A model generated the notes under the pieces. That model made no database searches, had not been told where the DNA came from, and saw only the letters and a list, made by a program, of their open reading frames with translations. The position numbers and the translations under genes are program-made. Below, one piece after another: positions 1 to 64,000 of a stretch of DNA of 64,000 nucleotides (positions within the stretch are counted from its first letter, which is position 1; each line of letters opens with the position of its first letter). This DNA comes from Paeniglutamicibacter sp. Y32M11 (GTDB lineage: Bacteria > Actinomycetota > Actinomycetes > Actinomycetales > Micrococcaceae). Where the stretch lies: contig NZ_CP079107.1 in assembly GCF_019285735.1 (NCBI RefSeq), forward strand, positions 992,001 through 1,056,000, in the 5' to 3' direction.

Positions 1-2
1 CC

Positions 3-551
3 GCCGTATACCCATATCACCAGTCACTGGTTCGCGGGCCATGGTTGGATCGTCTATTGCGCTCTCGACCCGATGGTCAGCCGTTATCCATCGCGGATCG
101 GTTGCGCAGCCAGAACATCGAATTGCGGTGTGAACCGGGGCGGTCTTTGCTTGATGGCTGTGGCATCACGCTCGCCAGCGTCGCCTTCAGCAAAAGCCGC
201 AGTGACGGGGTGCCGTTGGTTGGCTTGCATATGAATCGAACCCAATGTCGTTCCACCTCGGCAGATTTCCTGCTGGACCCCATTCTGCTGCAGGCCGCCG
301 AGCCAGCGCGGGAACGTTCACCTCTCAGCGGCTTTTTGGTGGGCGCCTATTGCATCGAGGAGGAGCTGCTGTTGCGCAGGCGATTCAATTTTCCCCACGG
401 TGTTGCGCCGCGGGACATCGTGGTCTTTCCCAACACGGCCGGCTATTTGATGCACATCGTGGAGAGCGCGTCGCACCAGTTGCCGCTCGCCGCCAACCTT
501 CGTTGGGATGGCCAGGACTGGGTACCCGATGCCATTGATGAGCTCGTGTGA
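3..551 (+). CDS. PLP-dependent decarboxylase-like protein (Y4yA-like), C-terminal part
   Basis: The frame is open from the window edge (codons from base 3), so the 5' end is missing; an internal TTG at 45 is not a convincing start. The visible ~180 residues resemble the C-terminal beta-barrel end of fold-III PLP decarboxylases of the diaminopimelate/ornithine decarboxylase type. The closing motif FPNTAGYLMHIVES followed by HQLPLA is characteristic of the Y4yA-like subgroup. The substrate cannot be told from this fragment. Such enzymes often sit in small-molecule or siderophore clusters, but nothing downstream here (ferritin, cupin) fixes a pathway. The family call comes from remembered C-terminal motifs, not a full-length comparison. 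Confidence 0.6.
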   Translation, partial: AVYPYHQSLVRGPWLDRLLRSRPDGQPLSIADRLRSQNIELRCEPGRSLLDGCGITLASVAFSKSRSDGVPLVGLHMNRTQCRSTSADFLLDPILLQAAEPARERSPLSGFLVGAYCIEEELLLRRRFNFPHGVAPRDIVVFPNTAGYLMHIVESASHQLPLAANLRWDGQDWVPDAIDELV

Positions 552-734
552 CATCGCGGCTGGTGCCCGCAGCAGATTCGGTTGCGCCGGAAGTGTTCTC
601 TAGGCCTTGACTCGGAGAGTGGTCGAAGGGAGGCTCGATACAGACACTGAGCCACTTTGTGCCCTGGCACCGATATCGGCCAGCTCGTGGCGCAGCAGAT
701 CTTCATCCGTGCACCACGATTCGAGGAGAGCACC

Positions 735-1280
735 ATGAATCACCCATTTAACGAGCTGCTCACGAGACAGCTCGGCAACGAATTTGCCGCTTCCCAGCAG
801 TACATCGCCATCGCCAGTTGGTTTGATGGACAGGATCTGCCGCGGCTGGCCAAACACTTTTACCGGCAGTCGTTGGAGGAGCGGAATCACGCCATGATGA
901 TGCTCCAATACATGCTGGACCGGGGCATTAAAGTGGAGATTCCAGGCATTGAACCGGTGCGCAACGACTTCGGATCGGCCGAGGAACCGTTGGTGCTAGC
1001 GCTGGCCCAAGAGGTTGAGGTGACTGATCAGATCAAGGCGCTGTTCGCTGCAGCCCGGGCCGAGAATGACCCGCTGGGTGAACAATTCATGCTCTGGTTC
1101 CTCAAGGAGCAGGTCGAAGAGGTCGCCTCGATGTCCACGCTGCTGAATGTCGCCCGCCGCGCCACAAACGTCTTTGACGTTGAGACGTTCCTGGCCCGCG
1201 AGCGTGTGGGTGATGGAGGCCGGTCCCGCTCTCCGGTGGAGGACTCCGGTTCGCCGGCACCAGCCGGGGGAGCGCTCTAA
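735..1280 (+). CDS. Non-heme bacterial ferritin
   Basis: Iron-storage ferritin of 181 aa; the family assembles as a cytosolic 24-mer that oxidises Fe(II) and stores it as a mineral. The four-helix ferritin-like domain covers about residues 1-155. Visible ferroxidase ligands are E16, the E49-x-x-H52 pair (in EERNH), E93/E95 (AQEVEV) and the KEQVEE helix near 124-129. The ATG at 735 is chosen because GAGGAG lies 7-12 bases upstream; a longer in-frame extension exists but has no such site. The last ~25 residues are a Ser/Pro/Gly-rich tail beyond the ferritin fold. The gene is monocistronic and ends in a strong hairpin shared with the converging cupin gene. Confidence 0.9.
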   Translation: MNHPFNELLTRQLGNEFAASQQYIAIASWFDGQDLPRLAKHFYRQSLEERNHAMMMLQYMLDRGIKVEIPGIEPVRNDFGSAEEPLVLALAQEVEVTDQIKALFAAARAENDPLGEQFMLWFLKEQVEEVASMSTLLNVARRATNVFDVETFLARERVGDGGRSRSPVEDSGSPAPAGGAL

Positions 1281-1309
1281 CCCGGGAACTTCGGAAAGCG
1301 CTCAGATAG

Positions 1310-1348
1310 CGGTGGTTGTTCCGTACACGGTGTGTGGAACAACCACCG
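1310..1348. terminator. Bidirectional hairpin between ferritin and cupin genes
   Basis: A perfect 13-bp inverted repeat (arms 1310-1322 and 1336-1348, loop 13 nt) lies between the converging ferritin and cupin genes. There is no clear T-run on either side. The placement suggests it ends both transcripts. Confidence 0.7.
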
Positions 1349-1354
1349 GAGAAC

Positions 1355-1678
1355 TTATGTGCGGCTGATGATATCGACGGATATTTCCACGGCAGGGACC
1401 GTCCCCTGGTTTTCTAGCCAATGCGTGGTGGTGCTGTCTTCCGGCCAACCCACACCGGGCCCATAGTGGGTGGCAACTCCATCTCGGTGATCGGTGATCG
1501 TGCCCTGCAGGATATTCACCACTCCGGGTCTGCCTTGATGGTCATGCAGTGGACCGAAGACGCTTCCGGGGGCCATGGTGATTCTGCGCATCCGAAGTTC
1601 TCTTCCGGCCATCCCCGGAATTTCCGGCCCTAAATCAACACTTGTTAAGAGCTCGACCGTGACTCTCGTGTTCACCAT
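1355..1678 (-). CDS. Small single-domain cupin protein
   Basis: A 107-aa protein with one cupin fold. Motif 1 is visible as PGSVFGPLHDHQGRPG, with the HDH metal-ligand pair, followed by VVNILQGTITDHRDG. Motif 2 is the region around PGVGWPEDSTTTHWLENQG. Related small cupins bind a metal and act as quercetinase-like or sugar-binding proteins; no substrate can be assigned. The ATG at 1678 gives a protein of normal family length. The frame runs open to 1888, but the extra N-terminal residues look nothing like a cupin and no good ribosome site marks them. It converges on the ferritin gene. Confidence 0.6.
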   Translation of the reverse strand: MVNTRVTVELLTSVDLGPEIPGMAGRELRMRRITMAPGSVFGPLHDHQGRPGVVNILQGTITDHRDGVATHYGPGVGWPEDSTTTHWLENQGTVPAVEISVDIISRT

Positions 1679-2170
1679 GATCTGTGAGCATCGTCGTTGC
1701 CTTTCCGCGCTTCGGATACTCACATGGTTGACTTCAGGTTTGGAAGAGTCAAGCACCCATGAGGCGGACCCCGGCAGAACTAGGAAACCGTTCAGAGCAG
1801 CACCGCGCCCCGGCGGAATCGGTCTATTGGCCTCAGACATCCGCGGAGACCATTGATCGTGGGGTGCTGACGAAAGTAGTGACAGCACAATCGAGGGGGC
1901 CGCATGGTTCGTTTCACTGACGGAACGCCCCTACGAATGCCCGCCCAGTAGCGGAGAATAAGCCGTTTAGCTCGACCAGAGGGCTATCAAAGCGCCAAGC
2001 GAGGTGCTAGTTTCGTCAAAAGAACCGCGTCTGAATCCTGATCTTTGACGGCACCAAATGCACCCCCGTGAGCAGGAGTTGCTCACGGGGGTGGGCACGG
2101 GCACAGGAACGGAGATGAGGGTGAACAAGCTTTGCGCGGGACCGGCAGCAGCGTCCGAAAGTAGGGACTC
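1679..2170. other. Divergent intergenic region before the TerC gene
   Basis: About 490 bases between the divergently read cupin and TerC genes. If the cupin start lies further upstream, part of this is coding. The only strong structure is the perfect hairpin at 2061-2093, listed separately. No tRNA, IS end or other convincing reading frame was seen. Confidence 0.4.
2061..2093 (+). promoter_or_regulatory. Perfect 14-bp hairpin in the TerC leader
   Basis: Arms at 2061-2074 and 2080-2093 are fully complementary with a 5-nt loop, about 80 bases before the TerC start. It has no T-tract and no converging gene, so it is not an obvious terminator. TerC-family genes often have a yybP-ykoY manganese riboswitch upstream, but I could not find that motif's conserved core here. 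A leader RNA element or a protein operator are both possible. Confidence 0.4.
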
Positions 2171-3358
2171 ATGAACGTCTCACCACTGATCTGGGTCATC
2201 ACGATCATAGCGATTTTGGCGTTACTCGCCTTTGACTACTTTTTCCATATCCGCAAGGCGCACGTGCCAGCGCTGAAGGAAGCGGGAATCTGGTCCTCCA
2301 TCTATGTCGGCATTGCCGTGATCTTCGGAGTCTTGGTGTTCATCTTCGGTGGCGTGACGATGGGTTCCGAGTATTTTGCCGGGTACATCACCGAAAAGGC
2401 GCTGTCGGTTGATAACCTCTTTGTCTTCCTCATCATCATCGCCAGTTTTAAGGTGCCCAGGGAGGACCAACAGAAGGTATTGCTCTTTGGTATCGTCTTC
2501 TCACTGCTCGCGAGAACCGGCTTCATCTTCCTCGGAGCGGCACTGATCAACAGCTACGCATGGGTGTTCTACGTTTTTGGCCTGATCCTGCTGATCACCG
2601 CCGGCAACCTTCTCAAGCCGGGGGATCATGAGGCCGATCAGTCCAATAACTTCATCATGCGTCTGGCCAAGCGGTTTATGCATACCACCGATCATTTTGA
2701 CGGCGACAAGCTATTCACCGTTCACAACGGAAAACGCGCGCTCACCCCGATGCTGCTGGTGATGGTGTCCATCGGTGGGACAGACATCCTGTTCGCTTTG
2801 GACTCCATTCCCGCCATCTTCGGACTGACGCAGAATGTCTACATCGTTTTCACTGCCACGGCGTTTTCCCTGATGGGACTGAGGCAGCTCTACTTCCTGC
2901 TGGACGGATTGCTGGACCGCCTGATCTACCTTTCCTACGGTTTGGCCGCCATCTTGGCCTTCATTGGTGTGAAACTGGTGCTCCACGCCCTGCACGAAAA
3001 TAATCTGCCGTTCATCAACGACGGGGAACCGATCCCGGTGATTGAGATCAGCACCGGATTATCCCTCAGCGTCATCATCGGCGTGCTGCTGCTGACCGTC
3101 ATCGCCTCCCTGCTGAGCAAGGCAGGAAAAGCTCAAACAGCCATCAACAGTGCCAGACGGCATGCCGTGAACTACATCGACCTCGGCTATACCGCCGATC
3201 CCATGGAGCGCGAACGCATCTACCGATTGCTCACCGCCGAGGAATCCCAGATTCTGACGATGGACCCCAAGTACCGCAACAAGGCCAAGGATGTTGCCAC
3301 GATTCGTCAGCAGGTGGCAGAGGCGCACCGCCTGCACGCGGAGTACGACAAGAGATAA
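2171..3358 (+). CDS. TerC family integral membrane protein (Alx/MntY-like)
   Basis: A 395-aa polytopic membrane protein of the TerC family. Family members such as E. coli Alx are linked to manganese export, sometimes to metalating exported proteins, and to tellurite resistance. It has about nine hydrophobic segments between residues 5 and 320 and a hydrophilic C-terminal tail of about 70 residues. Acidic intramembrane motifs typical of the family are visible: EKALSVDNLFVFL near residue 75 and GTDILFALDSIPAIFG near 205. The ATG at 2171 follows a leader with a perfect hairpin. A universal stress protein gene follows after 58 bases on the same strand, suggesting co-transcription in a metal or stress response. 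Confidence 0.85.
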   Translation: MNVSPLIWVITIIAILALLAFDYFFHIRKAHVPALKEAGIWSSIYVGIAVIFGVLVFIFGGVTMGSEYFAGYITEKALSVDNLFVFLIIIASFKVPREDQQKVLLFGIVFSLLARTGFIFLGAALINSYAWVFYVFGLILLITAGNLLKPGDHEADQSNNFIMRLAKRFMHTTDHFDGDKLFTVHNGKRALTPMLLVMVSIGGTDILFALDSIPAIFGLTQNVYIVFTATAFSLMGLRQLYFLLDGLLDRLIYLSYGLAAILAFIGVKLVLHALHENNLPFINDGEPIPVIEISTGLSLSVIIGVLLLTVIASLLSKAGKAQTAINSARRHAVNYIDLGYTADPMERERIYRLLTAEESQILTMDPKYRNKAKDVATIRQQVAEAHRLHAEYDKR

Positions 3359-3416
3359 CCGCTGGCGTCGACGATTCACACCACTCACCACGACGAAGAC
3401 GAAGGAGTACGGGATC

Positions 3417-3905
3417 ATGAGCACCGAATCAGCATCTGCCTTCCCACACCACGAACCGGAACCCGCTCCAGCAGGCAGCATCGTGGTGGGTCATGACGGA
3501 TCCAAGGGGGCCGAGGACGCGCTGTCCATGGCGTTAGAACTGGCCGAAGAACTCAAGCTGCCCGTGGTGGTGGCACGCGCCTGGTCCATCTCCACGGCGC
3601 CACGTCCAGCGGAATGGACGTTCGGCTACGTGCCGGCCTGGGAGGAATTCACCGCGGCTGTGCAGCACGAATTGGAAAACAAGGTGCGTCCGTTCGCCGA
3701 AAAACACCCCACCGTAGTCATCAGCTACGAACCGGTCCACGCACCAGCGGTCAAGAGCCTGATCACCATCTCGCGTGACGCGCGCATGCTGGTGCTGGGA
3801 ACCCGCGGACGCGGCGGTTTAGCGGGAATGCTGTTGGGTTCGGTCAGCGAGCAGTGTGTCCGCCACGCCTTATGCCCGGTGTTGGTGGTGCGCTCCAAAT
3901 CCTGA
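3417..3905 (+). CDS. Universal stress protein (UspA family)
   Basis: A 162-aa single UspA domain, cytosolic. The fold begins with IVVGHDGSKGAEDAL at about residue 21. It ends with the ATP-binding signature GTRGRGGLAGMLLGSVSEQ, matching G-2x-G-9x-G(S/T), so it is probably of the nucleotide-binding class. The ATG at 3417 has GAAGGAG about ten bases upstream; the longer open frame has no such site. It lies 58 bases after the TerC gene and is probably in the same transcript, which ends at the hairpin at 3911-3941. Confidence 0.9.
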   Translation: MSTESASAFPHHEPEPAPAGSIVVGHDGSKGAEDALSMALELAEELKLPVVVARAWSISTAPRPAEWTFGYVPAWEEFTAAVQHELENKVRPFAEKHPTVVISYEPVHAPAVKSLITISRDARMLVLGTRGRGGLAGMLLGSVSEQCVRHALCPVLVVRSKS

Positions 3906-3910
3906 GCAAA

Positions 3911-3941
3911 AGGCAGCTGGCATCTGTGATGCCAGCTGCCT
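3911..3941. terminator. Bidirectional terminator between usp and decarboxylase genes
   Basis: A perfect 14-bp stem (3911-3924 with 3928-3941) and 3-nt loop between converging genes. Read on the minus strand, the stem is followed by TTTTGC, so it is best suited to ending the decarboxylase operon. Confidence 0.8.
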
Positions 3942-3946
3942 CGGAC

Positions 3947-6676
3947 TTAGTTGGCCTCGTCTCGGGACTGTTCCGGATCATTGAGAATCCGATAGCCGAG
4001 TTCCGGATCAAAGCCGTGAATTTCGCGCGTATCAAGGACATCCATGAAGGAGAGGATCTCCTTGGTGAAGACTTGGCCCGGAACCAGTACCGGGAAACCC
4101 GGTGGGTAGGGTGTCACGAATCCTGCGGATACCACTTCCTCGCCGGTCAAAACCCGCTCGGTGATTTCCTTCGGCATCAGGTAGCTGCAGGTGCCGTCCT
4201 TGTAGGTGGTGAAATAGGCGGTGCGCAGGTCGCCGTCGATCGTGTCCCCGCCACGGCGGAAACGATCCGCGAACCGGCTGAAGTCCGGCAGCGGGGGCGG
4301 CGTACTGCTCAGTGCCGCTACCGTGCGGGCCCGCGCCTTGAGCGCGGACGGTCCGAGATCTGCCTGCTGGGCATCAAAGTGTTCCGCCAGCTTGACCAGA
4401 ACGTCGAGTAGATAGGCGACGGCACTGCGTGAGGTCCCGATGTTTGTCATGAATAGCACGGTGTTTCGGGAGGTCTTATTAACCTGAATCCCGTGCAGGT
4501 CCATCAGGTACTTGTGTTTAAACGTGTCACCGTCAACCCCCGTGCGCCCGATATGCAGGGTCAGGCGACTTGGGTCGACCACGAATTCGTCGGTCCTCCA
4601 GGCTTCGTCCATGGCGGCGATGCCGTCACGCAGCGGCATGGGACGCGTGGTTTCTCGGTACTCCTCGGGGATCAAATCGTGGGTGGTCAGGACCTTGAAA
4701 TACTTTTTGAGCAGGGGGTGGCGAGCTACTGCTTGGGCCACCGACTGCGCCAGGTAGGCCTGACGTTGGACCAGCTCGTAACCCTCCAGCACGGCCTGGC
4801 GACGGCCGATGTCCAGGGAGGCCAGGATCTGGTAGTTCGGCGAGGTGGAGGTATGGGTCATGTACGCGGCGCTGAACGTTTCCTGATTCTGGCTGCTGAA
4901 GTCCTGATCATAAACGTGGATCATCGAACCCTGGCGCAATGCGGTCAGGGTCTTATGCGTTGACTGCGTCGCGTACACGCGCAACCTGGCCACCTTGGGG
5001 TCCGGCAGCAACCGGGTGGAGAGCCACAGCTCGTCATCGAGGGGTTCACCGGTGGACTGATCAAAGAGCGTGGCCCGCTGGGCTTCGGCCCGGGCGATGT
5101 AGGCCGGATCCTGGAAGCTCTCCTCGAGCGTTGCCGCCGCGGACATGGCGGTGCGCCGCCGGTAGATGGGGTGGAAGGTGGCGAAGGCGAACCATGCCTC
5201 GTCCCAGAGGAAGACCAAGTCTGGCTTGATGGCCAGGCATTCCTCCATCACGCGTTGGACGTCATAAACGATGCCGTCGAAGGTGCAGTTGGTCAGCGTG
5301 ATCATCTTGACCTCGTCCAGGCGACCGGCCCGACGGTAATCAAGCAGCATGCCCTTCAGCGTCTTGAGTGGTACGGCTCCGTAGAAGGAGAACTCGTCCA
5401 GCGGATAGGCATCCACGTAGGCAACCTGGGCGCCAGCGAGCATGAGGGCGTAGTGGTGGGACTTGTGGCAATTGCGGTCGGCGATGACCACATCTCCCGG
5501 TGCCAGGATGGATTGGTGCACGATCTTATTGGCCGTGGACGTGCCATTGGTGACGAAGTAGGACCGGCGGGCACCGAAGGCCCGAGCGGCGAGAACCTGG
5601 GCATCACGAATGGTGCTACGCGGGTCAAGCAAGGAGTCAAGTCCGCCGGAGGTGGCGGAGGTTTCGGCATGGAGCAGGTTCAGTCCGTAGAACTCGCCCA
5701 TGTCCTTGATCCACCGGGAGTTCACCACCGAGCCGCCGCGAGAGATGGGCAGGGCGTGGAAGACGGCAGCAGGCCTGCGGCTGTGTTGTTGCACGGCGTC
5801 GAAGAACGGAGTTCGGAAGCGGTCTTCAACACCCTTGACGAGGGAGAGATGCAATTCCATGGACTCTTCGCGGCGGAAGAGGCGCACAAACCGGCGATTT
5901 ATGGAGCCCGCCAACTCCTCGATGGAAACGTCCGCCACCAGGTACAGATCAAGTTCCGGGCGCAGCTCCTTGAGCTTGTCGGCTAGGGCCAGGATGCGCG
6001 CCTTGGGGGCGTAGGTGGAGATATCCGGGCTGATGAAACCGTCCAAGAACTTGCGAAGGTCTTCACCCGGGGTGTGCCTGGCGGGCACGGTGAAGCCTGG
6101 GCGCAAAATGCAGGCCTGGATGGTGGGGTTCAGCAAGACGGCAATCAGCGCGTCCTCAAGGCTGGGCACCACATTGATTTGGTAGATGAACCGGTCAGAT
6201 TCCCGACGCTGGCCATCCATCTCGGCAATGAGTTCCTCACGCACCGTGGCCGAAACATCGTCAATAACCAGAACCTCAAAGCGAGGTCGTCGATCGGCAA
6301 TGGCGAGGGCCCCGGGCTCGGCAGCTTCCATCTGCGGATCGGACGAGGTAATTTTACCCTCGAGTTCATGACGGAACCGGGTAAATCCGCGGGTTACCGT
6401 CTCAATGAGCTTGAGCGCGGAGTTGAAGTCGCCCTCTTGGATCAGGGCACGAAGTTCGAGGACATGCGCCTTGCCCGGCACTGCCCAGTAGGTTTCCACC
6501 GCCTCCAGAACGCGCAGCTGTCGCATAACCTCGGCGAGCAGTCCGCGTTCTGAATTTCCGGGGTCACTGGTTCCCGGCAGCGCCTTTGCTGCGTAGCCCA
6601 GGTATTCCCATGCGTCGGTGCGCAGGCGCCAAACGCTGGAAGGTGTTGCATATTCGTCGGTATCGGATTTGGCCAT
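3947..6676 (-). CDS. Orn/Lys/Arg-type PLP decarboxylase (fold I)
   Basis: A 909-aa protein of the large inducible amino-acid decarboxylase family (CadA/AdiA/SpeC type), expected to turn a basic amino acid into the polyamine or amine plus CO2. An N-terminal wing/receiver-like region (to about residue 300) is followed by the PLP domain. Visible motifs are TNGTSTANKIVHQS, WDEAWFAF and THKTLTALRQGS, with Lys575 as the expected PLP lysine, and then a C-terminal domain. The ATG at 6676 is chosen because it gives a normal N-terminus; the frame continues upstream only as low-complexity antisense of the neighbouring hydrolase. Substrate (Lys, Arg or Orn) is not determinable by eye. It is the last gene of a three-gene minus-strand unit with the serine hydrolase and ATP-grasp genes. 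Confidence 0.88.
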   Translation of the reverse strand: MAKSDTDEYATPSSVWRLRTDAWEYLGYAAKALPGTSDPGNSERGLLAEVMRQLRVLEAVETYWAVPGKAHVLELRALIQEGDFNSALKLIETVTRGFTRFRHELEGKITSSDPQMEAAEPGALAIADRRPRFEVLVIDDVSATVREELIAEMDGQRRESDRFIYQINVVPSLEDALIAVLLNPTIQACILRPGFTVPARHTPGEDLRKFLDGFISPDISTYAPKARILALADKLKELRPELDLYLVADVSIEELAGSINRRFVRLFRREESMELHLSLVKGVEDRFRTPFFDAVQQHSRRPAAVFHALPISRGGSVVNSRWIKDMGEFYGLNLLHAETSATSGGLDSLLDPRSTIRDAQVLAARAFGARRSYFVTNGTSTANKIVHQSILAPGDVVIADRNCHKSHHYALMLAGAQVAYVDAYPLDEFSFYGAVPLKTLKGMLLDYRRAGRLDEVKMITLTNCTFDGIVYDVQRVMEECLAIKPDLVFLWDEAWFAFATFHPIYRRRTAMSAAATLEESFQDPAYIARAEAQRATLFDQSTGEPLDDELWLSTRLLPDPKVARLRVYATQSTHKTLTALRQGSMIHVYDQDFSSQNQETFSAAYMTHTSTSPNYQILASLDIGRRQAVLEGYELVQRQAYLAQSVAQAVARHPLLKKYFKVLTTHDLIPEEYRETTRPMPLRDGIAAMDEAWRTDEFVVDPSRLTLHIGRTGVDGDTFKHKYLMDLHGIQVNKTSRNTVLFMTNIGTSRSAVAYLLDVLVKLAEHFDAQQADLGPSALKARARTVAALSSTPPPLPDFSRFADRFRRGGDTIDGDLRTAYFTTYKDGTCSYLMPKEITERVLTGEEVVSAGFVTPYPPGFPVLVPGQVFTKEILSFMDVLDTREIHGFDPELGYRILNDPEQSRDEAN

Positions 6677-6746
6677 TGGGGCTTTCACTTCTGTTCTATT
6701 CCTAGGGCGGGCCAGCAAGGGAGCGTCGTGGGTCCAACGCGCTATT

Positions 6747-8414
6747 TCAGTCTCCCGAGTAAGGATTTGGGTGTACTCGAGGGACGGAGAATAAGGGCAG
6801 GTACGACGGGTGTTCGGGGTCCACGGGGAAGGGTGCTTCGCCCGGTTGCTCAGAATCGGGAGCGACGTTGCTCGCGACCTGTTGCGCGGTGGTGGGGTCG
6901 AAGGGTTGCTCGACCGGTTGTTCGGCGGGTTCCACGGTGGTGGTGCCGAATGGCTGCATGGTTGGTGATTCGAGGGGTAACACGACCGGGAGGTCGAAGG
7001 ATTGCGCAGCGGCTGCCGGTTCGAAGGGCTGCTCAACGGCTGGTTCGCCGGGTTGCGCGATCGGTGGTTCATCAGGCTGCATGGCTGCTGGTTCGACGGG
7101 CGGCTCGAGGGCGGAATCCGCGGGGTGGTCGGCTACCGGTTCAGCAGGCTGCGCAGCGGTGGCAGCGAAGGGCTGCTCCACTTCCGTTTCGGCAGATTGC
7201 TCTGCGGTGGAATCGGCCGTCTGCTCGGTCAAGAGAGTCTTTGAGATTGCGTCGAACGCACGCAGGGTAGAGAAAAGCTTGAAGGCATCCTGAGGATAAT
7301 GCCAGCTGGACAGCTTGACGGCGACCACCTGGGCAGGGCGATTGACATAGATCATCTGTCCATGGATGCCTAAGCAGACCACAACGTCGTTTCCCTCGTA
7401 GGGGAACCACATCTGATTTCGATACATTCCGCCGGGCATACGGTTATCACCGGGACTGTCGGCGAACGCAGTGCGAGAATCCGAGGCCCCGGCTAAGGTC
7501 TGCTCGATCCATGATTCGGAGAGTACTCGCTCGCCGGTCAGCGAGGTGCCGTCTCCGACAAAGAGCGAACCAAAGCGGGCCAAGTCGCGCATCGACGCGT
7601 TGATTCCACCATCAAACATGCCCGTGCCGAATTGGTCGATGCCGATCGATGCATCAAATTCGGCCCCCAGCTTTCCCCACAGCAGGTGCGAGAGCAGCAT
7701 AGGCATCGGAGCGCCTCCGGCCACCTCACAAATCCAGCCCAGCATGTCCGTTTCGCAGGAACGGTACTCGAAGACTCCACCGTGCTCCCACTTTTTCGGG
7801 AGCGTCTTCAGGTAGGTGTACATGCCAATGATGCCGGGATCGGTGGATGGTGCCCAGCCAATGGCTTCTTCCAACATGCGCACTTCGGCCTGCGGGTCGA
7901 GGTAGTCCTCGGAAAAGGTGATGCCCGAACGCATATCCAGCAGGTTGCGAACCGTTGCCCCGTCGTATCCTTTGCCGACCAACGACGGCAGGTAACTGGT
8001 CAACGTGGCCTCAGGATCAAGCAGTCCGGCGTCGCACAAGGCACCGGCAACCGTACCGACCAAGGATTTGCTCACCGACATCAAAAGATGCGGTGTTTCC
8101 GGTGCCATTTCACCAAAGTAGGACTCGGTGAGCACCTGGCCCTTGTGCAGCAGCATCCAGCCGTCGGTGTCCGTTGCACACATGACGGAATCTACGGTCA
8201 TGGGCGGTTCCTCGGGGTAAGCCGAGGGCAAGGAGATGCAGCCGAGTTCGCGCGGCGATGCCGGCAATGCCGAGGCCGGCCCCTGCCCCCGCGATATCAG
8301 CGCGGTGGGCAGGAACTCGGCAATATTTTGGAAGGACCATCGCAAGTTCTCGGGCAGCTGCCAGTTTGTCATGTCCACCACTGTTGGGGCGGAATCTAAA
8401 TTGGTGCTCTCCAC
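6747..8414 (-). CDS. Serine hydrolase (beta-lactamase/PBP-like) with acidic Pro/Glu tail
   Basis: A 555-aa protein. Residues ~1-393 form a class C beta-lactamase/DD-peptidase-like domain with SVSK (Ser113, Lys116) as the SxxK nucleophile motif and FEYRSCETD as the second (YxS-type) motif. Residues ~394-555 are a degenerate repeat built from units such as AEQPFEPA. By my count this tail has about 28 Asp/Glu, one Arg and no Lys. No signal peptide is visible, so it may be cytosolic, unusual for a penicillin-binding fold. I chose GTG 8414 because AAGGA sits 7 bases before it; GTG 8438 is in frame but has no ribosome site. It lies between an ATP-grasp gene and a decarboxylase gene on the same strand, suggesting an amide/peptide-type substrate made by the ligase rather than cell wall. 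That role is inference. Confidence 0.75.
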   Translation of the reverse strand: MESTNLDSAPTVVDMTNWQLPENLRWSFQNIAEFLPTALISRGQGPASALPASPRELGCISLPSAYPEEPPMTVDSVMCATDTDGWMLLHKGQVLTESYFGEMAPETPHLLMSVSKSLVGTVAGALCDAGLLDPEATLTSYLPSLVGKGYDGATVRNLLDMRSGITFSEDYLDPQAEVRMLEEAIGWAPSTDPGIIGMYTYLKTLPKKWEHGGVFEYRSCETDMLGWICEVAGGAPMPMLLSHLLWGKLGAEFDASIGIDQFGTGMFDGGINASMRDLARFGSLFVGDGTSLTGERVLSESWIEQTLAGASDSRTAFADSPGDNRMPGGMYRNQMWFPYEGNDVVVCLGIHGQMIYVNRPAQVVAVKLSSWHYPQDAFKLFSTLRAFDAISKTLLTEQTADSTAEQSAETEVEQPFAATAAQPAEPVADHPADSALEPPVEPAAMQPDEPPIAQPGEPAVEQPFEPAAAAQSFDLPVVLPLESPTMQPFGTTTVEPAEQPVEQPFDPTTAQQVASNVAPDSEQPGEAPFPVDPEHPSYLPLFSVPRVHPNPYSGD

Positions 8415-8534
8415 TGACGTATCCTTCCAATGCCGCACCAGTGCGGCCGATGACGGCCACCTGATGTGGTTTTCAATTTCTGCAATGATGCAGCTTCTCA
8501 GTGCTGCCCCGAGGCAGCGGCGATTATGTGGACA

Positions 8535-11342
8535 TTACCACTGGGTTTTTACTCCGATCCCCGCGGTAGCCTCAACCGGCTCCGTGGCGCTCAACGGCAG
8601 TCCGGTGAATCCGGCACGAACACTGTCGATGAAGTGCTTAGCCCTGATGCTCAGCTGCGTGGAGCCATTGCGTTCGACCTGAAGACGACCCTTGGTGACC
8701 AAGATACCGAGGTCGGCACCCTTCCAGCGGTAGTCACCGGGACCGTAGATGCGCAGGAAGAACGCTTCGGATTCGTTCTGCAGCATGTGCCAGTCCATGG
8801 CGGGACGGCTGAAGACCAACGCGCCGTTGCTGTCCAGCTGATACTGGCCGGTGGCGGGCGTGGCGGTGAGCAATTCGACCGTCTCGGAGGTTTCCTTGAT
8901 GATCATCTGGCTCCACACATCGGCACCCGAAAGCGCTTCCCAGCGTGCATTGATTTCGTCGATGTCCAGGTCGAATTCCACATCCATGTATTCGAGCAGG
9001 TGGAAGAGGAACAACGGCACGTCCGCGTAGGCTCCGGCCGTCACGTTGGTGATGGCCGATGCCCCGGAAATGCGCGGGTTCAGCTCGCCGAGGTAAACCT
9101 CGTCGGTGTCGGTGTCCACCAGAACGTCGACCTCGAAGAAGCCGCGGTAACCCTCCTTCGACAAGCGATCTCCCATGCGCTGGACGAGGTCGGTAGCCCG
9201 GGTGCGCTGGGTGGCGGTGAGGACATCCGGGTGCATCTCATTGCCGCACCATCCACCCTGGTACGGGGTCAGGTCGCTGTGACCCGCAAGCTCGGTGAGG
9301 AAAGGACCCACCAGCGTGCCGGAGCGTGTCAGCACAGCTTCGACGGCCACCGGTAGGTTGTTAATCCGGCGCATCACCTTGATCTGTTCGCCGATGATAT
9401 CGGAGCTGTACTTGTCCCAGTCCGCCTCGTTGGCGATGAAGAAGGTGGTCTTGCCGGAGTCACCGTACGGCGTCTGGACGACCAATTCTTTACCAAGTCC
9501 GGACTCATCTGCCACCTTGCGAAGGGTGGTCCAATCCGTTCCGGTGGTCAATACGTTGGGTACCGACGGAACGCCGGCCTCGTTGCCCAGCTGCGTGGTC
9601 ACGATCTTGGAATCGAGTCGCGAGCGCAGTTCTGCTGGCGGCAGGATCAGATCGTAACCGAGTTCTTCACAGATGTGCTCGGTTTCCGCATCGAAGAAGA
9701 CCATGGCCACCTTCGGCCGCACTCCGGGACGCAAGTCCTTTGTCATGCGTGCTCTGACCTCAGGGTTGAGCAATAGCCAGTTGTTGATTTCTTCGCCCGA
9801 CCCGAATTCCTTGTAAGGCTTGTTCACCGGGGTGAAGACCCGAGCGTGCGCACCATCCCAGGCATCGTAGTAGCTGATGTAGGTAAAGTTGCGTACCCAT
9901 CGGTCAAGACCCAGCAGATTGAACGGCGTGGCACCGATAAAGAAGACCGGTACATCGTTGGTGCGGAAGAAGTGGCGGACCTCGGAGATGTTTCGCACCG
10001 TGTGCAGGGCAGTTTCGGCTGGAACCGTTGGGGCGAAGGCGGCGTCCGTTCCGACGGTGGCCTCGGGGGCCTCTGGGCCGCTTGGTGTTGCCCGAGGCAT
10101 TGGATCGGATTCCGTGATGCTAATCGGCGCGTCAGCCTCTTTGGCCTTCGATGCTGGCACAGTGATGGGTTTTGCTGCGGGGGCCTTGCTGTCCGACTCA
10201 ATCTTTGAAGTGGGCGCGGCTACTGATTTCGCAGTGGCGGGCTTTTCAGACACCACGGTGGCTGCCGTAGCGACCGACGCGGGAGCAACTGTCTGCTTCG
10301 TTGCGGAGGTCTTGGTCGTGGTGCCAGCAGCTACGGTGGGCACCTTAGCCGCAGCGGGCTTGGTGACTGTGGACTTCGGTGCCGTTGTGGCCTTTTCTGC
10401 AATTGGCTTGGTGGCTGCCGCAGTTGTGGCTGCCGACTTCGTCACTGTCGCGGCGGTCTTGGTCGCTGCTGGTTTGGATTCGGTGATAGACGTTTTCTTG
10501 GCTGCGGGGGCCTTTGTTACCGATGCTGCCGTCGAGGTGGCTACTGCTGGCTTTGTAGCTGCGGTGGTGCTCTTGGCAGCTGGCACAGCTGGGGTGCTGA
10601 CCTTGGTTGTGGCAGTGGTTGCAGTTTTGGCGGCTGTCGTCTTCGACGCCGTTGGTGCTGTCGCGGTGGCTGTTGCCGGCTTTGTGGCGGTAGCAGTAGC
10701 GGTTGCGGTTTTGGTGGCTGTCGTCTTTGGTGTCGTCGCTGCCGTAGCAGTGGTTGCTGCCGGCATTGTCGCGGCGGGAGTAGCGGTGGTCGCAGTTTTG
10801 GCGGCTGTCGTCTTTCGAGCCGCTGTTGCTGTCGAGGTGGCTACCGCCGGCTTTGCTGCAGTGGAGGCAGCCGTGGTTGAGCTCTTAGCCGCAGTGCCCG
10901 TGGTCTTGGTTGCAGCCGATTTGGTAGCAGATGCCGTTGTGGGCGTAACCGTCGCTGGCTTTACCTCGGTGTCGCTTTGCTTGTTGCTCGAAAGCGTCGT
11001 CGCTTCTGCTTTTTTCGTTGTTGTCGGCTTTTCAGTTGCTGACTTTGGTGAAACGTTCGCAGCTTGGTTTAGCGAACTCGCCAGGGTAGCTAGTCCAGCC
11101 GCCTTCAAAGGCGTCGTGTTTGGTACCTTTTCGGCGTTGATGATGGAAGTCAAAGTCGACTTTGTGCTTGTGACTCGGGAAGGAGTAACAGTTTGTGCCG
11201 TAGCAGGGGCGGACTTTGAACTCGTCACTGGGGCAACACTGCCGGCCGCCGGGGTTTCTACGGTCGTTGGCATAGCCTCGACCTTCTTGAGCTGGGTCGA
11301 CTGGCCAATCTTTTTGCCATTCTTGTTTGCGCGTGCGGTCAT
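8535..11342 (-). CDS. ATP-grasp ligase with long basic Ala/Thr/Lys-rich N-terminal tail
   Basis: A 935-aa protein in two parts. Residues ~1-440 are a low-complexity Ala/Thr/Lys/Ser/Val tail resembling histone H1 or AlgP-like tails, with internal tandem repeats. Residues ~445-935 are an ATP-grasp domain related to biotin carboxylase and amino-acid ligases. Visible elements are VVQTPYGDSGKTT (nucleotide-binding loop), FFEVDVLVD and YLGELNPRISGAS (Mg-binding E-x-N). No biotin or carboxyltransferase parts are present, so a carboxylate-amine ligase is more likely than a carboxylase. ATG 11342 is supported by AGGAG about 7 bases upstream. It is the first gene of the unit continuing into the serine hydrolase and decarboxylase. 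Function unknown. Confidence 0.75.
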   Translation of the reverse strand: MTARANKNGKKIGQSTQLKKVEAMPTTVETPAAGSVAPVTSSKSAPATAQTVTPSRVTSTKSTLTSIINAEKVPNTTPLKAAGLATLASSLNQAANVSPKSATEKPTTTKKAEATTLSSNKQSDTEVKPATVTPTTASATKSAATKTTGTAAKSSTTAASTAAKPAVATSTATAARKTTAAKTATTATPAATMPAATTATAATTPKTTATKTATATATATKPATATATAPTASKTTAAKTATTATTKVSTPAVPAAKSTTAATKPAVATSTAASVTKAPAAKKTSITESKPAATKTAATVTKSAATTAAATKPIAEKATTAPKSTVTKPAAAKVPTVAAGTTTKTSATKQTVAPASVATAATVVSEKPATAKSVAAPTSKIESDSKAPAAKPITVPASKAKEADAPISITESDPMPRATPSGPEAPEATVGTDAAFAPTVPAETALHTVRNISEVRHFFRTNDVPVFFIGATPFNLLGLDRWVRNFTYISYYDAWDGAHARVFTPVNKPYKEFGSGEEINNWLLLNPEVRARMTKDLRPGVRPKVAMVFFDAETEHICEELGYDLILPPAELRSRLDSKIVTTQLGNEAGVPSVPNVLTTGTDWTTLRKVADESGLGKELVVQTPYGDSGKTTFFIANEADWDKYSSDIIGEQIKVMRRINNLPVAVEAVLTRSGTLVGPFLTELAGHSDLTPYQGGWCGNEMHPDVLTATQRTRATDLVQRMGDRLSKEGYRGFFEVDVLVDTDTDEVYLGELNPRISGASAITNVTAGAYADVPLFLFHLLEYMDVEFDLDIDEINARWEALSGADVWSQMIIKETSETVELLTATPATGQYQLDSNGALVFSRPAMDWHMLQNESEAFFLRIYGPGDYRWKGADLGILVTKGRLQVERNGSTQLSIRAKHFIDSVRAGFTGLPLSATEPVEATAGIGVKTQW
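10621..10814 (-). repeat. Degenerate tandem repeats inside the ATP-grasp gene tail
   Basis: A 23-base element occurs at 10621-10643, 10705-10727 (two mismatches) and 10792-10814, at spacings of 84 and 87 bases (28-29 codons). The repeats stay in frame, so the tail probably grew by unit duplication and may vary in length between strains. They are not CRISPR: the units are translated, the spacers are themselves similar, and no cas gene is nearby. Confidence 0.6.
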
Positions 11343-11422
11343 TGTCCTACTCCTGTTCCTAGGGAATTGTTGAATCTTGTAGTAAATGGCGGAAATCGCG
11401 TTGATCGTCGATTCAAACGTTT

Positions 11423-11438
11423 TTCGTATATATGCGAA
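11423..11438. promoter_or_regulatory. Near-palindrome in the promoter region of the ATP-grasp operon
   Basis: TTCGTATATATGCGAA is a 14/16 palindrome about 85 bases upstream of the ATP-grasp start, in an AT-rich stretch (11343-11470). It could be a regulator site or part of the promoter. No regulator gene lies next to the operon. Confidence 0.3.
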
Positions 11439-11465
11439 GTGCATTGAATCCGAAAAATATGACAA

Positions 11466-13504
11466 TCACCATCCACTTAAGTCTTTTTGCGAGAGGGCAT
11501 CGCAAATTGACTGATTAGGATTCACTAACTCCTTCATCAAGTGTCGCTAGCCTATTTGAATCCCGTGAACACGAAATGTACGTAAGGAGACTGTCAAGGG
11601 TGTGCAGTGGTCGTGAGGAGTTGGGAATTGGGTCACCGAATAGTCTCTGGTGAGCCGGAAAACACCCAGGCCTCGAGCTGTCAGGTTTGCGATCGATGGG
11701 AATTAAATATCGATTCTGACGTGGGATAACTCACTCTCCGGTTGGATCGGAGGGGGTGTTGAACGTACTGAAATGACCGCTAGTCACAGGCCGTCGAGCA
11801 ATGGGGGAGTGGCGGTGATCACGAAACTGGACTGTTTTGAAAGAAGTCAGTATGTGACTAAGTTTTGACGCTTTGCGAAATGAGAAGACTCTGTACTTGC
11901 AAGTAATTACTTGCCTGCTTTTACGTGTCATTGTTCTGTTTTGAGCAGTGACGAGAACTTTGGGTTGAAGTCTTGAAGCGACAGTTTCGTTTCGGCAGCC
12001 ATATTGGCTCGTTTCTGCGATTTTTGTGGACCTAGAACACCAGACCATCAATCGTCCTGAGCCGTAGATTGTCTGACTCAAGAATCTGGAAAGGCGAACA
12101 ATCCTGCGTGCCACCCACGTGTCTGGGTTATGCAATGTACGGGCTTCTGTGAATTGGTGATGGCCGAGTCTGGGGTATCTTAGGATTTATTGCGGAAGAA
12201 ATTGCCGTTAATATTTAGCTTAATTCAAAAAACCAAATTGATCGATCTTTGTGGTCAATGTTCCGTTTAAAGCGGTTCGAATTTCTCCCACGGAATGATG
12301 GAGTTGTCTAAGCTCTACATAACCGAAAAGAAAGTCGATGCGCTACCGGCCCTGCTTCACGCCAGCCCGGCGAACAGAACGTCGAACTAGTGGCAAGAGT
12401 CTCCCACGCCCTTGTTTTCGGTTCCCAGCCAGCCAAGGGACGTGCTGCAGACCGCGATCTTTGTGTCTCTACCGGCAAGCGCACAAGCGCAGCTGTTTCT
12501 GGTGTTGCTGAGACAGAATGTGATCCAGTCGATGTCCGCGGACCTCTTTGGCCTCAGGCGGCCCAGCGTTTCGCGGTTTTACCGCAGACTGGTGCAGATC
12601 ATCGGTGAAGCCTTAGCCACCATGGACCTGAGGAGCTAGGTGACTTGGCCGGGAAATGCACGCTACTGGTGTACGGAAACGGCCTAATTAAACGGCGTTG
12701 CCGCGTCGGAATAACGGAGAAATGCTCTGACAAAACACGCCGCCACAATTGATGAGGGAAGGCTCATGTCGCGGTGCCGGCTGTGGTGCTCGTGCGATGA
12801 GGCCATCGCCCGGAGCACGGGAGGGTCAAGCGGTGGGGTGGGCACCAAGGCGGCACTATGAGTGACACCGCCTTGGCTGACAGATGACGCCCCCATGAAG
12901 CCTTCTGTCGATGCGTCACCATCGACCATTCGGAACCGTTCAGCGTTCGGATTGGTCTGGTCGGCCAGGGGTGGCATTCTCTTGGAAGAATTCGGTGCTC
13001 GCTATTGGCGGGTCGTTGATTGTCTTCGTTCTTTTGGGATTGCATACGCGTAAGTGGGCGTATTAAGTGCCTTTGAAGGAGGCCCCAACCATTGAGGTCG
13101 TGGCCTCTTTCGCATTCTTGTTATGGGCCACCTACGACCGTCTGCGCGAGGCATTGCAAAGGATGTAGGCGAACCGCGAAAGGCCCACTGCACACACCAA
13201 CCTTTTTGTGCTCGGTGCGATCAGTGACAGATTTCCCGCACTCCTGACACTCGAACGGAAAGCTCACGCCGAACCTAGCAACTATTCGGAACGAGGACTG
13301 TCTGCGGAGAAAGTCAAACGAGTCAGTCTGCGTATGAGTGGCATGACTACTCGATGGGAGCAAAGCGATACGACAATAGCCGACCTGTCCATTGGACGGG
13401 GGAAGTGCATGTTGTACTCCGAGCTCATGTTGTACTGCCGAGCATTGGCGCCAGGGGATCCCTCCCGGTCACTGTGAGGTCGTGGAATGCTAGGCACGGA
13501 AGGA
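11466..13504. other. Gene-poor stretch with relatively AT-rich segments
   Basis: About 2 kb with no convincing intact gene on either strand. Open frames here (for example 11731-12135 minus, 13121-13363 minus) have no recognisable domains, no good ribosome sites and unusual composition. The one recognisable piece is a transposase-like fragment near 12412-12639. The region looks like decayed mobile or foreign DNA between the ATP-grasp operon and a lipoprotein nuclease gene. Confidence 0.5.
12412..12639 (+). pseudogene. Transposase remnant (HTH_Tnp_4/IS5-like N-terminal fragment)
   Basis: A 75-codon open frame whose central part, including LFLVLLRQNV and ADLFGLRRPSVSRFYRRLV, fits the helix-turn-helix found at the N-terminus of DDE_Tnp_4-type (IS5-family) transposases. 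The catalytic DDE domain is absent and stops follow at once. A short open stretch from ATG 12298 (ending before 12395) may be an upstream piece in another frame. No terminal inverted repeats were identified. The call rests on motif resemblance only. Confidence 0.35.
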
Positions 13505-14299
13505 TTACTTTGAGGCCGCAGGTCCAATAGTGTTTGTCTTTGCTGCAGAAATCAGTGGAGTGACCTTGGCAGCCTTCTGTTTGGGGCACGATCGAAGAAC
13601 TTTTGCCATCGCGTCCTTCTCTGCCTTTGTCACAGAAAGTGTGTACTTGCGTTTTACGCTGATCTGCGTCGCCACGTACTGGCAACGAAAAGATTTATGT
13701 GGAGGCAACCACTCAGCGGCATTTTTGTATCCCTTAGAACGGTTGGCAGATGCCTCTGAGGCCAGTAGATTGAGCGGATCATTGGCCAGCAGGACGCGTT
13801 GATCTTGGGAAAGCCTCTGTGCGCCGGATATCCAAGCATTTTTCAAGGCCACTGCGTGGTCGATGTCAACGCTGCCGGAATTAACCTTCCAGTTAATTAT
13901 TTGTCCGGTGTATTGGTCCGCCAGCCGTCCGGTGGCCACCGTGCATTTCTTGGCGTCCTTGTAGGTCAGGCGGGTCATGTCGCGGGACAAGATGTCTTGG
14001 CGGGCATCGCACTTATTCCCGTCAGGGTCTTTCCAGCCGTTTCCGAACTTGTCATTGCGGTCATAGCCGGTGGCTGCGGCCTTGCCCTTGACCGTGAGCT
14101 TGGCCAGGGCACCTGATGCCAGCGGGCCATTCAATGCAGGTCCCACTCCGTTGGAGGATCGATCCGTGCTGCTCGTAGGGGTGGCAGAGGCGGAAGGAGA
14201 AACATTTCCCGCGTGAGATGCATATTCGGCGCATCCGCTTAGGGCTGCCACCGTGACTACCAATAGGGCTAGGGTCTTCGTGATGCTTTTGTACTTCAT
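13505..14299 (-). CDS. Lipoprotein HNH-type nuclease (DUF1524/GmrSD C-terminal-like)
   Basis: A 264-aa protein with a lipoprotein signal peptide (hydrophobic residues 8-20, lipobox LSGC with Cys23), then a Ser/Thr linker to about residue 60. The nuclease domain follows: SVDIDHAVALKNAW (His148 as general base, within the DHxVAL motif) and NDPLNLLASEASANRSKGYKNAAEWLPP. These are the His-Asn-type elements of secreted actinobacterial HNH proteins with the DUF1524 fold. It is expected to be anchored outside the membrane and cut nucleic acid, for nutrient use, competition or removal of incoming DNA. ATG 14299 is picked because it puts the signal peptide at the N-terminus. Confidence 0.82.
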   Translation of the reverse strand: MKYKSITKTLALLVVTVAALSGCAEYASHAGNVSPSASATPTSSTDRSSNGVGPALNGPLASGALAKLTVKGKAAATGYDRNDKFGNGWKDPDGNKCDARQDILSRDMTRLTYKDAKKCTVATGRLADQYTGQIINWKVNSGSVDIDHAVALKNAWISGAQRLSQDQRVLLANDPLNLLASEASANRSKGYKNAAEWLPPHKSFRCQYVATQISVKRKYTLSVTKAEKDAMAKVLRSCPKQKAAKVTPLISAAKTNTIGPAASK

Positions 14300-14476
14300 G
14301 CGTGTTGAGGGTACAGACCGTCCTCGGTCATGCACCTATCGCTCCAAACGGGTCTTGCGTTCGACAAGAATCTGTCGGCTATCAGCTCAAAAGGTTACTC
14401 GCTCGGGATCACGAATCTCCGGTTCGACATGGGAAAGACGGTTGAGATCGCTGCCTCCGAGGTAACTTCGCTCACC

Positions 14477-14854
14477 TCATTCGGTGAGAGTGGCGGTGCC
14501 CGCCACGCGCTTAGCCTTCCAGACCAGTACCTTAGCTACGCCGACAACGATCAGCGTTGATCCTGCACCGAGGAGTGCTCCGACCCATGAGCCGATAAAT
14601 AACATCAATCCGCGCAAATCTAGCCCACGGCCGTCGGCAAAGGACGGATCATCAGGAGGTGGAAGAAGTGCCATGGTGATACTCGGGGCAACAAAAGCGT
14701 AGAGAAGTGATGCCATGATGCCGATGAGGGCATACAGGCCAAGAGAACCGGCCGAAGCTCGCTTGTGCACCAATATGCCGATCAGGACGAGCAGCACCGC
14801 AGGAATCACCGTCAGGACACAAGAAGCCAGAAGCTCGATGTCGTCGTAATCCAT
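14477..14854 (-). CDS. Small membrane protein, unknown function
   Basis: A 125-aa protein with three predicted membrane segments (about residues 8-28, 37-58 and 85-108) and a basic cytoplasmic end (KAKR). I do not recognise a family. ATG 14854 is preceded by GGAAGG at a spacing of 10; the upstream TTG at 14872 has none. It lies alone between the nuclease gene and the mannosidase locus. Confidence 0.55.
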   Translation of the reverse strand: MDYDDIELLASCVLTVIPAVLLVLIGILVHKRASAGSLGLYALIGIMASLLYAFVAPSITMALLPPPDDPSFADGRGLDLRGLMLFIGSWVGALLGAGSTLIVVGVAKVLVWKAKRVAGTATLTE

Positions 14855-14928
14855 GGCTTGGGAACCTTCCAACCCTCGAGCAATAAAAATCAGAGTCTAC
14901 TAGTCGATCCTTAGAGGACCTCGGGAGC

Positions 14929-16059
14929 TCATCGTTTGAGCCTCACCCGAAGGGTACGGATTTCGAAGGCACCCAGGGTCAGTTCCACGGCATGCACGTT
15001 GCCCCGAGCGTCAGTTTTTTCGATCCGGGAAGCATCGAGGAGCGGGTCCTCAAGAAGTGAGACGGTCGTAATCTCCGTGACTTCTGCGTTGATGCGCAGA
15101 ACACCGGACGCCCGGCGGCCCAGTGCCTCGTAAACTCGAATGACCACATCTCCGCTGCGATCCATGGCTAACTTCACGCTGGAGAGCAGCACGCCGGCAC
15201 CGCTGAGCTCCACCAATGGATCGAACCCGTGTCTACCGGCAACCGTGCGTGGTGTCATGTTCATGGCGATCCCGGCTTCGGTGGCCGAGGCAATGTCGGC
15301 TCCAATGAGCAGCCCGTAACGATGCAGTTGCGGGCCGTGATCGGTGAACGGGTCGGGGAAGCGTGGGGCGCGGAGTAGGGAAAGTCGCACGGTGGTGGTG
15401 ACGCGTGAGTCGGAGGAATCGCGGGTGACATCGTAGCCGTAGCTCGAATCGTTGATCAGCGCTGTGCCGAATCCAGGCTCTTCGATCAGCACAAATCTGT
15501 GCATGGACGTTTCAAATTTGGCGGCTTCCCAGCTGGTGTTCACGTGAGTGGGCCGGTGCAGGTAACCGAATTGGGTTTCGGCCGTCGAATGCTCGGCACG
15601 AATATCTAGGGGGAAGGCGATCTTGAGAAACTTTTCGGTTTCATGCCATTGCGTTTGTTGGGAAATCGACAGCATTCGACTTCCAGGTGACAACACCAGT
15701 TCTTGGGTGAGGCTGGACTTCGAAAAGCTTCGCCGCAGGATCACACGTGCAGATCCGTCCGGGTCGCGGGTTAAGGACATGGAATCCAGATCGCGTAGAT
15801 CGGTGACGCTGTTGCGGTAGAAGGCATCGATATCCCAGGCATCCCACTTGTTCGGGAAGTCGTGGTGCAGTTGCAGTAGGTTCCCCGGTTGTCCCGGCGC
15901 CATGGCTTCACGACCGGTGACTAGGTCGATCGCCGACGTGATCAGACCTTGGGCGTTGATGTGTACCGAGACCAGTCCGTTGTCCAACGTATAACCGTCT
16001 GCGTGCGGGCTTGCTGTGACCGCGTGGTGGACCATTTTTGGGGCAGCCGCCGGCCGCAC
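14929..16059 (-). pseudogene. GH38 alpha-mannosidase, C-terminal part after a frameshift
   Basis: This frame continues the GH38 gene read from 17972. It encodes ~376 residues of the C-terminal beta-sandwich region of family 38 alpha-mannosidases, beginning APKMVHHAVTASPHADGYTLDNGLVSVHI. The two frames overlap at 15942-16059. Inserting one G at about 16059 (GAG-TGC becoming GAG-GTG-C) joins them into one normal-length protein. No ribosome site precedes the GTG at 16059, so independent translation is unlikely. Either a real disabling mutation or a sequencing error. Confidence 0.75.
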
Positions 16060-17972
16060 TCCACCCGGGGCACATCATCGCGGGGATACGGCGTCGGGTT
16101 GAGAGTCAGCGGAGTTTCACCGGAGCCAACGAGGGCAGTTACCGCCGCGGATATGAGCTTCTCGGTGGCGGCGATAATGCGGTCGTAGTCGGCGACGACT
16201 TCTCGATGCACCCACGCGATAGAGGTGCCAGGAAGAATGTCATGGAATTGGTGAAGTAGCACCTTCTCCCACAGCGCATCGAGCTCCTGATATGGGTAGC
16301 TGGAACCCGTGCGGACAGCAGCCGTGGCGGCCCAGAGCTCGGCCTCCACCAACAGATGTTCGGAAGCACGATTACCGGCCTTGGTGCGATGTTGTGAGGT
16401 CAATGTGCCGCGGTGCAATTCAAGGTAGAGCTCGCCAACCCACACCGGTGGAACGGGTAGCTCGGCTTGGGTGCGCTGATAAAAGTCGTCCGGCCGCTCC
16501 CATCTCACCCGAGGGCTTCCTTCAAGACTCTTGAGTCTGCTGGCGGCCGAGGCCATCTCACGCGTCGTGCCTCCACCTCCATCTCCCCACCCCACCGGTG
16601 CGATGGATCCGGAGACGGTGCCTGACTCACTGAACTGGCTCGAGGCCAGGGCCACTTCACGTGCGGAGAGTTGGGAACTATAGGTGTCCATCGGTGGGAA
16701 ATGGGTTAACACCCGGGATCCGTCGATGCCCTCCCACTCGAAGGTGTGGTGTGGGAAGGTATTGCGCTGGTTCCAGGAAATTTTTTGAGTGAAGAACCAA
16801 TCGAAACCCGCACGGTGCATCAGTTGCGGCATCGCTGCGGAGTAGCCGAAGGAATCCGGTAGCCAAGCTCCCTTGCAATGGATTCCAAATTCCTGCTGGA
16901 AGAAGTTCTGACCGTATAAGAATTGTCGCACCAGAGACTCACCAGAGGGCATCACGGTGTCCGATTCGACCCACATCCCGCCCAACGGCACCAGACGGCC
17001 CCGTGCCACAGCGTCCTTCACGCGCTGATATAGGTCGGGGTATTGCTCTTTAAGCCACTTGTATTGCTGAGCGCTTGACATGCCAAAGATGAATTCGGGA
17101 TCTGTCTCCAACAATTCCAGCACTGAGGAGATGGTCCGGGCGACCTTACGCACCGTTTCGCGGATCGGCCAGAGCCATGCGGAGTCAATGTGGGCATGGC
17201 CGATTGCCGAGAGTACATGTTCGCTGGCACCTGCTGGGGATGCGAGCAGGGGTGCCAGAATCGAGCGCGCACCGGCCGCGGTGGTTGAGATGTCTTGGAG
17301 GTCAAGGGCATCGAGTGCCGCCTCGATCCCCTTGATGATTTTCATGCGTCGTGGGCCGGGAGGCAGCTCTTCTTGAAGTCCTAGGAGGACATCAAGGTCT
17401 GCGGCGAGTTCATAGACCTCGGCATGAAAAATAGCCAGATCCATGCGGGCAGTGGTGTAAAGCGGGTCGGGGGAGGACGTGAGGATGTCGCCCTGCTGTG
17501 TGGGTAGGAACGGATGGTGATCAAGCAGGATGGGGTTTGACGCTGCCTCGATAAAAAATTCAAAGGTCTCGCCACCAAGGGCGGAATCTGTCACCGGGAT
17601 CCATTGATTGCGAGGGTTGATGGACTTAACCGTGGAACCATCACCTCGGTAGACGAGGCCCTCACATTGGAAGCCGGTCATCGATGGATCAAAGCCCAGA
17701 TCGATGAGCACCTCGAGGCGGAAACCAGACCACTGGACAGGGACCTGCCCACGAATTCTGAACCAGGTGGTTCCCCAAGCCGGACCCCACGCACTGCCAA
17801 CCCGGTGCTCGGTGTACTCAAGGCCGAACGCAGCTAACGGACTGATGGGTTCGCCGGGAAGCTGATGAGACATCACGTTCAAGGCCATGGGTTGCTGATG
17901 AATCGCCGGGCGAATCCGTTCGGCCAGCACCCGAGTTGCGCGTGAAATGGTTAGGGACGGGTCATCGTGCAT
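15942..17972 (-). pseudogene. GH38 alpha-mannosidase, N-terminal and catalytic part, frameshifted
   Basis: Family 38 alpha-mannosidase, hydrolysing alpha-mannosides from glycans or oligosaccharides; no signal peptide, so probably cytosolic. After an N-terminal beta domain (to ~residue 245), the catalytic domain shows GHAHIDSAWLWP (His259, His261, Asp263, zinc site), WLPDSFGYS (Asp373, expected nucleophile) and HQFHDILPGTS. The true family sequence runs to ~residue 640 in this frame, after which the reading becomes unrelated until a stop at 15942. The C-terminal domain continues in the frame at 14929-16059. ATG 17972 is preceded by GAAAGG. The divergent neighbour is a BadF-type sugar kinase. 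Confidence 0.8.
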
Positions 17973-18374
17973 GGTTGCCTTTCACTAGCTGAAGTGGTTA
18001 CAAGTCCATCACCGAAACGATGGCTGACAACACATCTTTCGTGTCTCATGCGGGTGACACAGCGTCGTCTTTCTCACCTATTGTCACCCTAGTCGATGGA
18101 CGAATTCCGAGCGGGGTTCGGGGCTAGCGAGTTGCCAACTGAGCCGCTGCAGCCGGCCGAGAAATTCGTTAGATGGGTATCGAGTCCACAGAGTGGTGGC
18201 CTGGTCCTTGAATCATGGAGCGCGGATGTCAGGGCTGGAGTACAGGCAAGGAATTTGTGCTCCCCGCGCGCTGCTGACCGTGACCCTCGAGCCACCGGTG
18301 ATGTAATGGTGGCTGGACGACAGTCGGTAATGACGACACCGTAGATCCGTGAATGACCACGAGTAAAGGACGCC
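17973..18374. other. Divergent intergenic region, mannosidase and sugar kinase
   Basis: About 400 bases between divergent GH38 and kinase genes. It should hold both promoters. Small frames on either strand show no domains. No operator could be defined with confidence. Confidence 0.35.
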
Positions 18375-19277
18375 ATGAATCCTGCAGATATCCCACACCA
18401 TGCCTTGGTGGGGCTAGACATCGGTGGAACTAAAACACATGGCGTGCGCTGGCTGAACGGCCAAGTCATCGCCGAGGCCAAAAGCGGCAGTGCCAACACT
18501 CAAAACGTCAGCCTCGATACCGCCCGCGAAAACCTCGCGAAGGTCTTTGAATCCCTCGGTTCCGAAGCCATCGACATGGTCATCGCCGGGGCAGGGGGCA
18601 TCGACACGCAGCAGGACGCAGAACGGCTCCGAGACCTGATCGCCACCCATGCCCCCACGGCACAGATCAACGTCGTCCACGACTCGCGACTGATCCTTGC
18701 CGCGGGACACGCCGCTACCGGGATGGCGGTCATCCTAGGTACAGGATCTGCCTTTTGGGGAATCAACGACGAGGGCAAGGAAGCCAGATCCGGTGGGTGG
18801 GGTTATCTCTTGGGGGATGAGGCCAGCGGCTATTGGATGGGCAGGGAAGCGGTGCGGTTCACCCTGCGCGAAGCAAACCGCGAGCAACCCCCGTCACTAC
18901 TTTCGCGGCTAGTCCTCGAAGCTAATCAGGTGACACGTGCCGAGGAACTGATCGGGCGCTTTCACGCGGATGCCGACAGACGACACTGGGCTCAACAGTC
19001 ACCCTTGGTCTTCACTGCCAACGATTCGGCAGATCCCGGCGCTTCAACAATCATCGACGAAGCGGTAGCCCACGTGGTTGCCTCGCTCGGAGATCTAGCA
19101 ACGATTCTTGGGATCCATGGTCCGGTAATCATCGGGGGAGGACTAGGCATGTACCAACCGGTGTATCAGCAACGGCTTCGAGCTGCGCTGAGCTCACAGG
19201 GCTTTGAGAACGTCCGCTTCCTCGAGGTGGATCCGGTCTTCGGGGTCCCATTCCTCGCCTCTAAGTCCTCGCCCTAG
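18375..19277 (+). CDS. BadF/BadG-type N-acetylglucosamine kinase-like sugar kinase
   Basis: A 300-aa ASKHA-fold kinase of the BadF/BadG/BcrA/BcrD family, probably phosphorylating a hexosamine such as N-acetylglucosamine. Visible elements are the phosphate-1 loop LVGLDIGGTKTHGVRW, AGAGGID near residue 73, VHDSRLILAAGH, the phosphate-2 loop VILGTGSAFWGI and the adenosine motif VIIGGGLGMYQP. Length suits the family. AAAGGA lies 6-9 bases before ATG 18375. The divergent neighbour is the GH38 mannosidase gene, suggesting a shared role in glycan breakdown. Confidence 0.78.
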   Translation: MNPADIPHHALVGLDIGGTKTHGVRWLNGQVIAEAKSGSANTQNVSLDTARENLAKVFESLGSEAIDMVIAGAGGIDTQQDAERLRDLIATHAPTAQINVVHDSRLILAAGHAATGMAVILGTGSAFWGINDEGKEARSGGWGYLLGDEASGYWMGREAVRFTLREANREQPPSLLSRLVLEANQVTRAEELIGRFHADADRRHWAQQSPLVFTANDSADPGASTIIDEAVAHVVASLGDLATILGIHGPVIIGGGLGMYQPVYQQRLRAALSSQGFENVRFLEVDPVFGVPFLASKSSP

Positions 19278-19406
19278 AACATCCCGGAGCCCAAACCCGG
19301 GTGCGAACAGCGGGAGAGAAATAGCTCTTCATCCGGTGGCGAGCGGAGGAATCTTGAATTCATGGTGAAGACTAGAGGAATACTCGTCCACAAAAGAAGG
19401 CAACAC

Positions 19407-19673
19407 ATGATCAACCTCAAGCAGGACACCGACGGAAACGTCCGGATGAGCCGGATCTTCCCCTCGAAGACGGCCATCACCATCACGTTCACCGATGGCA
19501 GCCAGGAAGAAACCACCGGGGGCCGGATGAACGAACTCTACAACGCTGCGCTCGCCGATTTCCGTCTGCGCAACGGCATGGATGCCAAGGGTTTCTCGCA
19601 CAACCCGGTCCCGGGCATTCACCGCAAGAACGCCGTCGGCTTCGTCCCGGTAAAGCCCGGCCTCGGCAAGTAG
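19407..19673 (+). CDS. Small protein of unknown function
   Basis: An 88-aa soluble protein starting MINLKQDTDGNVRMSR and rich in Thr, Asn and basic residues. I recognise no domain. ATG 19407 has AGAAGG six bases upstream, better than the in-frame start at 19362. Composition is normal for the genome. It stands alone, converging on hutD. Confidence 0.6.
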   Translation: MINLKQDTDGNVRMSRIFPSKTAITITFTDGSQEETTGGRMNELYNAALADFRLRNGMDAKGFSHNPVPGIHRKNAVGFVPVKPGLGK

Positions 19674-19705
19674 TCCACAGCAATTGGAGCCCCTCGGCCC
19701 CGGCG

Positions 19706-20311
19706 TTATGGCAGGTCGAGGGACACCACGGCAAGGAAACCCCGGCCAGAGACGCGCGGAGAATCGTTCTCTCCGCCAATGACGGTGTCACGTACCTCCA
19801 GGGCACGTTCCGAATCTTCTTGCAGCACGATGGCCTTGCCCTGAATCAGCACACCAAACTGTGCCCCGAAGAGATGCTGTTCGCGTTTTTTGGACAGCTC
19901 CACGATGCGCACGTTGCCGCGGACCGCGCTACTGCGCGTGATGACGTTTAACGCCAGTACATCCCCGGTGGGCAGTGCGGCCGTGACGGCGCTGTTCCCG
20001 GAGAACTTCAGTGGCCGCATGGCCTCCACCGCCTGGGTGGTTCCGTCTATGCCCAATTCGAGCAGTTCCCCGGCGATGACGGTGAGCGTGCGATCGAAGC
20101 CGTCGTAGGGGGTGAATTCCCCGGCTTGCTCGATCGAGGCAACGCTGAGTCGCCAGTCCCAGAGTGCGTCCGTGGAGGGGTGCAACATCATTTCGGCGTC
20201 CAACGTCCCGGCAGCGATCTCACGGATTTCACCGTGCGCCCATTTCCTTTTTTCGGAATCGGCCAGGTGCAGGATGGTTCCGGTGCTCAGGGAGCGGCTA
20301 GTCGTTGTCAT
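19706..20311 (-). CDS. hutD: HutD/Ves family protein
   Basis: A 201-aa double-cupin-type protein of the HutD family, usually encoded with histidine-utilisation genes. It is thought to restrain or tune the pathway, perhaps by binding an intermediate. Family-typical stretches are WDWRLSVASIEQAGEFTPYDGFDRTLTVIAG and the region around MRPLKFSGN. It lies about 1.7 kb from the end of hutH, with a LysE gene and a methyltransferase gene between them. No ribosome site precedes ATG 20311; TATTAG lies 11-16 bases upstream, so translation may be leaderless. Confidence 0.8.
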   Translation of the reverse strand: MTTTSRSLSTGTILHLADSEKRKWAHGEIREIAAGTLDAEMMLHPSTDALWDWRLSVASIEQAGEFTPYDGFDRTLTVIAGELLELGIDGTTQAVEAMRPLKFSGNSAVTAALPTGDVLALNVITRSSAVRGNVRIVELSKKREQHLFGAQFGVLIQGKAIVLQEDSERALEVRDTVIGGENDSPRVSGRGFLAVVSLDLP

Positions 20312-20368
20312 GAAGTGAAGTCTAATAGCAGTGAGATCCGCTTCCCGGGTCTAGGCCCGAGTTCGGAA

Positions 20369-21025
20369 CTAGATGAAGGCTCCAATTAGCACCGCGGCAC
20401 CCATGATGGCCAAGGCTCCGGAAGAAACACGTTCGAGCCAAATGCCCACCGTTGGACTCTTGAACCAGGCCATCGCTCTGGCCGCGATGGCCACCAGGAT
20501 CATCATGTAACTAAATCCCATGGCGGCGAAGATGCCGCCGAGAATGAGCGCCGATCCGAGCATCGGGGATCCGGCCGGGATGAACGGCGGCATCAACGCC
20601 AGGAACAACAAGCCGAGCTTGGGGTTCAGTGCGGCAGATAATGCACCGGCACGCAGTGATTGGGCGAGGGTGAACTTTGCCTCGGTGAGCGCGATGTTCC
20701 GGGTGGTGGTGCGGGCGGTGGCAGCCGTGGAGCGAGCCAAAAATTGGGCCTTGATCAACGAGCCGAGGCCGAGATACAGCAGGTAGGCTCCGCCGACGAT
20801 CGCGATGCCTTGATGGATGGCCGGGTACTTCAGCAGCAGTGCTGCCACGCCAACCCCCGCCAGGATGGCCCAGCCCATGATGGACACCATCATGCCCAGC
20901 GCCGCGGCAACACCATTGCGTGGTCGGTTCAGGGCGTAGCGCAGCGCCAAGAAGGTATCGGGTCCCGGGGCGAGCACCACCACGAGGGCAACGCCCGCGA
21001 AGCCGAGCAGTGAAGAAAGAGGCAT
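20369..21025 (-). CDS. LysE/RhtB family amino-acid exporter
   Basis: A 218-aa inner-membrane protein with about six membrane segments. The N-terminal family motif VVLAPGPDTFLALRYAL is near residue 15 and LNPKLGLLFLALMPPF near 130. Family members export amino acids such as lysine, threonine or homoserine lactone. The substrate is not predictable, though the hut context raises histidine or a pathway overflow product as a possibility. ATG 21025 lies at the normal family N-terminus; no strong ribosome site is visible. Confidence 0.83.
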   Translation of the reverse strand: MPLSSLLGFAGVALVVVLAPGPDTFLALRYALNRPRNGVAAALGMMVSIMGWAILAGVGVAALLLKYPAIHQGIAIVGGAYLLYLGLGSLIKAQFLARSTAATARTTTRNIALTEAKFTLAQSLRAGALSAALNPKLGLLFLALMPPFIPAGSPMLGSALILGGIFAAMGFSYMMILVAIAARAMAWFKSPTVGIWLERVSSGALAIMGAAVLIGAFI

Positions 21026-21157
21026 TAGTCCATTATCTGCGGCGCCTGGTCCGGTAACGAATCCTCTCACGGGTAGGTGCACGAATCCGGAGGCCGGATA
21101 CCGGGCTCAACAGGCATTCGTCCCGGGTACTGCGGCTCGACGAGTAAACTTCGCTTG

Positions 21158-21895
21158 ATGAGAGATGTGCAAAAAACAGTGATCGGGAGTGGGCCCATTT
21201 CGTCCCCGTTGGATGCGCAATTGACCGCCATGCACCAGAGGTTTCTGGCCGAGCGCCCGGTGGGCGCCGACGAAGACGTCCACATGCTCCCAGCCATCGT
21301 GGACCACGTCATAACGCGCTGCAGCAAACCGGGTGACGTGGTCTTTGATCCCTTCGCGGGATTTGGGACCACCCTCGAGCGGGCCGTGGCACTGGGGCGC
21401 GAAGCGATCGGTATTGAGCTGTTACCCGAGCGTGCTCGGTACCTGCAAGAACGCGTGCCCAACGCGCGGATCATCGAGGGTGATGCGCGGGAATTACTCA
21501 GGATTATTCGCCGGATGCAACCGCCCCGGCCCGAGGGGAGCATCAATCTGATCCTGACGTCGCCGCCGTACATGACCGCGGAGAATCATGAGGCCGATCC
21601 GCTCACCGCCTATGAGCAAGACAACGGAGACTACGACCGCTACCTGGCGGAGCTTGGCCTCGTAGCCGCCCAGTGTGCGCTCGCTGTGGTTCCCGGTGGG
21701 TTTGTGGTGTGGAATCTAGCGGACATCCACCACATGGGGCTCACCACTCACCTGATCCGCGATTGCACCCGCGTGCTCGAGCAATATCTCACGCCCGTAG
21801 GAGTCACCGAGATTGTGTGGGACCGCTACCCCGACGATCTGGTGGCCGATGCGTTGCTCGTGTTTCAACGGCCAGCGCTCGGCCGGGGCGAATAA
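21158..21895 (+). CDS. Orphan DNA methyltransferase (N4/N6 amino type)
   Basis: A 245-aa SAM-dependent methyltransferase with the SAM-binding motif DPFAGFGTT (residues 64-72) before the catalytic TSPPY (134-138). SPPY occurs in N4-cytosine and some N6-adenine enzymes. Motif I precedes motif IV and there is no large target-recognition region, so specificity may be minimal or the target may be RNA (a TRM11-like arrangement). No restriction endonuclease or specificity gene is adjacent. TAAACT at 21145-21150 lies just before ATG 21158 and no ribosome site is seen, suggesting a leaderless transcript. Confidence 0.75.
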   Translation: MRDVQKTVIGSGPISSPLDAQLTAMHQRFLAERPVGADEDVHMLPAIVDHVITRCSKPGDVVFDPFAGFGTTLERAVALGREAIGIELLPERARYLQERVPNARIIEGDARELLRIIRRMQPPRPEGSINLILTSPPYMTAENHEADPLTAYEQDNGDYDRYLAELGLVAAQCALAVVPGGFVVWNLADIHHMGLTTHLIRDCTRVLEQYLTPVGVTEIVWDRYPDDLVADALLVFQRPALGRGE

Positions 21896-21921
21896 TTCAG
21901 ACGCTCTAACAGCTCCGACGC

Positions 21922-21959
21922 TGCTCACCTCGGGCCGAGCCCCCGGTCCGAGGTGAGCA
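21922..21959. terminator. Bidirectional terminator between methyltransferase and hutH
   Basis: A perfect 12-bp stem (21922-21933 with 21948-21959) and 14-nt loop between the converging methyltransferase and hutH genes. Confidence 0.7.
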
Positions 21960-21975
21960 TCCATGTGCGGGGCGC

Positions 21976-23538
21976 TTAGGCCAGCGGGGTAGCTGCCGCG
22001 TGATTGGCAGCGGCCAGCAGTGAACCGTCGGACACCATCTGGAACACGGACTCGATCTCCGGGGAGAGGAACCTATCGGTGCCCGGGCCCTCGACGCGAG
22101 TGCGGATCTGCCGGCGCACCGCGGTGATGATCGGGGAGGACTTCGAAGTTTCCAGACCGCCATCGCGCATGTCTAGGGCGCGCGCGCTGGTGAGTAGCTC
22201 GATGGCCAGCACCCGAGCCAACCCGTCGATGCCCTTGCGTAACTTCAGCCCGGCATGCCAACCCATCGAGACGTGGTCTTCCTGCATGGCCGAGGAGGGA
22301 ATGGAGTCCACCGAGGCCGGGACGGCCAAACGCTTCAGTTCCGAAACGATGCCCGCGGCGGTGTACTGAGCGATCATGTGCCCGGAATCCACGCCCGGGT
22401 CATCTGCCAGGAAGGCATTCAGACCGTGGTTGCGGGATTTATCCAGGAACCTGTCGGTGCGTCGCTCCGAGATCGAGGCCAGATCTGCCACGGCAATGGC
22501 GAGGAAATCGAGCACGTAGCCGATCGGGGCACCATGGAAGTTGCCGTTGGATTCAACCCGGCCATCGAGAGTGACCACCGGGTTATCGATGGCCGAGGCC
22601 AGTTCGATGGCGGCGACGGATTCGGCGTGGGCCAGGGTGGAGCGCACGGCCCCGTGAACCTGCGGGGCACAACGCAGCGAGTAGGCGTCCTGCACCCGGG
22701 TGAAGGTGTGGGCGCCGGACTTTTGTTCGCTGATGAGCGTGGAATCGGCGAGCACCCGGCGCATATTGGTGGCCGAATCGCGTTGCCCGGGATGTGGGCG
22801 CAGGGCATGTAAGTCCTCCGCGAAGACCGCGTCGGTGCCCAGCAGCCCCTCGACACTCATGGCCGCCGACAGGTCGGCGATGGAAAGCAGCGCGTGGAGG
22901 TCGGCGGAGGCTATCAGCAGCATGCCGAGCATGCCGTCGGTGCCGTTGACCAGGGCGAGGCCCTCTTTTTCGGCCAGGACCACCGGGGTGATGCCGGCCG
23001 CGGCCAGCGCCTCGGAGGCGTCCATGGCGGTACCGGAGGCGTCGCGGACCGGGCCTTCGCCCATCAGGGCCAGGGCCGCGTGGGAGAGCGGGGCAAGATC
23101 GCCCGAGCAACCCAGCGAACCATATTCACCGATGACCGGGGTGATGCCCGCGTTGAGGACGGCCGCGTAGGTGGTTGCCACGATGGGCCGTACGCCGGTG
23201 CGGCCGGTGGCCAGGGTGGAGAGTCGGTTGAGCATCAGCGCGCGGACCACCTCGCGCGGAACCTCGGTCCCGGAGGACGCGGCATGGGAGCGGATCAGTG
23301 AGCGCTGCAATTGTGCGCGCAATTCGATCGGGATCTGTTTGGTGGCCAGCGCGCCGAAGCCGGTGGAGACGCCGTAGTGCGGGACGGTGTCGTTGACCAG
23401 CGCGTCGATCACGGTGCGAGAGGACTCGATGGCGGCCAGGGCATCGGCGCCCAATTCCACCTGCGCACCGTGACGTGCAACGGCCACGACGTCCTCGGGC
23501 TTCAGTGCGCCGGTGGTTATGGTGATGCTGGCATTCAT
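21976..23538 (-). CDS. hutH: Histidine ammonia-lyase
   Basis: First step of histidine breakdown: L-histidine to trans-urocanate and ammonia, in the cytosol. The 520-aa length fits the family. The MIO prosthetic group forms from the CSG triplet in YGSLGCSGDLAPLSH; Cys in place of the usual Ala is also known in Streptomyces enzymes. PHYGVSTGFGAL near residue 53 is the conserved N-terminal active-site loop. ATG 23538 has AAGGA seven bases upstream. It is transcribed away from the iclR-hutU operon across a shared control region with TTTCA/TGAAA repeats. Confidence 0.95.
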   Translation of the reverse strand: MNASITITTGALKPEDVVAVARHGAQVELGADALAAIESSRTVIDALVNDTVPHYGVSTGFGALATKQIPIELRAQLQRSLIRSHAASSGTEVPREVVRALMLNRLSTLATGRTGVRPIVATTYAAVLNAGITPVIGEYGSLGCSGDLAPLSHAALALMGEGPVRDASGTAMDASEALAAAGITPVVLAEKEGLALVNGTDGMLGMLLIASADLHALLSIADLSAAMSVEGLLGTDAVFAEDLHALRPHPGQRDSATNMRRVLADSTLISEQKSGAHTFTRVQDAYSLRCAPQVHGAVRSTLAHAESVAAIELASAIDNPVVTLDGRVESNGNFHGAPIGYVLDFLAIAVADLASISERRTDRFLDKSRNHGLNAFLADDPGVDSGHMIAQYTAAGIVSELKRLAVPASVDSIPSSAMQEDHVSMGWHAGLKLRKGIDGLARVLAIELLTSARALDMRDGGLETSKSSPIITAVRRQIRTRVEGPGTDRFLSPEIESVFQMVSDGSLLAAANHAAATPLA

Positions 23539-23611
23539 GAGTTTGTCCTTCTGGAAGGTGGAATTTTCGAGGTTTTGTGTGAGCCGGATCGCGTTAACAC
23601 TTGCCAAGGGA

Positions 23612-23638
23612 TGAAATTAGAGTTTCAATAAGTGAAAC
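23612..23638. promoter_or_regulatory. Candidate IclR-type operator for the divergent hut genes
   Basis: The intergenic region between hutH and iclR carries overlapping inverted repeats: TGAAA-6-TTTCA (23612-23627) and GTTTCA-5-TGAAAC (23622-23638). Spaced palindromes of this kind are typical sites of IclR-family regulators. The adjacent IclR gene is the obvious candidate to bind here and control both directions. Confidence 0.5.
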
Positions 23639-23751
23639 GCATCATCGGCTCTGGAGCAAGCCCCCCGGGATAGTGAATTTCGTCCATGGGCGCTAAAAAA
23701 CACCCCCGGGCGAGTATTTCAGCGACCAAATCACCAACGTGGAGGAATACC

Positions 23752-24438
23752 GTGGCAGAACCGGCAACTCGAACCGTGGAACGAGCCCTGCAGCTGCTGG
23801 GCGCAGTTTGTGACGCCGGGGCGGTATCGCTGGCCGAAGTGTCACGCGAGACCGAACTGTCCGCCTCCACGGCGCTGCGCCTGCTGCGAACCCTAGAGAA
23901 CAGCGGCTTCGTGCGCAAGGACAACGACGGTGAGTATCGTCCCGGCTTGCGCCTGGTCCAGCTCGGCGCCCAAGCGCTGAGCCACGAGTCACTGATCCAC
24001 CTCGCCGCGCCGGCGCTGCAGCGTTTGGTCGAGGCGACCGGGGAATCGGCCTACCTTTCGGTGCGCGGTCACCAGGGCACGGGAAGTGACCACGCCGTGT
24101 ACTTGGCCATCGCCGAGGGAACACATTCGGTGCGCCACGCCTCCTGGGTGGGCCGCAGTGTTCCCCTGGAGGGATCAAGCCTGGGGATCGTGTTCGCCGG
24201 AAAGACCCCCGAGACCGGGTACGTGGTTTCCGATAAGGGCGTCGAGGCCGACGTCACCGCCATTGCCGCGCCACTGCGGCAGCTCGGTTCGGCTCCAACC
24301 GCAGGGGACGGCGGGCCGCTGGCCGCCATATCGGTGGTGGCCCCGAGCTACCGGATGAACCCGGCGGAAATTGAGCGGATCGGCCAACTGGTCGCCACCG
24401 AGGCCCACGCGCTGTTGGGCGCCGGCCCGCAGAACTAG
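23752..24438 (+). CDS. IclR family regulator of histidine utilisation
   Basis: A 228-aa IclR-family repressor/activator. The N-terminal winged helix begins [14 protein letters not shown], with [22 protein letters not shown] as the recognition region. The C-terminal IclR effector domain follows from about residue 85. GTG 23752 is chosen over the open frame from 23686 because GGAGG sits six bases upstream. It lies between hutH (divergent) and hutU (67 bases downstream), so it most likely senses histidine or urocanate and controls the hut genes. The inducer is inference. Confidence 0.87.
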
Positions 24439-24505
24439 TCCGACTCCCACGCCACAACCCGGGGCACCCCACGTATTGAGCATGACCGACAAGGAGAACC
24501 ATTCC

Positions 24506-26185
24506 ATGAGCTTCACCCAGCACGATCCCTCCCGCGTTATTCGCGCTCCGCGCGGCACCACGCTGACCGCCAAGTCCTGGGCCACCGAAGCCCCACTGCG
24601 CATGCTGATGAACAACCTCGACCCGGAGGTCGCCGAGCGCCCCGAGGACCTCGTCGTTTACGGCGGCACCGGTCGCGCGGCGCGATCGTGGGAGGCCTAC
24701 GACGCCATCATCACAACGCTGACGGATCTGGAAGAAGACGAGACGCTGCTGATTCAGTCGGGCAAGCCGGTGGGTGTCTTCCGCACCAACAAATGGGCCC
24801 CGCGCGTGCTGATCGCCAACTCCAACCTCGTGGGGGACTGGGCCACCTGGCCCGAGTTCCGCAAGCTGGAGGCCGAGGGCCTGATGATGTACGGGCAGAT
24901 GACCGCCGGTTCCTGGATCTACATCGGCACCCAGGGCATCCTGCAGGGCACCTACGAAACCTTCGCCGCGATCGGCGCCAAACGCTTCGGCGGCACGCTG
25001 GCCAATACCCTGACGCTGACCGGTGGCTGCGGCGGCATGGGTGGGGCCCAGCCGCTGGCCGTCACGCTCAACGGTGGCGCGGTACTGATCGTTGACGTGT
25101 CCGAGGAACGCCTGCGTCGCCGCGAATCCAAGCGCTACCTCGACGAGGTGGAGCTGGACCTAGACGCGGCCCTGGCCAAGGTCACCGCCGCCAAGAACGA
25201 GGGCCGGGCCCTTTCGGTGGGTTACGTCGGCAACGCGGCGGAGGTCTTCCCCGAGCTGTTGTCCCGCCAAAAGGCCTGGACCGTGGCCTTTGACATCATC
25301 ACCGATCAGACCAGCGCCCACGATCCGCTGAGCTACCTGCCGGTGGAATACACCCTGGAGCAGTGGGACGCCGAGGCCAAGGCCGATGAGGCAGGCTTTA
25401 CCAAAAAGGCTCAGGCCTCGATGGCCCGCCACGTCGAGGCGATGGTCGGCTTCCAGGACATCGGCGCCGAGGTCTTTGACTACGGCAACTCCATTCGTGA
25501 TGAGGCACGGAAGGGCGGCTACAACCGCGCCTTCGAATTCCCCGGCTTCGTTCCGGCCTACATCCGCCCGCTCTTCTGCGAGGGCCTTGGCCCCTTCCGC
25601 TGGGTGGCGCTCAGTGGGGACCCGGAGGACATCCGCGTGACCGACGAAGCATTAAAAAACCTCTTCCCGGAGAACGAACACCTGCACCGCTGGCTGAACG
25701 CGGCAGCCGAACACGTCGAATTTGAGGGACTGCCGGCCCGCATCTGCTGGCTGGGTTACGGAGACCGGGCCAAGGCCGGTCTGCTATTCAACCAGTTGGT
25801 CGCCGAGGGCAAGGTTTCGGCCCCCATCGTGATCGGCCGCGATCACCTGGACTCCGGTTCCGTGGCCTCGCCCTACCGTGAGACCGAGTCGATGAAGGAC
25901 GGTTCGGACGCGATCGCCGACTGGCCGCTGCTAAACGCCCTGACCGCCACGGCTTCCGGTGCCACCTGGGTCTCCATCCACCACGGTGGCGGGGTGGGTA
26001 TCGGCCGTTCCATCCATGCCGGTCAGGTCTCGGTGGCAGACGGCACCGAATTGGCGGCCGCCAAGCTGGAGGCATTGTTGACCAATGACCCGGGCATGGG
26101 CGTGATCCGCCACGTTGATGCCGGCTACGAGCGGGCCATTGAGGTCGCCACCGAACGCGGTGTGCGCATCCCGATGGCGAAATGA
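24506..26185 (+). CDS. hutU: Urocanate hydratase
   Basis: Converts urocanate to 4-imidazolone-5-propionate using tightly bound NAD+; cytosolic. The 559-aa length is normal. Conserved blocks include [14 protein letters not shown], the NAD-binding region [14 protein letters not shown] near residue 172, the cysteine-bearing [15 protein letters not shown] near 355 and [15 protein letters not shown] near 492. ATG 24506 has AAGGAG at a spacing of nine. It heads the run hutU, M20 amidohydrolase, hutF, hutI. Confidence 0.96.
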
Positions 26186-26251
26186 GCAGATACGGGTAAG
26201 GTTGCCCGAACCGTCTCCCCATACCTCCTTCCGAAAGCAGCAGACCCGCCC

Positions 26252-27523
26252 GTGAGCACCGTAAATTCCCTGATTGCCGCCATCCATGACGTCGGCCAAG
26301 ATTCGGTGCGCGGAGGTTATTCGCGCCCGGTGTACTCCTCGGCGGAAATCACGCTGCGCGAATGGTTTATCGCGGAGGCCGAATCCCGTTCCCTTCAGGT
26401 CACCACCGATGCCAACGGCATCATCTGGGCCTGGTGGGACACCCCCGGCTCGCGGCGCGATGCCGCCTCGCGCCGCGGTGCACTGGTCACCGGATCGCAC
26501 CTGGACTCGGTACCCGGAGGTGGTGCCTTTGATGGTCCGCTCGGGGTGGCCAGCGCGCTGGCGGCCTTCGATGTGCTCGCGGCACGTGAGGCATCCGGGG
26601 ATCTGGTGCGCAACCGGGCCCTGGCGCTGAGCGTCTTCCCGGAGGAGGAAGGCTCCCGCTTTGGTGTTGCCTGCCTGGGCTCGCGGCTGCTCACCGGCGC
26701 GATCGATACGACCAAGGCGCTGAACTTGCGTGATGCCAACGGAGACACGTTCGCCGATGTCGCCGCGGCCAATGGTCTGGATCCGGCGCGTATGGGGCGC
26801 GATGAAACCGCCCTGGCACAGATCGGGGATTTCATCGAGCTACACGTGGAGCAGGGCCGCGGGTTGAACACCGAGGAATATACCGATGCTGCGGGCCGCG
26901 GACCCGCAGTGGCCATCGGCAGCTCCATCCTGGGGCACGGGCGCTGGCGGCTGAGTTTTTACGGCCAGGGCAACCACGCCGGCACCACGCTGATGATCGA
27001 CCGTGCCGATCCCATGATTGCCGCGGCCCAGTTGGTGCTGAAGGTAAGGGAGCTGGCCACGGCGACCCCGGAGGCCCGGGCCACCGTGGGGCGGATTGAA
27101 CCCGTGCCCGGCGGCACCAACGTGATCGCCTCACGGGTTGATCTCTGGCTTGATGCCCGCCACCCCGATGATGCCACCACGGCCCTGCTGGTTCAAAAGA
27201 TCCACGGGCAGGCCCAGCGGATCGCCGCCTTTGAGGGCTGCACCGTGAAACTCACCGAGGAATCCCTCTCCGGGACGGTGAGCTTTGATGCCTCGCTGAC
27301 CCGGACGCTGAGTCAATCTGTCCACCGCTTAATCCCCACCGCTCCCTTGCTGCCCACCGGGGCCGGGCACGACGCGGGAGTTCTTGCCGCCCATGTGCCC
27401 TCCGGCATGATCTACGTGCGCAACCCCTCGGGCATCAGCCACTCACCGGAGGAATACGTGGAAGATGATGACGTAGATGCCGGTGTCCTGGCACTGGCCG
27501 ATGCCCTAGAGGATCTGCTGTGA
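26252..27523 (+). CDS. M20 amidohydrolase (allantoate amidohydrolase-like), probable HutG replacement
   Basis: A 423-aa dinuclear-metal hydrolase of the M20 hydantoinase/carbamoylase family. Metal-ligand motifs are GSHLDSVPGGGAFDGPLGV, FPEEEGSRFG and ELHVEQG. Automated annotation usually calls such genes allantoate amidohydrolase or N-carbamoylase. Here it sits between hutU and hutF and overlaps hutF by 4 bases, and no HutG-type deformylase is visible in the cluster. I infer that it hydrolyses the last intermediate, N-formylglutamate, to glutamate and formate. The start is GTG 26252, with only a weak ribosome site. Confidence 0.83.
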   Translation: MSTVNSLIAAIHDVGQDSVRGGYSRPVYSSAEITLREWFIAEAESRSLQVTTDANGIIWAWWDTPGSRRDAASRRGALVTGSHLDSVPGGGAFDGPLGVASALAAFDVLAAREASGDLVRNRALALSVFPEEEGSRFGVACLGSRLLTGAIDTTKALNLRDANGDTFADVAAANGLDPARMGRDETALAQIGDFIELHVEQGRGLNTEEYTDAAGRGPAVAIGSSILGHGRWRLSFYGQGNHAGTTLMIDRADPMIAAAQLVLKVRELATATPEARATVGRIEPVPGGTNVIASRVDLWLDARHPDDATTALLVQKIHGQAQRIAAFEGCTVKLTEESLSGTVSFDASLTRTLSQSVHRLIPTAPLLPTGAGHDAGVLAAHVPSGMIYVRNPSGISHSPEEYVEDDDVDAGVLALADALEDLL

Positions 27524-28788
27524 GCCAGCCGCCGAGCACCCAGTTGAACACACCGGAGAACAGCGTGCGGGTCCCGGCGCCGGTGAACGCCCATTCCCAC
27601 GCGTTTCACCGGATCCTGCGCGGGCGGACCCATGAGGGCGCCGATGGTGCGGCCGGAGACTTTTGGACCTGGCGCGAGCACATGTACGCCGCCGCCGCGT
27701 CGCTCACCCCGGCGGCGTATCAGCAGCTGGCCACCGCCGTTTTTGCGGAGATGGTGGTCGCTGGCTATAGCGCCGTGGGGGAGTTTCACTACCTGCACCA
27801 CCAACCCGGTGGGCAACCCTATGGCAGCAGTGGTCACGGGGAGCCGCATGCCATGGAACTGGCCCTGGGCCGCGCCGCCCTGGCAGTGGGGATCCGCCTG
27901 GTGCTCCTTGATACCTGCTATCTCCACGGCGGGCTCACGTTGGAGGGAGAGGTGTTGGCACTTGATGACACGCAGCAGCGTTTCAGCGATCGCTCCGTCG
28001 AGGGCTGGCTACTGCGCCATGAGAGCCTAGCTACCGCGCTGGCGGAGCTTGATGCCGGGGCCGGGTTGCTGAGCCTCGGTGCCGCGGTGCACTCGGTGCG
28101 TGCCGTGATACCGAGTGATCTGGCCATCATCGCGGCCCGGTTGGACCCCGGACTGCCGCTGCACGTGCATCTTTCGGAGCAACCGGCGGAGAACCATGCC
28201 TGCGCCGCCGCCTATGGCACGAGCCCCACGGGGTTGCTCGAGCAGGCGGGACTGCTTGGCGCGCGGCTCTCGGCGGTTCACGCCACCCACCTGGAAGAAA
28301 CAGATATCCGAGCCCTGGGCGCTGCCCGAGCCGGGATCGTGATGTGCCCAACCACCGAGGCTGACCTGGGTGATGGGATTGGCCCGGCCCGGGAACTTGC
28401 CGACGCCGGTGCGCACCTGTCCCTGGGCAGTGACCAGCATGCGGTGCTCGATCCGTACCTGGAGCAGCGCGCCCTGGAGCATGCCGAGCGCCTGCGCAGC
28501 GGCAAACGTGGACGGTTCTCGCCCACGGAGATCTCCACCGTCGCACGTGCTGGTGGGCTGCGCTCCCTGGGGCTGGCGGAGAATGACGACTTCCTGGTGG
28601 TACGCACCGATTCGGTACGCACCGCGGGATCACGTCCCGCCCAGCTCCCGCTCGCCGCCACCGCCGCGGACATCAGCGAGGTGCACATCAACGGGGAGCT
28701 GGTCGCCAGTCATGGGATCCACACCCGGTTGGGTGACCCGGCCGCCCTGTATGCAACCTTCTTTAGCCACCACCCGGAGTTTTCATGA
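27520..28788 (+). CDS. hutF: Formimidoylglutamate deiminase
   Basis: A 422-aa amidohydrolase-superfamily enzyme that deaminates N-formimino-L-glutamate to N-formyl-L-glutamate and ammonia. Metal-site motifs are NAHSHAFHRILRG near residue 24, HVHLSEQ, and GSDQHAVLDPYLEQR, a HutF hallmark. GTG 27520 overlaps the preceding stop by 4 bases (GTGA), indicating translational coupling. Its presence means the five-step route (through formylglutamate) rather than direct formamide release. Confidence 0.9.
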   Translation: MSQPPSTQLNTPENSVRVPAPVNAHSHAFHRILRGRTHEGADGAAGDFWTWREHMYAAAASLTPAAYQQLATAVFAEMVVAGYSAVGEFHYLHHQPGGQPYGSSGHGEPHAMELALGRAALAVGIRLVLLDTCYLHGGLTLEGEVLALDDTQQRFSDRSVEGWLLRHESLATALAELDAGAGLLSLGAAVHSVRAVIPSDLAIIAARLDPGLPLHVHLSEQPAENHACAAAYGTSPTGLLEQAGLLGARLSAVHATHLEETDIRALGAARAGIVMCPTTEADLGDGIGPARELADAGAHLSLGSDQHAVLDPYLEQRALEHAERLRSGKRGRFSPTEISTVARAGGLRSLGLAENDDFLVVRTDSVRTAGSRPAQLPLAATAADISEVHINGELVASHGIHTRLGDPAALYATFFSHHPEFS

Positions 28789-29984
28789 GCACCACGCTGA
28801 TTACCAACCTGGCCGAAGTCTTCACCGCCGACGCACAACACACGCGGTTCAACAACGCTGCCATCCTCATCGAGGATGAGACCATCGGCTGGATCGGTGC
28901 GGCGGCAGATGCCCCGGCCTCGGATCACGTCATTGATGCCCAACGCCGTGCCGCGCTTCCGGGTTGGGTCGATTCGCACACCCACCTCGTTTTTGCCGGG
29001 GATCGCAGCGCCGAATTTGTGGCCCGGATGGCCGGGCAGGAATATGCAGCAGGTGGCATCGCGGTGACCACCGCGGCCACCCGATCGGCCAGCGACTACG
29101 ACCTCACCCGCTTGTTGCTGGGACGTGCGGCCGAAGCGTTGGCCGGTGGCACCACCTTCCTGGAAACCAAGACCGGTTACGGGTTGGGAGTCGAAGAGGA
29201 AGCACGCCATGCCCGCATCGCCTCCACCGTCGTGGATCGGGTGACGTTCCTGGGGGCGCATCTGGTCCCCGCTGGCACCGACGCGCAGGAATATACGGAT
29301 CTGGTCTGCGGGGAGATGCTTCAACGAGTGGCGCCCTACGTGCAGTTCGCCGATGTCTTCTGTGAGCGGGGCGCCTTCAACGAGGCCCAGTCCCGGCAGG
29401 TGCTCACCGCATCACGCAAGGCCGGGTTGGGGCTTCGTGTCCACGGAAACCAGCTCGGCTCGGGGCCCGGGGTGAAGCTTGCCGTGGAATTTGGTGCCAT
29501 GAGCGTTGACCACGTGAATTACCTTGATGACGATGACGTGAGCGCGCTCGCCGGCTCATGGCAGCACTGGGATCCAGCCACCCGCCGCGGTGTTGCGGGA
29601 ACCGTGGCCACCTGCCTGCCCGCCTGTGACCTTTCTACCCGCCAACCATTTGCGCCGGGCCGGGAGTTGCTTGATGCGGGGGTGCAGATCGCACTGGCCT
29701 CAAATTGCAATCCCGGAACCTCCTATACCTCGTCCATGTCGTTCTGTGTGGCCACCGCCGTCTTACAGATGCGGTTGAGCATCGAGGAAGCCATTGTGGC
29801 CGCCACCCATGGGGGAGCGCTCGCATTGGGCGTCCACGATCTGGTGGGTTCACTACAAGTGGGCAAGCGGGCGGATATTCAGTTGCTCAACGCTCCAGCG
29901 GTGGCGCATCTTGCCTACCGGCCGGGAATGAACCTCACGGGCCCGGTTTTCCGTGCCGGTGTTTTGGTGGCTGGACGCCTCTAG
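28785..29984 (+). CDS. hutI: Imidazolonepropionase
   Basis: Opens 4-imidazolone-5-propionate to N-formimino-L-glutamate. It is 399 aa, the usual length. Metal ligands are visible in GWVDSHTHLVFAGDRSAEF near residue 60; ETKTGYGLGVE and ASNCNPGTSYTSSM are family blocks. ATG 28785 overlaps the hutF stop by 4 bases (ATGA). It is the last gene of the hut operon; tpx follows after 45 bases and may be partly read through. Confidence 0.95.
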   Translation: MSTTLITNLAEVFTADAQHTRFNNAAILIEDETIGWIGAAADAPASDHVIDAQRRAALPGWVDSHTHLVFAGDRSAEFVARMAGQEYAAGGIAVTTAATRSASDYDLTRLLLGRAAEALAGGTTFLETKTGYGLGVEEEARHARIASTVVDRVTFLGAHLVPAGTDAQEYTDLVCGEMLQRVAPYVQFADVFCERGAFNEAQSRQVLTASRKAGLGLRVHGNQLGSGPGVKLAVEFGAMSVDHVNYLDDDDVSALAGSWQHWDPATRRGVAGTVATCLPACDLSTRQPFAPGRELLDAGVQIALASNCNPGTSYTSSMSFCVATAVLQMRLSIEEAIVAATHGGALALGVHDLVGSLQVGKRADIQLLNAPAVAHLAYRPGMNLTGPVFRAGVLVAGRL

Positions 29985-30029
29985 CGAACCGCTTGGTGCT
30001 GGAGGGAACGTTCGTGGTAAACAAGAAGC

Positions 30030-30530
30030 ATGGCTATTACTGCACTCAAAGGTTCCCCCGTCCAGGTCATTGGCGAACTTCCCGCCGTTGGCGCGACCGC
30101 TCCTGACTTCACGCTCACCGGTGCCGACCTCGGCGAGGTGTCCAGCACCGAATTGCGCGGCAAGCGCGTGGTCCTGAACATCTTCCCGTCCATCGATACC
30201 GGCGTCTGCGCTTCCTCGGTCCGCCGTTTCAACGAGCTGGCCGCAGGACTCGAAAACACCGCCGTGGTTTGCGCCTCGGCCGACCTGCCGTTCGCACTGG
30301 GCCGCTTCTGCGGTTCCGAGGGCATCGAGAACGTCGTTCCGACCTCGTCCTTCCGCTCCGACTTCGGCGCCGACTTTGGTCTGACGCTGGGCGATGGCCC
30401 GATGCAGGGCCTGCTGGCCCGCGCGATTGTTGTTCTGGACGAAAACGGTGCAGTCCTGCACACCGAGCTGGTTCCGGAAATCACCACGGAGCCGAACTAC
30501 GACGCAGCTGTCGCGGCACTCTCCAACTAA
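30030..30530 (+). CDS. tpx: Thiol peroxidase
   Basis: A 166-aa atypical 2-Cys peroxiredoxin (Tpx) that reduces hydroperoxides using thioredoxin. The peroxidatic Cys lies in FPSIDTGVCASSVRRF (about residue 60) and the resolving Cys in LGRFCGSEGIENV (about 94), with the conserved APDFTLTGADLGEV near the N-terminus. A strong terminator follows directly. Confidence 0.95.
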   Translation: MAITALKGSPVQVIGELPAVGATAPDFTLTGADLGEVSSTELRGKRVVLNIFPSIDTGVCASSVRRFNELAAGLENTAVVCASADLPFALGRFCGSEGIENVVPTSSFRSDFGADFGLTLGDGPMQGLLARAIVVLDENGAVLHTELVPEITTEPNYDAAVAALSN

Positions 30531-30540
30531 CGCTTTTCCC

Positions 30541-30600
30541 GGGGGCCGGGATCGAGACGCAAGAAACCTTCTTACGTCTCGGTCCCGGCCCCCTTTTTTA
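30541..30600 (+). terminator. Rho-independent terminator after tpx
   Basis: A 19-bp stem, nearly perfect (30541-30559 with 30575-30593), followed by a run of seven T. It separates tpx and hut from the sugar operon. Confidence 0.9.
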
Positions 30601-30653
30601 TGCCCCAGCGACCCCGGCAGGGTAGAAAATGAGATTAAACCCCTAAGATTTTT

Positions 30654-30693
30654 TATGATTGGTAGACAAGGCAAACGATCATAAGCAATCATA
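30654..30693. promoter_or_regulatory. Candidate DeoR operator before the SIS-ROK-pfkB-aldolase operon
   Basis: TATGATTG (30654-30661) and CAATCATA (30686-30693) form an inverted repeat. Between them lies GATCATA, a near copy of the right half. Related elements (TTGATCGTT, TAATCATTG) occur before the ABC-transporter gene at about 34600-34660. The DeoR regulator encoded at the end of the locus is the likely binder. Confidence 0.4.
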
Positions 30694-30756
30694 GTAAGGA
30701 AGAGCTTGCCATTCCGAGACACCTTCAGTGGTGCCGGGTTATTAAAGGAGACCGTC

Positions 30757-31665
30757 GTGAGCGACACTAACCAGCTTGGCCACCACATGGACGTCGAACT
30801 GCGTTCGCAGCCCGAAATGTGGGAGCGCGCCATCCTCCAGGCACGGAGCGAGAACCTGCTTCCGGCCGATGGCCTGCGCGTCGCCGTGGTTGGCTGTGGA
30901 ACTTCCTGGTTCATGGCGCAGTCCTACGCCGCAGCGCGCGAGTCTGCAGGCAGGGGGATTACCGATGCCTTTGCTGCCTCGGAAGCATTTATCACCACCC
31001 GTGATTACGACGTGCTGGTGGCCATCACCCGTTCGGGCACCACCTCCGAGGTCCTGACCCTGCTGGATCAGCTTGACGGTTCTCTCCCCACCGTTGCGCT
31101 CATCGGGGACCTCACCTCCCCAATCGTGAACAAGGTTGATGCCGTGATCGAGCTACCCTACGCCGATGAAGAATCTGTGGTGCAGACCCGTTTTGCCACC
31201 ACGGCGCTGGCCTACCTACTCACCAGTGTGGGTGTAGACCTGAGCGCTGCCATCGACGAAGCCAGGGTTGCTGTCGCCGCACAAACTCCGGCAGAACTTA
31301 TTGATGCAGAACAGTTCACCTTCCTGGGTCGGGGCTGGACCGTTGGTCTGGCCAATGAAGCCGCCCTGAAAATGCGTGAAGCCGTTCAGGGGTGGACCGA
31401 GGCCTACCCGGCCATGGACTACCGGCACGGCCCCATCGCCATTGCCGCACCGAACCGCGTGACCTGGATGCTCGGCGAAGAACCCGAGGGTCTGGCCCAA
31501 GATATGGTCCGCACCGGCGCCCTCTACATCAATAACAACGCGCACCCGCTGGCCGAACTGGCCCGGATTCACCGCGTCACACTGGACCGGGCCCGCGCTC
31601 GTAAGATGAATCCGGATGCACCACGCAACCTGACCCGTTCGGTCATCCTCGACGAAGACGCCTAA
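30757..31665 (+). CDS. SIS-domain sugar isomerase/deaminase (AgaS/GlmS-like)
   Basis: A 302-aa protein with two SIS domains, like the isomerase half of GlmS and the AgaS ketose/aldose deaminases. Visible are VGCGTSWFMAQS (residues ~45-56), AITRSGTTSEV, and the C-terminal family block GRGWTVGLANEAALKMRE with YRHGPIAI. It probably isomerises or deaminates an amino-sugar phosphate to a ketose phosphate. GTG 30757 has AAGGAG six bases upstream; the longer frame from 30706 does not. It is the first gene of an operon with a ROK kinase, a PfkB kinase and a class II aldolase, which suggests conversion towards tagatose or fructose 6-phosphate. Confidence 0.83.
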   Translation: MSDTNQLGHHMDVELRSQPEMWERAILQARSENLLPADGLRVAVVGCGTSWFMAQSYAAARESAGRGITDAFAASEAFITTRDYDVLVAITRSGTTSEVLTLLDQLDGSLPTVALIGDLTSPIVNKVDAVIELPYADEESVVQTRFATTALAYLLTSVGVDLSAAIDEARVAVAAQTPAELIDAEQFTFLGRGWTVGLANEAALKMREAVQGWTEAYPAMDYRHGPIAIAAPNRVTWMLGEEPEGLAQDMVRTGALYINNNAHPLAELARIHRVTLDRARARKMNPDAPRNLTRSVILDEDA

Positions 31666-31686
31666 GTCCATAACGACCAGGATGCA

Positions 31687-32625
31687 GTGGACACCATGAA
31701 CCCCCAATACCTGCTCTTTGACGTCGGTGGTACCGACATTAAGGCAGCGTTCTCCGACGCAGCGGGAACGCTGCACGGCATTCGTAGGATTCGAACCCAA
31801 CGCGTAGCCACTGATGCCGCTCATGCGTTAGTCGAACAGCTCAAAACCCTGGGTGCCGAGCTCATGGCCGACTTCCCAGAGAGCAAACCCATTGCCGTAG
31901 GTTTGCTCGTGTGCGGAATCGTCGACGAAGCCAACGGAATCGGAGTGTTCTCCGCGAACCTTGGCTGGCGCGATGCCCCGCTGCGTCAGCTGGTGGCCGA
32001 CGCCTTTGCCTTGCCCGTGGGCTTTGGTCATGACGTGCTGGGCGCCGGTGTAGCGGAACTGCGTTTCGGGGCCGGCAAGGAACTTGGCACCGCGGTGGAT
32101 AACGCGGCGGTCCTAATCATCGGCACCGGCATTGCAGCAGCGCTTTTTGTTGACGGACATCCGTTGTCCGCGGGTGGCTACGCCGGTGAACTGGGCCACG
32201 GCGCAGTTCCCGGCGGCCTGTCCTGCCCGTGTGGTGCGCACGGCTGCCTGGAAACCATCGGTTCGGCGGGAGCCATTGCCAAGCGCTATGAACAGAAAGC
32301 CGGCGTTCACGTTGCTGGCGCCCGCGAGGTTCTGAACGCTAGGGATGCGGGCGATCAGATCGCTGTGCGGATTTGGGACGAGGCAATTGCGGCATTGACC
32401 TTCTCCATCGCCCAACTCTGCTGCTCCATCGCACCACAGGTCGTCATCATCGGCGGAGGATTGGCACAAGCAGGCGAGGCACTACTGCAACCACTGCGCG
32501 AAGCGCTGGGACAGAAACTGACCTACCAACGGCTGCCGGAGCTTGTGGCAGCCCAACTGGGTCAGGATGCGGGTCTGCGCGGCGCGCACCTCAAGGCCGT
32601 CGCGGCGGGTGCCCAGAGCACATGA
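31687..32625 (+). CDS. ROK family sugar kinase
   Basis: A 312-aa ROK kinase. The ATP phosphate loop is LLFDVGGTDIKAAF. The sugar-binding and zinc motif is GYAGELGHGAVPG followed by CPCGAHGCLE. There is no N-terminal DNA-binding domain, so it is an enzyme rather than a ROK repressor. It likely phosphorylates the sugar imported by the ABC transporter of this locus. GTG 31687 (AGGA four bases upstream) and ATG 31696 are both plausible. It overlaps the PfkB gene by 4 bases (ATGA at 32622). Confidence 0.85.
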   Translation: MDTMNPQYLLFDVGGTDIKAAFSDAAGTLHGIRRIRTQRVATDAAHALVEQLKTLGAELMADFPESKPIAVGLLVCGIVDEANGIGVFSANLGWRDAPLRQLVADAFALPVGFGHDVLGAGVAELRFGAGKELGTAVDNAAVLIIGTGIAAALFVDGHPLSAGGYAGELGHGAVPGGLSCPCGAHGCLETIGSAGAIAKRYEQKAGVHVAGAREVLNARDAGDQIAVRIWDEAIAALTFSIAQLCCSIAPQVVIIGGGLAQAGEALLQPLREALGQKLTYQRLPELVAAQLGQDAGLRGAHLKAVAAGAQST

Positions 32626-33556
32626 TTCTGAGTATCACTCCCAATCCCGCGCTAGATGAAACCTACGGACTTGAACTCTTCGATGTCGGGGGCAGCAACC
32701 GTGTTGCGGCCCCGTTGCGCCGGGCCGGTGGTAAGGGCATTAATGTGGCGCGGGTGCTGCATTCTCAGGGCGTTCCGGTGCTGGCGCTGGCCCCGTGGGC
32801 GGCTCGAATGGTCACATCTTCGCTGCGGATTTGGCGGCATCCGGGGTGGATCATGAGCTCCTGAATGTTGCTGCCCCGACGCGTCGAAGCCTCGCCGTCG
32901 TCGAACACGGAACCGGGCGGACCACCGTCATTAATGAACGTGGGGATGCGCTCAGCCCCAGGGAGTGGGAAAGCCTCCGCTCCCGAATTAGCCTGCTTCT
33001 CGATCGAGGGGTGAGTGTATTGGTTGCCTCGGGTTCGCTGCCCTACGACGCGGATGAAGATTTCTACCCGTGGTGCGTGCGTGAAGCAACGCGGCGCGGG
33101 ATCCCCAGCATCATCGACACCTCCGGACCCGCTTTGTTGGCTGCAGCTCGCGCCGGCGCCACGGTGCTCAAACCCAACCACCACGAACTGGCCGATGTCA
33201 CGGGGGAAAAAACCTTGGGCGGGGGAGCAGCCAAGCTCCTAGCCGCCGGAGCCCGCCACATTTACGCCAGCGCCGGCGAAGACGGACTCTTTCACTTTTC
33301 CGCGGACCGTCCCGGCCACTGGGAAACGGCGCGTTTGGCTACACCGCTGGTAGGTAATCCCACCGGGGCCGGGGATAGCGCCGTGGCTGCTATTGCCATG
33401 GGGCTACACGCCGGAGAGGACCACGCCTCTGTGATCCTTCCCCGTGCCGCCGCCTGGTCGGCCTCCGCGGTATTGATGCCCACCGCGGGCCAGCTGCACC
33501 CCTCACATCTCGAAATCCTGACGAACTTGATTCTCTCCTCCGCAACTTCGCTCTAA
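32622..33556 (+). pseudogene. PfkB-family kinase (tagatose-6-phosphate/1-phosphofructokinase-like), frameshifted
   Basis: The gene starts at ATG 32622 (TPNPALDETY, RRAGGKGINVARVL) and is read to about 32795. The family sequence then continues in another frame (VGGSNGHIFAADLAASGVDHEL ... to 33556). The uncorrected first frame stops at 32864. One G missing from CCCCGTGGGC (expected CCCCGGTGGGC) at about 32795 restores a ~311-aa kinase with the GNPTGAGDSAVAA catalytic motif. Expected reaction: phosphorylation of tagatose 6-phosphate or fructose 1-phosphate before the aldolase encoded next. Either the gene is genuinely inactive or the base was lost in sequencing; the open, conserved rest of the gene favours recent loss or error. 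Confidence 0.8.
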
Positions 33557-33584
33557 GTCTCATCCCCGAAAGGATGCTTTTCCC

Positions 33585-34427
33585 ATGCCCCTGGTTAATA
33601 CAGCAGAGATCATGAACGCGGCACGCACTTCCCAGCGGGGGCAGGGTGCCTTCAATGTCATCCACCTCGAGAGCGCCGAGGCACTGATCCAGGGTGCCGA
33701 GCTCGCCGGAACTCCGTTGATCTTGCAGATCTCGGAAAACTGCGTCGGTTACCACCGAAACTTGGAACCCATTGCCCTGGCCTCGCTGGCAGCCGCCCGC
33801 GCGGCGAGCGTCCCGGTGGCGGTGCACCTGGACCATGCAGAATCCGAAGATCTGGCAAAGGCCGCCGTCGATCTGGGGTTTGGGTCAGTCATGTTTGATG
33901 GCGCGCATCTGGACTACGCCCAGAACATTGCTGTCACCGCTCGAGTTACCGAGTATGCTCACGCGGCGGGTGTCTATGTGGAAGCCGAGCTGGGAAAAAT
34001 TGGGGGCAAAGATGGCGCCCACGCCCCGGGCGTGCGAACCGATCCGGCCGAGGCACGTCAGTTTGTGCGAGAAACGGGAGTCGACGCACTGGCCGTTGCC
34101 GTGGGTTCTTCGCACGCCATGCTTGATCGGTCAGCAGCCCTTGACCTTGAGCTGATTGCCCAGCTTCGCCGCGCACTGGATGTTCCGCTAGTGCTCCACG
34201 GTTCCTCCGGGGTGAGCGATTTGAACATCGTTGCCGCAATTAATGCGGGGATGACCAAGATCAATGTTTCCACCCACCTCAATGGGTTCTTCACGCGCGC
34301 CATTCGACAATACCTCGATAAGAATCCTGTGGTCGTGGATTCGCGCAAGTACGTGGCACGTGGACGCGACGAGATGGCAGTGGAAAGCGCTCGATTGCTG
34401 CGCCTCTTCGCAGGGACTGCGGACTAA
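33585..34427 (+). CDS. Class II ketose-bisphosphate aldolase (GatY/KbaY/FbaA-like)
   Basis: A 280-aa zinc-dependent aldolase that splits a ketose 1,6-bisphosphate into glyceraldehyde 3-phosphate and dihydroxyacetone phosphate. Motifs: VHLDHAES (catalytic Asp and zinc His near residue 82), GFGSVMFDGAHL, EAELGKIGG, VLHGSSGVSD and KINVSTHLN. The length and the adjacent PfkB and SIS genes favour a tagatose-bisphosphate-type role over glycolytic aldolase. AAAGGA lies about 10 bases before ATG 33585. It ends the first transcription unit of the locus. Confidence 0.88.
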   Translation: MPLVNTAEIMNAARTSQRGQGAFNVIHLESAEALIQGAELAGTPLILQISENCVGYHRNLEPIALASLAAARAASVPVAVHLDHAESEDLAKAAVDLGFGSVMFDGAHLDYAQNIAVTARVTEYAHAAGVYVEAELGKIGGKDGAHAPGVRTDPAEARQFVRETGVDALAVAVGSSHAMLDRSAALDLELIAQLRRALDVPLVLHGSSGVSDLNIVAAINAGMTKINVSTHLNGFFTRAIRQYLDKNPVVVDSRKYVARGRDEMAVESARLLRLFAGTAD

Positions 34428-34599
34428 CCTCACGCCGATTTATCGGATATGCCGCCCGAGGGCGGGTCGATGCTCTCCGGCGAACCCGCGGGGGCCATGG
34501 CTGTGCCAGACGTGATTTGCGGTTGTCTGGAGGTCAACGGCTTGTCATCCGGAATTAACAATTCTTATCTCGCATTCCCCTTGACCGCGCGATCTAGAT

Positions 34600-34721
34600 C
34601 ACAGCATAATCATTGGAACGTGTACTTTATTGATCGTTCTTTGTTGATATAAAGCACATAACATCACTCCTGTCGGTGTGAAGCGCTCATTGTTCGCCCC
34701 GACCATCTGGAACGAGGATCT
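34600..34721 (+). promoter_or_regulatory. Promoter/operator region before the sugar ABC transporter
   Basis: A 294-base gap (34428-34721) ends in an AT-rich stretch with TAATCATTG near 34607 and TTGATCGTT near 34629. These resemble the inverted-repeat elements before the SIS gene. This suggests a second promoter under the same DeoR regulator. GAGG lies just before ATG 34722. Confidence 0.4.
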
Positions 34722-35987
34722 ATGAAGAAGCTCAATCTCCGCGGGGTAGCGGTTGCGGGTGTAGCTACGGCGGCACTGTTGTTGACGTCATGTGGTTTTG
34801 GTGGGGCAAGCAGCACCAGCAGTAGCGAGCCAGGTGCCTCGGGCACCGTCACTACGCTGACCATGCTGGCACCCACCTACTCCGATGGCACGAAAGCTCT
34901 GTGGACGAAGGTCATCAAGGATTTTGAGGCTGCCAATCCGGATGTCAAGGTCAACCTTGAAACGCAGTCATGGGAAAACGTCGAAAGCGTCCTAAAAACC
35001 AAGATTCAGGGCAACAAGGCACCTGACATCTACAATGGCGGTGCCTTTGCCGAATTTGCTGCCGAGGGCCTGCTGGCACCAACCTCTGATGTTGCCTCCG
35101 AGGCCACCATTGCCGATTTTCAGGCGTCCTTCGCCGAAAACGAAAAGGTTGATGGAACCCAGTACGGTCTTCCGCTGATCGCCTCGGCCCGAGCACTGTT
35201 CTACAACAAGAGCCTCATGGAAGAGGCCGGAGTCGCCTCGGTCCCCACCACGTGGGATGAGCTCCACTCGGCAGCCAAGGCCGTGAGTGAAAAAACCAAG
35301 GCGGACGGCTATGGCATGCCGCTGGGCAATGAAGAAGCACAGGGCGAGTCTCTCATCTGGTTCGCTGGCAATGGAGGCAACTTCGGTGATGGGACCAACA
35401 TCGCTGTGGATACCCCGGCAAACGTCGAGGCTGCCGAATTCATGAAGAAAATGATCGACGACGGTGTGACGCAGAAGGATGCCGGCGCCACGCAGCGCAC
35501 CCCGATGCTTAACACCTTCATTCAAGGCAAGCTCGGATTCGCCTACGCGCTCCCACAGACCGTGGGACAAATCAAGAAGGAAAACCCGAAGCTCAAGTAC
35601 GGTATCGCACCGGTACCGACCAAGACCGGAACTCCGGCAACTCTGGGTGTCGCGGATCGCCTGATGTCTTTCAAGAACGATGGTTCCAAGACCGCAGCAG
35701 TGAAGAAATTCATGGACTACTTCTTCTCTGCTGATGTCTACACCAACTGGGTTTCCACCGAGGGCTTCCTGCCGACCACCAAATCGGGTTCCGAGAAGTT
35801 GGCCTCCGATGAGACCCTCAAGCCGTTCCTGGACATGCTGCCCAACGCGGTGTTCTACCCGACCACCAACGCGGCGTGGAACGCCACCGATGGTGCCTTC
35901 AAGTCCCTGATGGGTCAGATCGCCACCGGCAAGAGCGCGGCGGACGTGCTCAAGGAAATTCAGGCCAAGGCAGACGCAGCCAAGTAG
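34722..35987 (+). CDS. Sugar ABC transporter substrate-binding lipoprotein
   Basis: A 421-aa family 1 extracellular solute-binding protein. It has a lipoprotein signal (basic start, hydrophobic core, lipobox LLTSC with Cys at about residue 26), then a Ser/Gly linker and the two-lobed binding domain (DFEAANPDVKVNLETQSWENV and so on). It captures a sugar outside the membrane for the permeases encoded next. No ATPase gene is present, so a shared MsmK/UgpC-type ATPase must be used. A hairpin after the gene may keep its expression above that of the permeases. Confidence 0.92.
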   Translation: MKKLNLRGVAVAGVATAALLLTSCGFGGASSTSSSEPGASGTVTTLTMLAPTYSDGTKALWTKVIKDFEAANPDVKVNLETQSWENVESVLKTKIQGNKAPDIYNGGAFAEFAAEGLLAPTSDVASEATIADFQASFAENEKVDGTQYGLPLIASARALFYNKSLMEEAGVASVPTTWDELHSAAKAVSEKTKADGYGMPLGNEEAQGESLIWFAGNGGNFGDGTNIAVDTPANVEAAEFMKKMIDDGVTQKDAGATQRTPMLNTFIQGKLGFAYALPQTVGQIKKENPKLKYGIAPVPTKTGTPATLGVADRLMSFKNDGSKTAAVKKFMDYFFSADVYTNWVSTEGFLPTTKSGSEKLASDETLKPFLDMLPNAVFYPTTNAAWNATDGAFKSLMGQIATGKSAADVLKEIQAKADAAK

Positions 35988-36001
35988 CAACACCTGCATG
36001 A

Positions 36002-36040
36002 CGGATGGGGCTCTCACCCACTTCGGGAGAGCCCCATCCG
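36002..36040 (+). terminator. Hairpin between binding-protein and permease genes
   Basis: A perfect 14-bp stem (36002-36015 with 36027-36040) and 11-nt loop, without a strong T-run. Such elements after binding-protein genes give partial termination or stabilise the upstream mRNA, so that more binding protein than permease is made. Confidence 0.6.
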
Positions 36041-36096
36041 ACCTTAAAACGCCTCACGGCACCCCGCACCCTCTCATCCTGCAGGAGCAACAGATC

Positions 36097-37020
36097 ATGA
36101 GCGTCACCCTCATCCCGAAACGTGTTTCACGGCGGAAATCCGCTCAGGAAGGTGGCTCATTCCTTGCGGCACTGCCCTGGATTGGTCCGGCGCTCTTACT
36201 GATCCTCGCCATCGTGGTGTTCCCTGCCGGATACATGATCTACAACTCCACACGAAAGATCTCGCAGGTCGGCACCGACCTGAAGGGGGTGGGATTCGAT
36301 AACTTCGCCAAGATTTTCAGCGATCCCAATCTGCCCCGGATCCTGCTCAACACGGTGGTGTGGGTAGTTGTGGTTGTCACCGTCACCGTGGTGCTCTCCC
36401 TGGTTCTGGCTCAATTCCTGAACAAGCCGTTCCCCGGGCGCACCCTGGTCCGCATGGCAGTCATCGTGCCGTGGGCCGCATCGGTCGTCATGACCACCAC
36501 CGTCTTTTATTACGCAGCAGAACCAAATTACGGAATTCTCAACAAATTCCTGACCGACGTTGGTGTGCTGGATGAGGGCTTCGGATTCACCAAAAATGCC
36601 GTCCCCGCTATGTCGATGGCCATCGTCATTGCTATTTTTGTCTCCATCCCGTTTACGACCTATACGATTCTTGCCGGCCTGCAGGCTATCCCGAACGAGA
36701 CGCTTGAAGCGGCGAAAATGGATGGTGCCAACCGCTGGGGTACGTACTTCTTGGTGATCCTCCCGCAACTTCGGGGTTCGCTGGCAGTTGCCGTATTGAT
36801 CAACATCATCAATGTGTTTAACAACCTGCCCATTCTGAAGATCATCACCGGCTCGATTCCCGGTTACAGCGCCGACACCCTCATGACCTACATCTTCAAG
36901 GTCCTGCAATTCGACCGCCGACTGGATATCTCCTCGGCGCTCTCGGTGGTTAACTTCGCGATTGTTCTGGTGATCGTCGCGATCTATGTCAAGACCGTCA
37001 AGCCCATGAAAGAGGTCTAG
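36097..37020 (+). CDS. Sugar ABC transporter permease (MalF type)
   Basis: A 307-aa inner-membrane permease with six membrane segments. The EAA loop is visible as NETLEAAKMDGANRWGTYFLVILPQL near residue 200, contacting the ATPase. ATG 36097 has GCAGGAG at a spacing of nine; the open frame upstream overlaps the hairpin and is not coding. Confidence 0.92.
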   Translation: MSVTLIPKRVSRRKSAQEGGSFLAALPWIGPALLLILAIVVFPAGYMIYNSTRKISQVGTDLKGVGFDNFAKIFSDPNLPRILLNTVVWVVVVVTVTVVLSLVLAQFLNKPFPGRTLVRMAVIVPWAASVVMTTTVFYYAAEPNYGILNKFLTDVGVLDEGFGFTKNAVPAMSMAIVIAIFVSIPFTTYTILAGLQAIPNETLEAAKMDGANRWGTYFLVILPQLRGSLAVAVLINIINVFNNLPILKIITGSIPGYSADTLMTYIFKVLQFDRRLDISSALSVVNFAIVLVIVAIYVKTVKPMKEV

Positions 37021-37026
37021 GCCGCC

Positions 37027-37884
37027 ATGTCGTTCCTGATTACCGAAGACCGAGCCTCCCGCCGGACAGTGATCGGGCGCATGGTGGCCGGCCTCCTCGT
37101 TGCGGCAGTGTTCCTGATTCCCTACGCCGTGATGTTCGGCGGATCACTCAAAACCCGATCCGAAATCCTCGCAATTCCGCCCAGCTATCTGCCCCGGGAA
37201 GGCGCCCAATGGTCAAACTATCTGACCATGTGGGACACTCCGGAAACACCGGTGGCCTTCAACCTCATCTCAACCATTGTCATTTCCCTCTGCGCCACCC
37301 TGTTGGTGTTGCTGGTGGCCACCCCCGCCGCGTACTACACCGCCCGCTTCAAATTCCCGGGCAAAACGATGTTCATGTTCTTGGTGATTGTCACGCAAAT
37401 GCTGCAACCGGCGGTACTGACCGCAGGATTGTTTAAGCAAATGTTGGCCATGAATCTCTATGACACTTGGCTGGCCATGATCCTGATCAATGCTGCGTTC
37501 AATCTTGCCTTTGCGGTGTGGATCATGCATTCGTTCTTTGCCTCGGTACCCAAGGAAATTGATGAGGCAGCCCAGATCGACGGAGCTGGAAAGCTCCGCG
37601 TGCTCTTCCGCATCAACCTTCCATTGGTCTGGCCGGGCATTGTTACGGCGGTCATCTTTACGTTTGTCGCCTGCTGGAACGAATTTGCCGCGTCCCTGGT
37701 GATCCTTTCCACCGCGGAAAACCAGCCGCTCTCGGTGGCCCTGACGAAGTTTGTTGGGCAGTACTCCACGGCATGGCAATACGTCTTTGGTGTCTCGATC
37801 GTGGCCATCATTCCAGTCATCCTCCTCTTCATGCTTATTGAGAAACGCCTCATCGGCGGGCTTGCTGCCGGAGCCGTGAAGTAG
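37027..37884 (+). CDS. Sugar ABC transporter permease (MalG type)
   Basis: A 285-aa partner permease with six membrane segments and the EAA loop PKEIDEAAQIDGAGKLRVLFRINLPL near residue 177. It begins six bases after the first permease and its last base is shared with the start of the CutC-like gene. It pairs with the MalF-type subunit. Confidence 0.92.
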   Translation: MSFLITEDRASRRTVIGRMVAGLLVAAVFLIPYAVMFGGSLKTRSEILAIPPSYLPREGAQWSNYLTMWDTPETPVAFNLISTIVISLCATLLVLLVATPAAYYTARFKFPGKTMFMFLVIVTQMLQPAVLTAGLFKQMLAMNLYDTWLAMILINAAFNLAFAVWIMHSFFASVPKEIDEAAQIDGAGKLRVLFRINLPLVWPGIVTAVIFTFVACWNEFAASLVILSTAENQPLSVALTKFVGQYSTAWQYVFGVSIVAIIPVILLFMLIEKRLIGGLAAGAVK

Positions 37885-38651
37885 TGGAAGATCAGAAGCC
37901 CCAAAAGCTGCCGCTAGAAATTGTTGTGACGTCCGCACGTGGTGCTGCCACCGCGGTGAGCGCCGGCGCCGACCGGCTCGAGCTCTGTGAAGCCCTAGAA
38001 ATAGGTGGCATCACCTCCAACCCTGAGCTTGTTGCAGCAGTGCTGAACGAGGCCGCCGGGGTAGGCGTGCATGCCCTCATTCGTCCACGCGGTGGAAACT
38101 TCGTGTATTCGACCCAGGAGGTGGAACTGATGTTGGCCCAAGCCCGACGCACCGCGTCATCTGGGGTGGCCGGATTGGTGGTGGGAGCCCTTGACGCCGC
38201 GGGAAATGTTGACGTCGAAATCATGCGGAAACTCATCGATGAAGTCCGAACGATTAACCCGAACCTGGAGCTGACATTCCACCGAGCCATCGATGACTCC
38301 GCCGACCCCGTACGTGCGCTGAGCGAGGTGATCGAACTCGGTTTCACCCGCGTTCTCACAAGCGGGGGAGCCCCAGCGGCACCCGACGGGCTCTCCGTCC
38401 TTGCTCGTATGGTTCAGGCCAGCGCCGGAAAAATTCAGGTCATGGCCGGTGGTGGGATGCGCATCGAATACATCGAGAAGATGCTCGCTGCCGGGATCGA
38501 TGCCGTGCATTTTTCCGCGAAAGCTTCGTCCCCGGACGCCAGCTACATGGTGACGGATGGAAATATCGTGGCGGCGCTTCGTGACACCATAGATTCGTTG
38601 GCCTTTACGGCACGCATCCCCATGATTTTCGATAATGAGGCAGGGCACTAA
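37884..38651 (+). CDS. CutC family TIM-barrel protein
   Basis: A 255-aa CutC-family protein starting LEIVVTSARGAATAVSAGADRLELCEALEIGG, with IRPRGGNFVYS and LTFHRAIDDSADP as family blocks. CutC was named for copper tolerance, but the copper role is disputed and the fold is a TIM barrel with enzyme-like pockets. GTG 37884 overlaps the permease stop by one base and the DeoR gene follows at once, so it is embedded in a sugar operon. A role in sugar-derivative metabolism is therefore more plausible here (inference). Confidence 0.85.
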   Translation: MEDQKPQKLPLEIVVTSARGAATAVSAGADRLELCEALEIGGITSNPELVAAVLNEAAGVGVHALIRPRGGNFVYSTQEVELMLAQARRTASSGVAGLVVGALDAAGNVDVEIMRKLIDEVRTINPNLELTFHRAIDDSADPVRALSEVIELGFTRVLTSGGAPAAPDGLSVLARMVQASAGKIQVMAGGGMRIEYIEKMLAAGIDAVHFSAKASSPDASYMVTDGNIVAALRDTIDSLAFTARIPMIFDNEAGH

Positions 38652-39455
38652 TTGAAACGCGAAGAGCGACTCAGCACCATCTTGGAGTTGCTGGCCGAAT
38701 CAGGACAGATTGAGGTCGAGGATATTGTGCGCCGGTTGGCCGTTTCCCCGGCCACCGCGCGCCGAGACCTCGACTCGTTGGCAGCTGCCTCGCTGTTATC
38801 ACGAACTCACGGCGGAGCCGTCAGCCATGCTGTGGCCTATGACCTGCCGGTGAGATACCAAAAGGAAGACGCGACGGGGCAGAAACACGCCATTGCCGCG
38901 CACGCCGCCTCGTTGGTGTCCCAGGACATGATTGTTGGACTTTCCGGAGGCACCACCGCGAGTGCCATCGCCACGCAGCTGGGAATGCGCCGAGACTTGG
39001 TCAACGATTCGGGACGCCCCACGTTCACGGTCGTGACTAATGCCGTGAATATCGCCTCGTTGCTGGCGGTCCGCACGCACGTGAAAGTCATGGTGACCGG
39101 AGGGATACTTAATCCCCGATCCTATGAACTTGTGGGCCCCTTTGCCGAGCAAACACTGGAGAAGGTCACCCTCGATGTGGCGTTTGTCGGTATCAATGGC
39201 CTCGAGGCCAGTGTTGGTCCCACCGTTTCCGATGACATGGAAGCAGCCATCAACAACCTGATGATCCGGCGGGCTCGGCAAAGTTATCTGGTGTGCGACT
39301 CCTCCAAGATTGGGCATAGTGCCTTTGTCTCCCTCGAGCAGTCGACCTTCACCGCGCTGATCACCGACAGTGGGATCACCGACGAGCAAAAAAGGGTTCT
39401 CATCGAGGCAGGCATTCCCGTCATCGTTGCTGACCCGGAGACTAAAAGTCGTTAG
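38652..39455 (+). CDS. DeoR family repressor of the sugar locus
   Basis: A 267-aa regulator. The N-terminal DeoR helix-turn-helix is KREERLSTILELLAESGQIEVEDIVRRLAVSPATARRD in outline, with the recognition helix near residues 30-45. The C-terminal DeoRC sugar-phosphate sensor follows (GLSGGTTASAIA, VTGGILNPRSYELVGP). The TTG start at 38652 directly follows the CutC stop codon. It likely binds the ATGATT/AATCAT elements before the SIS and binding-protein genes and responds to a phosphosugar intermediate. It overlaps the convergent phosphotransferase gene by 4 bases. Confidence 0.88.
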   Translation: MKREERLSTILELLAESGQIEVEDIVRRLAVSPATARRDLDSLAAASLLSRTHGGAVSHAVAYDLPVRYQKEDATGQKHAIAAHAASLVSQDMIVGLSGGTTASAIATQLGMRRDLVNDSGRPTFTVVTNAVNIASLLAVRTHVKVMVTGGILNPRSYELVGPFAEQTLEKVTLDVAFVGINGLEASVGPTVSDDMEAAINNLMIRRARQSYLVCDSSKIGHSAFVSLEQSTFTALITDSGITDEQKRVLIEAGIPVIVADPETKSR

Positions 39456-40294
39456 TCGCGTGCTGCCGTGGCCGCAGCAAGCAGACGCGGCCGAATCTTC
39501 TCCAGCAGTGTTGTGAGATCTCGCTGGGGGCGCAGCGAGGCGTCGTAGAGGCTTTCCAGTCCCATGGCACCCAGCCACACACGCGCCCGCCATGCCTCAT
39601 CTGGGGTCGGTGCCAACTGCTCGATGAGCTCCGAACCGTGCCACATGCTCAGGTAGGCGGTATTGAGGGCGGGGTCCCAGGCCGCTGCCAGATCCCAATC
39701 TAGGATCCCGATCAAGGCTCCATCGTCCCAATGAAGATTGTGTCCCGCGAGATCACCATGGACCAGAGACGGAGTGACATCGGCAAAGGTGGCGACTGTC
39801 TGCGAGATCAGGAGTGCCTCGTTGGCGAGTTCGGGAGGCAATAGCCGGAGGGTTGCTTGGGTTTTTTCCTCGTTCCAGGGCCCCGCGAACGCGAACGGCT
39901 CGGCGAGGAGACCGGTGATTTTTGCCAGATTTACCGAAGCGAGTTCCTCGATAATCCCGCGCAGTGTTGAAGCCTCGCCGCTATGTGGTGGATGGGCTCG
40001 GCCAGGGATATAGCGTTGGACAACGGCCGAAAAATCGTCACCATGGAACACCTCACTGAGCGCGGTGGGTAGTTCAAAAGTGAAACTGGTTTCCAATGCT
40101 TGAACAAGATCGACCCTGCGCTGCATATCCTTTGCCGCTTCGGGCGTTCTACTGATGCGCAAAACAGCCTCGCCGGGAGCGATCAGGACGAGGTGAAATT
40201 GTCCGCCTTCTTCCACACGTGCAGATTTCCAATCCGGCCCGGGCATGAGGGACGCGGCCAGTTCATATTCGCTCGGGTGGGCAGCACGTGTCAT
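39452..40294 (-). CDS. APH-family phosphotransferase
   Basis: A 280-aa protein kinase-like fold of the aminoglycoside/choline phosphotransferase family. The Brenner motif is LVHGDLAGHNLHWDDG (catalytic Asp) and ILDWDLAAAWDP holds the metal-binding Asp. Many relatives are not resistance enzymes but act on small metabolites. Its tail-to-tail overlap with the DeoR gene gives no strong functional clue. ATG 40294 gives the family-like start. Confidence 0.8.
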   Translation of the reverse strand: MTRAAHPSEYELAASLMPGPDWKSARVEEGGQFHLVLIAPGEAVLRISRTPEAAKDMQRRVDLVQALETSFTFELPTALSEVFHGDDFSAVVQRYIPGRAHPPHSGEASTLRGIIEELASVNLAKITGLLAEPFAFAGPWNEEKTQATLRLLPPELANEALLISQTVATFADVTPSLVHGDLAGHNLHWDDGALIGILDWDLAAAWDPALNTAYLSMWHGSELIEQLAPTPDEAWRARVWLGAMGLESLYDASLRPQRDLTTLLEKIRPRLLAAATAARD

Positions 40295-40357
40295 GGCTCT
40301 ATTTTCACAGGTCAACGCGCAGGGGAGGGGAGCGCCACACAACGTAGGATCAAAGAC

Positions 40358-41170
40358 ATGAGCTCAAACGTTCCCAAGGAGACCCAGATCAGCGAGCCAT
40401 CGGAACGATCCGAGGCGGAAACGCTCCAACGCCGCGGACTCATCATAGAACTATTGATCGTGCTCGGCCTGTCACTGGGAAAATCGGGCATCTATTCCAT
40501 CGTTAACCTCGTTGACAAGATGACGCGAGCGCCCCTTGGATCGCAAACCACATCGCTGAACAACTCGCTTAATCAGCGACAGTATTTTGATCTGACATAT
40601 CAGCTGCTAGATATCTTCTTCGCCCTGGTTCCGGTGATGTTGGTGTTGTATCTGCTCTTTAGGAATCCCGGGGGTAGCCCCTTTGACCGGCTTGGCTTCA
40701 ATATGAAGAAGCCGCTGTGGGACCTGGGGTGGGGCGCCGGCCTGTTCCTCGCGATGGGTATCGGGACGCTGGGTGTCTACGCCCTGGGCCGACTACTCGG
40801 ATTGACCACGATCATTGTGCCGGCGGCATTGGATGACTATTGGTGGACGGTCCCGGTCCTCATTTTCTCGGCGATCCGCCACGGCATCCTAGAAGAAGTT
40901 GTTGTTGTCGGGTACCTCTTTGATCGACTTGGACGATTGGGTTGGGGCAAATGGCAAATCATAGTCACGAGCGCAGTGCTGCGCGGCAGCTACCACCTCT
41001 ATCAAGGCATTGGACCGTTCGTCGGTAATGTCGCCATGGGCATGATCTTTGGGTACGTGTACTCCAGGAAGGGCAGGGTCATGCCGCTGGTCATCGCGCA
41101 CGCCTTCTTGGACATCGCCGGATTTGTTGGTTATGCGTTATTGGGTTCCGCGATTGGCTTGGGCACGTAA
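40358..41170 (+). CDS. CPBP family intramembrane metalloprotease (Abi)
   Basis: A 270-aa membrane protein with about seven hydrophobic segments. CPBP motifs are visible: HGILEEVVVVGYL (glutamate pair; the usual Arg position is Val, as in many actinobacterial members), RGSYHLYQG and VIAHAFLD. Members cleave within membranes or in some cases give bacteriocin immunity. ATG 40358 gives a proper N-terminus; the frame open from 40100 is antisense to the phosphotransferase gene. Confidence 0.85.
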   Translation: MSSNVPKETQISEPSERSEAETLQRRGLIIELLIVLGLSLGKSGIYSIVNLVDKMTRAPLGSQTTSLNNSLNQRQYFDLTYQLLDIFFALVPVMLVLYLLFRNPGGSPFDRLGFNMKKPLWDLGWGAGLFLAMGIGTLGVYALGRLLGLTTIIVPAALDDYWWTVPVLIFSAIRHGILEEVVVVGYLFDRLGRLGWGKWQIIVTSAVLRGSYHLYQGIGPFVGNVAMGMIFGYVYSRKGRVMPLVIAHAFLDIAGFVGYALLGSAIGLGT

Positions 41171-41196
41171 AACACAGATAGATCGTCATTTTGAAC

Positions 41197-41240
41197 AGCC
41201 ATGCGCTACCCAGTATCCGAATGCTGGGTAGCGCATGGCT
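41197..41240. terminator. Hairpin terminator after the CPBP gene
   Basis: A perfect 17-bp stem (41197-41213 with 41224-41240) and 10-nt loop. The following ~220 bases up to 41464 hold no gene that I can recognise. Confidence 0.7.
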
Positions 41241-41464
41241 CAGTTGAGGAAATCAGAACCGGAGCGCCGCCGGGGAACGCCAATTGTCGCGGCCGGGCGC
41301 TGTATGCGCCGATTGGAGCCTCGACGGCGCGGTCATTCGTAGAACGCCGCTTGGCTTGAGCCGCACCGGGTCGGGCCTTCTATGGTGTTCAGTCGTGGCT
41401 TTCCGGCGCATCGCTTCGGCCCCGTGACTGACCGTCCATAAAGTCCATGAGTCGTTAACACCGA

Positions 41465-41507
41465 AGGAGGTGTGGTTGAACCGAATTCCGGTTCAACCAC
41501 ACCTCCT
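41465..41507. terminator. Long perfect hairpin after the VOC protein gene
   Basis: A 19-bp perfect inverted repeat (41465-41483 with 41489-41507), loop AATTC. It lies 29 bases beyond the stop of the minus-strand VOC gene, so it is probably its terminator. It stops read-through from both sides. Confidence 0.7.
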
Positions 41508-41535
41508 GATATTCGGGTGTCGGTTTGTCGCGCAG

Positions 41536-42180
41536 TTAGAGCGTGACCGAGCCCGATGGCGTTTCAAAGGTCACCGAGAGGATTCCCGGCGTCCCGTTGG
41601 GAGCTTGCCAATCAACAACAACGTCTCCAACGGGCAACTGTTCGGGCTGTCCGAGCCAGTCGGCAACGCGTTCGCTGGAACCGGCAATGCTGATCGAGGA
41701 GATCTTGCCAACCGGTTCAAGCGCCTTTGAAGGATGCAGGTTTTCGGTGCCGTCATCCCAACGCAGCATGTAGGGAACTTGAGGATCGGCAATCAAACCG
41801 TTGATGCCGATCTGACGCCACGTGAGTTCCTGTCCGTCCGGGAACTTCCGGTTTCCTGGCACCGAGCCGCGACCGAGGCGTTCTTCGAAGGGTGCCAAAT
41901 CGTCAACTGCAACACACCAGCCCATCCAACCTCCACCAAGTTCGGAACGGGCACGAACTGCCTGCCCAAACGGTGCCTTGTCGGAAGACGGGTGGTTCAG
42001 AACCTCAACAACTTCCAGGTACTGGCCGTTCCTCAGCGGGAAGATGACATTGCGTGTCCCAAAACGTGGGTGTACACCGCCCTTTACAGATTCGAGTCCA
42101 AGGGCCTCGCCGATCCGAGCGGCAGTTGCCGCGAGGCCGTCGGGTCCACAAGCATAAGTTACATGGTCCAACCTCATCAT
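41536..42180 (-). CDS. VOC/glyoxalase-like domain protein
   Basis: A 214-aa protein with a glyoxalase-like (VOC) fold. RLDHVTYACGPDGLAATAARIGEALG carries the first metal-type His, and RNVIFPLRNGQYLEVVEVLNHP carries the family Glu. The reaction is unknown. ATG 42180 or ATG 42177 can serve as start. The divergent region upstream carries a DtxR-like iron box at 42215-42232, about 35 bases before this start, so iron-dependent control is possible. Confidence 0.78.
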   Translation of the reverse strand: MMRLDHVTYACGPDGLAATAARIGEALGLESVKGGVHPRFGTRNVIFPLRNGQYLEVVEVLNHPSSDKAPFGQAVRARSELGGGWMGWCVAVDDLAPFEERLGRGSVPGNRKFPDGQELTWRQIGINGLIADPQVPYMLRWDDGTENLHPSKALEPVGKISSISIAGSSERVADWLGQPEQLPVGDVVVDWQAPNGTPGILSVTFETPSGSVTL

Positions 42181-42214
42181 GTGCCTATCATGGCACTTTG
42201 TGATCTGCCTCTCG

Positions 42215-42232
42215 AGTTAGGCTTACCTAACT
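42215..42232. promoter_or_regulatory. DtxR/IdeR-type iron box
   Basis: AGTTAGG-CTTA-CCTAACT is a perfect 7-bp palindrome closely matching the core of the DtxR/IdeR consensus (GTTAGGCTAACCTAA; one mismatch over 15). It lies between the VOC gene and the metY riboswitch leader. No iron-uptake gene is adjacent, so the controlled gene is uncertain. Confidence 0.55.
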
Positions 42233-42345
42233 TGCATTAGCTGGTCTCCTGCTAAGGTCGCTCGCAGTAGTGAGAAAGTGACCAGATTCGTCATATTGCG
42301 AGACGTGGTTGCCAAGATATGAAGCATTACGCCAAACTTGTTTCC

Positions 42346-42462
42346 AAGGTCATGAGTTTCAGCAGATAGCCCCGGCTTGCTGAACGGCAACCCTCCACCG
42401 CGGTGGGGTGCCCCGGGTGAAGACCAGGCCCCATATCAAAAAGATGTGGGACAAGCGCGGGA
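42346..42462 (+). promoter_or_regulatory. SAM riboswitch (SAM-IV type) controlling metY-metX
   Basis: The leader contains GGTCATGAG (from 42348), GCCCCGGCTTGCTG, CGGCAACCCTCC, CCGCGGTGGGGTGCCCCGGGTGA and the closing GACC (42422-42425). It is followed by a CCCATATC/GATGTGGG stem and ACAAGCGCGG (42451-42460), which can pair with the GCTT loop as the SAM-IV pseudoknot. This matches the actinobacterial SAM-IV layout I recall. A downstream hairpin (42481-42486 with 42492-42497) without a T-run may hide the start region. High SAM is expected to lower expression. Confidence 0.85.
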
Positions 42463-42534
42463 TTGCCCCCAGCATTGACACGGCCCCACTCGGGCCGGCT
42501 TTGGGCATACCCCAGAAACATTGAAGGGTACGTC

Positions 42535-43881
42535 ATGTCCGAGAATTGGTCCTTTGAAACCCGTCAGATCCACGTTGGACAGGAACCTGACGCAGCAACC
42601 GGTGCGCGCGCACTGCCGATCTACCAAACCAGCTCCTTTGTCTTCCCGAGCGCGGAAAGTGCAGCCGCACGCTTCGCCCTCGCCGAGCTTGCACCGATCT
42701 ACAGTCGCATTGGCAACCCAACGCAGGAAGCCGTAGAAACGCGCATCGCCAACCTCGAAGGCGGTGTTGGGGCCTTGCTCTTGGCCTCGGGTCAAGCAGC
42801 AACCACCCTCGCGATCCTGAACATTGCCGAGGCCGGAGACCATATCGTCGCCAGCCCGAGTCTCTATGGTGGAACGCAGAACCTGCTGAAGCACACGCTG
42901 CGCAAGCTCGGGATCGAAGTCACCTTTGTTGCCGATCCGGATGATCTTGCCCTGTGGCGGGAAGCGGTCAAGCCCAATACCAAGGCGTTCTTTGGAGAGG
43001 TCGTTTCCAACCCGCGCCAGGACGTCTTGGATATCGAAGGTGTCTCTGCCATCGCGCACGAGGTCGGTGTGCCACTGCTGGTTGATAACACCTTGGCCAC
43101 CCCGTACCTGATCCGTCCGATCGAATGGGGAGCGGACATTGTGATTCACTCCGCCACCAAGTACCTCGGCGGACACGGCACGGCCATCGCGGGTGTCATC
43201 GTGGATTCGGGCAACTTCGACTTCGCCGCAGATCCCGTAAAGTTCCCGGGCTTTAACACTCCCGACGAGTCTTACAACGGTCTAGTCTTTGCGCGTGATC
43301 TTGGCGTCAACGGTGCCTTGGGCGCCAACCTGGCCTACATCCTCAAGGCTCGCGTGCAATTGTTGCGTGACCTAGGAGCATCGGTTGCACCGTTCAATGC
43401 CTTCCTGATTGCACAGGGTCTTGAAACTCTCTCATTGCGTATTGAACGTCATGTAGCCAACGCGGTTGACGTTGCGTCATGGCTGGAGGCGCAGCCGCAG
43501 GTACTAGGTGTGCGTTACGCGGGCATCCCGTCCAGCCCGTGGTTTGAACGTGGTCGTAAGTATGGTCCGCGCGGTACCGGTGCCGTGGTCGCCTTCGAAA
43601 TTGCCGGAGGCAGCAGGGCCGGTCAGGCCTTTGTTGACGGGTTGACACTTCACTCGCACGTAGCGAATCTCGGCGACGTGCGCTCGTTGGTCATTCACCC
43701 GGCGTCGACCACACACGCCCAGTTGACGGAGGCCGAGCAGCTGGCTGCCGGTGTCTCACCTGGACTCGTGCGCTTGAGTGTGGGCATTGAGAATGTCGTT
43801 GACATCATTGCAGACCTGAAGTCCGGATTTGATGCTGTGGCACTGCTCGTTGATGATGTTGAGCTGCAAGAAACCCTATGA
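42535..43881 (+). CDS. metY: O-acetylhomoserine sulfhydrylase (MetY)
   Basis: A 448-aa PLP enzyme of the Cys/Met metabolism family. It makes homocysteine from O-acetylhomoserine and sulfide in the cytosol. YSRIGNPTQEAVETRIANLEGG and the PLP lysine motif HSATKYLGGHG are visible. Length over 420 aa separates MetY from MetB. ATG 42535 has GAAGGG upstream and lies ~70 bases past the SAM riboswitch. It overlaps metX by 4 bases. Confidence 0.93.
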   Translation: MSENWSFETRQIHVGQEPDAATGARALPIYQTSSFVFPSAESAAARFALAELAPIYSRIGNPTQEAVETRIANLEGGVGALLLASGQAATTLAILNIAEAGDHIVASPSLYGGTQNLLKHTLRKLGIEVTFVADPDDLALWREAVKPNTKAFFGEVVSNPRQDVLDIEGVSAIAHEVGVPLLVDNTLATPYLIRPIEWGADIVIHSATKYLGGHGTAIAGVIVDSGNFDFAADPVKFPGFNTPDESYNGLVFARDLGVNGALGANLAYILKARVQLLRDLGASVAPFNAFLIAQGLETLSLRIERHVANAVDVASWLEAQPQVLGVRYAGIPSSPWFERGRKYGPRGTGAVVAFEIAGGSRAGQAFVDGLTLHSHVANLGDVRSLVIHPASTTHAQLTEAEQLAAGVSPGLVRLSVGIENVVDIIADLKSGFDAVALLVDDVELQETL

Positions 43882-45026
43882 GCCTGGAGACAAAAGTGGT
43901 GCTTTACGATGCAGAAACCGCGGCGGCCTTGGACTTTGCGCCCGACGGTATCCTGAGGCACCTACCCACCGGCGCGTACACCTTTGAAACGGGTGGGACG
44001 CTTCCAAGCGTTGTCCTGGGTTATGAAACGTGGGGCACGCTCAACGAGGACGCATCGAACGCTGTGTTTATCGCCCACGCGCTTACGGGCGACAGCCACG
44101 TAGCGCGTGGGGCGTCAACCGAAGCTGGCTGGTGGGATGGCTTCATCGGCCCCGGTAAGACGGTGGACACGGATCGGTTCTTCGTGGTGGCCGCCAATAT
44201 GATTGGCGGCTGCTCCGGGACTACCGGACCGGCCAGCCTAGATCCTGAGGGTCAGCCGTGGGGGTCTCGTTTTCCCTTCACGACCATCAAGGATTCGGTG
44301 CGACTTGAAGCGCGTCTGGCAGATGCACTGGGGATCCAGGCATGGCATACCGTGTTGGGTGGCTCCATGGGTGGAGCCCGCGCCCTGGAATGGGCGGTGG
44401 AATTCCCGGAACGCGTTAGAAATTGTGTGGTGGTGGCCTGCACCGCCGAGTCCTCGGCGGATCAGATCGCCTTTGCCCAGGTGCAAAGCGCTGCCATCCG
44501 GCTAGACCCCGATTTTGCCGGCGGTGACTACTACGCAAACGACTCGGTCCCATCGGCTGGATTGGGCGTTGCTCGGCGCCTGGCCCACGTCACATATCGC
44601 ACCGCTGCCGAACTGGATCTGAGGTTCGGGCGCAACGCTCAAGGCGAGGAACTGCCTGTGGGCAGCCCAAGCCTGAACCGTGGGCGGTATCAAGTAGAAA
44701 GCTATCTGGATCACCAGGCGAGCAAATTGGCGAACCGCTTTGACGCCAATAGCTATCTGGTGCTGACCGAGGCGCTCATGAGCCATGACGTGGCCCGTGG
44801 GCACGGATCGCTTGAGGATGCCTTGGGACGCGTGGAGGACGTGAACTTCTTGGTCGCGGCGGTGGATTCGGATCGACTGTATTGGCCCGAACAGTCCGAG
44901 CGGCTGGCAAAGTCGCTGCCAAATCCGTGCACGGTTCAATACATCACCTCGCCGATCGGCCACGATGGTTTTCTGACTGACATTGAGCAGCTCAGCGACG
45001 CGCTCAGTGAGAATATTTTCAGCTAG
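43878..45026 (+). CDS. metX: Homoserine O-acetyltransferase
   Basis: A 382-aa alpha/beta-hydrolase-fold acetyltransferase producing O-acetylhomoserine for MetY. The nucleophile elbow is GGSMGGARALEWA (Ser at about residue 160), and SPIGHDGFLTD carries the catalytic His near the C-terminus. ATG 43878 overlaps the metY stop (ATGA), so the two are translationally coupled and share the SAM riboswitch. Confidence 0.95.
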   Translation: MSLETKVVLYDAETAAALDFAPDGILRHLPTGAYTFETGGTLPSVVLGYETWGTLNEDASNAVFIAHALTGDSHVARGASTEAGWWDGFIGPGKTVDTDRFFVVAANMIGGCSGTTGPASLDPEGQPWGSRFPFTTIKDSVRLEARLADALGIQAWHTVLGGSMGGARALEWAVEFPERVRNCVVVACTAESSADQIAFAQVQSAAIRLDPDFAGGDYYANDSVPSAGLGVARRLAHVTYRTAAELDLRFGRNAQGEELPVGSPSLNRGRYQVESYLDHQASKLANRFDANSYLVLTEALMSHDVARGHGSLEDALGRVEDVNFLVAAVDSDRLYWPEQSERLAKSLPNPCTVQYITSPIGHDGFLTDIEQLSDALSENIFS

Positions 45027-45051
45027 ATTTCCCCATCTAGCAGGTAGCTTT

Positions 45052-45108
45052 CATGGCAAAGGGTGGGTAGGAGGAGAAAAATTCTCGTCCTACCCACCCT
45101 TTGCCATG
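45052..45108. terminator. Bidirectional terminator after metX
   Basis: A perfect 21-bp stem (45052-45072 with 45088-45108); the 15-nt loop can itself pair (GAGAA/TTCTC). It lies beyond metX and faces the converging SGNH hydrolase gene. Confidence 0.85.
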
Positions 45109-45189
45109 TCCCGACGCGTGGAGCCCGCTTGTTCCCTTGGGGTGCCCCATGAGGCGAATTGACCCGTGGGACGGTCACGCTGATCAGGT

Positions 45190-46050
45190 TTAGACAGCCG
45201 GACCGTGGCCCAACGAGGTATTGATTGGCTTTTCGGTGAACGGGGTAGCCAGCGGTCGCTTGGCGGTGATGCCATCACCGGAGGACTGGTGGCGAAGCCG
45301 TCGCAATACCCACGGGGCCAGATGAGCGCGAGCCCAAATAAGGTCATCTCGCCTAGCCTCACGCCAGTTCTTGGCATCAATCTCACTGGCTGGAACATGT
45401 TTCAGGTTATGCGGAACATTCAACGAGTCAAGGGCCATGGCCGCAATGGTGTGGTGCCCCAAGGGAGAAAAATGCAGGCGATCCTCGGCCCACATTTGTG
45501 GTTGGTGCAGTTCCTGAAGCGACCACATATCTGCCACCACGGCGTCATAACGCGCAGCGATGGTCCGAACGTTTTCGTTGTAGATGGCTACCTTGCCACG
45601 AATGCCGCCAAGTACGGGTGTATCTCGAATATCTGGCCCGTTGAAGAGCAGGATCGTGGCACCGGAGGTCGCCAAGACCCGCACGAGCGCATCGAGTTTG
45701 TCGGCAATCGCATCAGGATCCCCGCCCGGTCGGATGACGTCGTTTCCACCCGCGCACAGACTAATCAAATCGGGTTTGAGTTCGAGAGCTGGTGCTGCTT
45801 GCTCGTCAAAGATCTGGTTGATGAGCCGGCCGCGGATGGCCAGATTGGCGTAGGCAAAGCCTTCGACGTTTTGGCTCAGCTGCTCTGCAACGCGATCCGC
45901 CCAGCCACGGTTTCCCCCGGGGCTCTGTGGATCAGGATCACCGATGCCCTCCGTGAATGAATCGCCGATGGCGACGAATCGGCGCCAGGGGTGTAATGCT
46001 TCGGTGGGGGAGGCGGATTCTTCGGCGGTAGGGTCTATGAAGTTGTTCAC
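45190..46050 (-). CDS. SGNH/GDSL hydrolase
   Basis: A 286-aa esterase/lipase-fold hydrolase. Block I is VAIGDSFTEGIGDPDP (Ser nucleophile), block III is CAGGNDVIRPGG, and block V is DRLHFSPLGHH (Asp, His). No signal peptide is visible, so it is probably cytosolic. GTG 46050 is chosen because AGGA lies eight bases upstream; the frame open to 46293 is antisense to the next hydrolase. Divergent from an alpha/beta hydrolase with a 91-base promoter gap. Confidence 0.88.
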   Translation of the reverse strand: MNNFIDPTAEESASPTEALHPWRRFVAIGDSFTEGIGDPDPQSPGGNRGWADRVAEQLSQNVEGFAYANLAIRGRLINQIFDEQAAPALELKPDLISLCAGGNDVIRPGGDPDAIADKLDALVRVLATSGATILLFNGPDIRDTPVLGGIRGKVAIYNENVRTIAARYDAVVADMWSLQELHQPQMWAEDRLHFSPLGHHTIAAMALDSLNVPHNLKHVPASEIDAKNWREARRDDLIWARAHLAPWVLRRLRHQSSGDGITAKRPLATPFTEKPINTSLGHGPAV

Positions 46051-46141
46051 AGATACATTCCTATCAAAGAATACGTGCGAAGCCCAAGCTAATGCTCCCT
46101 GGCATTTGAGCGGTGTCGTAGATTTCTGCTTGACTGGGTGG

Positions 46142-46798
46142 GTGAGCGAAACAAGTTGGAATCCCACTGTCATTTGGTCCCGCCCCGAAGCCGAACGTGC
46201 AGGAACGCCACTTTTGGTGCTCCTGCATGGATACCTCTCCAATGAAGAGGACCTGATGGGCCTGGCCCCCATGCTGCCGGAAGAATTGACCATTGTCTCC
46301 GTCCGGGCGCCCCAGGCCCTGGGACCGGGCTACACCTGGTTCCCGCTGATGCAGGATCTGGATTACTCATTTGATGCCGTCAAGGCATCCATTGAGGATC
46401 TGTGGTCATGGCTGGAACCGATTGCCAAGCAGCATTCGTCGGTGAGCCTGCTCGGCTTCTCCATGGGGATGGCGGTGGCGACCTCCCTGCTACGTCACCA
46501 GCCCGAGGCGATTACCACCGTCATTGGCCTCTCGGGGTTTGCCGTTCCAGAAGAGGGTGAGGGCTTCTTCGACGACAAAAAGCTCAAGGAAATGAACAAG
46601 CCGGTGTTCTGGGGTCGAGATCAGGCGGATCCAGTGATCACGCAAGACAAGATCGAATACACCCATGCCTGGGCCACTCAAGACGTGCACGTGACCAAGG
46701 TGCTGTACACAAATATGTTCCACTCGGTCAATGCGCAAGAGATGTCTCACGTGCACGAGTTCCTGACTCACGTTGTGCTCAAGGGTGCCTCGGTCTAA
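46142..46798 (+). CDS. Alpha/beta hydrolase (phospholipase/carboxylesterase-like)
   Basis: A 218-aa esterase of the small carboxylesterase/thioesterase type. It has LLVLLHGYLSNEEDLMGLAPML (oxyanion loop), the nucleophile elbow LLGFSMGMAVA and a His in NMFHSVNAQEM. I choose GTG 46142 (SETSWNPTVIWSRPEAERAG) because related proteins start here; the frame open from 45944 is antisense to the SGNH gene. No ribosome site is strong, so the start is uncertain. Confidence 0.75.
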   Translation: MSETSWNPTVIWSRPEAERAGTPLLVLLHGYLSNEEDLMGLAPMLPEELTIVSVRAPQALGPGYTWFPLMQDLDYSFDAVKASIEDLWSWLEPIAKQHSSVSLLGFSMGMAVATSLLRHQPEAITTVIGLSGFAVPEEGEGFFDDKKLKEMNKPVFWGRDQADPVITQDKIEYTHAWATQDVHVTKVLYTNMFHSVNAQEMSHVHEFLTHVVLKGASV

Positions 46799-46817
46799 AG
46801 AGGCTTGTACCTCCCTA

Positions 46818-46864
46818 TTGACACAAGGGAAAACTCCCTGCTTGTATTGGTTTATTGATACAAG
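46818..46864 (+). promoter_or_regulatory. Promoter with overlapping palindrome, likely GntR operator
   Basis: TTGACA (46818-46823) and TTGTAT (46842-46847) form a -35/-10 pair with an 18-base spacer. CTTGTAT (46841-46847) and ATACAAG (46858-46864) form an inverted repeat overlapping the -10. The second gene of the operon encodes a YtrA-like GntR regulator, which would fit autorepression. Confidence 0.5.
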
Positions 46865-46905
46865 GGGGGCCGCTTCGGCGTCCTCCTCCAGGCAAAGGGA
46901 CGCTC

Positions 46906-47967
46906 ATGGTCAACGGATTTGCTCTGCTGGTGTTTCTCGGCTTCGCAGTGGGGCTGCTCGTACTAGTTCGGCGGACCATCTTCACCCAACACCGCTCTGA
47001 TCTGCGCATACTTGGTGCCGTAGCTGATCGGCAAGAGCGATCCGTTGCCCACAAGGTCTTGCGCGTGCTGCGCGCCCGAAACATCGTTGTGCTGGTTGCC
47101 CTGGTGGTTGGGGGAGCGCTGGCCTGGAACCTTCACGAGCAGTTCCCCTCGGCCGCCGGATTGCCGTTGGCCGTGGCACCTGCGGGTATGTGGGTCCTCG
47201 CCTCGGCTGTCCTTGCCTGGTGGCCACTACCGTATGAGTTTGCGGATTCGGGCAGTGTGGCTTCCTCGGTGGCGAGCGCTGATCTAACACCACGGTCCAC
47301 GGCAACTTTTGGTCCTCGGTGGGGAATCATTGTGCCGACAGTTTTGTTGGCGGCCACCACCGTTGGGTTACTTGTTGCCGGAATCCTCTCCGGAACCGAC
47401 GAAAAAGGTCGCTTCCGGAACTTGCCCTACATTTCGGCCAACGGCGCCGAGCTGGACAACAACATGGTGGTGACGCACATTCAACTGGGTCACGGGTCGG
47501 TCGGTCCCTTCCCCGGGTGGTACTACGGGCTGCCGGTACTGGGCCTGTTGCTGGTGGGTGCCGGGTTGAGCCTGTGGGCTTTGCATAGCAATGCGCGCCG
47601 ACCTCGCCTGCGAGCGACTAAACTTCTGGCCTTCGACGATGCGGTGCGTACCAATGTTGGATTCGTCATCAGTACGGGGTTCAGCGCGATGCTTTGTCTC
47701 CAAGCCGCACCGTTAATGTTGTTCGCAGCCTCGGCACTATTTAGCTCGGGTCAAAGTACTGCCTATGAGGTGGGGCAGGTCGCCGAGGCTGCCACGATTC
47801 CGGACACGGTCCTCGACCCCGTGCTGGGAACACTTGCGGTAGTCATTGCCGTGGTGGCACTGATGCTTTTAGTCATCGGCACGATCTTGTTGGTGCGCTG
47901 GCTGGGTTGGATGACAACAACTCTGCGTCCATTGAAGGAACACTCCACGACCACGGTGATTGCATGA
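46906..47967 (+). CDS. Multi-pass membrane protein in a GntR operon
   Basis: A 353-aa protein with about seven hydrophobic segments and conserved polar stretches but no domain that I can name with confidence; it resembles DUF1648/SdpI-neighbour membrane proteins only loosely. AAAGGGA lies about eight bases before ATG 46906. It overlaps the GntR gene by 4 bases, so the two are a coupled pair, as commonly seen for YtrA-type regulators and the membrane protein or transporter they control. Confidence 0.7.
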   Translation: MVNGFALLVFLGFAVGLLVLVRRTIFTQHRSDLRILGAVADRQERSVAHKVLRVLRARNIVVLVALVVGGALAWNLHEQFPSAAGLPLAVAPAGMWVLASAVLAWWPLPYEFADSGSVASSVASADLTPRSTATFGPRWGIIVPTVLLAATTVGLLVAGILSGTDEKGRFRNLPYISANGAELDNNMVVTHIQLGHGSVGPFPGWYYGLPVLGLLLVGAGLSLWALHSNARRPRLRATKLLAFDDAVRTNVGFVISTGFSAMLCLQAAPLMLFAASALFSSGQSTAYEVGQVAEAATIPDTVLDPVLGTLAVVIAVVALMLLVIGTILLVRWLGWMTTTLRPLKEHSTTTVIA

Positions 47968-48314
47968 TCACTCTTGATACGACCCATCCCAGCGGCCCCG
48001 CTGAACAGATCCGCGCCCAGATCACGGCCCTGATTCAGTCCGGCGAGTTGGCGGCTGACGCCAGGCTGCCGCCGGTACGACAGCTGGCCGGGGACCTTCG
48101 GGTAGCCGCCGGCACGGTAGCCAAGGCCTATAAAGAACTTGAATCAACCGGATTGGTGCGCACCGGACGCGCCAACGGAACCCGAGTCAACCCCGGCCTC
48201 GTGCTAGAAACTCCAACGCTCAAGGACGTCCAGCGACTGGTCGCTGCGGCACGCAAGGCAGGACTGAGCCTAGAGGATGTCCAAGGCATCATCGCGGTGA
48301 GCTGGAACGCCTAA
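47964..48314 (+). CDS. GntR family regulator, YtrA-like
   Basis: A 116-aa regulator. The N-terminal GntR winged helix covers residues ~8-75 (IRAQITALIQSGELAADARLPPVRQLAGDL). The C-terminal tail is only ~40 residues, as in the YtrA subfamily, so effector binding is limited. ATG 47964 overlaps the membrane protein stop (ATGA). Likely binds the CTTGTAT/ATACAAG palindrome at the operon promoter. Confidence 0.88.
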   Translation: MITLDTTHPSGPAEQIRAQITALIQSGELAADARLPPVRQLAGDLRVAAGTVAKAYKELESTGLVRTGRANGTRVNPGLVLETPTLKDVQRLVAAARKAGLSLEDVQGIIAVSWNA

Positions 48315-48344
48315 AACCAACTGCGAATACATCTTGATAAAGAA

Positions 48345-48572
48345 TTAAGCCGTTTCTACGGTGATGCTGTCGCCACCGAGGCTGACGATGTCGCCCTTGC
48401 GGATCTGTGCGCCACGACGAGTTTCGATCGCGCCGTTGACCTTCACCAGACCGTCTTCGATTAACTGCTTCGCGTGGAATCCGTCGTCTGCAAACGATGC
48501 AAGCTTGAGCAGCTGACCGAGTCGAATTGATTCGTCGCGGATTTGGATGGGGAAAGTCTCGGAATTTGCCAT
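48345..48572 (-). CDS. S4-domain RNA-binding protein (YbcJ-like)
   Basis: A 75-aa protein made of one S4 RNA-binding domain: IRLGQLLKLASFADDGFHAKQLIEDGLVKVNGAIETRRGAQIRKGD. Family members bind structured RNA, possibly rRNA, and their role is poorly known. ATG 48572 gives the normal length. It converges on the GntR gene. Confidence 0.88.
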   Translation of the reverse strand: MANSETFPIQIRDESIRLGQLLKLASFADDGFHAKQLIEDGLVKVNGAIETRRGAQIRKGDIVSLGGDSITVETA

Positions 48573-48718
48573 GTATCCATCATCGCGCATCCGATGCCAC
48601 AGGGAAGCACTCGGATGCTCCACAGTGCTCGTTTGTGGTGCGTTAGACACAAAATGTCCAGTCGAGGCGTTGCGCGGCGTAGGTTGAGATGGAAATAGTT
48701 TGTCCCTGAAGGAGTCAC

Positions 48719-49699
48719 GTGGCCAGCCCCGACACACGTTCTAACGCGTTACCGCTGGCCATGGCCGGTGCAGCAGGCATCTTGATGCCCCTGCAGGCGC
48801 TGATCACCTCGAATGCAGCACTTTACTTGGGTGGGTACCTTGCTGCAGCACTATTTAGCTCCATCACGTCGCTGGCCTGCCTCTTGGTGGCTAGCCTAGC
48901 GATTCCTGCCGCCCGGGCCGGATGGAAACGTTTCGGAGCCGTATGGCGAGAACGAACAATTCCACGCTGGTACATCTTGGCGGGAGTGATCGGTGCCTAT
49001 TACATGCTCGCTCAGGCGCTAAGCGTCGGGAACATCGGATTAGCACTCTTCGCCGTGGCCGTGGTGGGAGCCAGAACAATTTCGAGCATCCTCATCGATG
49101 TGATTGGCTTTAGCCCAGCAGGCAAACAACCGATCACCCGCCGCAGGATCATTGGCGCCGCGATTCTGGTCATCGGTGCCGTCATCGCAGCATGGGACCC
49201 CATCACCCATAGCGGCCAGTCACCTGCTGCTGTCATTTCCTTAGCCATAGCCGTTGTTGCTGGTCTATTGGTCAGTTTTCAACAATCAATGAATGGCCGG
49301 GCCGGGCAAGCCTATGGTTCGACCACCACAGCAACCGGGCTCAACTATCTCGCCTCATCGGCCGGACTCATCGTGGCCATGAGTATCGCCGGATTACTGC
49401 ACATTGAACCGTTCGGCTACTCGGCGATCCCCGCCTGGTGGATGTATTTTGCCGGTCCGCTCGGGATCCTCTTTGTGGTCACCGGTGTCACCTTGGTCCC
49501 CAAGCTCGGATCCTTGGTCTTGGGCATTGGCCTTGTTACGGGGCAACTGCTCGGATCCCTGATCTTGGACCTGATACTCTCACCCGAAAAAGTGAGCGGC
49601 AATGAAATTGCTGGAACACTAGCAACGCTGCTTGCCGTCTTCATCGCTTCCTGGCAGCCCAATGGACGACCACGCTGGAAGGCACAAAAAGCATCATGA
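48719..49699 (+). CDS. YdcZ/DUF606-type DMT transporter, first of a pair
   Basis: A 326-aa membrane protein with about ten membrane segments. It contains two tandem DUF606 (YdcZ) halves starting near residues 12 and 168. It belongs to the drug/metabolite transporter superfamily; substrate unknown. The GTG 48719 start has AAGGAG upstream. It overlaps the next gene by 4 bases; the two proteins are paralogues and probably form a heteromer. Confidence 0.82.
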   Translation: MASPDTRSNALPLAMAGAAGILMPLQALITSNAALYLGGYLAAALFSSITSLACLLVASLAIPAARAGWKRFGAVWRERTIPRWYILAGVIGAYYMLAQALSVGNIGLALFAVAVVGARTISSILIDVIGFSPAGKQPITRRRIIGAAILVIGAVIAAWDPITHSGQSPAAVISLAIAVVAGLLVSFQQSMNGRAGQAYGSTTTATGLNYLASSAGLIVAMSIAGLLHIEPFGYSAIPAWWMYFAGPLGILFVVTGVTLVPKLGSLVLGIGLVTGQLLGSLILDLILSPEKVSGNEIAGTLATLLAVFIASWQPNGRPRWKAQKAS

Positions 49700-50685
49700 C
49701 CCAAAGTAGCACCGCAACGGAAACGGCCCCACGGTCCAGGGCGCCGATCTATCTTGCTATTGCCGTGCTGGCCGGACTGGCCATGCCCATCCAGAGTCGA
49801 ATCAACGGTGCCCTCGGACTTCACCTCGGAGATCCAATCGCGGCATCCTTGGTCAGCTTTTGCACCGGGCTGATCCTGCTGATCATCATCTCCTTGGTCG
49901 TGCCCTGGGCTAGGGCCGGAGCCCGTGAAATCCCGCGGGCGCTACGGGAAAAACGTTTCCCATGGTGGTACCTGGCGGCCGGCTGCGTGGGGGCATCGGT
50001 GGTCATTTCGCAGACCTACACCGTGCCACTGCTGGGAGTCGCGCTCTTTACCGTTTCCATCGTCACCGGACAGACTCTTGGGTCAATGCTCGTGGACAGC
50101 ATCGGGTTTGGCCCCGGCGGGCGCCGCCGCATCAGCGGCGTACGCGCCATCGGGGCGCTGCTCACGATCGTGGGCGTCATCTGGGCCGTTAGCCCGAGAC
50201 TCGCCACCACCGGGTCCATCAGTACATTGTTGCTACCAACCATCATTCCGCTGGTCGTTGGCTTCTTGATGGGATTTCAATCGGCGGCCAACGGTGTCCA
50301 AGCCCGAGCCTATGGAACCCCCGTGGCGGCAACGTTGATGAACTTTGGTGTCGGTGCAATCATGCTGGTCATCATCTTGTTGGTTCGGATGCCCTCCGTG
50401 GGCCTCCCACATGCCCTGCCGACCCAATGGTGGTACTACCTGGGTGGTCCGCTGGGCTGCATTTTTATCGGCCTTGCGGCGTTTCTGGTGAGGCACTTGG
50501 GTGTGCTGCTGACCGGACTTGGCATGATTTGCGGGCAGCTGGTGGGATCGCTGCTGATCGACGTGGTGGTCCCCGCGCCCGGTGCCGTGGTGAACGGGGC
50601 AACAGTCGCCGGAACAATATTAACGCTGGCTGCTGTCGCTCTGACCTCGGTGGCCGGCGGGCGAACACGCACAAGGCGTAACTAA
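49696..50685 (+). CDS. YdcZ/DUF606-type DMT transporter, second of a pair
   Basis: A 329-aa paralogue of the preceding protein with the same two-half layout (for example YLAIAVLAGLAMPIQSRINGALG and FLMGFQSAANGVQARAYG). ATG 49696 overlaps the upstream stop (ATGA). The ~260 bases after it hold a short GC-rich hairpin (50756-50762 with 50767-50773) and no further gene. Confidence 0.82.
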   Translation: MTQSSTATETAPRSRAPIYLAIAVLAGLAMPIQSRINGALGLHLGDPIAASLVSFCTGLILLIIISLVVPWARAGAREIPRALREKRFPWWYLAAGCVGASVVISQTYTVPLLGVALFTVSIVTGQTLGSMLVDSIGFGPGGRRRISGVRAIGALLTIVGVIWAVSPRLATTGSISTLLLPTIIPLVVGFLMGFQSAANGVQARAYGTPVAATLMNFGVGAIMLVIILLVRMPSVGLPHALPTQWWYYLGGPLGCIFIGLAAFLVRHLGVLLTGLGMICGQLVGSLLIDVVVPAPGAVVNGATVAGTILTLAAVALTSVAGGRTRTRRN

Positions 50686-50945
50686 CTCTCGTTCTTCCTC
50701 CTCACCGCCGGAGCTGGCACCGTGGTGATGCTCCGTACCGCAGAACCGGTCCAAGATGGGGCGGCTGCCCCATGAGAGCAACGGATGCCGCGTTCTACAC
50801 TGCAACCATCACGGGAAGAAGCAGTGGCCCGTGCGCGGAACGGCATGTGGTCGCAACCCGAGGAATACGTGGGTGCGGCACCGATGATCGCCTTCTGCGC
50901 GGCCAGGGCGACTGCTGAGAACCCTCGGGACCGAGGAGCAGGACC

Positions 50946-51533
50946 ATGAGCATTCTTAACACCACGAGCGAATCCAACGCCGTCGGAGCCACGGCCGCGT
51001 TGTATGCGGCGGACCGGAGCGCACTGGGTTACGTACCAAGCCACACCAAGGTTCTGGCCCTGCACCCGGAGGCCTTTCAAGCGTGGAAGGCCCTGCAATC
51101 GACGATTGTTGCGTCGTTGGGGCCGCGCCGCTACGAACTGGTCACTCTGGCTGCGGCCCAGGGTATCGGTTCCGCGCATTGCCTGCTGGCCCACGGCTAC
51201 AAGGCGCTACATTTCCTGGCCGAAGACCAACTACTGCGGATCGCCAAGGACTACCGCAACGCGGACCTGAATGAGGCCGAGGTGGCGATGATGGACTTCG
51301 CCCGCAAGCTGAGCACCAACTCGGACGCCATGGACGAGTCAGACAGTCTGCGCCTGCGAAGTCTAGGATTTAGGGACCGGGAGATCGTTGACATTGCTCT
51401 GGCAGCGGCGGCCAGAAACTATTTGAGCCGAATTCTTCAGGCCCTGGCCGTGGACGTTGATGTTCCGCCGCAACTGAACGAGAAAATGCGTCGGGCCTTG
51501 CTTGAGCCGCTGGGGCAGACAGCCGTCGGCTGA
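50946..51533 (+). CDS. Carboxymuconolactone decarboxylase/AhpD-fold protein
   Basis: A 195-aa AhpD-like helical protein of the peroxidase-related type. The core is AFQAWKALQSTIVASLGPRRYELVTLAAAQGIGSAHCLLAHG, with Cys and His in the usual active-site helix. The first Cys of the CxxC seen in AhpD is Ala here, so disulfide reductase activity would need another thiol. It probably acts in peroxide or thiol chemistry. The ATG 50946 start follows AGGA. Confidence 0.78.
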   Translation: MSILNTTSESNAVGATAALYAADRSALGYVPSHTKVLALHPEAFQAWKALQSTIVASLGPRRYELVTLAAAQGIGSAHCLLAHGYKALHFLAEDQLLRIAKDYRNADLNEAEVAMMDFARKLSTNSDAMDESDSLRLRSLGFRDREIVDIALAAAARNYLSRILQALAVDVDVPPQLNEKMRRALLEPLGQTAVG

Positions 51534-51617
51534 GTCAAACTAGGGATGATGAATCACCCCCCCTGACCTTCAAGACCGTGTGTCGGGAGCCGGGCGGGTG
51601 GCCAAGCGCGTGAGGTC

Positions 51618-51864
51618 TCAATGATTCGGGGTCTCGGTTTTACGCAGCATGTTTGAGATGTGCGTGCCCACGGTTTTTTCGCTGATTACCAGATTCTTGG
51701 CAAACTCCGGTTAGGTGAGCTGCCGGCGTCCCGGTGCTGGGTAGGTCAATCTTGATCCTTGCCCGGGCCGCAATTTCTAGCAGCGATTCGCTGATCGCCC
51801 ATGCCTGAAGATCCTCTGCGGGCGGAATCGGCCATTGTCGTTTAAAAGAGCTCCGGATTTGCAT
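51618..51864 (-). pseudogene. LuxR-family regulator remnant, frameshifted
   Basis: On the minus strand, DLQAWAISESLLEIAARARI up to HLT (51864 to about 51715) is followed in another frame by EFAKNLVISEKTVGTHISNMLRKTETPNH and a stop at 51618. The second piece is a clear C-terminal LuxR/GerE helix-turn-helix. The whole N-terminus is missing and the two pieces are out of frame, so this is a decayed regulator gene lying just upstream of glyS on the other strand. Confidence 0.65.
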
Positions 51865-51972
51865 TCACTCCCTCGCACGCTCGGCGGCAAGGGCGGTGAA
51901 ATTTCAGCAAACGTTCACCTCGGTAGGGGGTGAAGGAGCGCCCGAAGCTCGAAGTGCACGAGGCAAACACGA

Positions 51973-51978
51973 TAGGCT
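51973..51978 (+). promoter_or_regulatory. Probable -10 box of glyS
   Basis: TAGGCT, a typical actinobacterial -10, lies 63-69 bases before the glyS start, giving a leader of about 55 bases. The region upstream has a TTCACC/GGGTGAA hairpin but no T-box signature. Confidence 0.35.
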
Positions 51979-52041
51979 GGGTGAGTATGTTTTTCGCCCA
52001 ACGGACCGCAACCAGCGGCCTCGTGAACCATTGGAGTTGTT

Positions 52042-53427
52042 ATGGCGCCTCAGTCCAAGCTCGATCAAGTCATCTCCCTCGCCAAACGGCGTGGCTTCGT
52101 TTTCCAGGCGGGTGAAATCTACGGCGGCTCTCGCTCCGCGTGGGACTACGGACCACTGGGTACCGAGCTGAAGGAAAACATCAAGCGCGAGTGGTGGCAG
52201 AGCTTTGTCCGCGGACGTGAGGACATGGTGGGCCTTGATTCCTCCATCATCCTGCCTAAGGCCGTCTGGGAAGCCTCCGGCCACGTCGCCACCTTCACCG
52301 ACCCGCTGGTCGAGTGCGTCTCCTGCCACAAGCGTCACCGCCAGGACCACCTCATTGAGGCCTTCGTCAACAAGAAGAAGCGCCAGCCGGCCGACGGCAT
52401 GAGCGAAATTGCCTGCCCCGACTGCGGCACCAAGGGTCAGTTCACCGAACCGCAGATGTTCTCCGGCTTGATGAAGACCTTCCTGGGCCCGGTAGACACC
52501 GCCGCAGGCATGGCGTACATGCGTCCGGAAACCGCGCAGGGCATCTTCGTGAACTTCAACAACGTGCTGACCGCGAGCCGTAAGAAGCCGCCGTTTGGCA
52601 TTGGCCAGATCGGCAAGGCGTTCCGTAATGAGATCACGCCGGGCAACTTCATCTTCCGTACCCGTGAGTTCGAGCAGATGGAAATCGAGTTCTTCACCGC
52701 ACCGGAGGACGCTCCGGCGTTCTTCGATCAGTGGGTCGAGGACTGCTGGGCCTGGTACCTGGATCTTGGCATTAGCGAAGAGAACCTGCGTCGTTTTGAT
52801 GTCCCCGAGGAAGACCGCGCTCACTACTCGGCCGGCACCATCGACTTCGAGTACCGCTTTGGCTTCCAGGGTTCGGAGTGGGGCGAGCTCATGGGCGTCG
52901 CCAACCGCACCGATTACGATCTGACTAGCCACTCCAAGGGTTCGGGCACCGAGTTGAGCTACTTCAACCAGGCCACCGGCGAACGCTTCACCCCGTACGT
53001 GATCGAGCCGTCCTTCGGTTTGACCCGTTCGATGATGGCCTTCCTGGTTGATGCCTACGTTGAGGACGAAGCCCCGAACGCCAAGGGCGGTGTGGACAAG
53101 CGCACCGTGCTGAAGCTTGACCCGCGTCTGGCACCGGTCAAGGCCGCTGTGCTGCCGCTCTCGCGCAACGAGGAACTGTCGCCGAAGGCCAAGGCGCTGG
53201 CCGCCGAACTGCGCAAGACGTGGAACATCGACTTCGATGATGCCGGTGCCATTGGCCGGCGTTACCGCCGTCAGGATGAGATTGGTACCCCGTTCTGCAT
53301 CACCGTTGACTTCGATACTCTCGAGGATCAGGCCGTGACCATCCGTGACCGCGACACCATGACCCAGGAACGTGTGGCACTGGATCAGGTGCGCACCTAC
53401 CTGTCCGAGCGCCTCAACGGAGCCTAA
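52042..53427 (+). CDS. glyS: Glycine--tRNA ligase (dimeric type)
   Basis: A 461-aa class II aminoacyl-tRNA synthetase that charges tRNA-Gly; the alpha2 form found in actinobacteria. Motif 1 region [20 protein letters not shown], motif 2 [26 protein letters not shown] and motif 3 [13 protein letters not shown] are visible, with a Cys-rich insert ([13 protein letters not shown]). The C-terminal anticodon-binding domain starts near residue 370. A GNAT gene follows after four bases. Confidence 0.96.
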
Positions 53428-53431
53428 GACC

Positions 53432-54349
53432 ATGTCGACACTGGAATTTCGGCCCTGGCGGGACGGGGACGACCTGGAATTGCTGGAACTCTTCGGCGAT
53501 CCGGCGTCCCCGCATGCCCACCAAGACCGAACCATGTTCCGTAAGGATTCGGACGCGCCCTTCAGCCGTGCGCTGGTGGCCACGGATCAGGGCATCGCCG
53601 TGGCAGCCGGCGTGGTGTTTGCCTCCACGCTGCACCCGACGCGCCTGTGGCTCTACGTTGAGGTGGCTCGCGAACACCGCCGCACCGGTGTGGGCACCGA
53701 GTTGGTGCAGCAGTTGCGCGCCCTGATCCCGGCAACACAGAGCAGTGAGCTGAAGGCTCGCTACACCGTGACCGCCGGAACCGATGCCGCGGCCGCGGCA
53801 GGCTTCTGCGCGGCACTGGGGATGCGCACCATCCAGCGCACCCGCGACGTGGTCATCGAGCCGGGCGGCCTGGCCCTGCCGATCTTCGCCGAGGATGGGT
53901 TGACCATCGATGAGATTGCTACCGGCAGTGTCGAGCTGACGAAGCTGGTCATCGAGTTCTACAACTCCACCCACGCCTGGGATCCGGCCAACATGACCCT
54001 GGGCAGTGCCCAGAAGATGTTGCTGGATGACGCGACCGGAGCCCAGGGCGTGATCATCTTCCGCGATAAGCCCAAATCTCGTGGTGGAAAGATCCTGTCC
54101 TTCGCCATCAGCTACACCCCTGCGCGCGCCGATGCGCCGGCGGATGTGCTCTTGGGTTGGAACCCGGAACTGAGCGAAGAGGAATCGGCCGAGCCTATCC
54201 GCGGGATGCTGGCCATGCTGGTTCACCAGTACCCGGTGAAGCTTGAGGTTGATGAGTCAATGGTGGTGCTTTCCTCGTTGGTTGATGTTTTGGCCACGAA
54301 GAATCACGCCACCGTCATTGCCACCACGCACATCGTGGCCACGGCCTAG
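53432..54349 (+). CDS. GNAT family N-acetyltransferase
   Basis: A 305-aa protein with a GNAT domain in the N-terminal half. The acetyl-CoA loop region is VEVAREHRRTGVGTELVQQLRAL. A second, more degenerate GNAT-like half follows. The substrate is unknown. ATG 53432 starts four bases after the glyS stop, so the two are co-transcribed and end at the hairpin at 54368-54412. Confidence 0.82.
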   Translation: MSTLEFRPWRDGDDLELLELFGDPASPHAHQDRTMFRKDSDAPFSRALVATDQGIAVAAGVVFASTLHPTRLWLYVEVAREHRRTGVGTELVQQLRALIPATQSSELKARYTVTAGTDAAAAAGFCAALGMRTIQRTRDVVIEPGGLALPIFAEDGLTIDEIATGSVELTKLVIEFYNSTHAWDPANMTLGSAQKMLLDDATGAQGVIIFRDKPKSRGGKILSFAISYTPARADAPADVLLGWNPELSEEESAEPIRGMLAMLVHQYPVKLEVDESMVVLSSLVDVLATKNHATVIATTHIVATA

Positions 54350-54367
54350 AAATACAGCAGGTACGCA

Positions 54368-54412
54368 GATGGCGTCGGATGCTTCCCTTTGCGGGAAGCG
54401 TCCGACGCCATC
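54368..54412. terminator. Terminator between glyS-GNAT and LLM oxidoreductase genes
   Basis: A 20-bp stem (54368-54387 with 54393-54412, one G-T pair) and 5-nt loop, lying between converging genes. Confidence 0.8.
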
Positions 54413-54429
54413 GTTGTGTGCGGGTGGTA

Positions 54430-55446
54430 TTACTTTTTCCAGCCCAGTTCTCGGGCGATGTTCGCGATCTCGGTCATCACATGGGTGTTGTAGTCCACGC
54501 CCAATTGATTCGGCAGCGCGAAGAGAACATAGTCGGCCTCGCTGATCGCCTCATCGTTGATGAATTGCTGCGCGACGTCCTCGGGGGATCCCGCGTAGGT
54601 GGGCCCCGAGCGCGCCACCGACCCGTCAAGCACGCCCACGGAGTCGCCGTGCTCGCGGCGCCCGAAGTAGATCTCATCGGTGTTGGTGGTGATCGGGAAC
54701 GCGCTGCGGGTCACCGCCGTCATGCCTCCGGTGCTGTGCCCGCTGGCGGCATACGCGTCCTTATATTGGCGTAGCTGGTCCGCCTGCAGCACATGGAAGG
54801 GGCGTCCATCGTCCTCTAACAGCAGCGTGGAGGACAGTAGATTCATGCCCACCGAGCCTGTCCACACCCCCGATCCGATGGTTGCCGCGCCCCACCAGAT
54901 CCGGTTTTCCAGGCCGGGGGAGAGGGGATTGATGGGCAGTAACGAATCCTGATCGTGATGGCGATCCGGCATTGGATGGGCCATTCCGACCCCGGAGATC
55001 GCGGAACGGAAGCGGGCGGTACGCGCCCGGGTTTCGGTGGCCCAGTCGTGGTCAGGTTCTAGGTCGTAGCCGAACTGGTGTTGACCATCGCGGGCCGATT
55101 CGGGTGAGCCACGGCTGATGCCCAGCTGCAGGCGCCCGTTGCTGATGGCGTCGGTCGCTCCGGCCATTTCTGCCATGTAGAGGGGGTTTTCATAACGCAT
55201 GTCAATGACCCCGGTTCCCACTTCCAGCGTGGTGGTCTTCGCTGCCATGGCCGCGAGCAGCGGGAATGGGGTGGAAAGTGAATTGCCGAAGTGATGCACC
55301 CGCATCCAGGCCCCGTCAAAACCCGATTCCTCGGCGGCCACCGCTAGGTCCAGCATTTGGCGCACGGCATCGGCTCCGGTGGGCACCGGCGATTTGCTGG
55401 AGCCGCCCGAATGGCCGAAGGTCAGGAAACCAATCTTCTTTGTCAT
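54430..55446 (-). CDS. LLM-class flavin-dependent oxidoreductase
   Basis: A 338-aa bacterial luciferase-like TIM-barrel enzyme using FMN or F420. Visible are IGFLTFGHSGGSSKSP at the N-terminus, AAEESGFDGAWMRVHHFG, TTTLEVGTGVIDMRYENPLYMAEM and RLQLGISRGSPES. The substrate is unknown. It lies 152 bases downstream of the reverse transcriptase stop on the same strand; the spacing and housekeeping-like nature argue against it being the retron effector, but this is not excluded. Confidence 0.87.
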   Translation of the reverse strand: MTKKIGFLTFGHSGGSSKSPVPTGADAVRQMLDLAVAAEESGFDGAWMRVHHFGNSLSTPFPLLAAMAAKTTTLEVGTGVIDMRYENPLYMAEMAGATDAISNGRLQLGISRGSPESARDGQHQFGYDLEPDHDWATETRARTARFRSAISGVGMAHPMPDRHHDQDSLLPINPLSPGLENRIWWGAATIGSGVWTGSVGMNLLSSTLLLEDDGRPFHVLQADQLRQYKDAYAASGHSTGGMTAVTRSAFPITTNTDEIYFGRREHGDSVGVLDGSVARSGPTYAGSPEDVAQQFINDEAISEADYVLFALPNQLGVDYNTHVMTEIANIARELGWKK

Positions 55447-55597
55447 GCGTGCTCCGATCGATGGCTGCGCCGGGAAACTCCTGCTTCTAGGTACAAGCGA
55501 CGCAAACGAGAAAACATTCCATCAAGAAATGATGGTTATCTCGCCCATGGGCTTAATGCGGTCATATGCCCCGCACGTGTAGGGATTATCTGGAGGG

Positions 55598-56983
55598 CTA
55601 CCACTGGATTCGATGAAAATCATGCAGCAGCTTGGTGCCTCGGTCTGGATTGAGTGCAGCTACCCACGAAATATGTCCCAGTAGATAGCCGCGGAAATCA
55701 GTGTGGGCCTCCCTGTTTTGCGATTCCGGCCCCGTGGAAAGGCAATTGTGGAGGATCGCTTTGAGCCGGTCAAAGTCCGAACGGGTGACATTGGGGTGCT
55801 TGTTGACCACCACTGATGTCACCAATTGCCGAACACTGGCAGGGCGCACATGTGTTTTTAGCCGGTTGGCTTCGTGGCCCTCGGCTTCAATGATGCTGAT
55901 GGCAGTACGAATGAAGGCAGAGGTTCGCCGTGCTAATTCCTTGCCGCCGCTGAAGGCGAGGTCATCGGCGTAGCGGGTGTAGCGGGCGTCGAACTTTTTC
56001 GCGAGTCCGGAGAGACGGGAATCCAGCCTCCGCAAGGACAAATTTGCCACCATGGGTGAAGTTGGCGCTCCTTGCGGAAGATGCGGCAGTGAGAGCGCCT
56101 GCCGCAGCGCAAAACGTTCGGTGGGATTGCCGCCGTCAGGCATCAGGGACAGGACCCTCGGTGGGACTGAGTGGGTGCAAAGGCCGGTGAGTCGATGCGC
56201 TACAGATTCGGTATATCCGGCTTGCCGGAGCGTACCAAATACTCGCCCGGCGGGGACCTTGGCGAAAAATGTCACCAAATCGAGGTTGATCACCACCTCC
56301 TGACCGGTGTGCTGTGCCGCTCCGGTGCCTGCGCTTCGGCCTGGAACAAATCCGTGGGCGGCGCCATGGAGCTCAATGGGGTACAGCAGCTCCCGGAGCA
56401 CAGTCCTTTGAATTTTTCGCAAACGTGGGGCAGGAATCTCCAACAATCGCGGAAGCCTGCCCGGGCGCTGCCGCCACTCGTAGCGGTAGTGCTGAAGCTT
56501 CCGTTCGGCCTTCCGGTTCCAATGTTGCGGATCGGAAAACCATTCCAACTCCCCATAGGTGAGCTCGAGCAGTCCGGCGAGGCTGGCCAGGGTGTCAAGG
56601 CGGGGAATCTTGGGCTGCCTATTCTCACGGGCCGTTGCGGGCCTAAGTACATAGTTGGCCATGCGCAGTGGTTTTCGTTGATGAGCTGCCTTGGCTACGG
56701 CCTCGGCGAAGGGCTCACTCAGGAGGATCGTTGCGCTCAGTTCGCGAGGAGCGTCGATGGGTGGCCGCGGATACAGGTGCAGAATCTGGGTTATCAGGGG
56801 ACCCAGCCAACGCCGTCGTGCGCCTAAAACATGCGCGCCGGCGCTGATGAGTTCGGTCTTTGCCCATCGTGGGGAACCGAGGAATGCCTGCGCCAGTGTC
56901 GCTGCAATGGCTGGCGCTGTGGGGTGGGGCGTGCGCCTCAGCGTTGCCGAGGCGGGGGTCACCGGGGCAGGGTCACTTGTCAT
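55598..56983 (-). CDS. Retron-type reverse transcriptase
   Basis: A 461-aa RNA-directed DNA polymerase. RT motifs in order: GFVPGRS (211-217), AAQH (222-225, in place of the retron NAxxH), INLDLVTFF (catalytic Asp235), LPQGAPTSP (302-310), RYADDLAFSGG (catalytic Asp340 and Asp341) and LVTSVVVNKHPNV (387-399), the position of the retron VTG motif with Ser for Gly. About 180 residues precede the RT core, including RRRWLGPLITQIL and PPIDAPRELSATIL; this length recalls the long myxobacterial retron RTs such as Mx162. No maturase, X or integrase domain is present. ATG 56983 is chosen because upstream sequence fits a retron RNA; GGAG lies 12 bases before it. The probable function is msDNA synthesis in phage defence (inference). 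Confidence 0.88.
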   Translation of the reverse strand: MTSDPAPVTPASATLRRTPHPTAPAIAATLAQAFLGSPRWAKTELISAGAHVLGARRRWLGPLITQILHLYPRPPIDAPRELSATILLSEPFAEAVAKAAHQRKPLRMANYVLRPATARENRQPKIPRLDTLASLAGLLELTYGELEWFSDPQHWNRKAERKLQHYRYEWRQRPGRLPRLLEIPAPRLRKIQRTVLRELLYPIELHGAAHGFVPGRSAGTGAAQHTGQEVVINLDLVTFFAKVPAGRVFGTLRQAGYTESVAHRLTGLCTHSVPPRVLSLMPDGGNPTERFALRQALSLPHLPQGAPTSPMVANLSLRRLDSRLSGLAKKFDARYTRYADDLAFSGGKELARRTSAFIRTAISIIEAEGHEANRLKTHVRPASVRQLVTSVVVNKHPNVTRSDFDRLKAILHNCLSTGPESQNREAHTDFRGYLLGHISWVAALNPDRGTKLLHDFHRIQW

Positions 56984-57010
56984 GGGTGCGATGGTTCTCC
57001 GATGACCTAG

Positions 57011-57190
57011 CTGTCTGTGCGGGTGCCGAGCTGCGCGAAGCGCAGAGACGCACCTGCGGTGCATGGATCAGGCAATACTGCGTACCCCGGGGTATCCCCG
57101 GAGAGGAACGCGTGCTAAAAGACGCTTCCCACCTCATCGAAGAAACCATCGCATAGTGCCATGCTAACCGAAGGCCGTGACACAGTCAGC
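57011..57190 (-). ncRNA. Candidate retron msr-msd RNA
   Basis: Directly upstream of the RT gene on its strand. GCTGACTGTG (57190-57181) can pair with CACAGACAGC (57020-57011), nine of ten positions, as the a1/a2 repeats that bound retron RNAs; the a2 end lies 27 bases before the RT start. Just inside a1 is TTAGC, like the sequence holding the branching G in several retrons. It is followed by a GCAT/ATGC stem, a CCGGGG/CCCCGG stem and a compound hairpin GGTGC...CTGCGC-TTC-GCGCAG...GCACC that could be the msd stem. Read by eye, not folded by program. Confidence 0.45.
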
Positions 57191-57551
57191 GAAACCTCCA
57201 CGGATGAGCACCAGCGGCAATTCCACACTGACCAGCGCTACCAAACACGGCTGAAGCCCTACACGGAAGTTCCTAGATCTTTGGCGCTGCTGTGCGCTGC
57301 CGAGTCCTCGAGCCTTGGGTCGTTGAGCCCAGCCGGGCACGACCCCACTATGCCGACGATCAAGCGGCCCATCTTGGGCTGGTTCATCCGCGTTGTTGCC
57401 GCATGACCAAAATAAGAGGGGCACGTTTTTCCTTTACCCGCAAATGTTCGTGGGCTCGCTCCAAAGTTGGAAGTCCACGCAATATTCGCGTGTGATGCAC
57501 AAGTCTGCACTTCGGTGGTACGGATTTGGATCTATTTGAGAGAATGGGTTA
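57191..57551. other. Divergent intergenic region, retron and dusB
   Basis: About 360 bases between the candidate msr-msd RNA and dusB. It must carry the retron promoter (minus) and the dusB promoter (plus). Short frames on both strands show no domain. No IS ends or att-like repeats were recognised. Confidence 0.35.
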
Positions 57552-58748
57552 GTGACTGCAATTTCCGATTTATCTCAAACAGACGCGCCCACGCCGGCGA
57601 AACTCGAGCTGCCTCCGCTGCAGTTGGGTAAGCACACCATTAATACGCCAGTGATTCTGGCGCCGATGGCTGGCATCACTAATAAGGCGTTCCGACGCCT
57701 GTGCCGTGAATACGGTGGCGGCGTCTATGTCACCGAGATGGTCACCTCACGTGCCCTAGTTGAACGTAATCCCGAATCGTTGCGGATCATTTCCCACGAT
57801 GCGGATGAATCACTGCGCTCCATCCAGCTTTATGGTGTGGACCCCAAGACCGTGGGCGCCGCCGTGCGCTTGGTCGTTGAGGAAGGCCGCGCCGACCACA
57901 TTGACTTGAATTTCGGCTGCCCCGTTCCCAAGGTCACCCGCAAGGGTGGCGGAGCAGCACTGCCATGGAAGACCGATCTGTTCACTTCCATCATCAAGGC
58001 AGCCACCACCGAGGCAGCTCGTGGAGATATCCCGCTGACCATCAAGATGCGCAAGGGCATCAACCAGGATCACCTCACCTACATCGAGTCCGGCAAGATC
58101 GCCCGTGACCACGGTGTGGCAGCGGTGGCACTGCACGGTCGCACCGCCAGCCAGTACTACTCCGGCAAGGCCGACTGGGATTCGATCGCACGACTGCGCG
58201 AATCCCTGCCCGATGTTCCGGTGTTGGGCAACGGAGACATTTGGAGTGCCGAGGATGCTGTAGCCATGGTGCAGCAGACCGGTGTTGACGGCATCGTTGT
58301 GGGCCGTGGTTGCATGGGCCGCCCGTGGCTCTTCGGTGATCTTCAGGCCGCCTTCGAGGGTACCGATAAGCGATTCACTCCGGGTCTGGCCAAGGTTGCC
58401 GAGACCGTATACCGCCACGCCGAACTACTGACCGAATACTTCGAGGACGAGTTCAAGGCGCTGCGCGATATTCGTAAGCACATGGCCTGGTACTTCAAGG
58501 GCTACCCGGTGGGCGGAGACATTCGTTCCGCCCTCGCCCAGGTCCCCACCCTGGAAGTTCTGAGCGAACTGCTGGCACAGCTGGATCACTCCATGCCCTA
58601 CCCGGGCAAGGATGCCGAGGGTCAGCGTGGACGCGCCGGTTCGCCGAAGAAGACGCACCTGCCCGATGGCTGGCTCGCCACGCGCGAAATGGACGAAAAG
58701 CACAAGGCCATGATTTCCGCGGCCGAACTTGACGTCTCGGGCGGCTAG
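57552..58748 (+). CDS. dusB: tRNA-dihydrouridine synthase B
   Basis: A 398-aa FMN enzyme that reduces uridines in the tRNA D-loop. N-terminal ILAPMAGITNKAFRRLCREYGG, the catalytic Cys motif LNFGCPVPKVTRKGGGAAL, RKGINQDHLTY and GIVVGRGCMGRPWLF are visible; the C-terminal helical tRNA-binding domain follows. The GTG 57552 start has no strong ribosome site. dgt follows with a 7-base gap. Confidence 0.95.
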   Translation: MTAISDLSQTDAPTPAKLELPPLQLGKHTINTPVILAPMAGITNKAFRRLCREYGGGVYVTEMVTSRALVERNPESLRIISHDADESLRSIQLYGVDPKTVGAAVRLVVEEGRADHIDLNFGCPVPKVTRKGGGAALPWKTDLFTSIIKAATTEAARGDIPLTIKMRKGINQDHLTYIESGKIARDHGVAAVALHGRTASQYYSGKADWDSIARLRESLPDVPVLGNGDIWSAEDAVAMVQQTGVDGIVVGRGCMGRPWLFGDLQAAFEGTDKRFTPGLAKVAETVYRHAELLTEYFEDEFKALRDIRKHMAWYFKGYPVGGDIRSALAQVPTLEVLSELLAQLDHSMPYPGKDAEGQRGRAGSPKKTHLPDGWLATREMDEKHKAMISAAELDVSGG

Positions 58749-58755
58749 GAAAACC

Positions 58756-60039
58756 ATGGTGCAGATCCCCGGATACAGCGAAGCCGACGAAGAACGATGG
58801 GCACCCGAACCGCCGAAGAAGGCATACCGGACGGCCTTCGAGCGTGATCGTGCCCGCGTGCTGCACTCCTCGGCGTTGCGCCGCCTCGGGGCCAAAACAC
58901 AGGTCGTGGCCCCCAGCTCGAGTGACTTTGTCCGCACCCGGCTGACCCACTCCCTCGAGGTCGCCCAGGTGGGTCGAGAACTCGGTGCCACGCTGGGGTG
59001 TGACCCGGATGTGGTTGACACCGCGTGTCTGGCCCATGACCTGGGCCATCCGCCCTTTGGCCATAACGGTGAAACCGCGCTGAACGAACTCGCTTCGGAG
59101 ATTGGTGGGTTTGAGGGCAACGCCCAAACGCTGCGCCTGCTCACCCGCATCGAGACCAAAACGTTCCGGCACACCGGTGCCTCCGCGGGATTAAACCTCA
59201 CGCGAGCCTCGCTGGATGCCGCCTGCAAGTACCCGTGGTTACGCGAAGATGCGCCGCAAAAGAACGGGAAGACTACCTCCAAATTTGGGGTCTACGTTGA
59301 TGACGCCCCGGTTTTCAACTGGCTGCGCGCCGGTTCCGGTGCTCAAGCTGGGCAGACCTGCATCGAGGCCCAGGTCATGGATCTGGCCGATGACATCTCC
59401 TACTCGGTTCACGATGTGGAGGACGCAATAAACGCCGGGCGCTTCCAGCTGCGGTGGATTCTGGATCCGGTGCATCGGGCCACTGCCATCAAATTCACCA
59501 AGCAGTGGTACCTGCCGCAGGTTGAGGATGCCGTCATCGAGGCCGCCTTCTCCCGGCTGGAGGCGACTGCGGAATGGGTGCCGCACGCCGATGGCTCACG
59601 CCGTTCCATGGCGGCGCTGAAGGACATGACGAGTCAGTTTATTGGCCGCTTCTGCCAGTCGGCGATTGACGCCACGCGGGAGCAGTACGGACCCGGTGAG
59701 CTGACCCGCTTTAACGCTTCGTTGATCGTGCCCGAATCCACCGAGCATGAGATTGCCGCGATGAAGGGCCTGGCGACCACCTACGTGATGGCCACCGAAG
59801 AGCGGAAACCCATCTATGCGCGCCAGGGCGAGATCCTCACCGAGCTGGTGAATCTGCTTAATGAGAACGGGGACAGGTACCTCGAACCGCTCTTTGCCGC
59901 CGACTGGCGTGACTCCGCAGATGACGCTGCCCGACTGCGTACGGTCATCGATCAGGTGGCCTCGCTCACCGACGCCTCGGCCATCGAATGGCACTCCACG
60001 TTGGTATTGGGCAAGAGCTTTAACGACTCGCTGTTCTAA
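58756..60039 (+). CDS. dgt: Deoxyguanosinetriphosphate triphosphohydrolase-like protein
   Basis: A 427-aa HD-superfamily dNTPase releasing triphosphate from dNTPs. HD motifs: RTRLTHSLEVAQVGR, CLAHDLGHPPFGHNGE and DLADDISYSVHDVEDA. The length matches the shorter actinobacterial type. ATG 58756 has AGGA upstream. It stands between dusB and dnaG, the usual order in Micrococcaceae. dNTP pool control also links to phage resistance in other bacteria, notable beside a retron, but this gene is ordinary housekeeping here. Confidence 0.93.
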   Translation: MVQIPGYSEADEERWAPEPPKKAYRTAFERDRARVLHSSALRRLGAKTQVVAPSSSDFVRTRLTHSLEVAQVGRELGATLGCDPDVVDTACLAHDLGHPPFGHNGETALNELASEIGGFEGNAQTLRLLTRIETKTFRHTGASAGLNLTRASLDAACKYPWLREDAPQKNGKTTSKFGVYVDDAPVFNWLRAGSGAQAGQTCIEAQVMDLADDISYSVHDVEDAINAGRFQLRWILDPVHRATAIKFTKQWYLPQVEDAVIEAAFSRLEATAEWVPHADGSRRSMAALKDMTSQFIGRFCQSAIDATREQYGPGELTRFNASLIVPESTEHEIAAMKGLATTYVMATEERKPIYARQGEILTELVNLLNENGDRYLEPLFAADWRDSADDAARLRTVIDQVASLTDASAIEWHSTLVLGKSFNDSLF

Positions 60040-60100
60040 CCGCTACGGGTTGTGATCCACAGCCCGTAGCGATACGGAACATCTAGCGGCCCGGGGTCAC

Positions 60101-60106
60101 TAGAAT
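60101..60106 (+). promoter_or_regulatory. -10 box for a leaderless dnaG transcript
   Basis: TAGAAT ends seven bases before ATG 60114, so transcription would begin at or next to the start codon. The GGAGG at 60107-60111 is too close to the ATG to act as a ribosome site. Confidence 0.4.
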
Positions 60107-60113
60107 GGAGGGC

Positions 60114-61997
60114 ATGGCTGGTCTGATTAAGCGCGAAGATATCGATGAAGTCCGCAACCGCACGGATATCAAGGAAGTCATTGACGGGTATGTGACGCTG
60201 AAATCCGCCGGTGTCGGCTCGTACAAGGGCCTGTGCCCCTTCCACGACGAACGCTCACCGTCCTTCCACGTGCGCCCGCAGGTCGGCTCCTTCCACTGCT
60301 TTGGCTGTGGCGAATCGGGTGACGTGATCGCCTTCTTGCAGAAGATCAACCACGGCACCTTCTCCGAAACCGTTGAGCAGCTGGCCGCGCGCTCCGGTAT
60401 CGAACTGCACTACGAAGACGGCGGCACGGGGCCGCGTCGCGAAGAGACCGGACGCCGCCAGCGACTGCTGGACGCGCACAAGATTGCCGAGGAGTTCTTC
60501 CGCGAACAGCTCACCACCCCGGGTGCCGCCGCTGGCCAGAAGTTCCTTGCCGAGCGCAACTTTGATGCCGAGGCTGCGGCGCACTTCGGTGTTGGATACG
60601 CGCCCCAGGGCTGGGACGCGGCGCTGAAGCATCTGCGCGGTCGAGGTTTCCAGGAAGAAGAACTTAAGCTCACCGGTATCTTCTCCGAGGGTAACCGCGG
60701 CATTTATGACAGGTTCCGCGGCAGATTGATCTGGCCCATCCGCGACATCACCGGGGCAACCATTGGATTCGGTGCACGCAAGCTTTACGAGGACGACCAA
60801 GGTCCCAAATACCTCAACACCCCAGAGACACAGCTCTACAAGAAGTCGCAGGTTCTTTACGGCGTGGATCTGGCCAAGAAAGAAATCACCAAGACGCGCC
60901 AGATTGTTGTTGTTGAGGGTTATACCGACGTGATGGCCTGCCATCTTTCGGGCATCGGCACGGCCGTAGCCACCTGCGGAACCGCGTTTGGCACCGACCA
61001 CATCAAGATTGCCCGGCGGTTGTTGCGCGACGACGGATCCGGCGGTGAGGTGGTCTTTACCTTTGACGGTGATGCCGCCGGCCAGAAGGCAGCACTGCGT
61101 GCCTTCGAAGAGGACCAGAAATTCATCGCCCAGACCTACGTCGCCGTGGAACCCACCGGTGCTGACCCCTGTGACCTGCGCCAGACGCGTGGGCCCGAGG
61201 CCGTGCGCGAACTCATTGACAACAAACGACCGCTCTTTGAATTCGCCATCAAGGCTGGGCTGAAGAACTTCAACCTCAATACCGTTGAGGGGCGCGTGCA
61301 GGCGCTGCGCGTGAGCTCACCGATCGTTGCCGGGATCAAGGATTCGGCCATTCGTCCCGCCTATGCCCGCGAACTGGCCGGCTGGTTGGGCATGGACGTC
61401 GAAGACGTTAATCGGGCCGTGGGTGCCGCCGTACGTCGGAATCGGATGCCCAAGACCGAAACACAGACAGCGCACCAGTCCCACGCTGCGCAGCCGAACG
61501 ACGAGGCCCCGGCGGTCCCGGTCTTCAGCCGTCCGGACCCGCGCGACCCGGTCTCCCGCATGGAGCGCGAGGCCTTGGAAGTTGTCCTGCAACAGCCCGC
61601 TCAGCTGACTCCCGAGCAATGGCAAGCATTTTATGACGCCAGGTTCATGGCGCCGGCACATGCCGCCGTCCACGATGCCGTGCGTGCAGCCGGACAGTCA
61701 GGTGCCACACCGGCACAATGGGTCGAAGCCATTCGGCAGGAAGTACCAGACCCCTTGCGATCTTTCGTCTCCGAGTTGGCGGTCACCCCACTGCCGGCCA
61801 GCAGTACCGAGGCGTTGCTGCGCTACTGCAACGACATCATCAACCGACTCTTTGAGCTGCAAATCACACACATGAAAGCAGAAAAGATGGGTGAGCTTCA
61901 ACGCATGGATCCGGCGGGGGATCCAGAGGGTTTCCAACGCATCAATCGCGAGCTGCTTGAGCTTGAATTGCGACGCCGGGCACTGCGTCAGGACTAA
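60114..61997 (+). CDS. dnaG: DNA primase
   Basis: A 627-aa primase that makes RNA primers for replication. N-terminal zinc domain CPFHDERSPSFHVRPQ and HCFGCGESGD (residues ~40-70). The catalytic core has the TOPRIM motifs VVEGYTDVMAC and FDGDAAGQKAA, and the C-terminal DnaB-interacting region begins near residue 450 after a Gln/Pro-rich linker. ATG 60114 (MAGLIKREDID) is the usual family start; ATG 60105 in frame is less likely because of the -10 box placed there. Confidence 0.97.
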   Translation: MAGLIKREDIDEVRNRTDIKEVIDGYVTLKSAGVGSYKGLCPFHDERSPSFHVRPQVGSFHCFGCGESGDVIAFLQKINHGTFSETVEQLAARSGIELHYEDGGTGPRREETGRRQRLLDAHKIAEEFFREQLTTPGAAAGQKFLAERNFDAEAAAHFGVGYAPQGWDAALKHLRGRGFQEEELKLTGIFSEGNRGIYDRFRGRLIWPIRDITGATIGFGARKLYEDDQGPKYLNTPETQLYKKSQVLYGVDLAKKEITKTRQIVVVEGYTDVMACHLSGIGTAVATCGTAFGTDHIKIARRLLRDDGSGGEVVFTFDGDAAGQKAALRAFEEDQKFIAQTYVAVEPTGADPCDLRQTRGPEAVRELIDNKRPLFEFAIKAGLKNFNLNTVEGRVQALRVSSPIVAGIKDSAIRPAYARELAGWLGMDVEDVNRAVGAAVRRNRMPKTETQTAHQSHAAQPNDEAPAVPVFSRPDPRDPVSRMEREALEVVLQQPAQLTPEQWQAFYDARFMAPAHAAVHDAVRAAGQSGATPAQWVEAIRQEVPDPLRSFVSELAVTPLPASSTEALLRYCNDIINRLFELQITHMKAEKMGELQRMDPAGDPEGFQRINRELLELELRRRALRQD

Positions 61998-62003
61998 CTG
62001 ACA

Positions 62004-62036
62004 TTGGGGGAGGGGACGATTTTTGTTTTCCCCCAA
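62004..62036 (+). terminator. Terminator after dnaG
   Basis: An 8-bp stem TTGGGGGA/TCCCCCAA (62004-62011 with 62029-62036) with a T-rich loop, between dnaG and the tRNA gene. Confidence 0.55.
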
Positions 62037-62063
62037 CCTTGTGTAGAGTATTTCTCGTTGCAT

Positions 62064-62139
62064 TCCTCCGTAGCTCAATTGGCAGAGCATTCGACTGTTA
62101 ATCGAAGGGTTACTGGTTCAAGTCCAGTCGGAGGAGCCA
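62064..62139 (+). tRNA. tRNA-Asn (anticodon GTT)
   Basis: Cloverleaf: acceptor TCCTCCG (62064-62070) pairs with CGGAGGA (62129-62135), D-loop AGCTCAATTGGCAGAGC, anticodon loop CTGTTAA with GTT at 62097-62099, T-loop GGTTCAAGTCC. Discriminator G at 62136 and encoded CCA at 62137-62139. Confidence 0.97.
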
Positions 62140-62188
62140 AAACAAAGAATTCGTATTTTCTTTATTGAAAATACGAATTCTTTTGTTT
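62139..62188 (+). terminator. Terminator after tRNA-Asn
   Basis: A 14-bp perfect stem (62147-62160 with 62167-62180) flanked by A-rich and T-rich runs that extend the pairing, ending TTTTGTTT. It starts at the tRNA 3' end. Confidence 0.85.
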
Positions 62189-62284
62189 AACCAAGACCCG
62201 TCTCGGGGCCGCGAATTTGGGACGTGTTCCCGGCGATCACTGCGCCGCAAAACCCCCAACACGCATTCGCACAGCGGCGAACCG

Positions 62285-62290
62285 TATGAT
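62285..62290 (+). promoter_or_regulatory. -10 box for a leaderless ABC-F transcript
   Basis: TATGAT ends six bases before GTG 62297, placing the transcript start on the start codon. No ribosome site is visible. Confidence 0.45.
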
Positions 62291-62296
62291 GGGGCA

Positions 62297-63979
62297 GTGG
62301 CTCATATCGACGTATCCGACATCCATTACTTCCTTTCCGACGGAACACAGCTTCTGGGCGGCGTGACCTTCAAGGTCACTTCGGGCTCAAAGACGGCTCT
62401 GATCGGTCCCAACGGCGCCGGAAAGACGACGCTGTTCAAGATCATCGCCGGCGACCTTAAGGCCGACGAAGGGGTGGTAGGTCGATCCGGCGGCATGGGC
62501 ATCATGCGGCAGTTCGTCGGGCAGGTGCGGGACGAGTCAACCGTCCGTGACCTGTTGGTGTCCACCGCATCGCGGGATTTGGCAGCGGCCGCCAAGGCAG
62601 TGGATGAAACCGAGCTGCTCATGATGGAATCCGACGACGAAAAAATCCAGATGCGTTACGCCCAAGCGATCATCGACTGGGGAGACGCTGGCGGGTACGA
62701 GCTCGAAACGGCCTGGGACAAGGTCTGTATGGCAGCTCTCGGAGTTCCCTTCGAAAGGGCCGGACACCGGCTGGCCTCGACCCTTTCCGGCGGTGAGCAA
62801 AAGCGTCTGGTCCTTGAGGCACTCTTTGAGGGCCCGGATGAGCTGCTGTTGCTCGATGAGCCCGATAACTACCTCGATGTACCGGGCAAGCGCTGGTTGG
62901 AAGCAACGCTCAACGCCTCACCCAAGACGGTCTTGTTTATCAGTCACGATCGCGAGCTGCTCAACAACTCCGCAAATCGCATCGTCACACTCGAACCCGG
63001 GCACTCCGGAGCTTCTGCATGGATCCACGGCGGAGCTTTCGGCTCCTACGTGGATGCGCGGCGCGAACGCAACGAACGTTTTGAAGAGTTGCGCAAGCGT
63101 TGGGATGAGGAACACGCCAAGCTCAAGGAGCTGGTGAACATGTATAAGAACAAGGCAGCCTTCCGCTCGGACATGGCAAACCGCTATCACGCGGCGCAAA
63201 CACGACTTGCCAAATTCTTGGAAGCTGGGCCGCCGCAGGCCATCCCGTTGGAGCAGAACGTCAATATGAGGCTCAAGGGCGGGCGCACCGCAAAGCGCGC
63301 CATCGTCGCCGAGAAGCTCGAACTGACCGGTCTCATGAAGCCCTTCAGCAACGAGATCTGGTTCGGCGACCGGGTGGCAATTCTCGGATCCAATGGATCC
63401 GGAAAATCTCACTTCCTGCGTCTGTTGGCCGCAGGCGGAACCGACCCGGAACGTGAACACCTGCCGGTCTCGGACTTCGAAATTGCCGAGGTACCGCATG
63501 AGGGCACGGTCAAGCTGGGCGCACGCATCCGCCCCGGCTTCTTTGCGCAGACCCACAGTCGCCCAGACCTCATCGGTCGGACCCTGCTAGATATCCTGCA
63601 CCGTGGGGACGAGCATCGCTCGGGAATGGCCAGGGAGGCGGCCTCCGGTGCTCTAGACGGATATGGTCTTGCCGGTCAGGCGGAACAAAAATACGATTCG
63701 CTCTCGGGAGGTCAGCAGGCTCGATTCCAAATCCTGCTCCTGCAGCTCTCCGGGGCCACCTTGCTACTCCTTGACGAGCCCACCGACAACCTTGACCTGC
63801 ATTCGGGCGAAGCGCTGGAACGCGCCATTGAATCCTTCGAAGGAACAGTTCTAGCGGTGACCCACGACCGATGGTTTGCAAAGTCCTTCGACCGGTTCTT
63901 GGTCTTCGGATCCAACGGCAAAGTCTATGAATCCGCGGAACCGGTATGGGACGAAGAACGCGTCCAACGCGCTCGATAA
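62297..63979 (+). CDS. ABC-F family ATPase
   Basis: A 560-aa soluble protein with two ABC domains and no membrane part, acting on ribosomes (translation factor or antibiotic-protection type). First domain: Walker A GPNGAGKTT, signature LSGGEQKR, Walker B LLLLDEPDNYLD. Linker (~residues 255-330) is charged and helical. Second domain: Walker A GSNGSGKSH (His for the usual Thr/Ser after Ser), signature LSGGQQAR and LLLLDEPTDNLD. GTG 62297 is chosen over the frame open from 62165 because the conserved MAHIDVSD-type start lies here just after a -10 box. The stop lies 21 bases from the window end. Confidence 0.92.
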   Translation: MAHIDVSDIHYFLSDGTQLLGGVTFKVTSGSKTALIGPNGAGKTTLFKIIAGDLKADEGVVGRSGGMGIMRQFVGQVRDESTVRDLLVSTASRDLAAAAKAVDETELLMMESDDEKIQMRYAQAIIDWGDAGGYELETAWDKVCMAALGVPFERAGHRLASTLSGGEQKRLVLEALFEGPDELLLLDEPDNYLDVPGKRWLEATLNASPKTVLFISHDRELLNNSANRIVTLEPGHSGASAWIHGGAFGSYVDARRERNERFEELRKRWDEEHAKLKELVNMYKNKAAFRSDMANRYHAAQTRLAKFLEAGPPQAIPLEQNVNMRLKGGRTAKRAIVAEKLELTGLMKPFSNEIWFGDRVAILGSNGSGKSHFLRLLAAGGTDPEREHLPVSDFEIAEVPHEGTVKLGARIRPGFFAQTHSRPDLIGRTLLDILHRGDEHRSGMAREAASGALDGYGLAGQAEQKYDSLSGGQQARFQILLLQLSGATLLLLDEPTDNLDLHSGEALERAIESFEGTVLAVTHDRWFAKSFDRFLVFGSNGKVYESAEPVWDEERVQRAR

Positions 63980-64000
63980 GCTAGCCCCGCAGCTAGCGCG

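Follow-up and report, generated by a model that had tools for sequence, protein, structure and literature searches.

The reverse transcriptase (RT) gene of this locus raises two questions: whether it belongs to a genuine retron, and how a retron could act when no effector gene stands beside it. The window, which is the whole stretch of 64,000 nucleotides from Paeniglutamicibacter sp. Y32M11 that was analysed, holds this gene among housekeeping genes, and an earlier note on the same DNA had called it retron-like. A structured RNA of about 170 nt, behind a conserved -10-like box, immediately precedes the intact RT of the window, and RNA and RT occur together among relatives. Our main reading, to which we give a probability of roughly 0.7, is that of a complete two-component retron whose output would likeliest run through an unlinked chromosomal partner, and in which the N-terminal extension of the RT would be an interface of the particle and no toxin.

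The RT gene lies at 55598..56983 on the minus strand and encodes 461 residues, with its ATG at 56983, 3 nt after the 3' arm (a2) of the RNA. The longest open frame is 55598-57064 (-), of 488 residues, and its start was discarded because it falls within the msd template. The translation contains the LPQGAPTSP and YADD motifs that had been read from the sequence before, and the two retron features proposed with them are also there, AxxH as GAAQH in region X and VTS at the VTG position of region Y. In GAAQH the A and the H of the NAXXH motif are kept and the N is replaced by G, a position which is also substituted in Ec48 and Mx65 (PMC6868368). The region Y triplet of retrons is found in the family, with VTS in the window: among 44 parsed proteins, which are 43 family members and the RT L144, it reads VTG in 24 and VTS in seven, and is another triplet or was not found in 13. 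RVT_1 is the only Pfam match in the protein. The RT is under purifying selection, with dN/dS values of 0.12-0.16 (NG86) and 0.14-0.18 (YN00) for the RT core and of 0.35-0.42 and 0.43-0.57, respectively, for the N-terminal extension. An AlphaFold model from three sequences has a mean pLDDT of 37.9 and is unusable.

Profile scores place this protein with retron RTs. It matches the PADLOC models RT_other (PDLC02949) with 576 bits and RT_outgroup (PDLC03740, labelled retron) with 543 bits, in both cases nearly end to end and over most of the N-terminal extension, followed by RT_XIII with 288 bits and RT_III-A with 227 bits; eight further relatives show the same scoring pattern. The NCBIfam models score far lower, the group II maturase at 43 bits (cut-off 300) and Drt2 at 35 bits (cut-off 390), and there is no DGR-specific match among the NCBIfam matches listed for the window RT. 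The best-scoring solved chains by sequence are the retron RTs Ec86 (E 3e-23) and Ec67. In the RT tree, the family of the window RT is split with a support of 100/100 from six RTs whose scores exceed the group II cut-off; grouping with group II intron RTs, which the earlier note had named as a refutation, is not what the tree gives. This tree has a midpoint root and lacks DGR, UG, and Abi RTs, and the program warns of long branches meeting; it leaves out four of 48 proteins (L041, L051, L052, and L137) and takes seven of 18 further RTs, which are the six with group II scores and L074, which matches retron models below their cut-offs. Its only other retron-type rows, L074 and L144, are both long branches. 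On these scores and this topology, the RT belongs to the retron clade, apart from group II intron RTs.

A complete msr-msd-like element is found directly upstream of the RT, at 56984-57169 on the minus strand. The region delimited in the earlier note, which reaches to 57190, does cover this RNA, and the RNA itself was left undescribed there. A retron msr-msd is closed by an inverted repeat of 8-30 nt, its msr has one to three hairpins of 7-10 bp and its msd forms one long hairpin (PMC6868368), and counterparts of all these parts are present. The element begins with a -10-like box, TAGCAT (TANNNT), at 57161..57166 (-), which ends 7 nt before the a1 arm, has its T, A, and T invariant in the 29 aligned loci and is probably a promoter element. 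The arms of the long inverted repeat of about 20 nt are a1, at 57134..57153 (-), and a2, at 56987..57005 (-), which together form the alignment-derived helix 1, with 19 pairs, 15 of them with changes on both sides, and 95.6% of the cells paired. Just after a1, at 57132..57133 (-), is the candidate priming (branching) guanosine, G57133, in a GAGG that is invariant in 29 of 29 rows. Its position next to the a1/a2 stem matches that of known retrons (PMC6868368), and the tetranucleotide is absent from the priming motifs listed in the same source, which are TAGC, the usual one, CAGC, GAGC, CAGA, and ACGC.

Two msr hairpins follow. Hairpin 1, at 57105..57130 (-), is variable in sequence, with 88.1% of the cells paired and changes on both sides in three of five consensus pairs, while hairpin 2, at 57085..57103 (-), is a near-invariant stem of 8 bp with a 3-nt loop, in which all cells are paired (100%) and which gives little covariation evidence of its own because six of its eight pairs never vary. 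The candidate msd template, of at most 79 nt, occupies 57006..57084 (-) and contains helices 5 and 6 and a long hairpin at 57019-57057, with 13 consensus pairs and internal loops; all seven pairs of helix 5 have changes on both sides. The msDNA is predicted to be the complement of this template. Taken with the class of the RT, this architecture supports the view that the system is a putatively genuine retron, beyond merely retron-like.

The conservation of the RNA is seen in an alignment of the DNA upstream of the RT at 29 of 30 relatives, in which the conserved block ends just before the RT start. The block is not coding, because its frame relative to the RT takes all three values among the relatives. 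It is 100% and 94% identical in comparisons that give 83% and 63% identity for the 250 nt upstream of it. The fold of the single sequence is 5.2 standard deviations below that of shuffles (z-score -5.2), and RNAalifold gives 48 pairs, 26 of them with compensatory change. With 27 distinct rows, 96.2% of the cells are paired, against 84.3% in shuffles, and changes on both sides occur in 160 cells, against 49 in shuffles. The covariation score is 0.367, against 0.146 for shuffles and at most 0.083 for slid versions of the structure, in which 42-47% of the cells are paired, a control that leans in favour of the structure because the structure came from the same rows. The earlier note had named as another refutation that related genomes might carry the RT and lack any conserved RNA before it; what the relatives have is an RNA with strong covariation. 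No family of Rfam 15 matches this RNA at the gathering threshold, the best being an 11-bit chance match, and a known Rfam family was discarded as its identity.

A genome search with the model alone does not lean in this way and is an independent test. The covariance model, built on the 29 rows, was applied with no protein information to 347 genomes of the order, and it matched 13 of them, once each (E<=1e-4). All 13 matches are immediately upstream of an RT of this family and on the same strand, and ten are in genomes outside the training set of the model, in other families. The RTs beside the matches have no in-frame stop in their aligned part except one (L127). In the window the true match scores 184 bits, the best unrelated match 18.9 and the antisense of the msd hairpin 21.7. 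Starting from the protein, nine family RTs outside the model were tested (L114, L115, L116, L117, L141, L142, L143, L145, and L146), and the RNA is found just before the RT in eight (E<1e-4); at the ninth, L116, there is no acceptable model match (12.7 bits; none at E<=0.5), and the upstream fold at L072, which is the same place, is similar by eye. Distant RTs, left out of this count as non-family members, have no model match (L065-L068, L074-L076, and L144, a Methylobacterium RT of 35% identity).

The family is seen mainly in actinobacteria and is spread over Actinomycetota. The RNA also precedes the RTs of Burkholderia pyrrocinia and B. arboris, which have 45-46% RT identity, as well as those of Tsukamurella and of a Dietzia plasmid, and its presence with the RT in Burkholderia extends the system beyond actinobacteria. 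Of 295 genomes of the host family, 30 contain a relative with at least 57% identity (as listed), which in G028 is 5'-truncated, and two more (G291 and G096) contain broken RT copies; in the remaining 21 genomes with a match, the RTs are distant ones. In a phylum sample, five of 396 genomes exceed 450 bits with PADLOC RT_outgroup. The RT matched 53 plasmid records, of which five were taken into the comparison. Damaged copies include a split RT (L063), a fragment (L064), a 5'-truncated one (L062) and the one with the in-frame stop, and the RNA is kept at the split copy and is absent, by model search, at the 5'-damaged L062 and L064.

The neighbours of the RT are as the earlier note had them, glyS, a GNAT gene, and a luciferase-like monooxygenase (LLM) gene on one side and dusB, an HD domain/dgt gene, and dnaG on the other, with the RT between the LLM gene and dusB. 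dusB is present in 15 of 15 genomes of the genus and this RT in four, three of which have it at the LLM-dusB site. Paeniglutamicibacter gangotriensis and P. terrestris are among the carriers of the locus. A blastn comparison with the dusB region of these 15 genomes delimits a stretch of 2.03 kb, at 55441..57471, which contains the RT, the RNA, and flanks and is absent from four genus mates (L102, L103, L105, and L107). In these genomes, 51-61 nt separate the aligned blocks that are 2,031 bp apart in the window, and the LLM gene runs into the dusB promoter. RT and upstream RNA therefore come and go together, both being missing at the four empty sites, as the earlier note had asked of related genomes. 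Its description of the system as embedded in a housekeeping block is valid for three genomes of the genus and not for the family as a whole, which occurs in many other places, and the site itself is variable. The LLM-dusB interval of eight further genomes (L101, L104, L106, and L109-L113) contains other DNA or DNA with no similarity.

How the pair reached this site was also considered. Terminal repeats that could bound the insert are chance-like ones only, and a repeat-bounded insert was discarded. Phage carriage was discarded as well: the best RT matches in the phage collection have at most 34% identity, and viral contigs gave none in a scan that detects close relatives only. Descent that is vertical in the main, accompanied by many losses and local moves, is apparently to be favoured, because the 26 Micrococcaceae rows form one group in the RT tree (100/99), and the rows of families f80, f87, and f88 likewise, in a tree with several open inner forks and in which four families are few. 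RT and RNA move as one unit, and apparently do so rarely.

If the system is a retron, an effector would be expected as a linked or fused third part. Genes near the RT were compared at 45 of 46 loci (L064 was left out), in 21 contexts, with open frames of at least 80 aa within 6 kb, and no partner gene is common to them; effectors below 80 aa, or acting as RNA, fall below the reach of this comparison. Three gene families occur in three contexts each, and none occurs in more except an ABC transporter ATPase, found in six. This oligopeptide ATPase (Pfam ABC_tran/oligo_HPY) was rejected as partner, since it adjoins the RT in a single context, where it lies 13 bp downstream in convergent orientation, and is at least 735 bp away in the others. 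dusB, the LLM gene, and other local genes were also discarded, as they are specific to this site. The same thresholds were applied as a positive control to four other retron-type RT loci of Micrococcaceae (L065-L068), where one gene is common to four of four loci, ends about 400-460 nt ahead of the matched RT segment, has 22-31% identity in matching pairs and matches PRTase_III-A in L066. The control recovers this PRTase partner, so the comparison can find retron effectors. The earlier remark that no effector is adjacent is thus supported for linked genes over the 21 contexts, and no known effector domain was found in the RT protein or its extension. These results support a putative retron that has no linked effector and departs, among the loci compared, from the tripartite plan with a linked or fused one.

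The N-terminal extension had been put at about 180 residues, which is too long: in the 461-residue form the part that other retron RT models lack has about 120-125, and the RT_XIII match starts at residue 146 of the 488-residue form. The extension corresponds to 56612..56983 (-), about 124 aa; nothing in Pfam matches it at E<=10, and nothing in the PDB does so credibly. Its conserved pattern consists of a W, an L, G..RRW, and PRPPxDAPREL. A profile of the extension matched 14 of 248 genomes of the order; 12 of the matches are on retron RTs already located with the RNA model, another (G791) is on a further RT with the RNA, and one weak match (G829, E 1.5e-4), which was rejected, is not on this RT and has no RNA. 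As judged from these matches, the extension is private to this RT family within the 248-genome sample, bar the weak one. Most parsed members have the extension in some form, with a length of roughly 85-125 aa, about 85-100 aa in L114 and L141-L143, and it is under purifying selection that is looser than that of the RT core. At L115, which is the same place as L071, about 30 aa separate the RNA from the core, and RNA and RT are kept. The suggestion that the extension is the active part of the system is weakened by this locus and by the lack of a known domain; a structural or RNP-interface role fits better than a toxin.

In the proposed mechanism, transcription would start at a1, and the a1/a2 stem would present the G of GAGG, from whose 2'-OH the RT would prime as in known retrons (PMC6868368). 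The msd hairpin would be copied into a single-stranded DNA of at most about 79 nt, and this msDNA would stay bound in an msDNA-RT particle (PMC6868368). We infer msDNA synthesis from the architecture described above. The particle would hold or signal to an unlinked partner, with the extension as part of the interface, and this partner is a guess. Our first preference is an unlinked partner with a role in defence or stress, our second a toxin-free host function, and our third the extension as effector.

The second of these would give the msDNA particle a host job of its own without a toxic effector, for example in DNA repair, mutagenesis, or titration of phage components, like the little-understood myxobacterial retrons. 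It would account for a system of two genes only across 21 contexts, for a retron tree that follows host families, and for the poor matches in phage and viral sequences, and it has precedents in some retrons without linked effectors (PMC8867640) and in the myxobacterial ones, which look vertically inherited (PMC6868368). The patchy presence, in 30 of 295 genomes, is more like that of an accessory defence gene than of a core function, and we regard this explanation as a tentative one on the unlikely side. A further reading is a toxin-free lineage, in which RNA and RT follow Actinomycetota host families, and also occur in Burkholderia, with an msDNA-RT particle that has its own N-terminal domain as the working product; such a lineage, which seems possible and only slightly less doubtful, would, if true, go against the rule that retrons guard toxins. 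The extension could instead be a fused effector, killing or arresting the cell once a phage disturbs the msDNA, as in the RT-fused retrons, and the PADLOC retron models do include RT-Toprim, RT-TIR, and RT-Protease fusions. Its retention in most members under purifying selection, and its near-restriction to this RT, would agree with that role. We consider it improbable, as the extension resembles nothing in Pfam or the PDB, evolves faster than the RT core, and varies between about 85 and 125 aa, with only about 30 aa at L115/L071, where RNA and RT are nonetheless kept.

Two further explanations would deny a working retron altogether. The broken copies L062, L063, L064, and L127 could suggest a degenerate or selfish remnant without function, which is disfavoured by the selection data and seems very improbable for the window, where the copy is intact with a core dN/dS of about 0.14 and where the RNA is more conserved than its flanks and shows compensatory changes among relatives. 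Another RT class, such as a group II intron, DGR, or UG/DRT enzyme with a conserved leader RNA, is the least probable reading of all; DRT systems also use neighbouring RNAs, and region X has G for N, but the HMM scores, the tree (built without DGR, UG, and Abi RTs), the succession of a1/a2 stem, priming G, and msd hairpin, and the retron RTs Ec86 and Ec67 as best solved chains all argue against it. The preferred reading remains the two-component retron with an unlinked partner.

Among known systems, the PADLOC models RT_other and RT_outgroup match this RT, including most of the extension, and are protein models only; with its RT family among the PADLOC models, the locus would probably be picked up by a retron caller. 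The similarity with the type XIII and III-A retron RTs is in the core (288 and 227 bits), and the PRTase partner gene of III-A, which is found in other Micrococcaceae, is at none of the loci compared for this RT family. Ec86 (Eco1) has the same layout of region X, YADD, and region Y as the window RT (PMC6868368), which differs by its additional N-terminal extension; near the loci examined here, no partner gene is shared. The myxobacterial retrons Mx162, Sa163, Mx65, and Ne144 likewise have a long RT with an N-terminal extension, a resemblance in length only, and are likewise apparently inherited vertically, while their priming motif is CAGC or GAGC, against GAGG here, and the msd of Mx162 has 162 nt, against at most about 79 nt here (PMC6868368).

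Putative actinobacterial retrons are known from sequence surveys (PMC6868368). Titles and opening lines of abstracts in the literature, a scope that leaves aside the Mestre 2020 classification and the 2021 RT review, mention no actinobacterial msr-msd of this kind, and an earlier description may stand in either of those two works; passages of PMC8934634, PMC9252829, PMC12548924, PMC11124354, and PMC12262390 hold nothing further on this retron family. As of 2022, the retrons characterised experimentally were those of Delta-, Gamma-, and Alphaproteobacteria and of Bacteroides (PMC8867640), so an actinobacterial msr-msd gives this phylum a defined test substrate. The locus is a clean case of a retron without linked effector, with one RNA, one protein, and sister genomes that naturally have or lack it at a defined site, and the function of effector-less retrons becomes directly testable with it. 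In Gram-positive hosts, the RNA may also find use as a GC-rich msDNA scaffold.

The closeness of RNA and gene may bear on the expression of the RT. Because the start codon is 3 nt after a2 (56981-57007), any ribosome-binding site would sit in the a1/a2 stem, and RNA folding may limit RT translation; the annotated RT starts of L141-L143 are 6-12 nt after the RNA. L004, L007, and L027 have no in-frame ATG, GTG, or TTG from a2 to the conserved RT sequence. L004 has a CTG exactly at the place of the ATG of the window, L027 has a distant ATA as its only nonstandard start, and L007 has no nonstandard start among those looked for; in all three the RT frame is open throughout the RNA, and a non-AUG start or a start within the RNA is possible. 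Contig 1 of another genome, G142, has five equal-scoring distant RT matches in open frames of 470 aa, which are probably copies of one element, for which the label intron-type is a guess. Elsewhere in the window, a SAM-IV riboswitch is found at 42348-42463 (+), with 112.5 bits.
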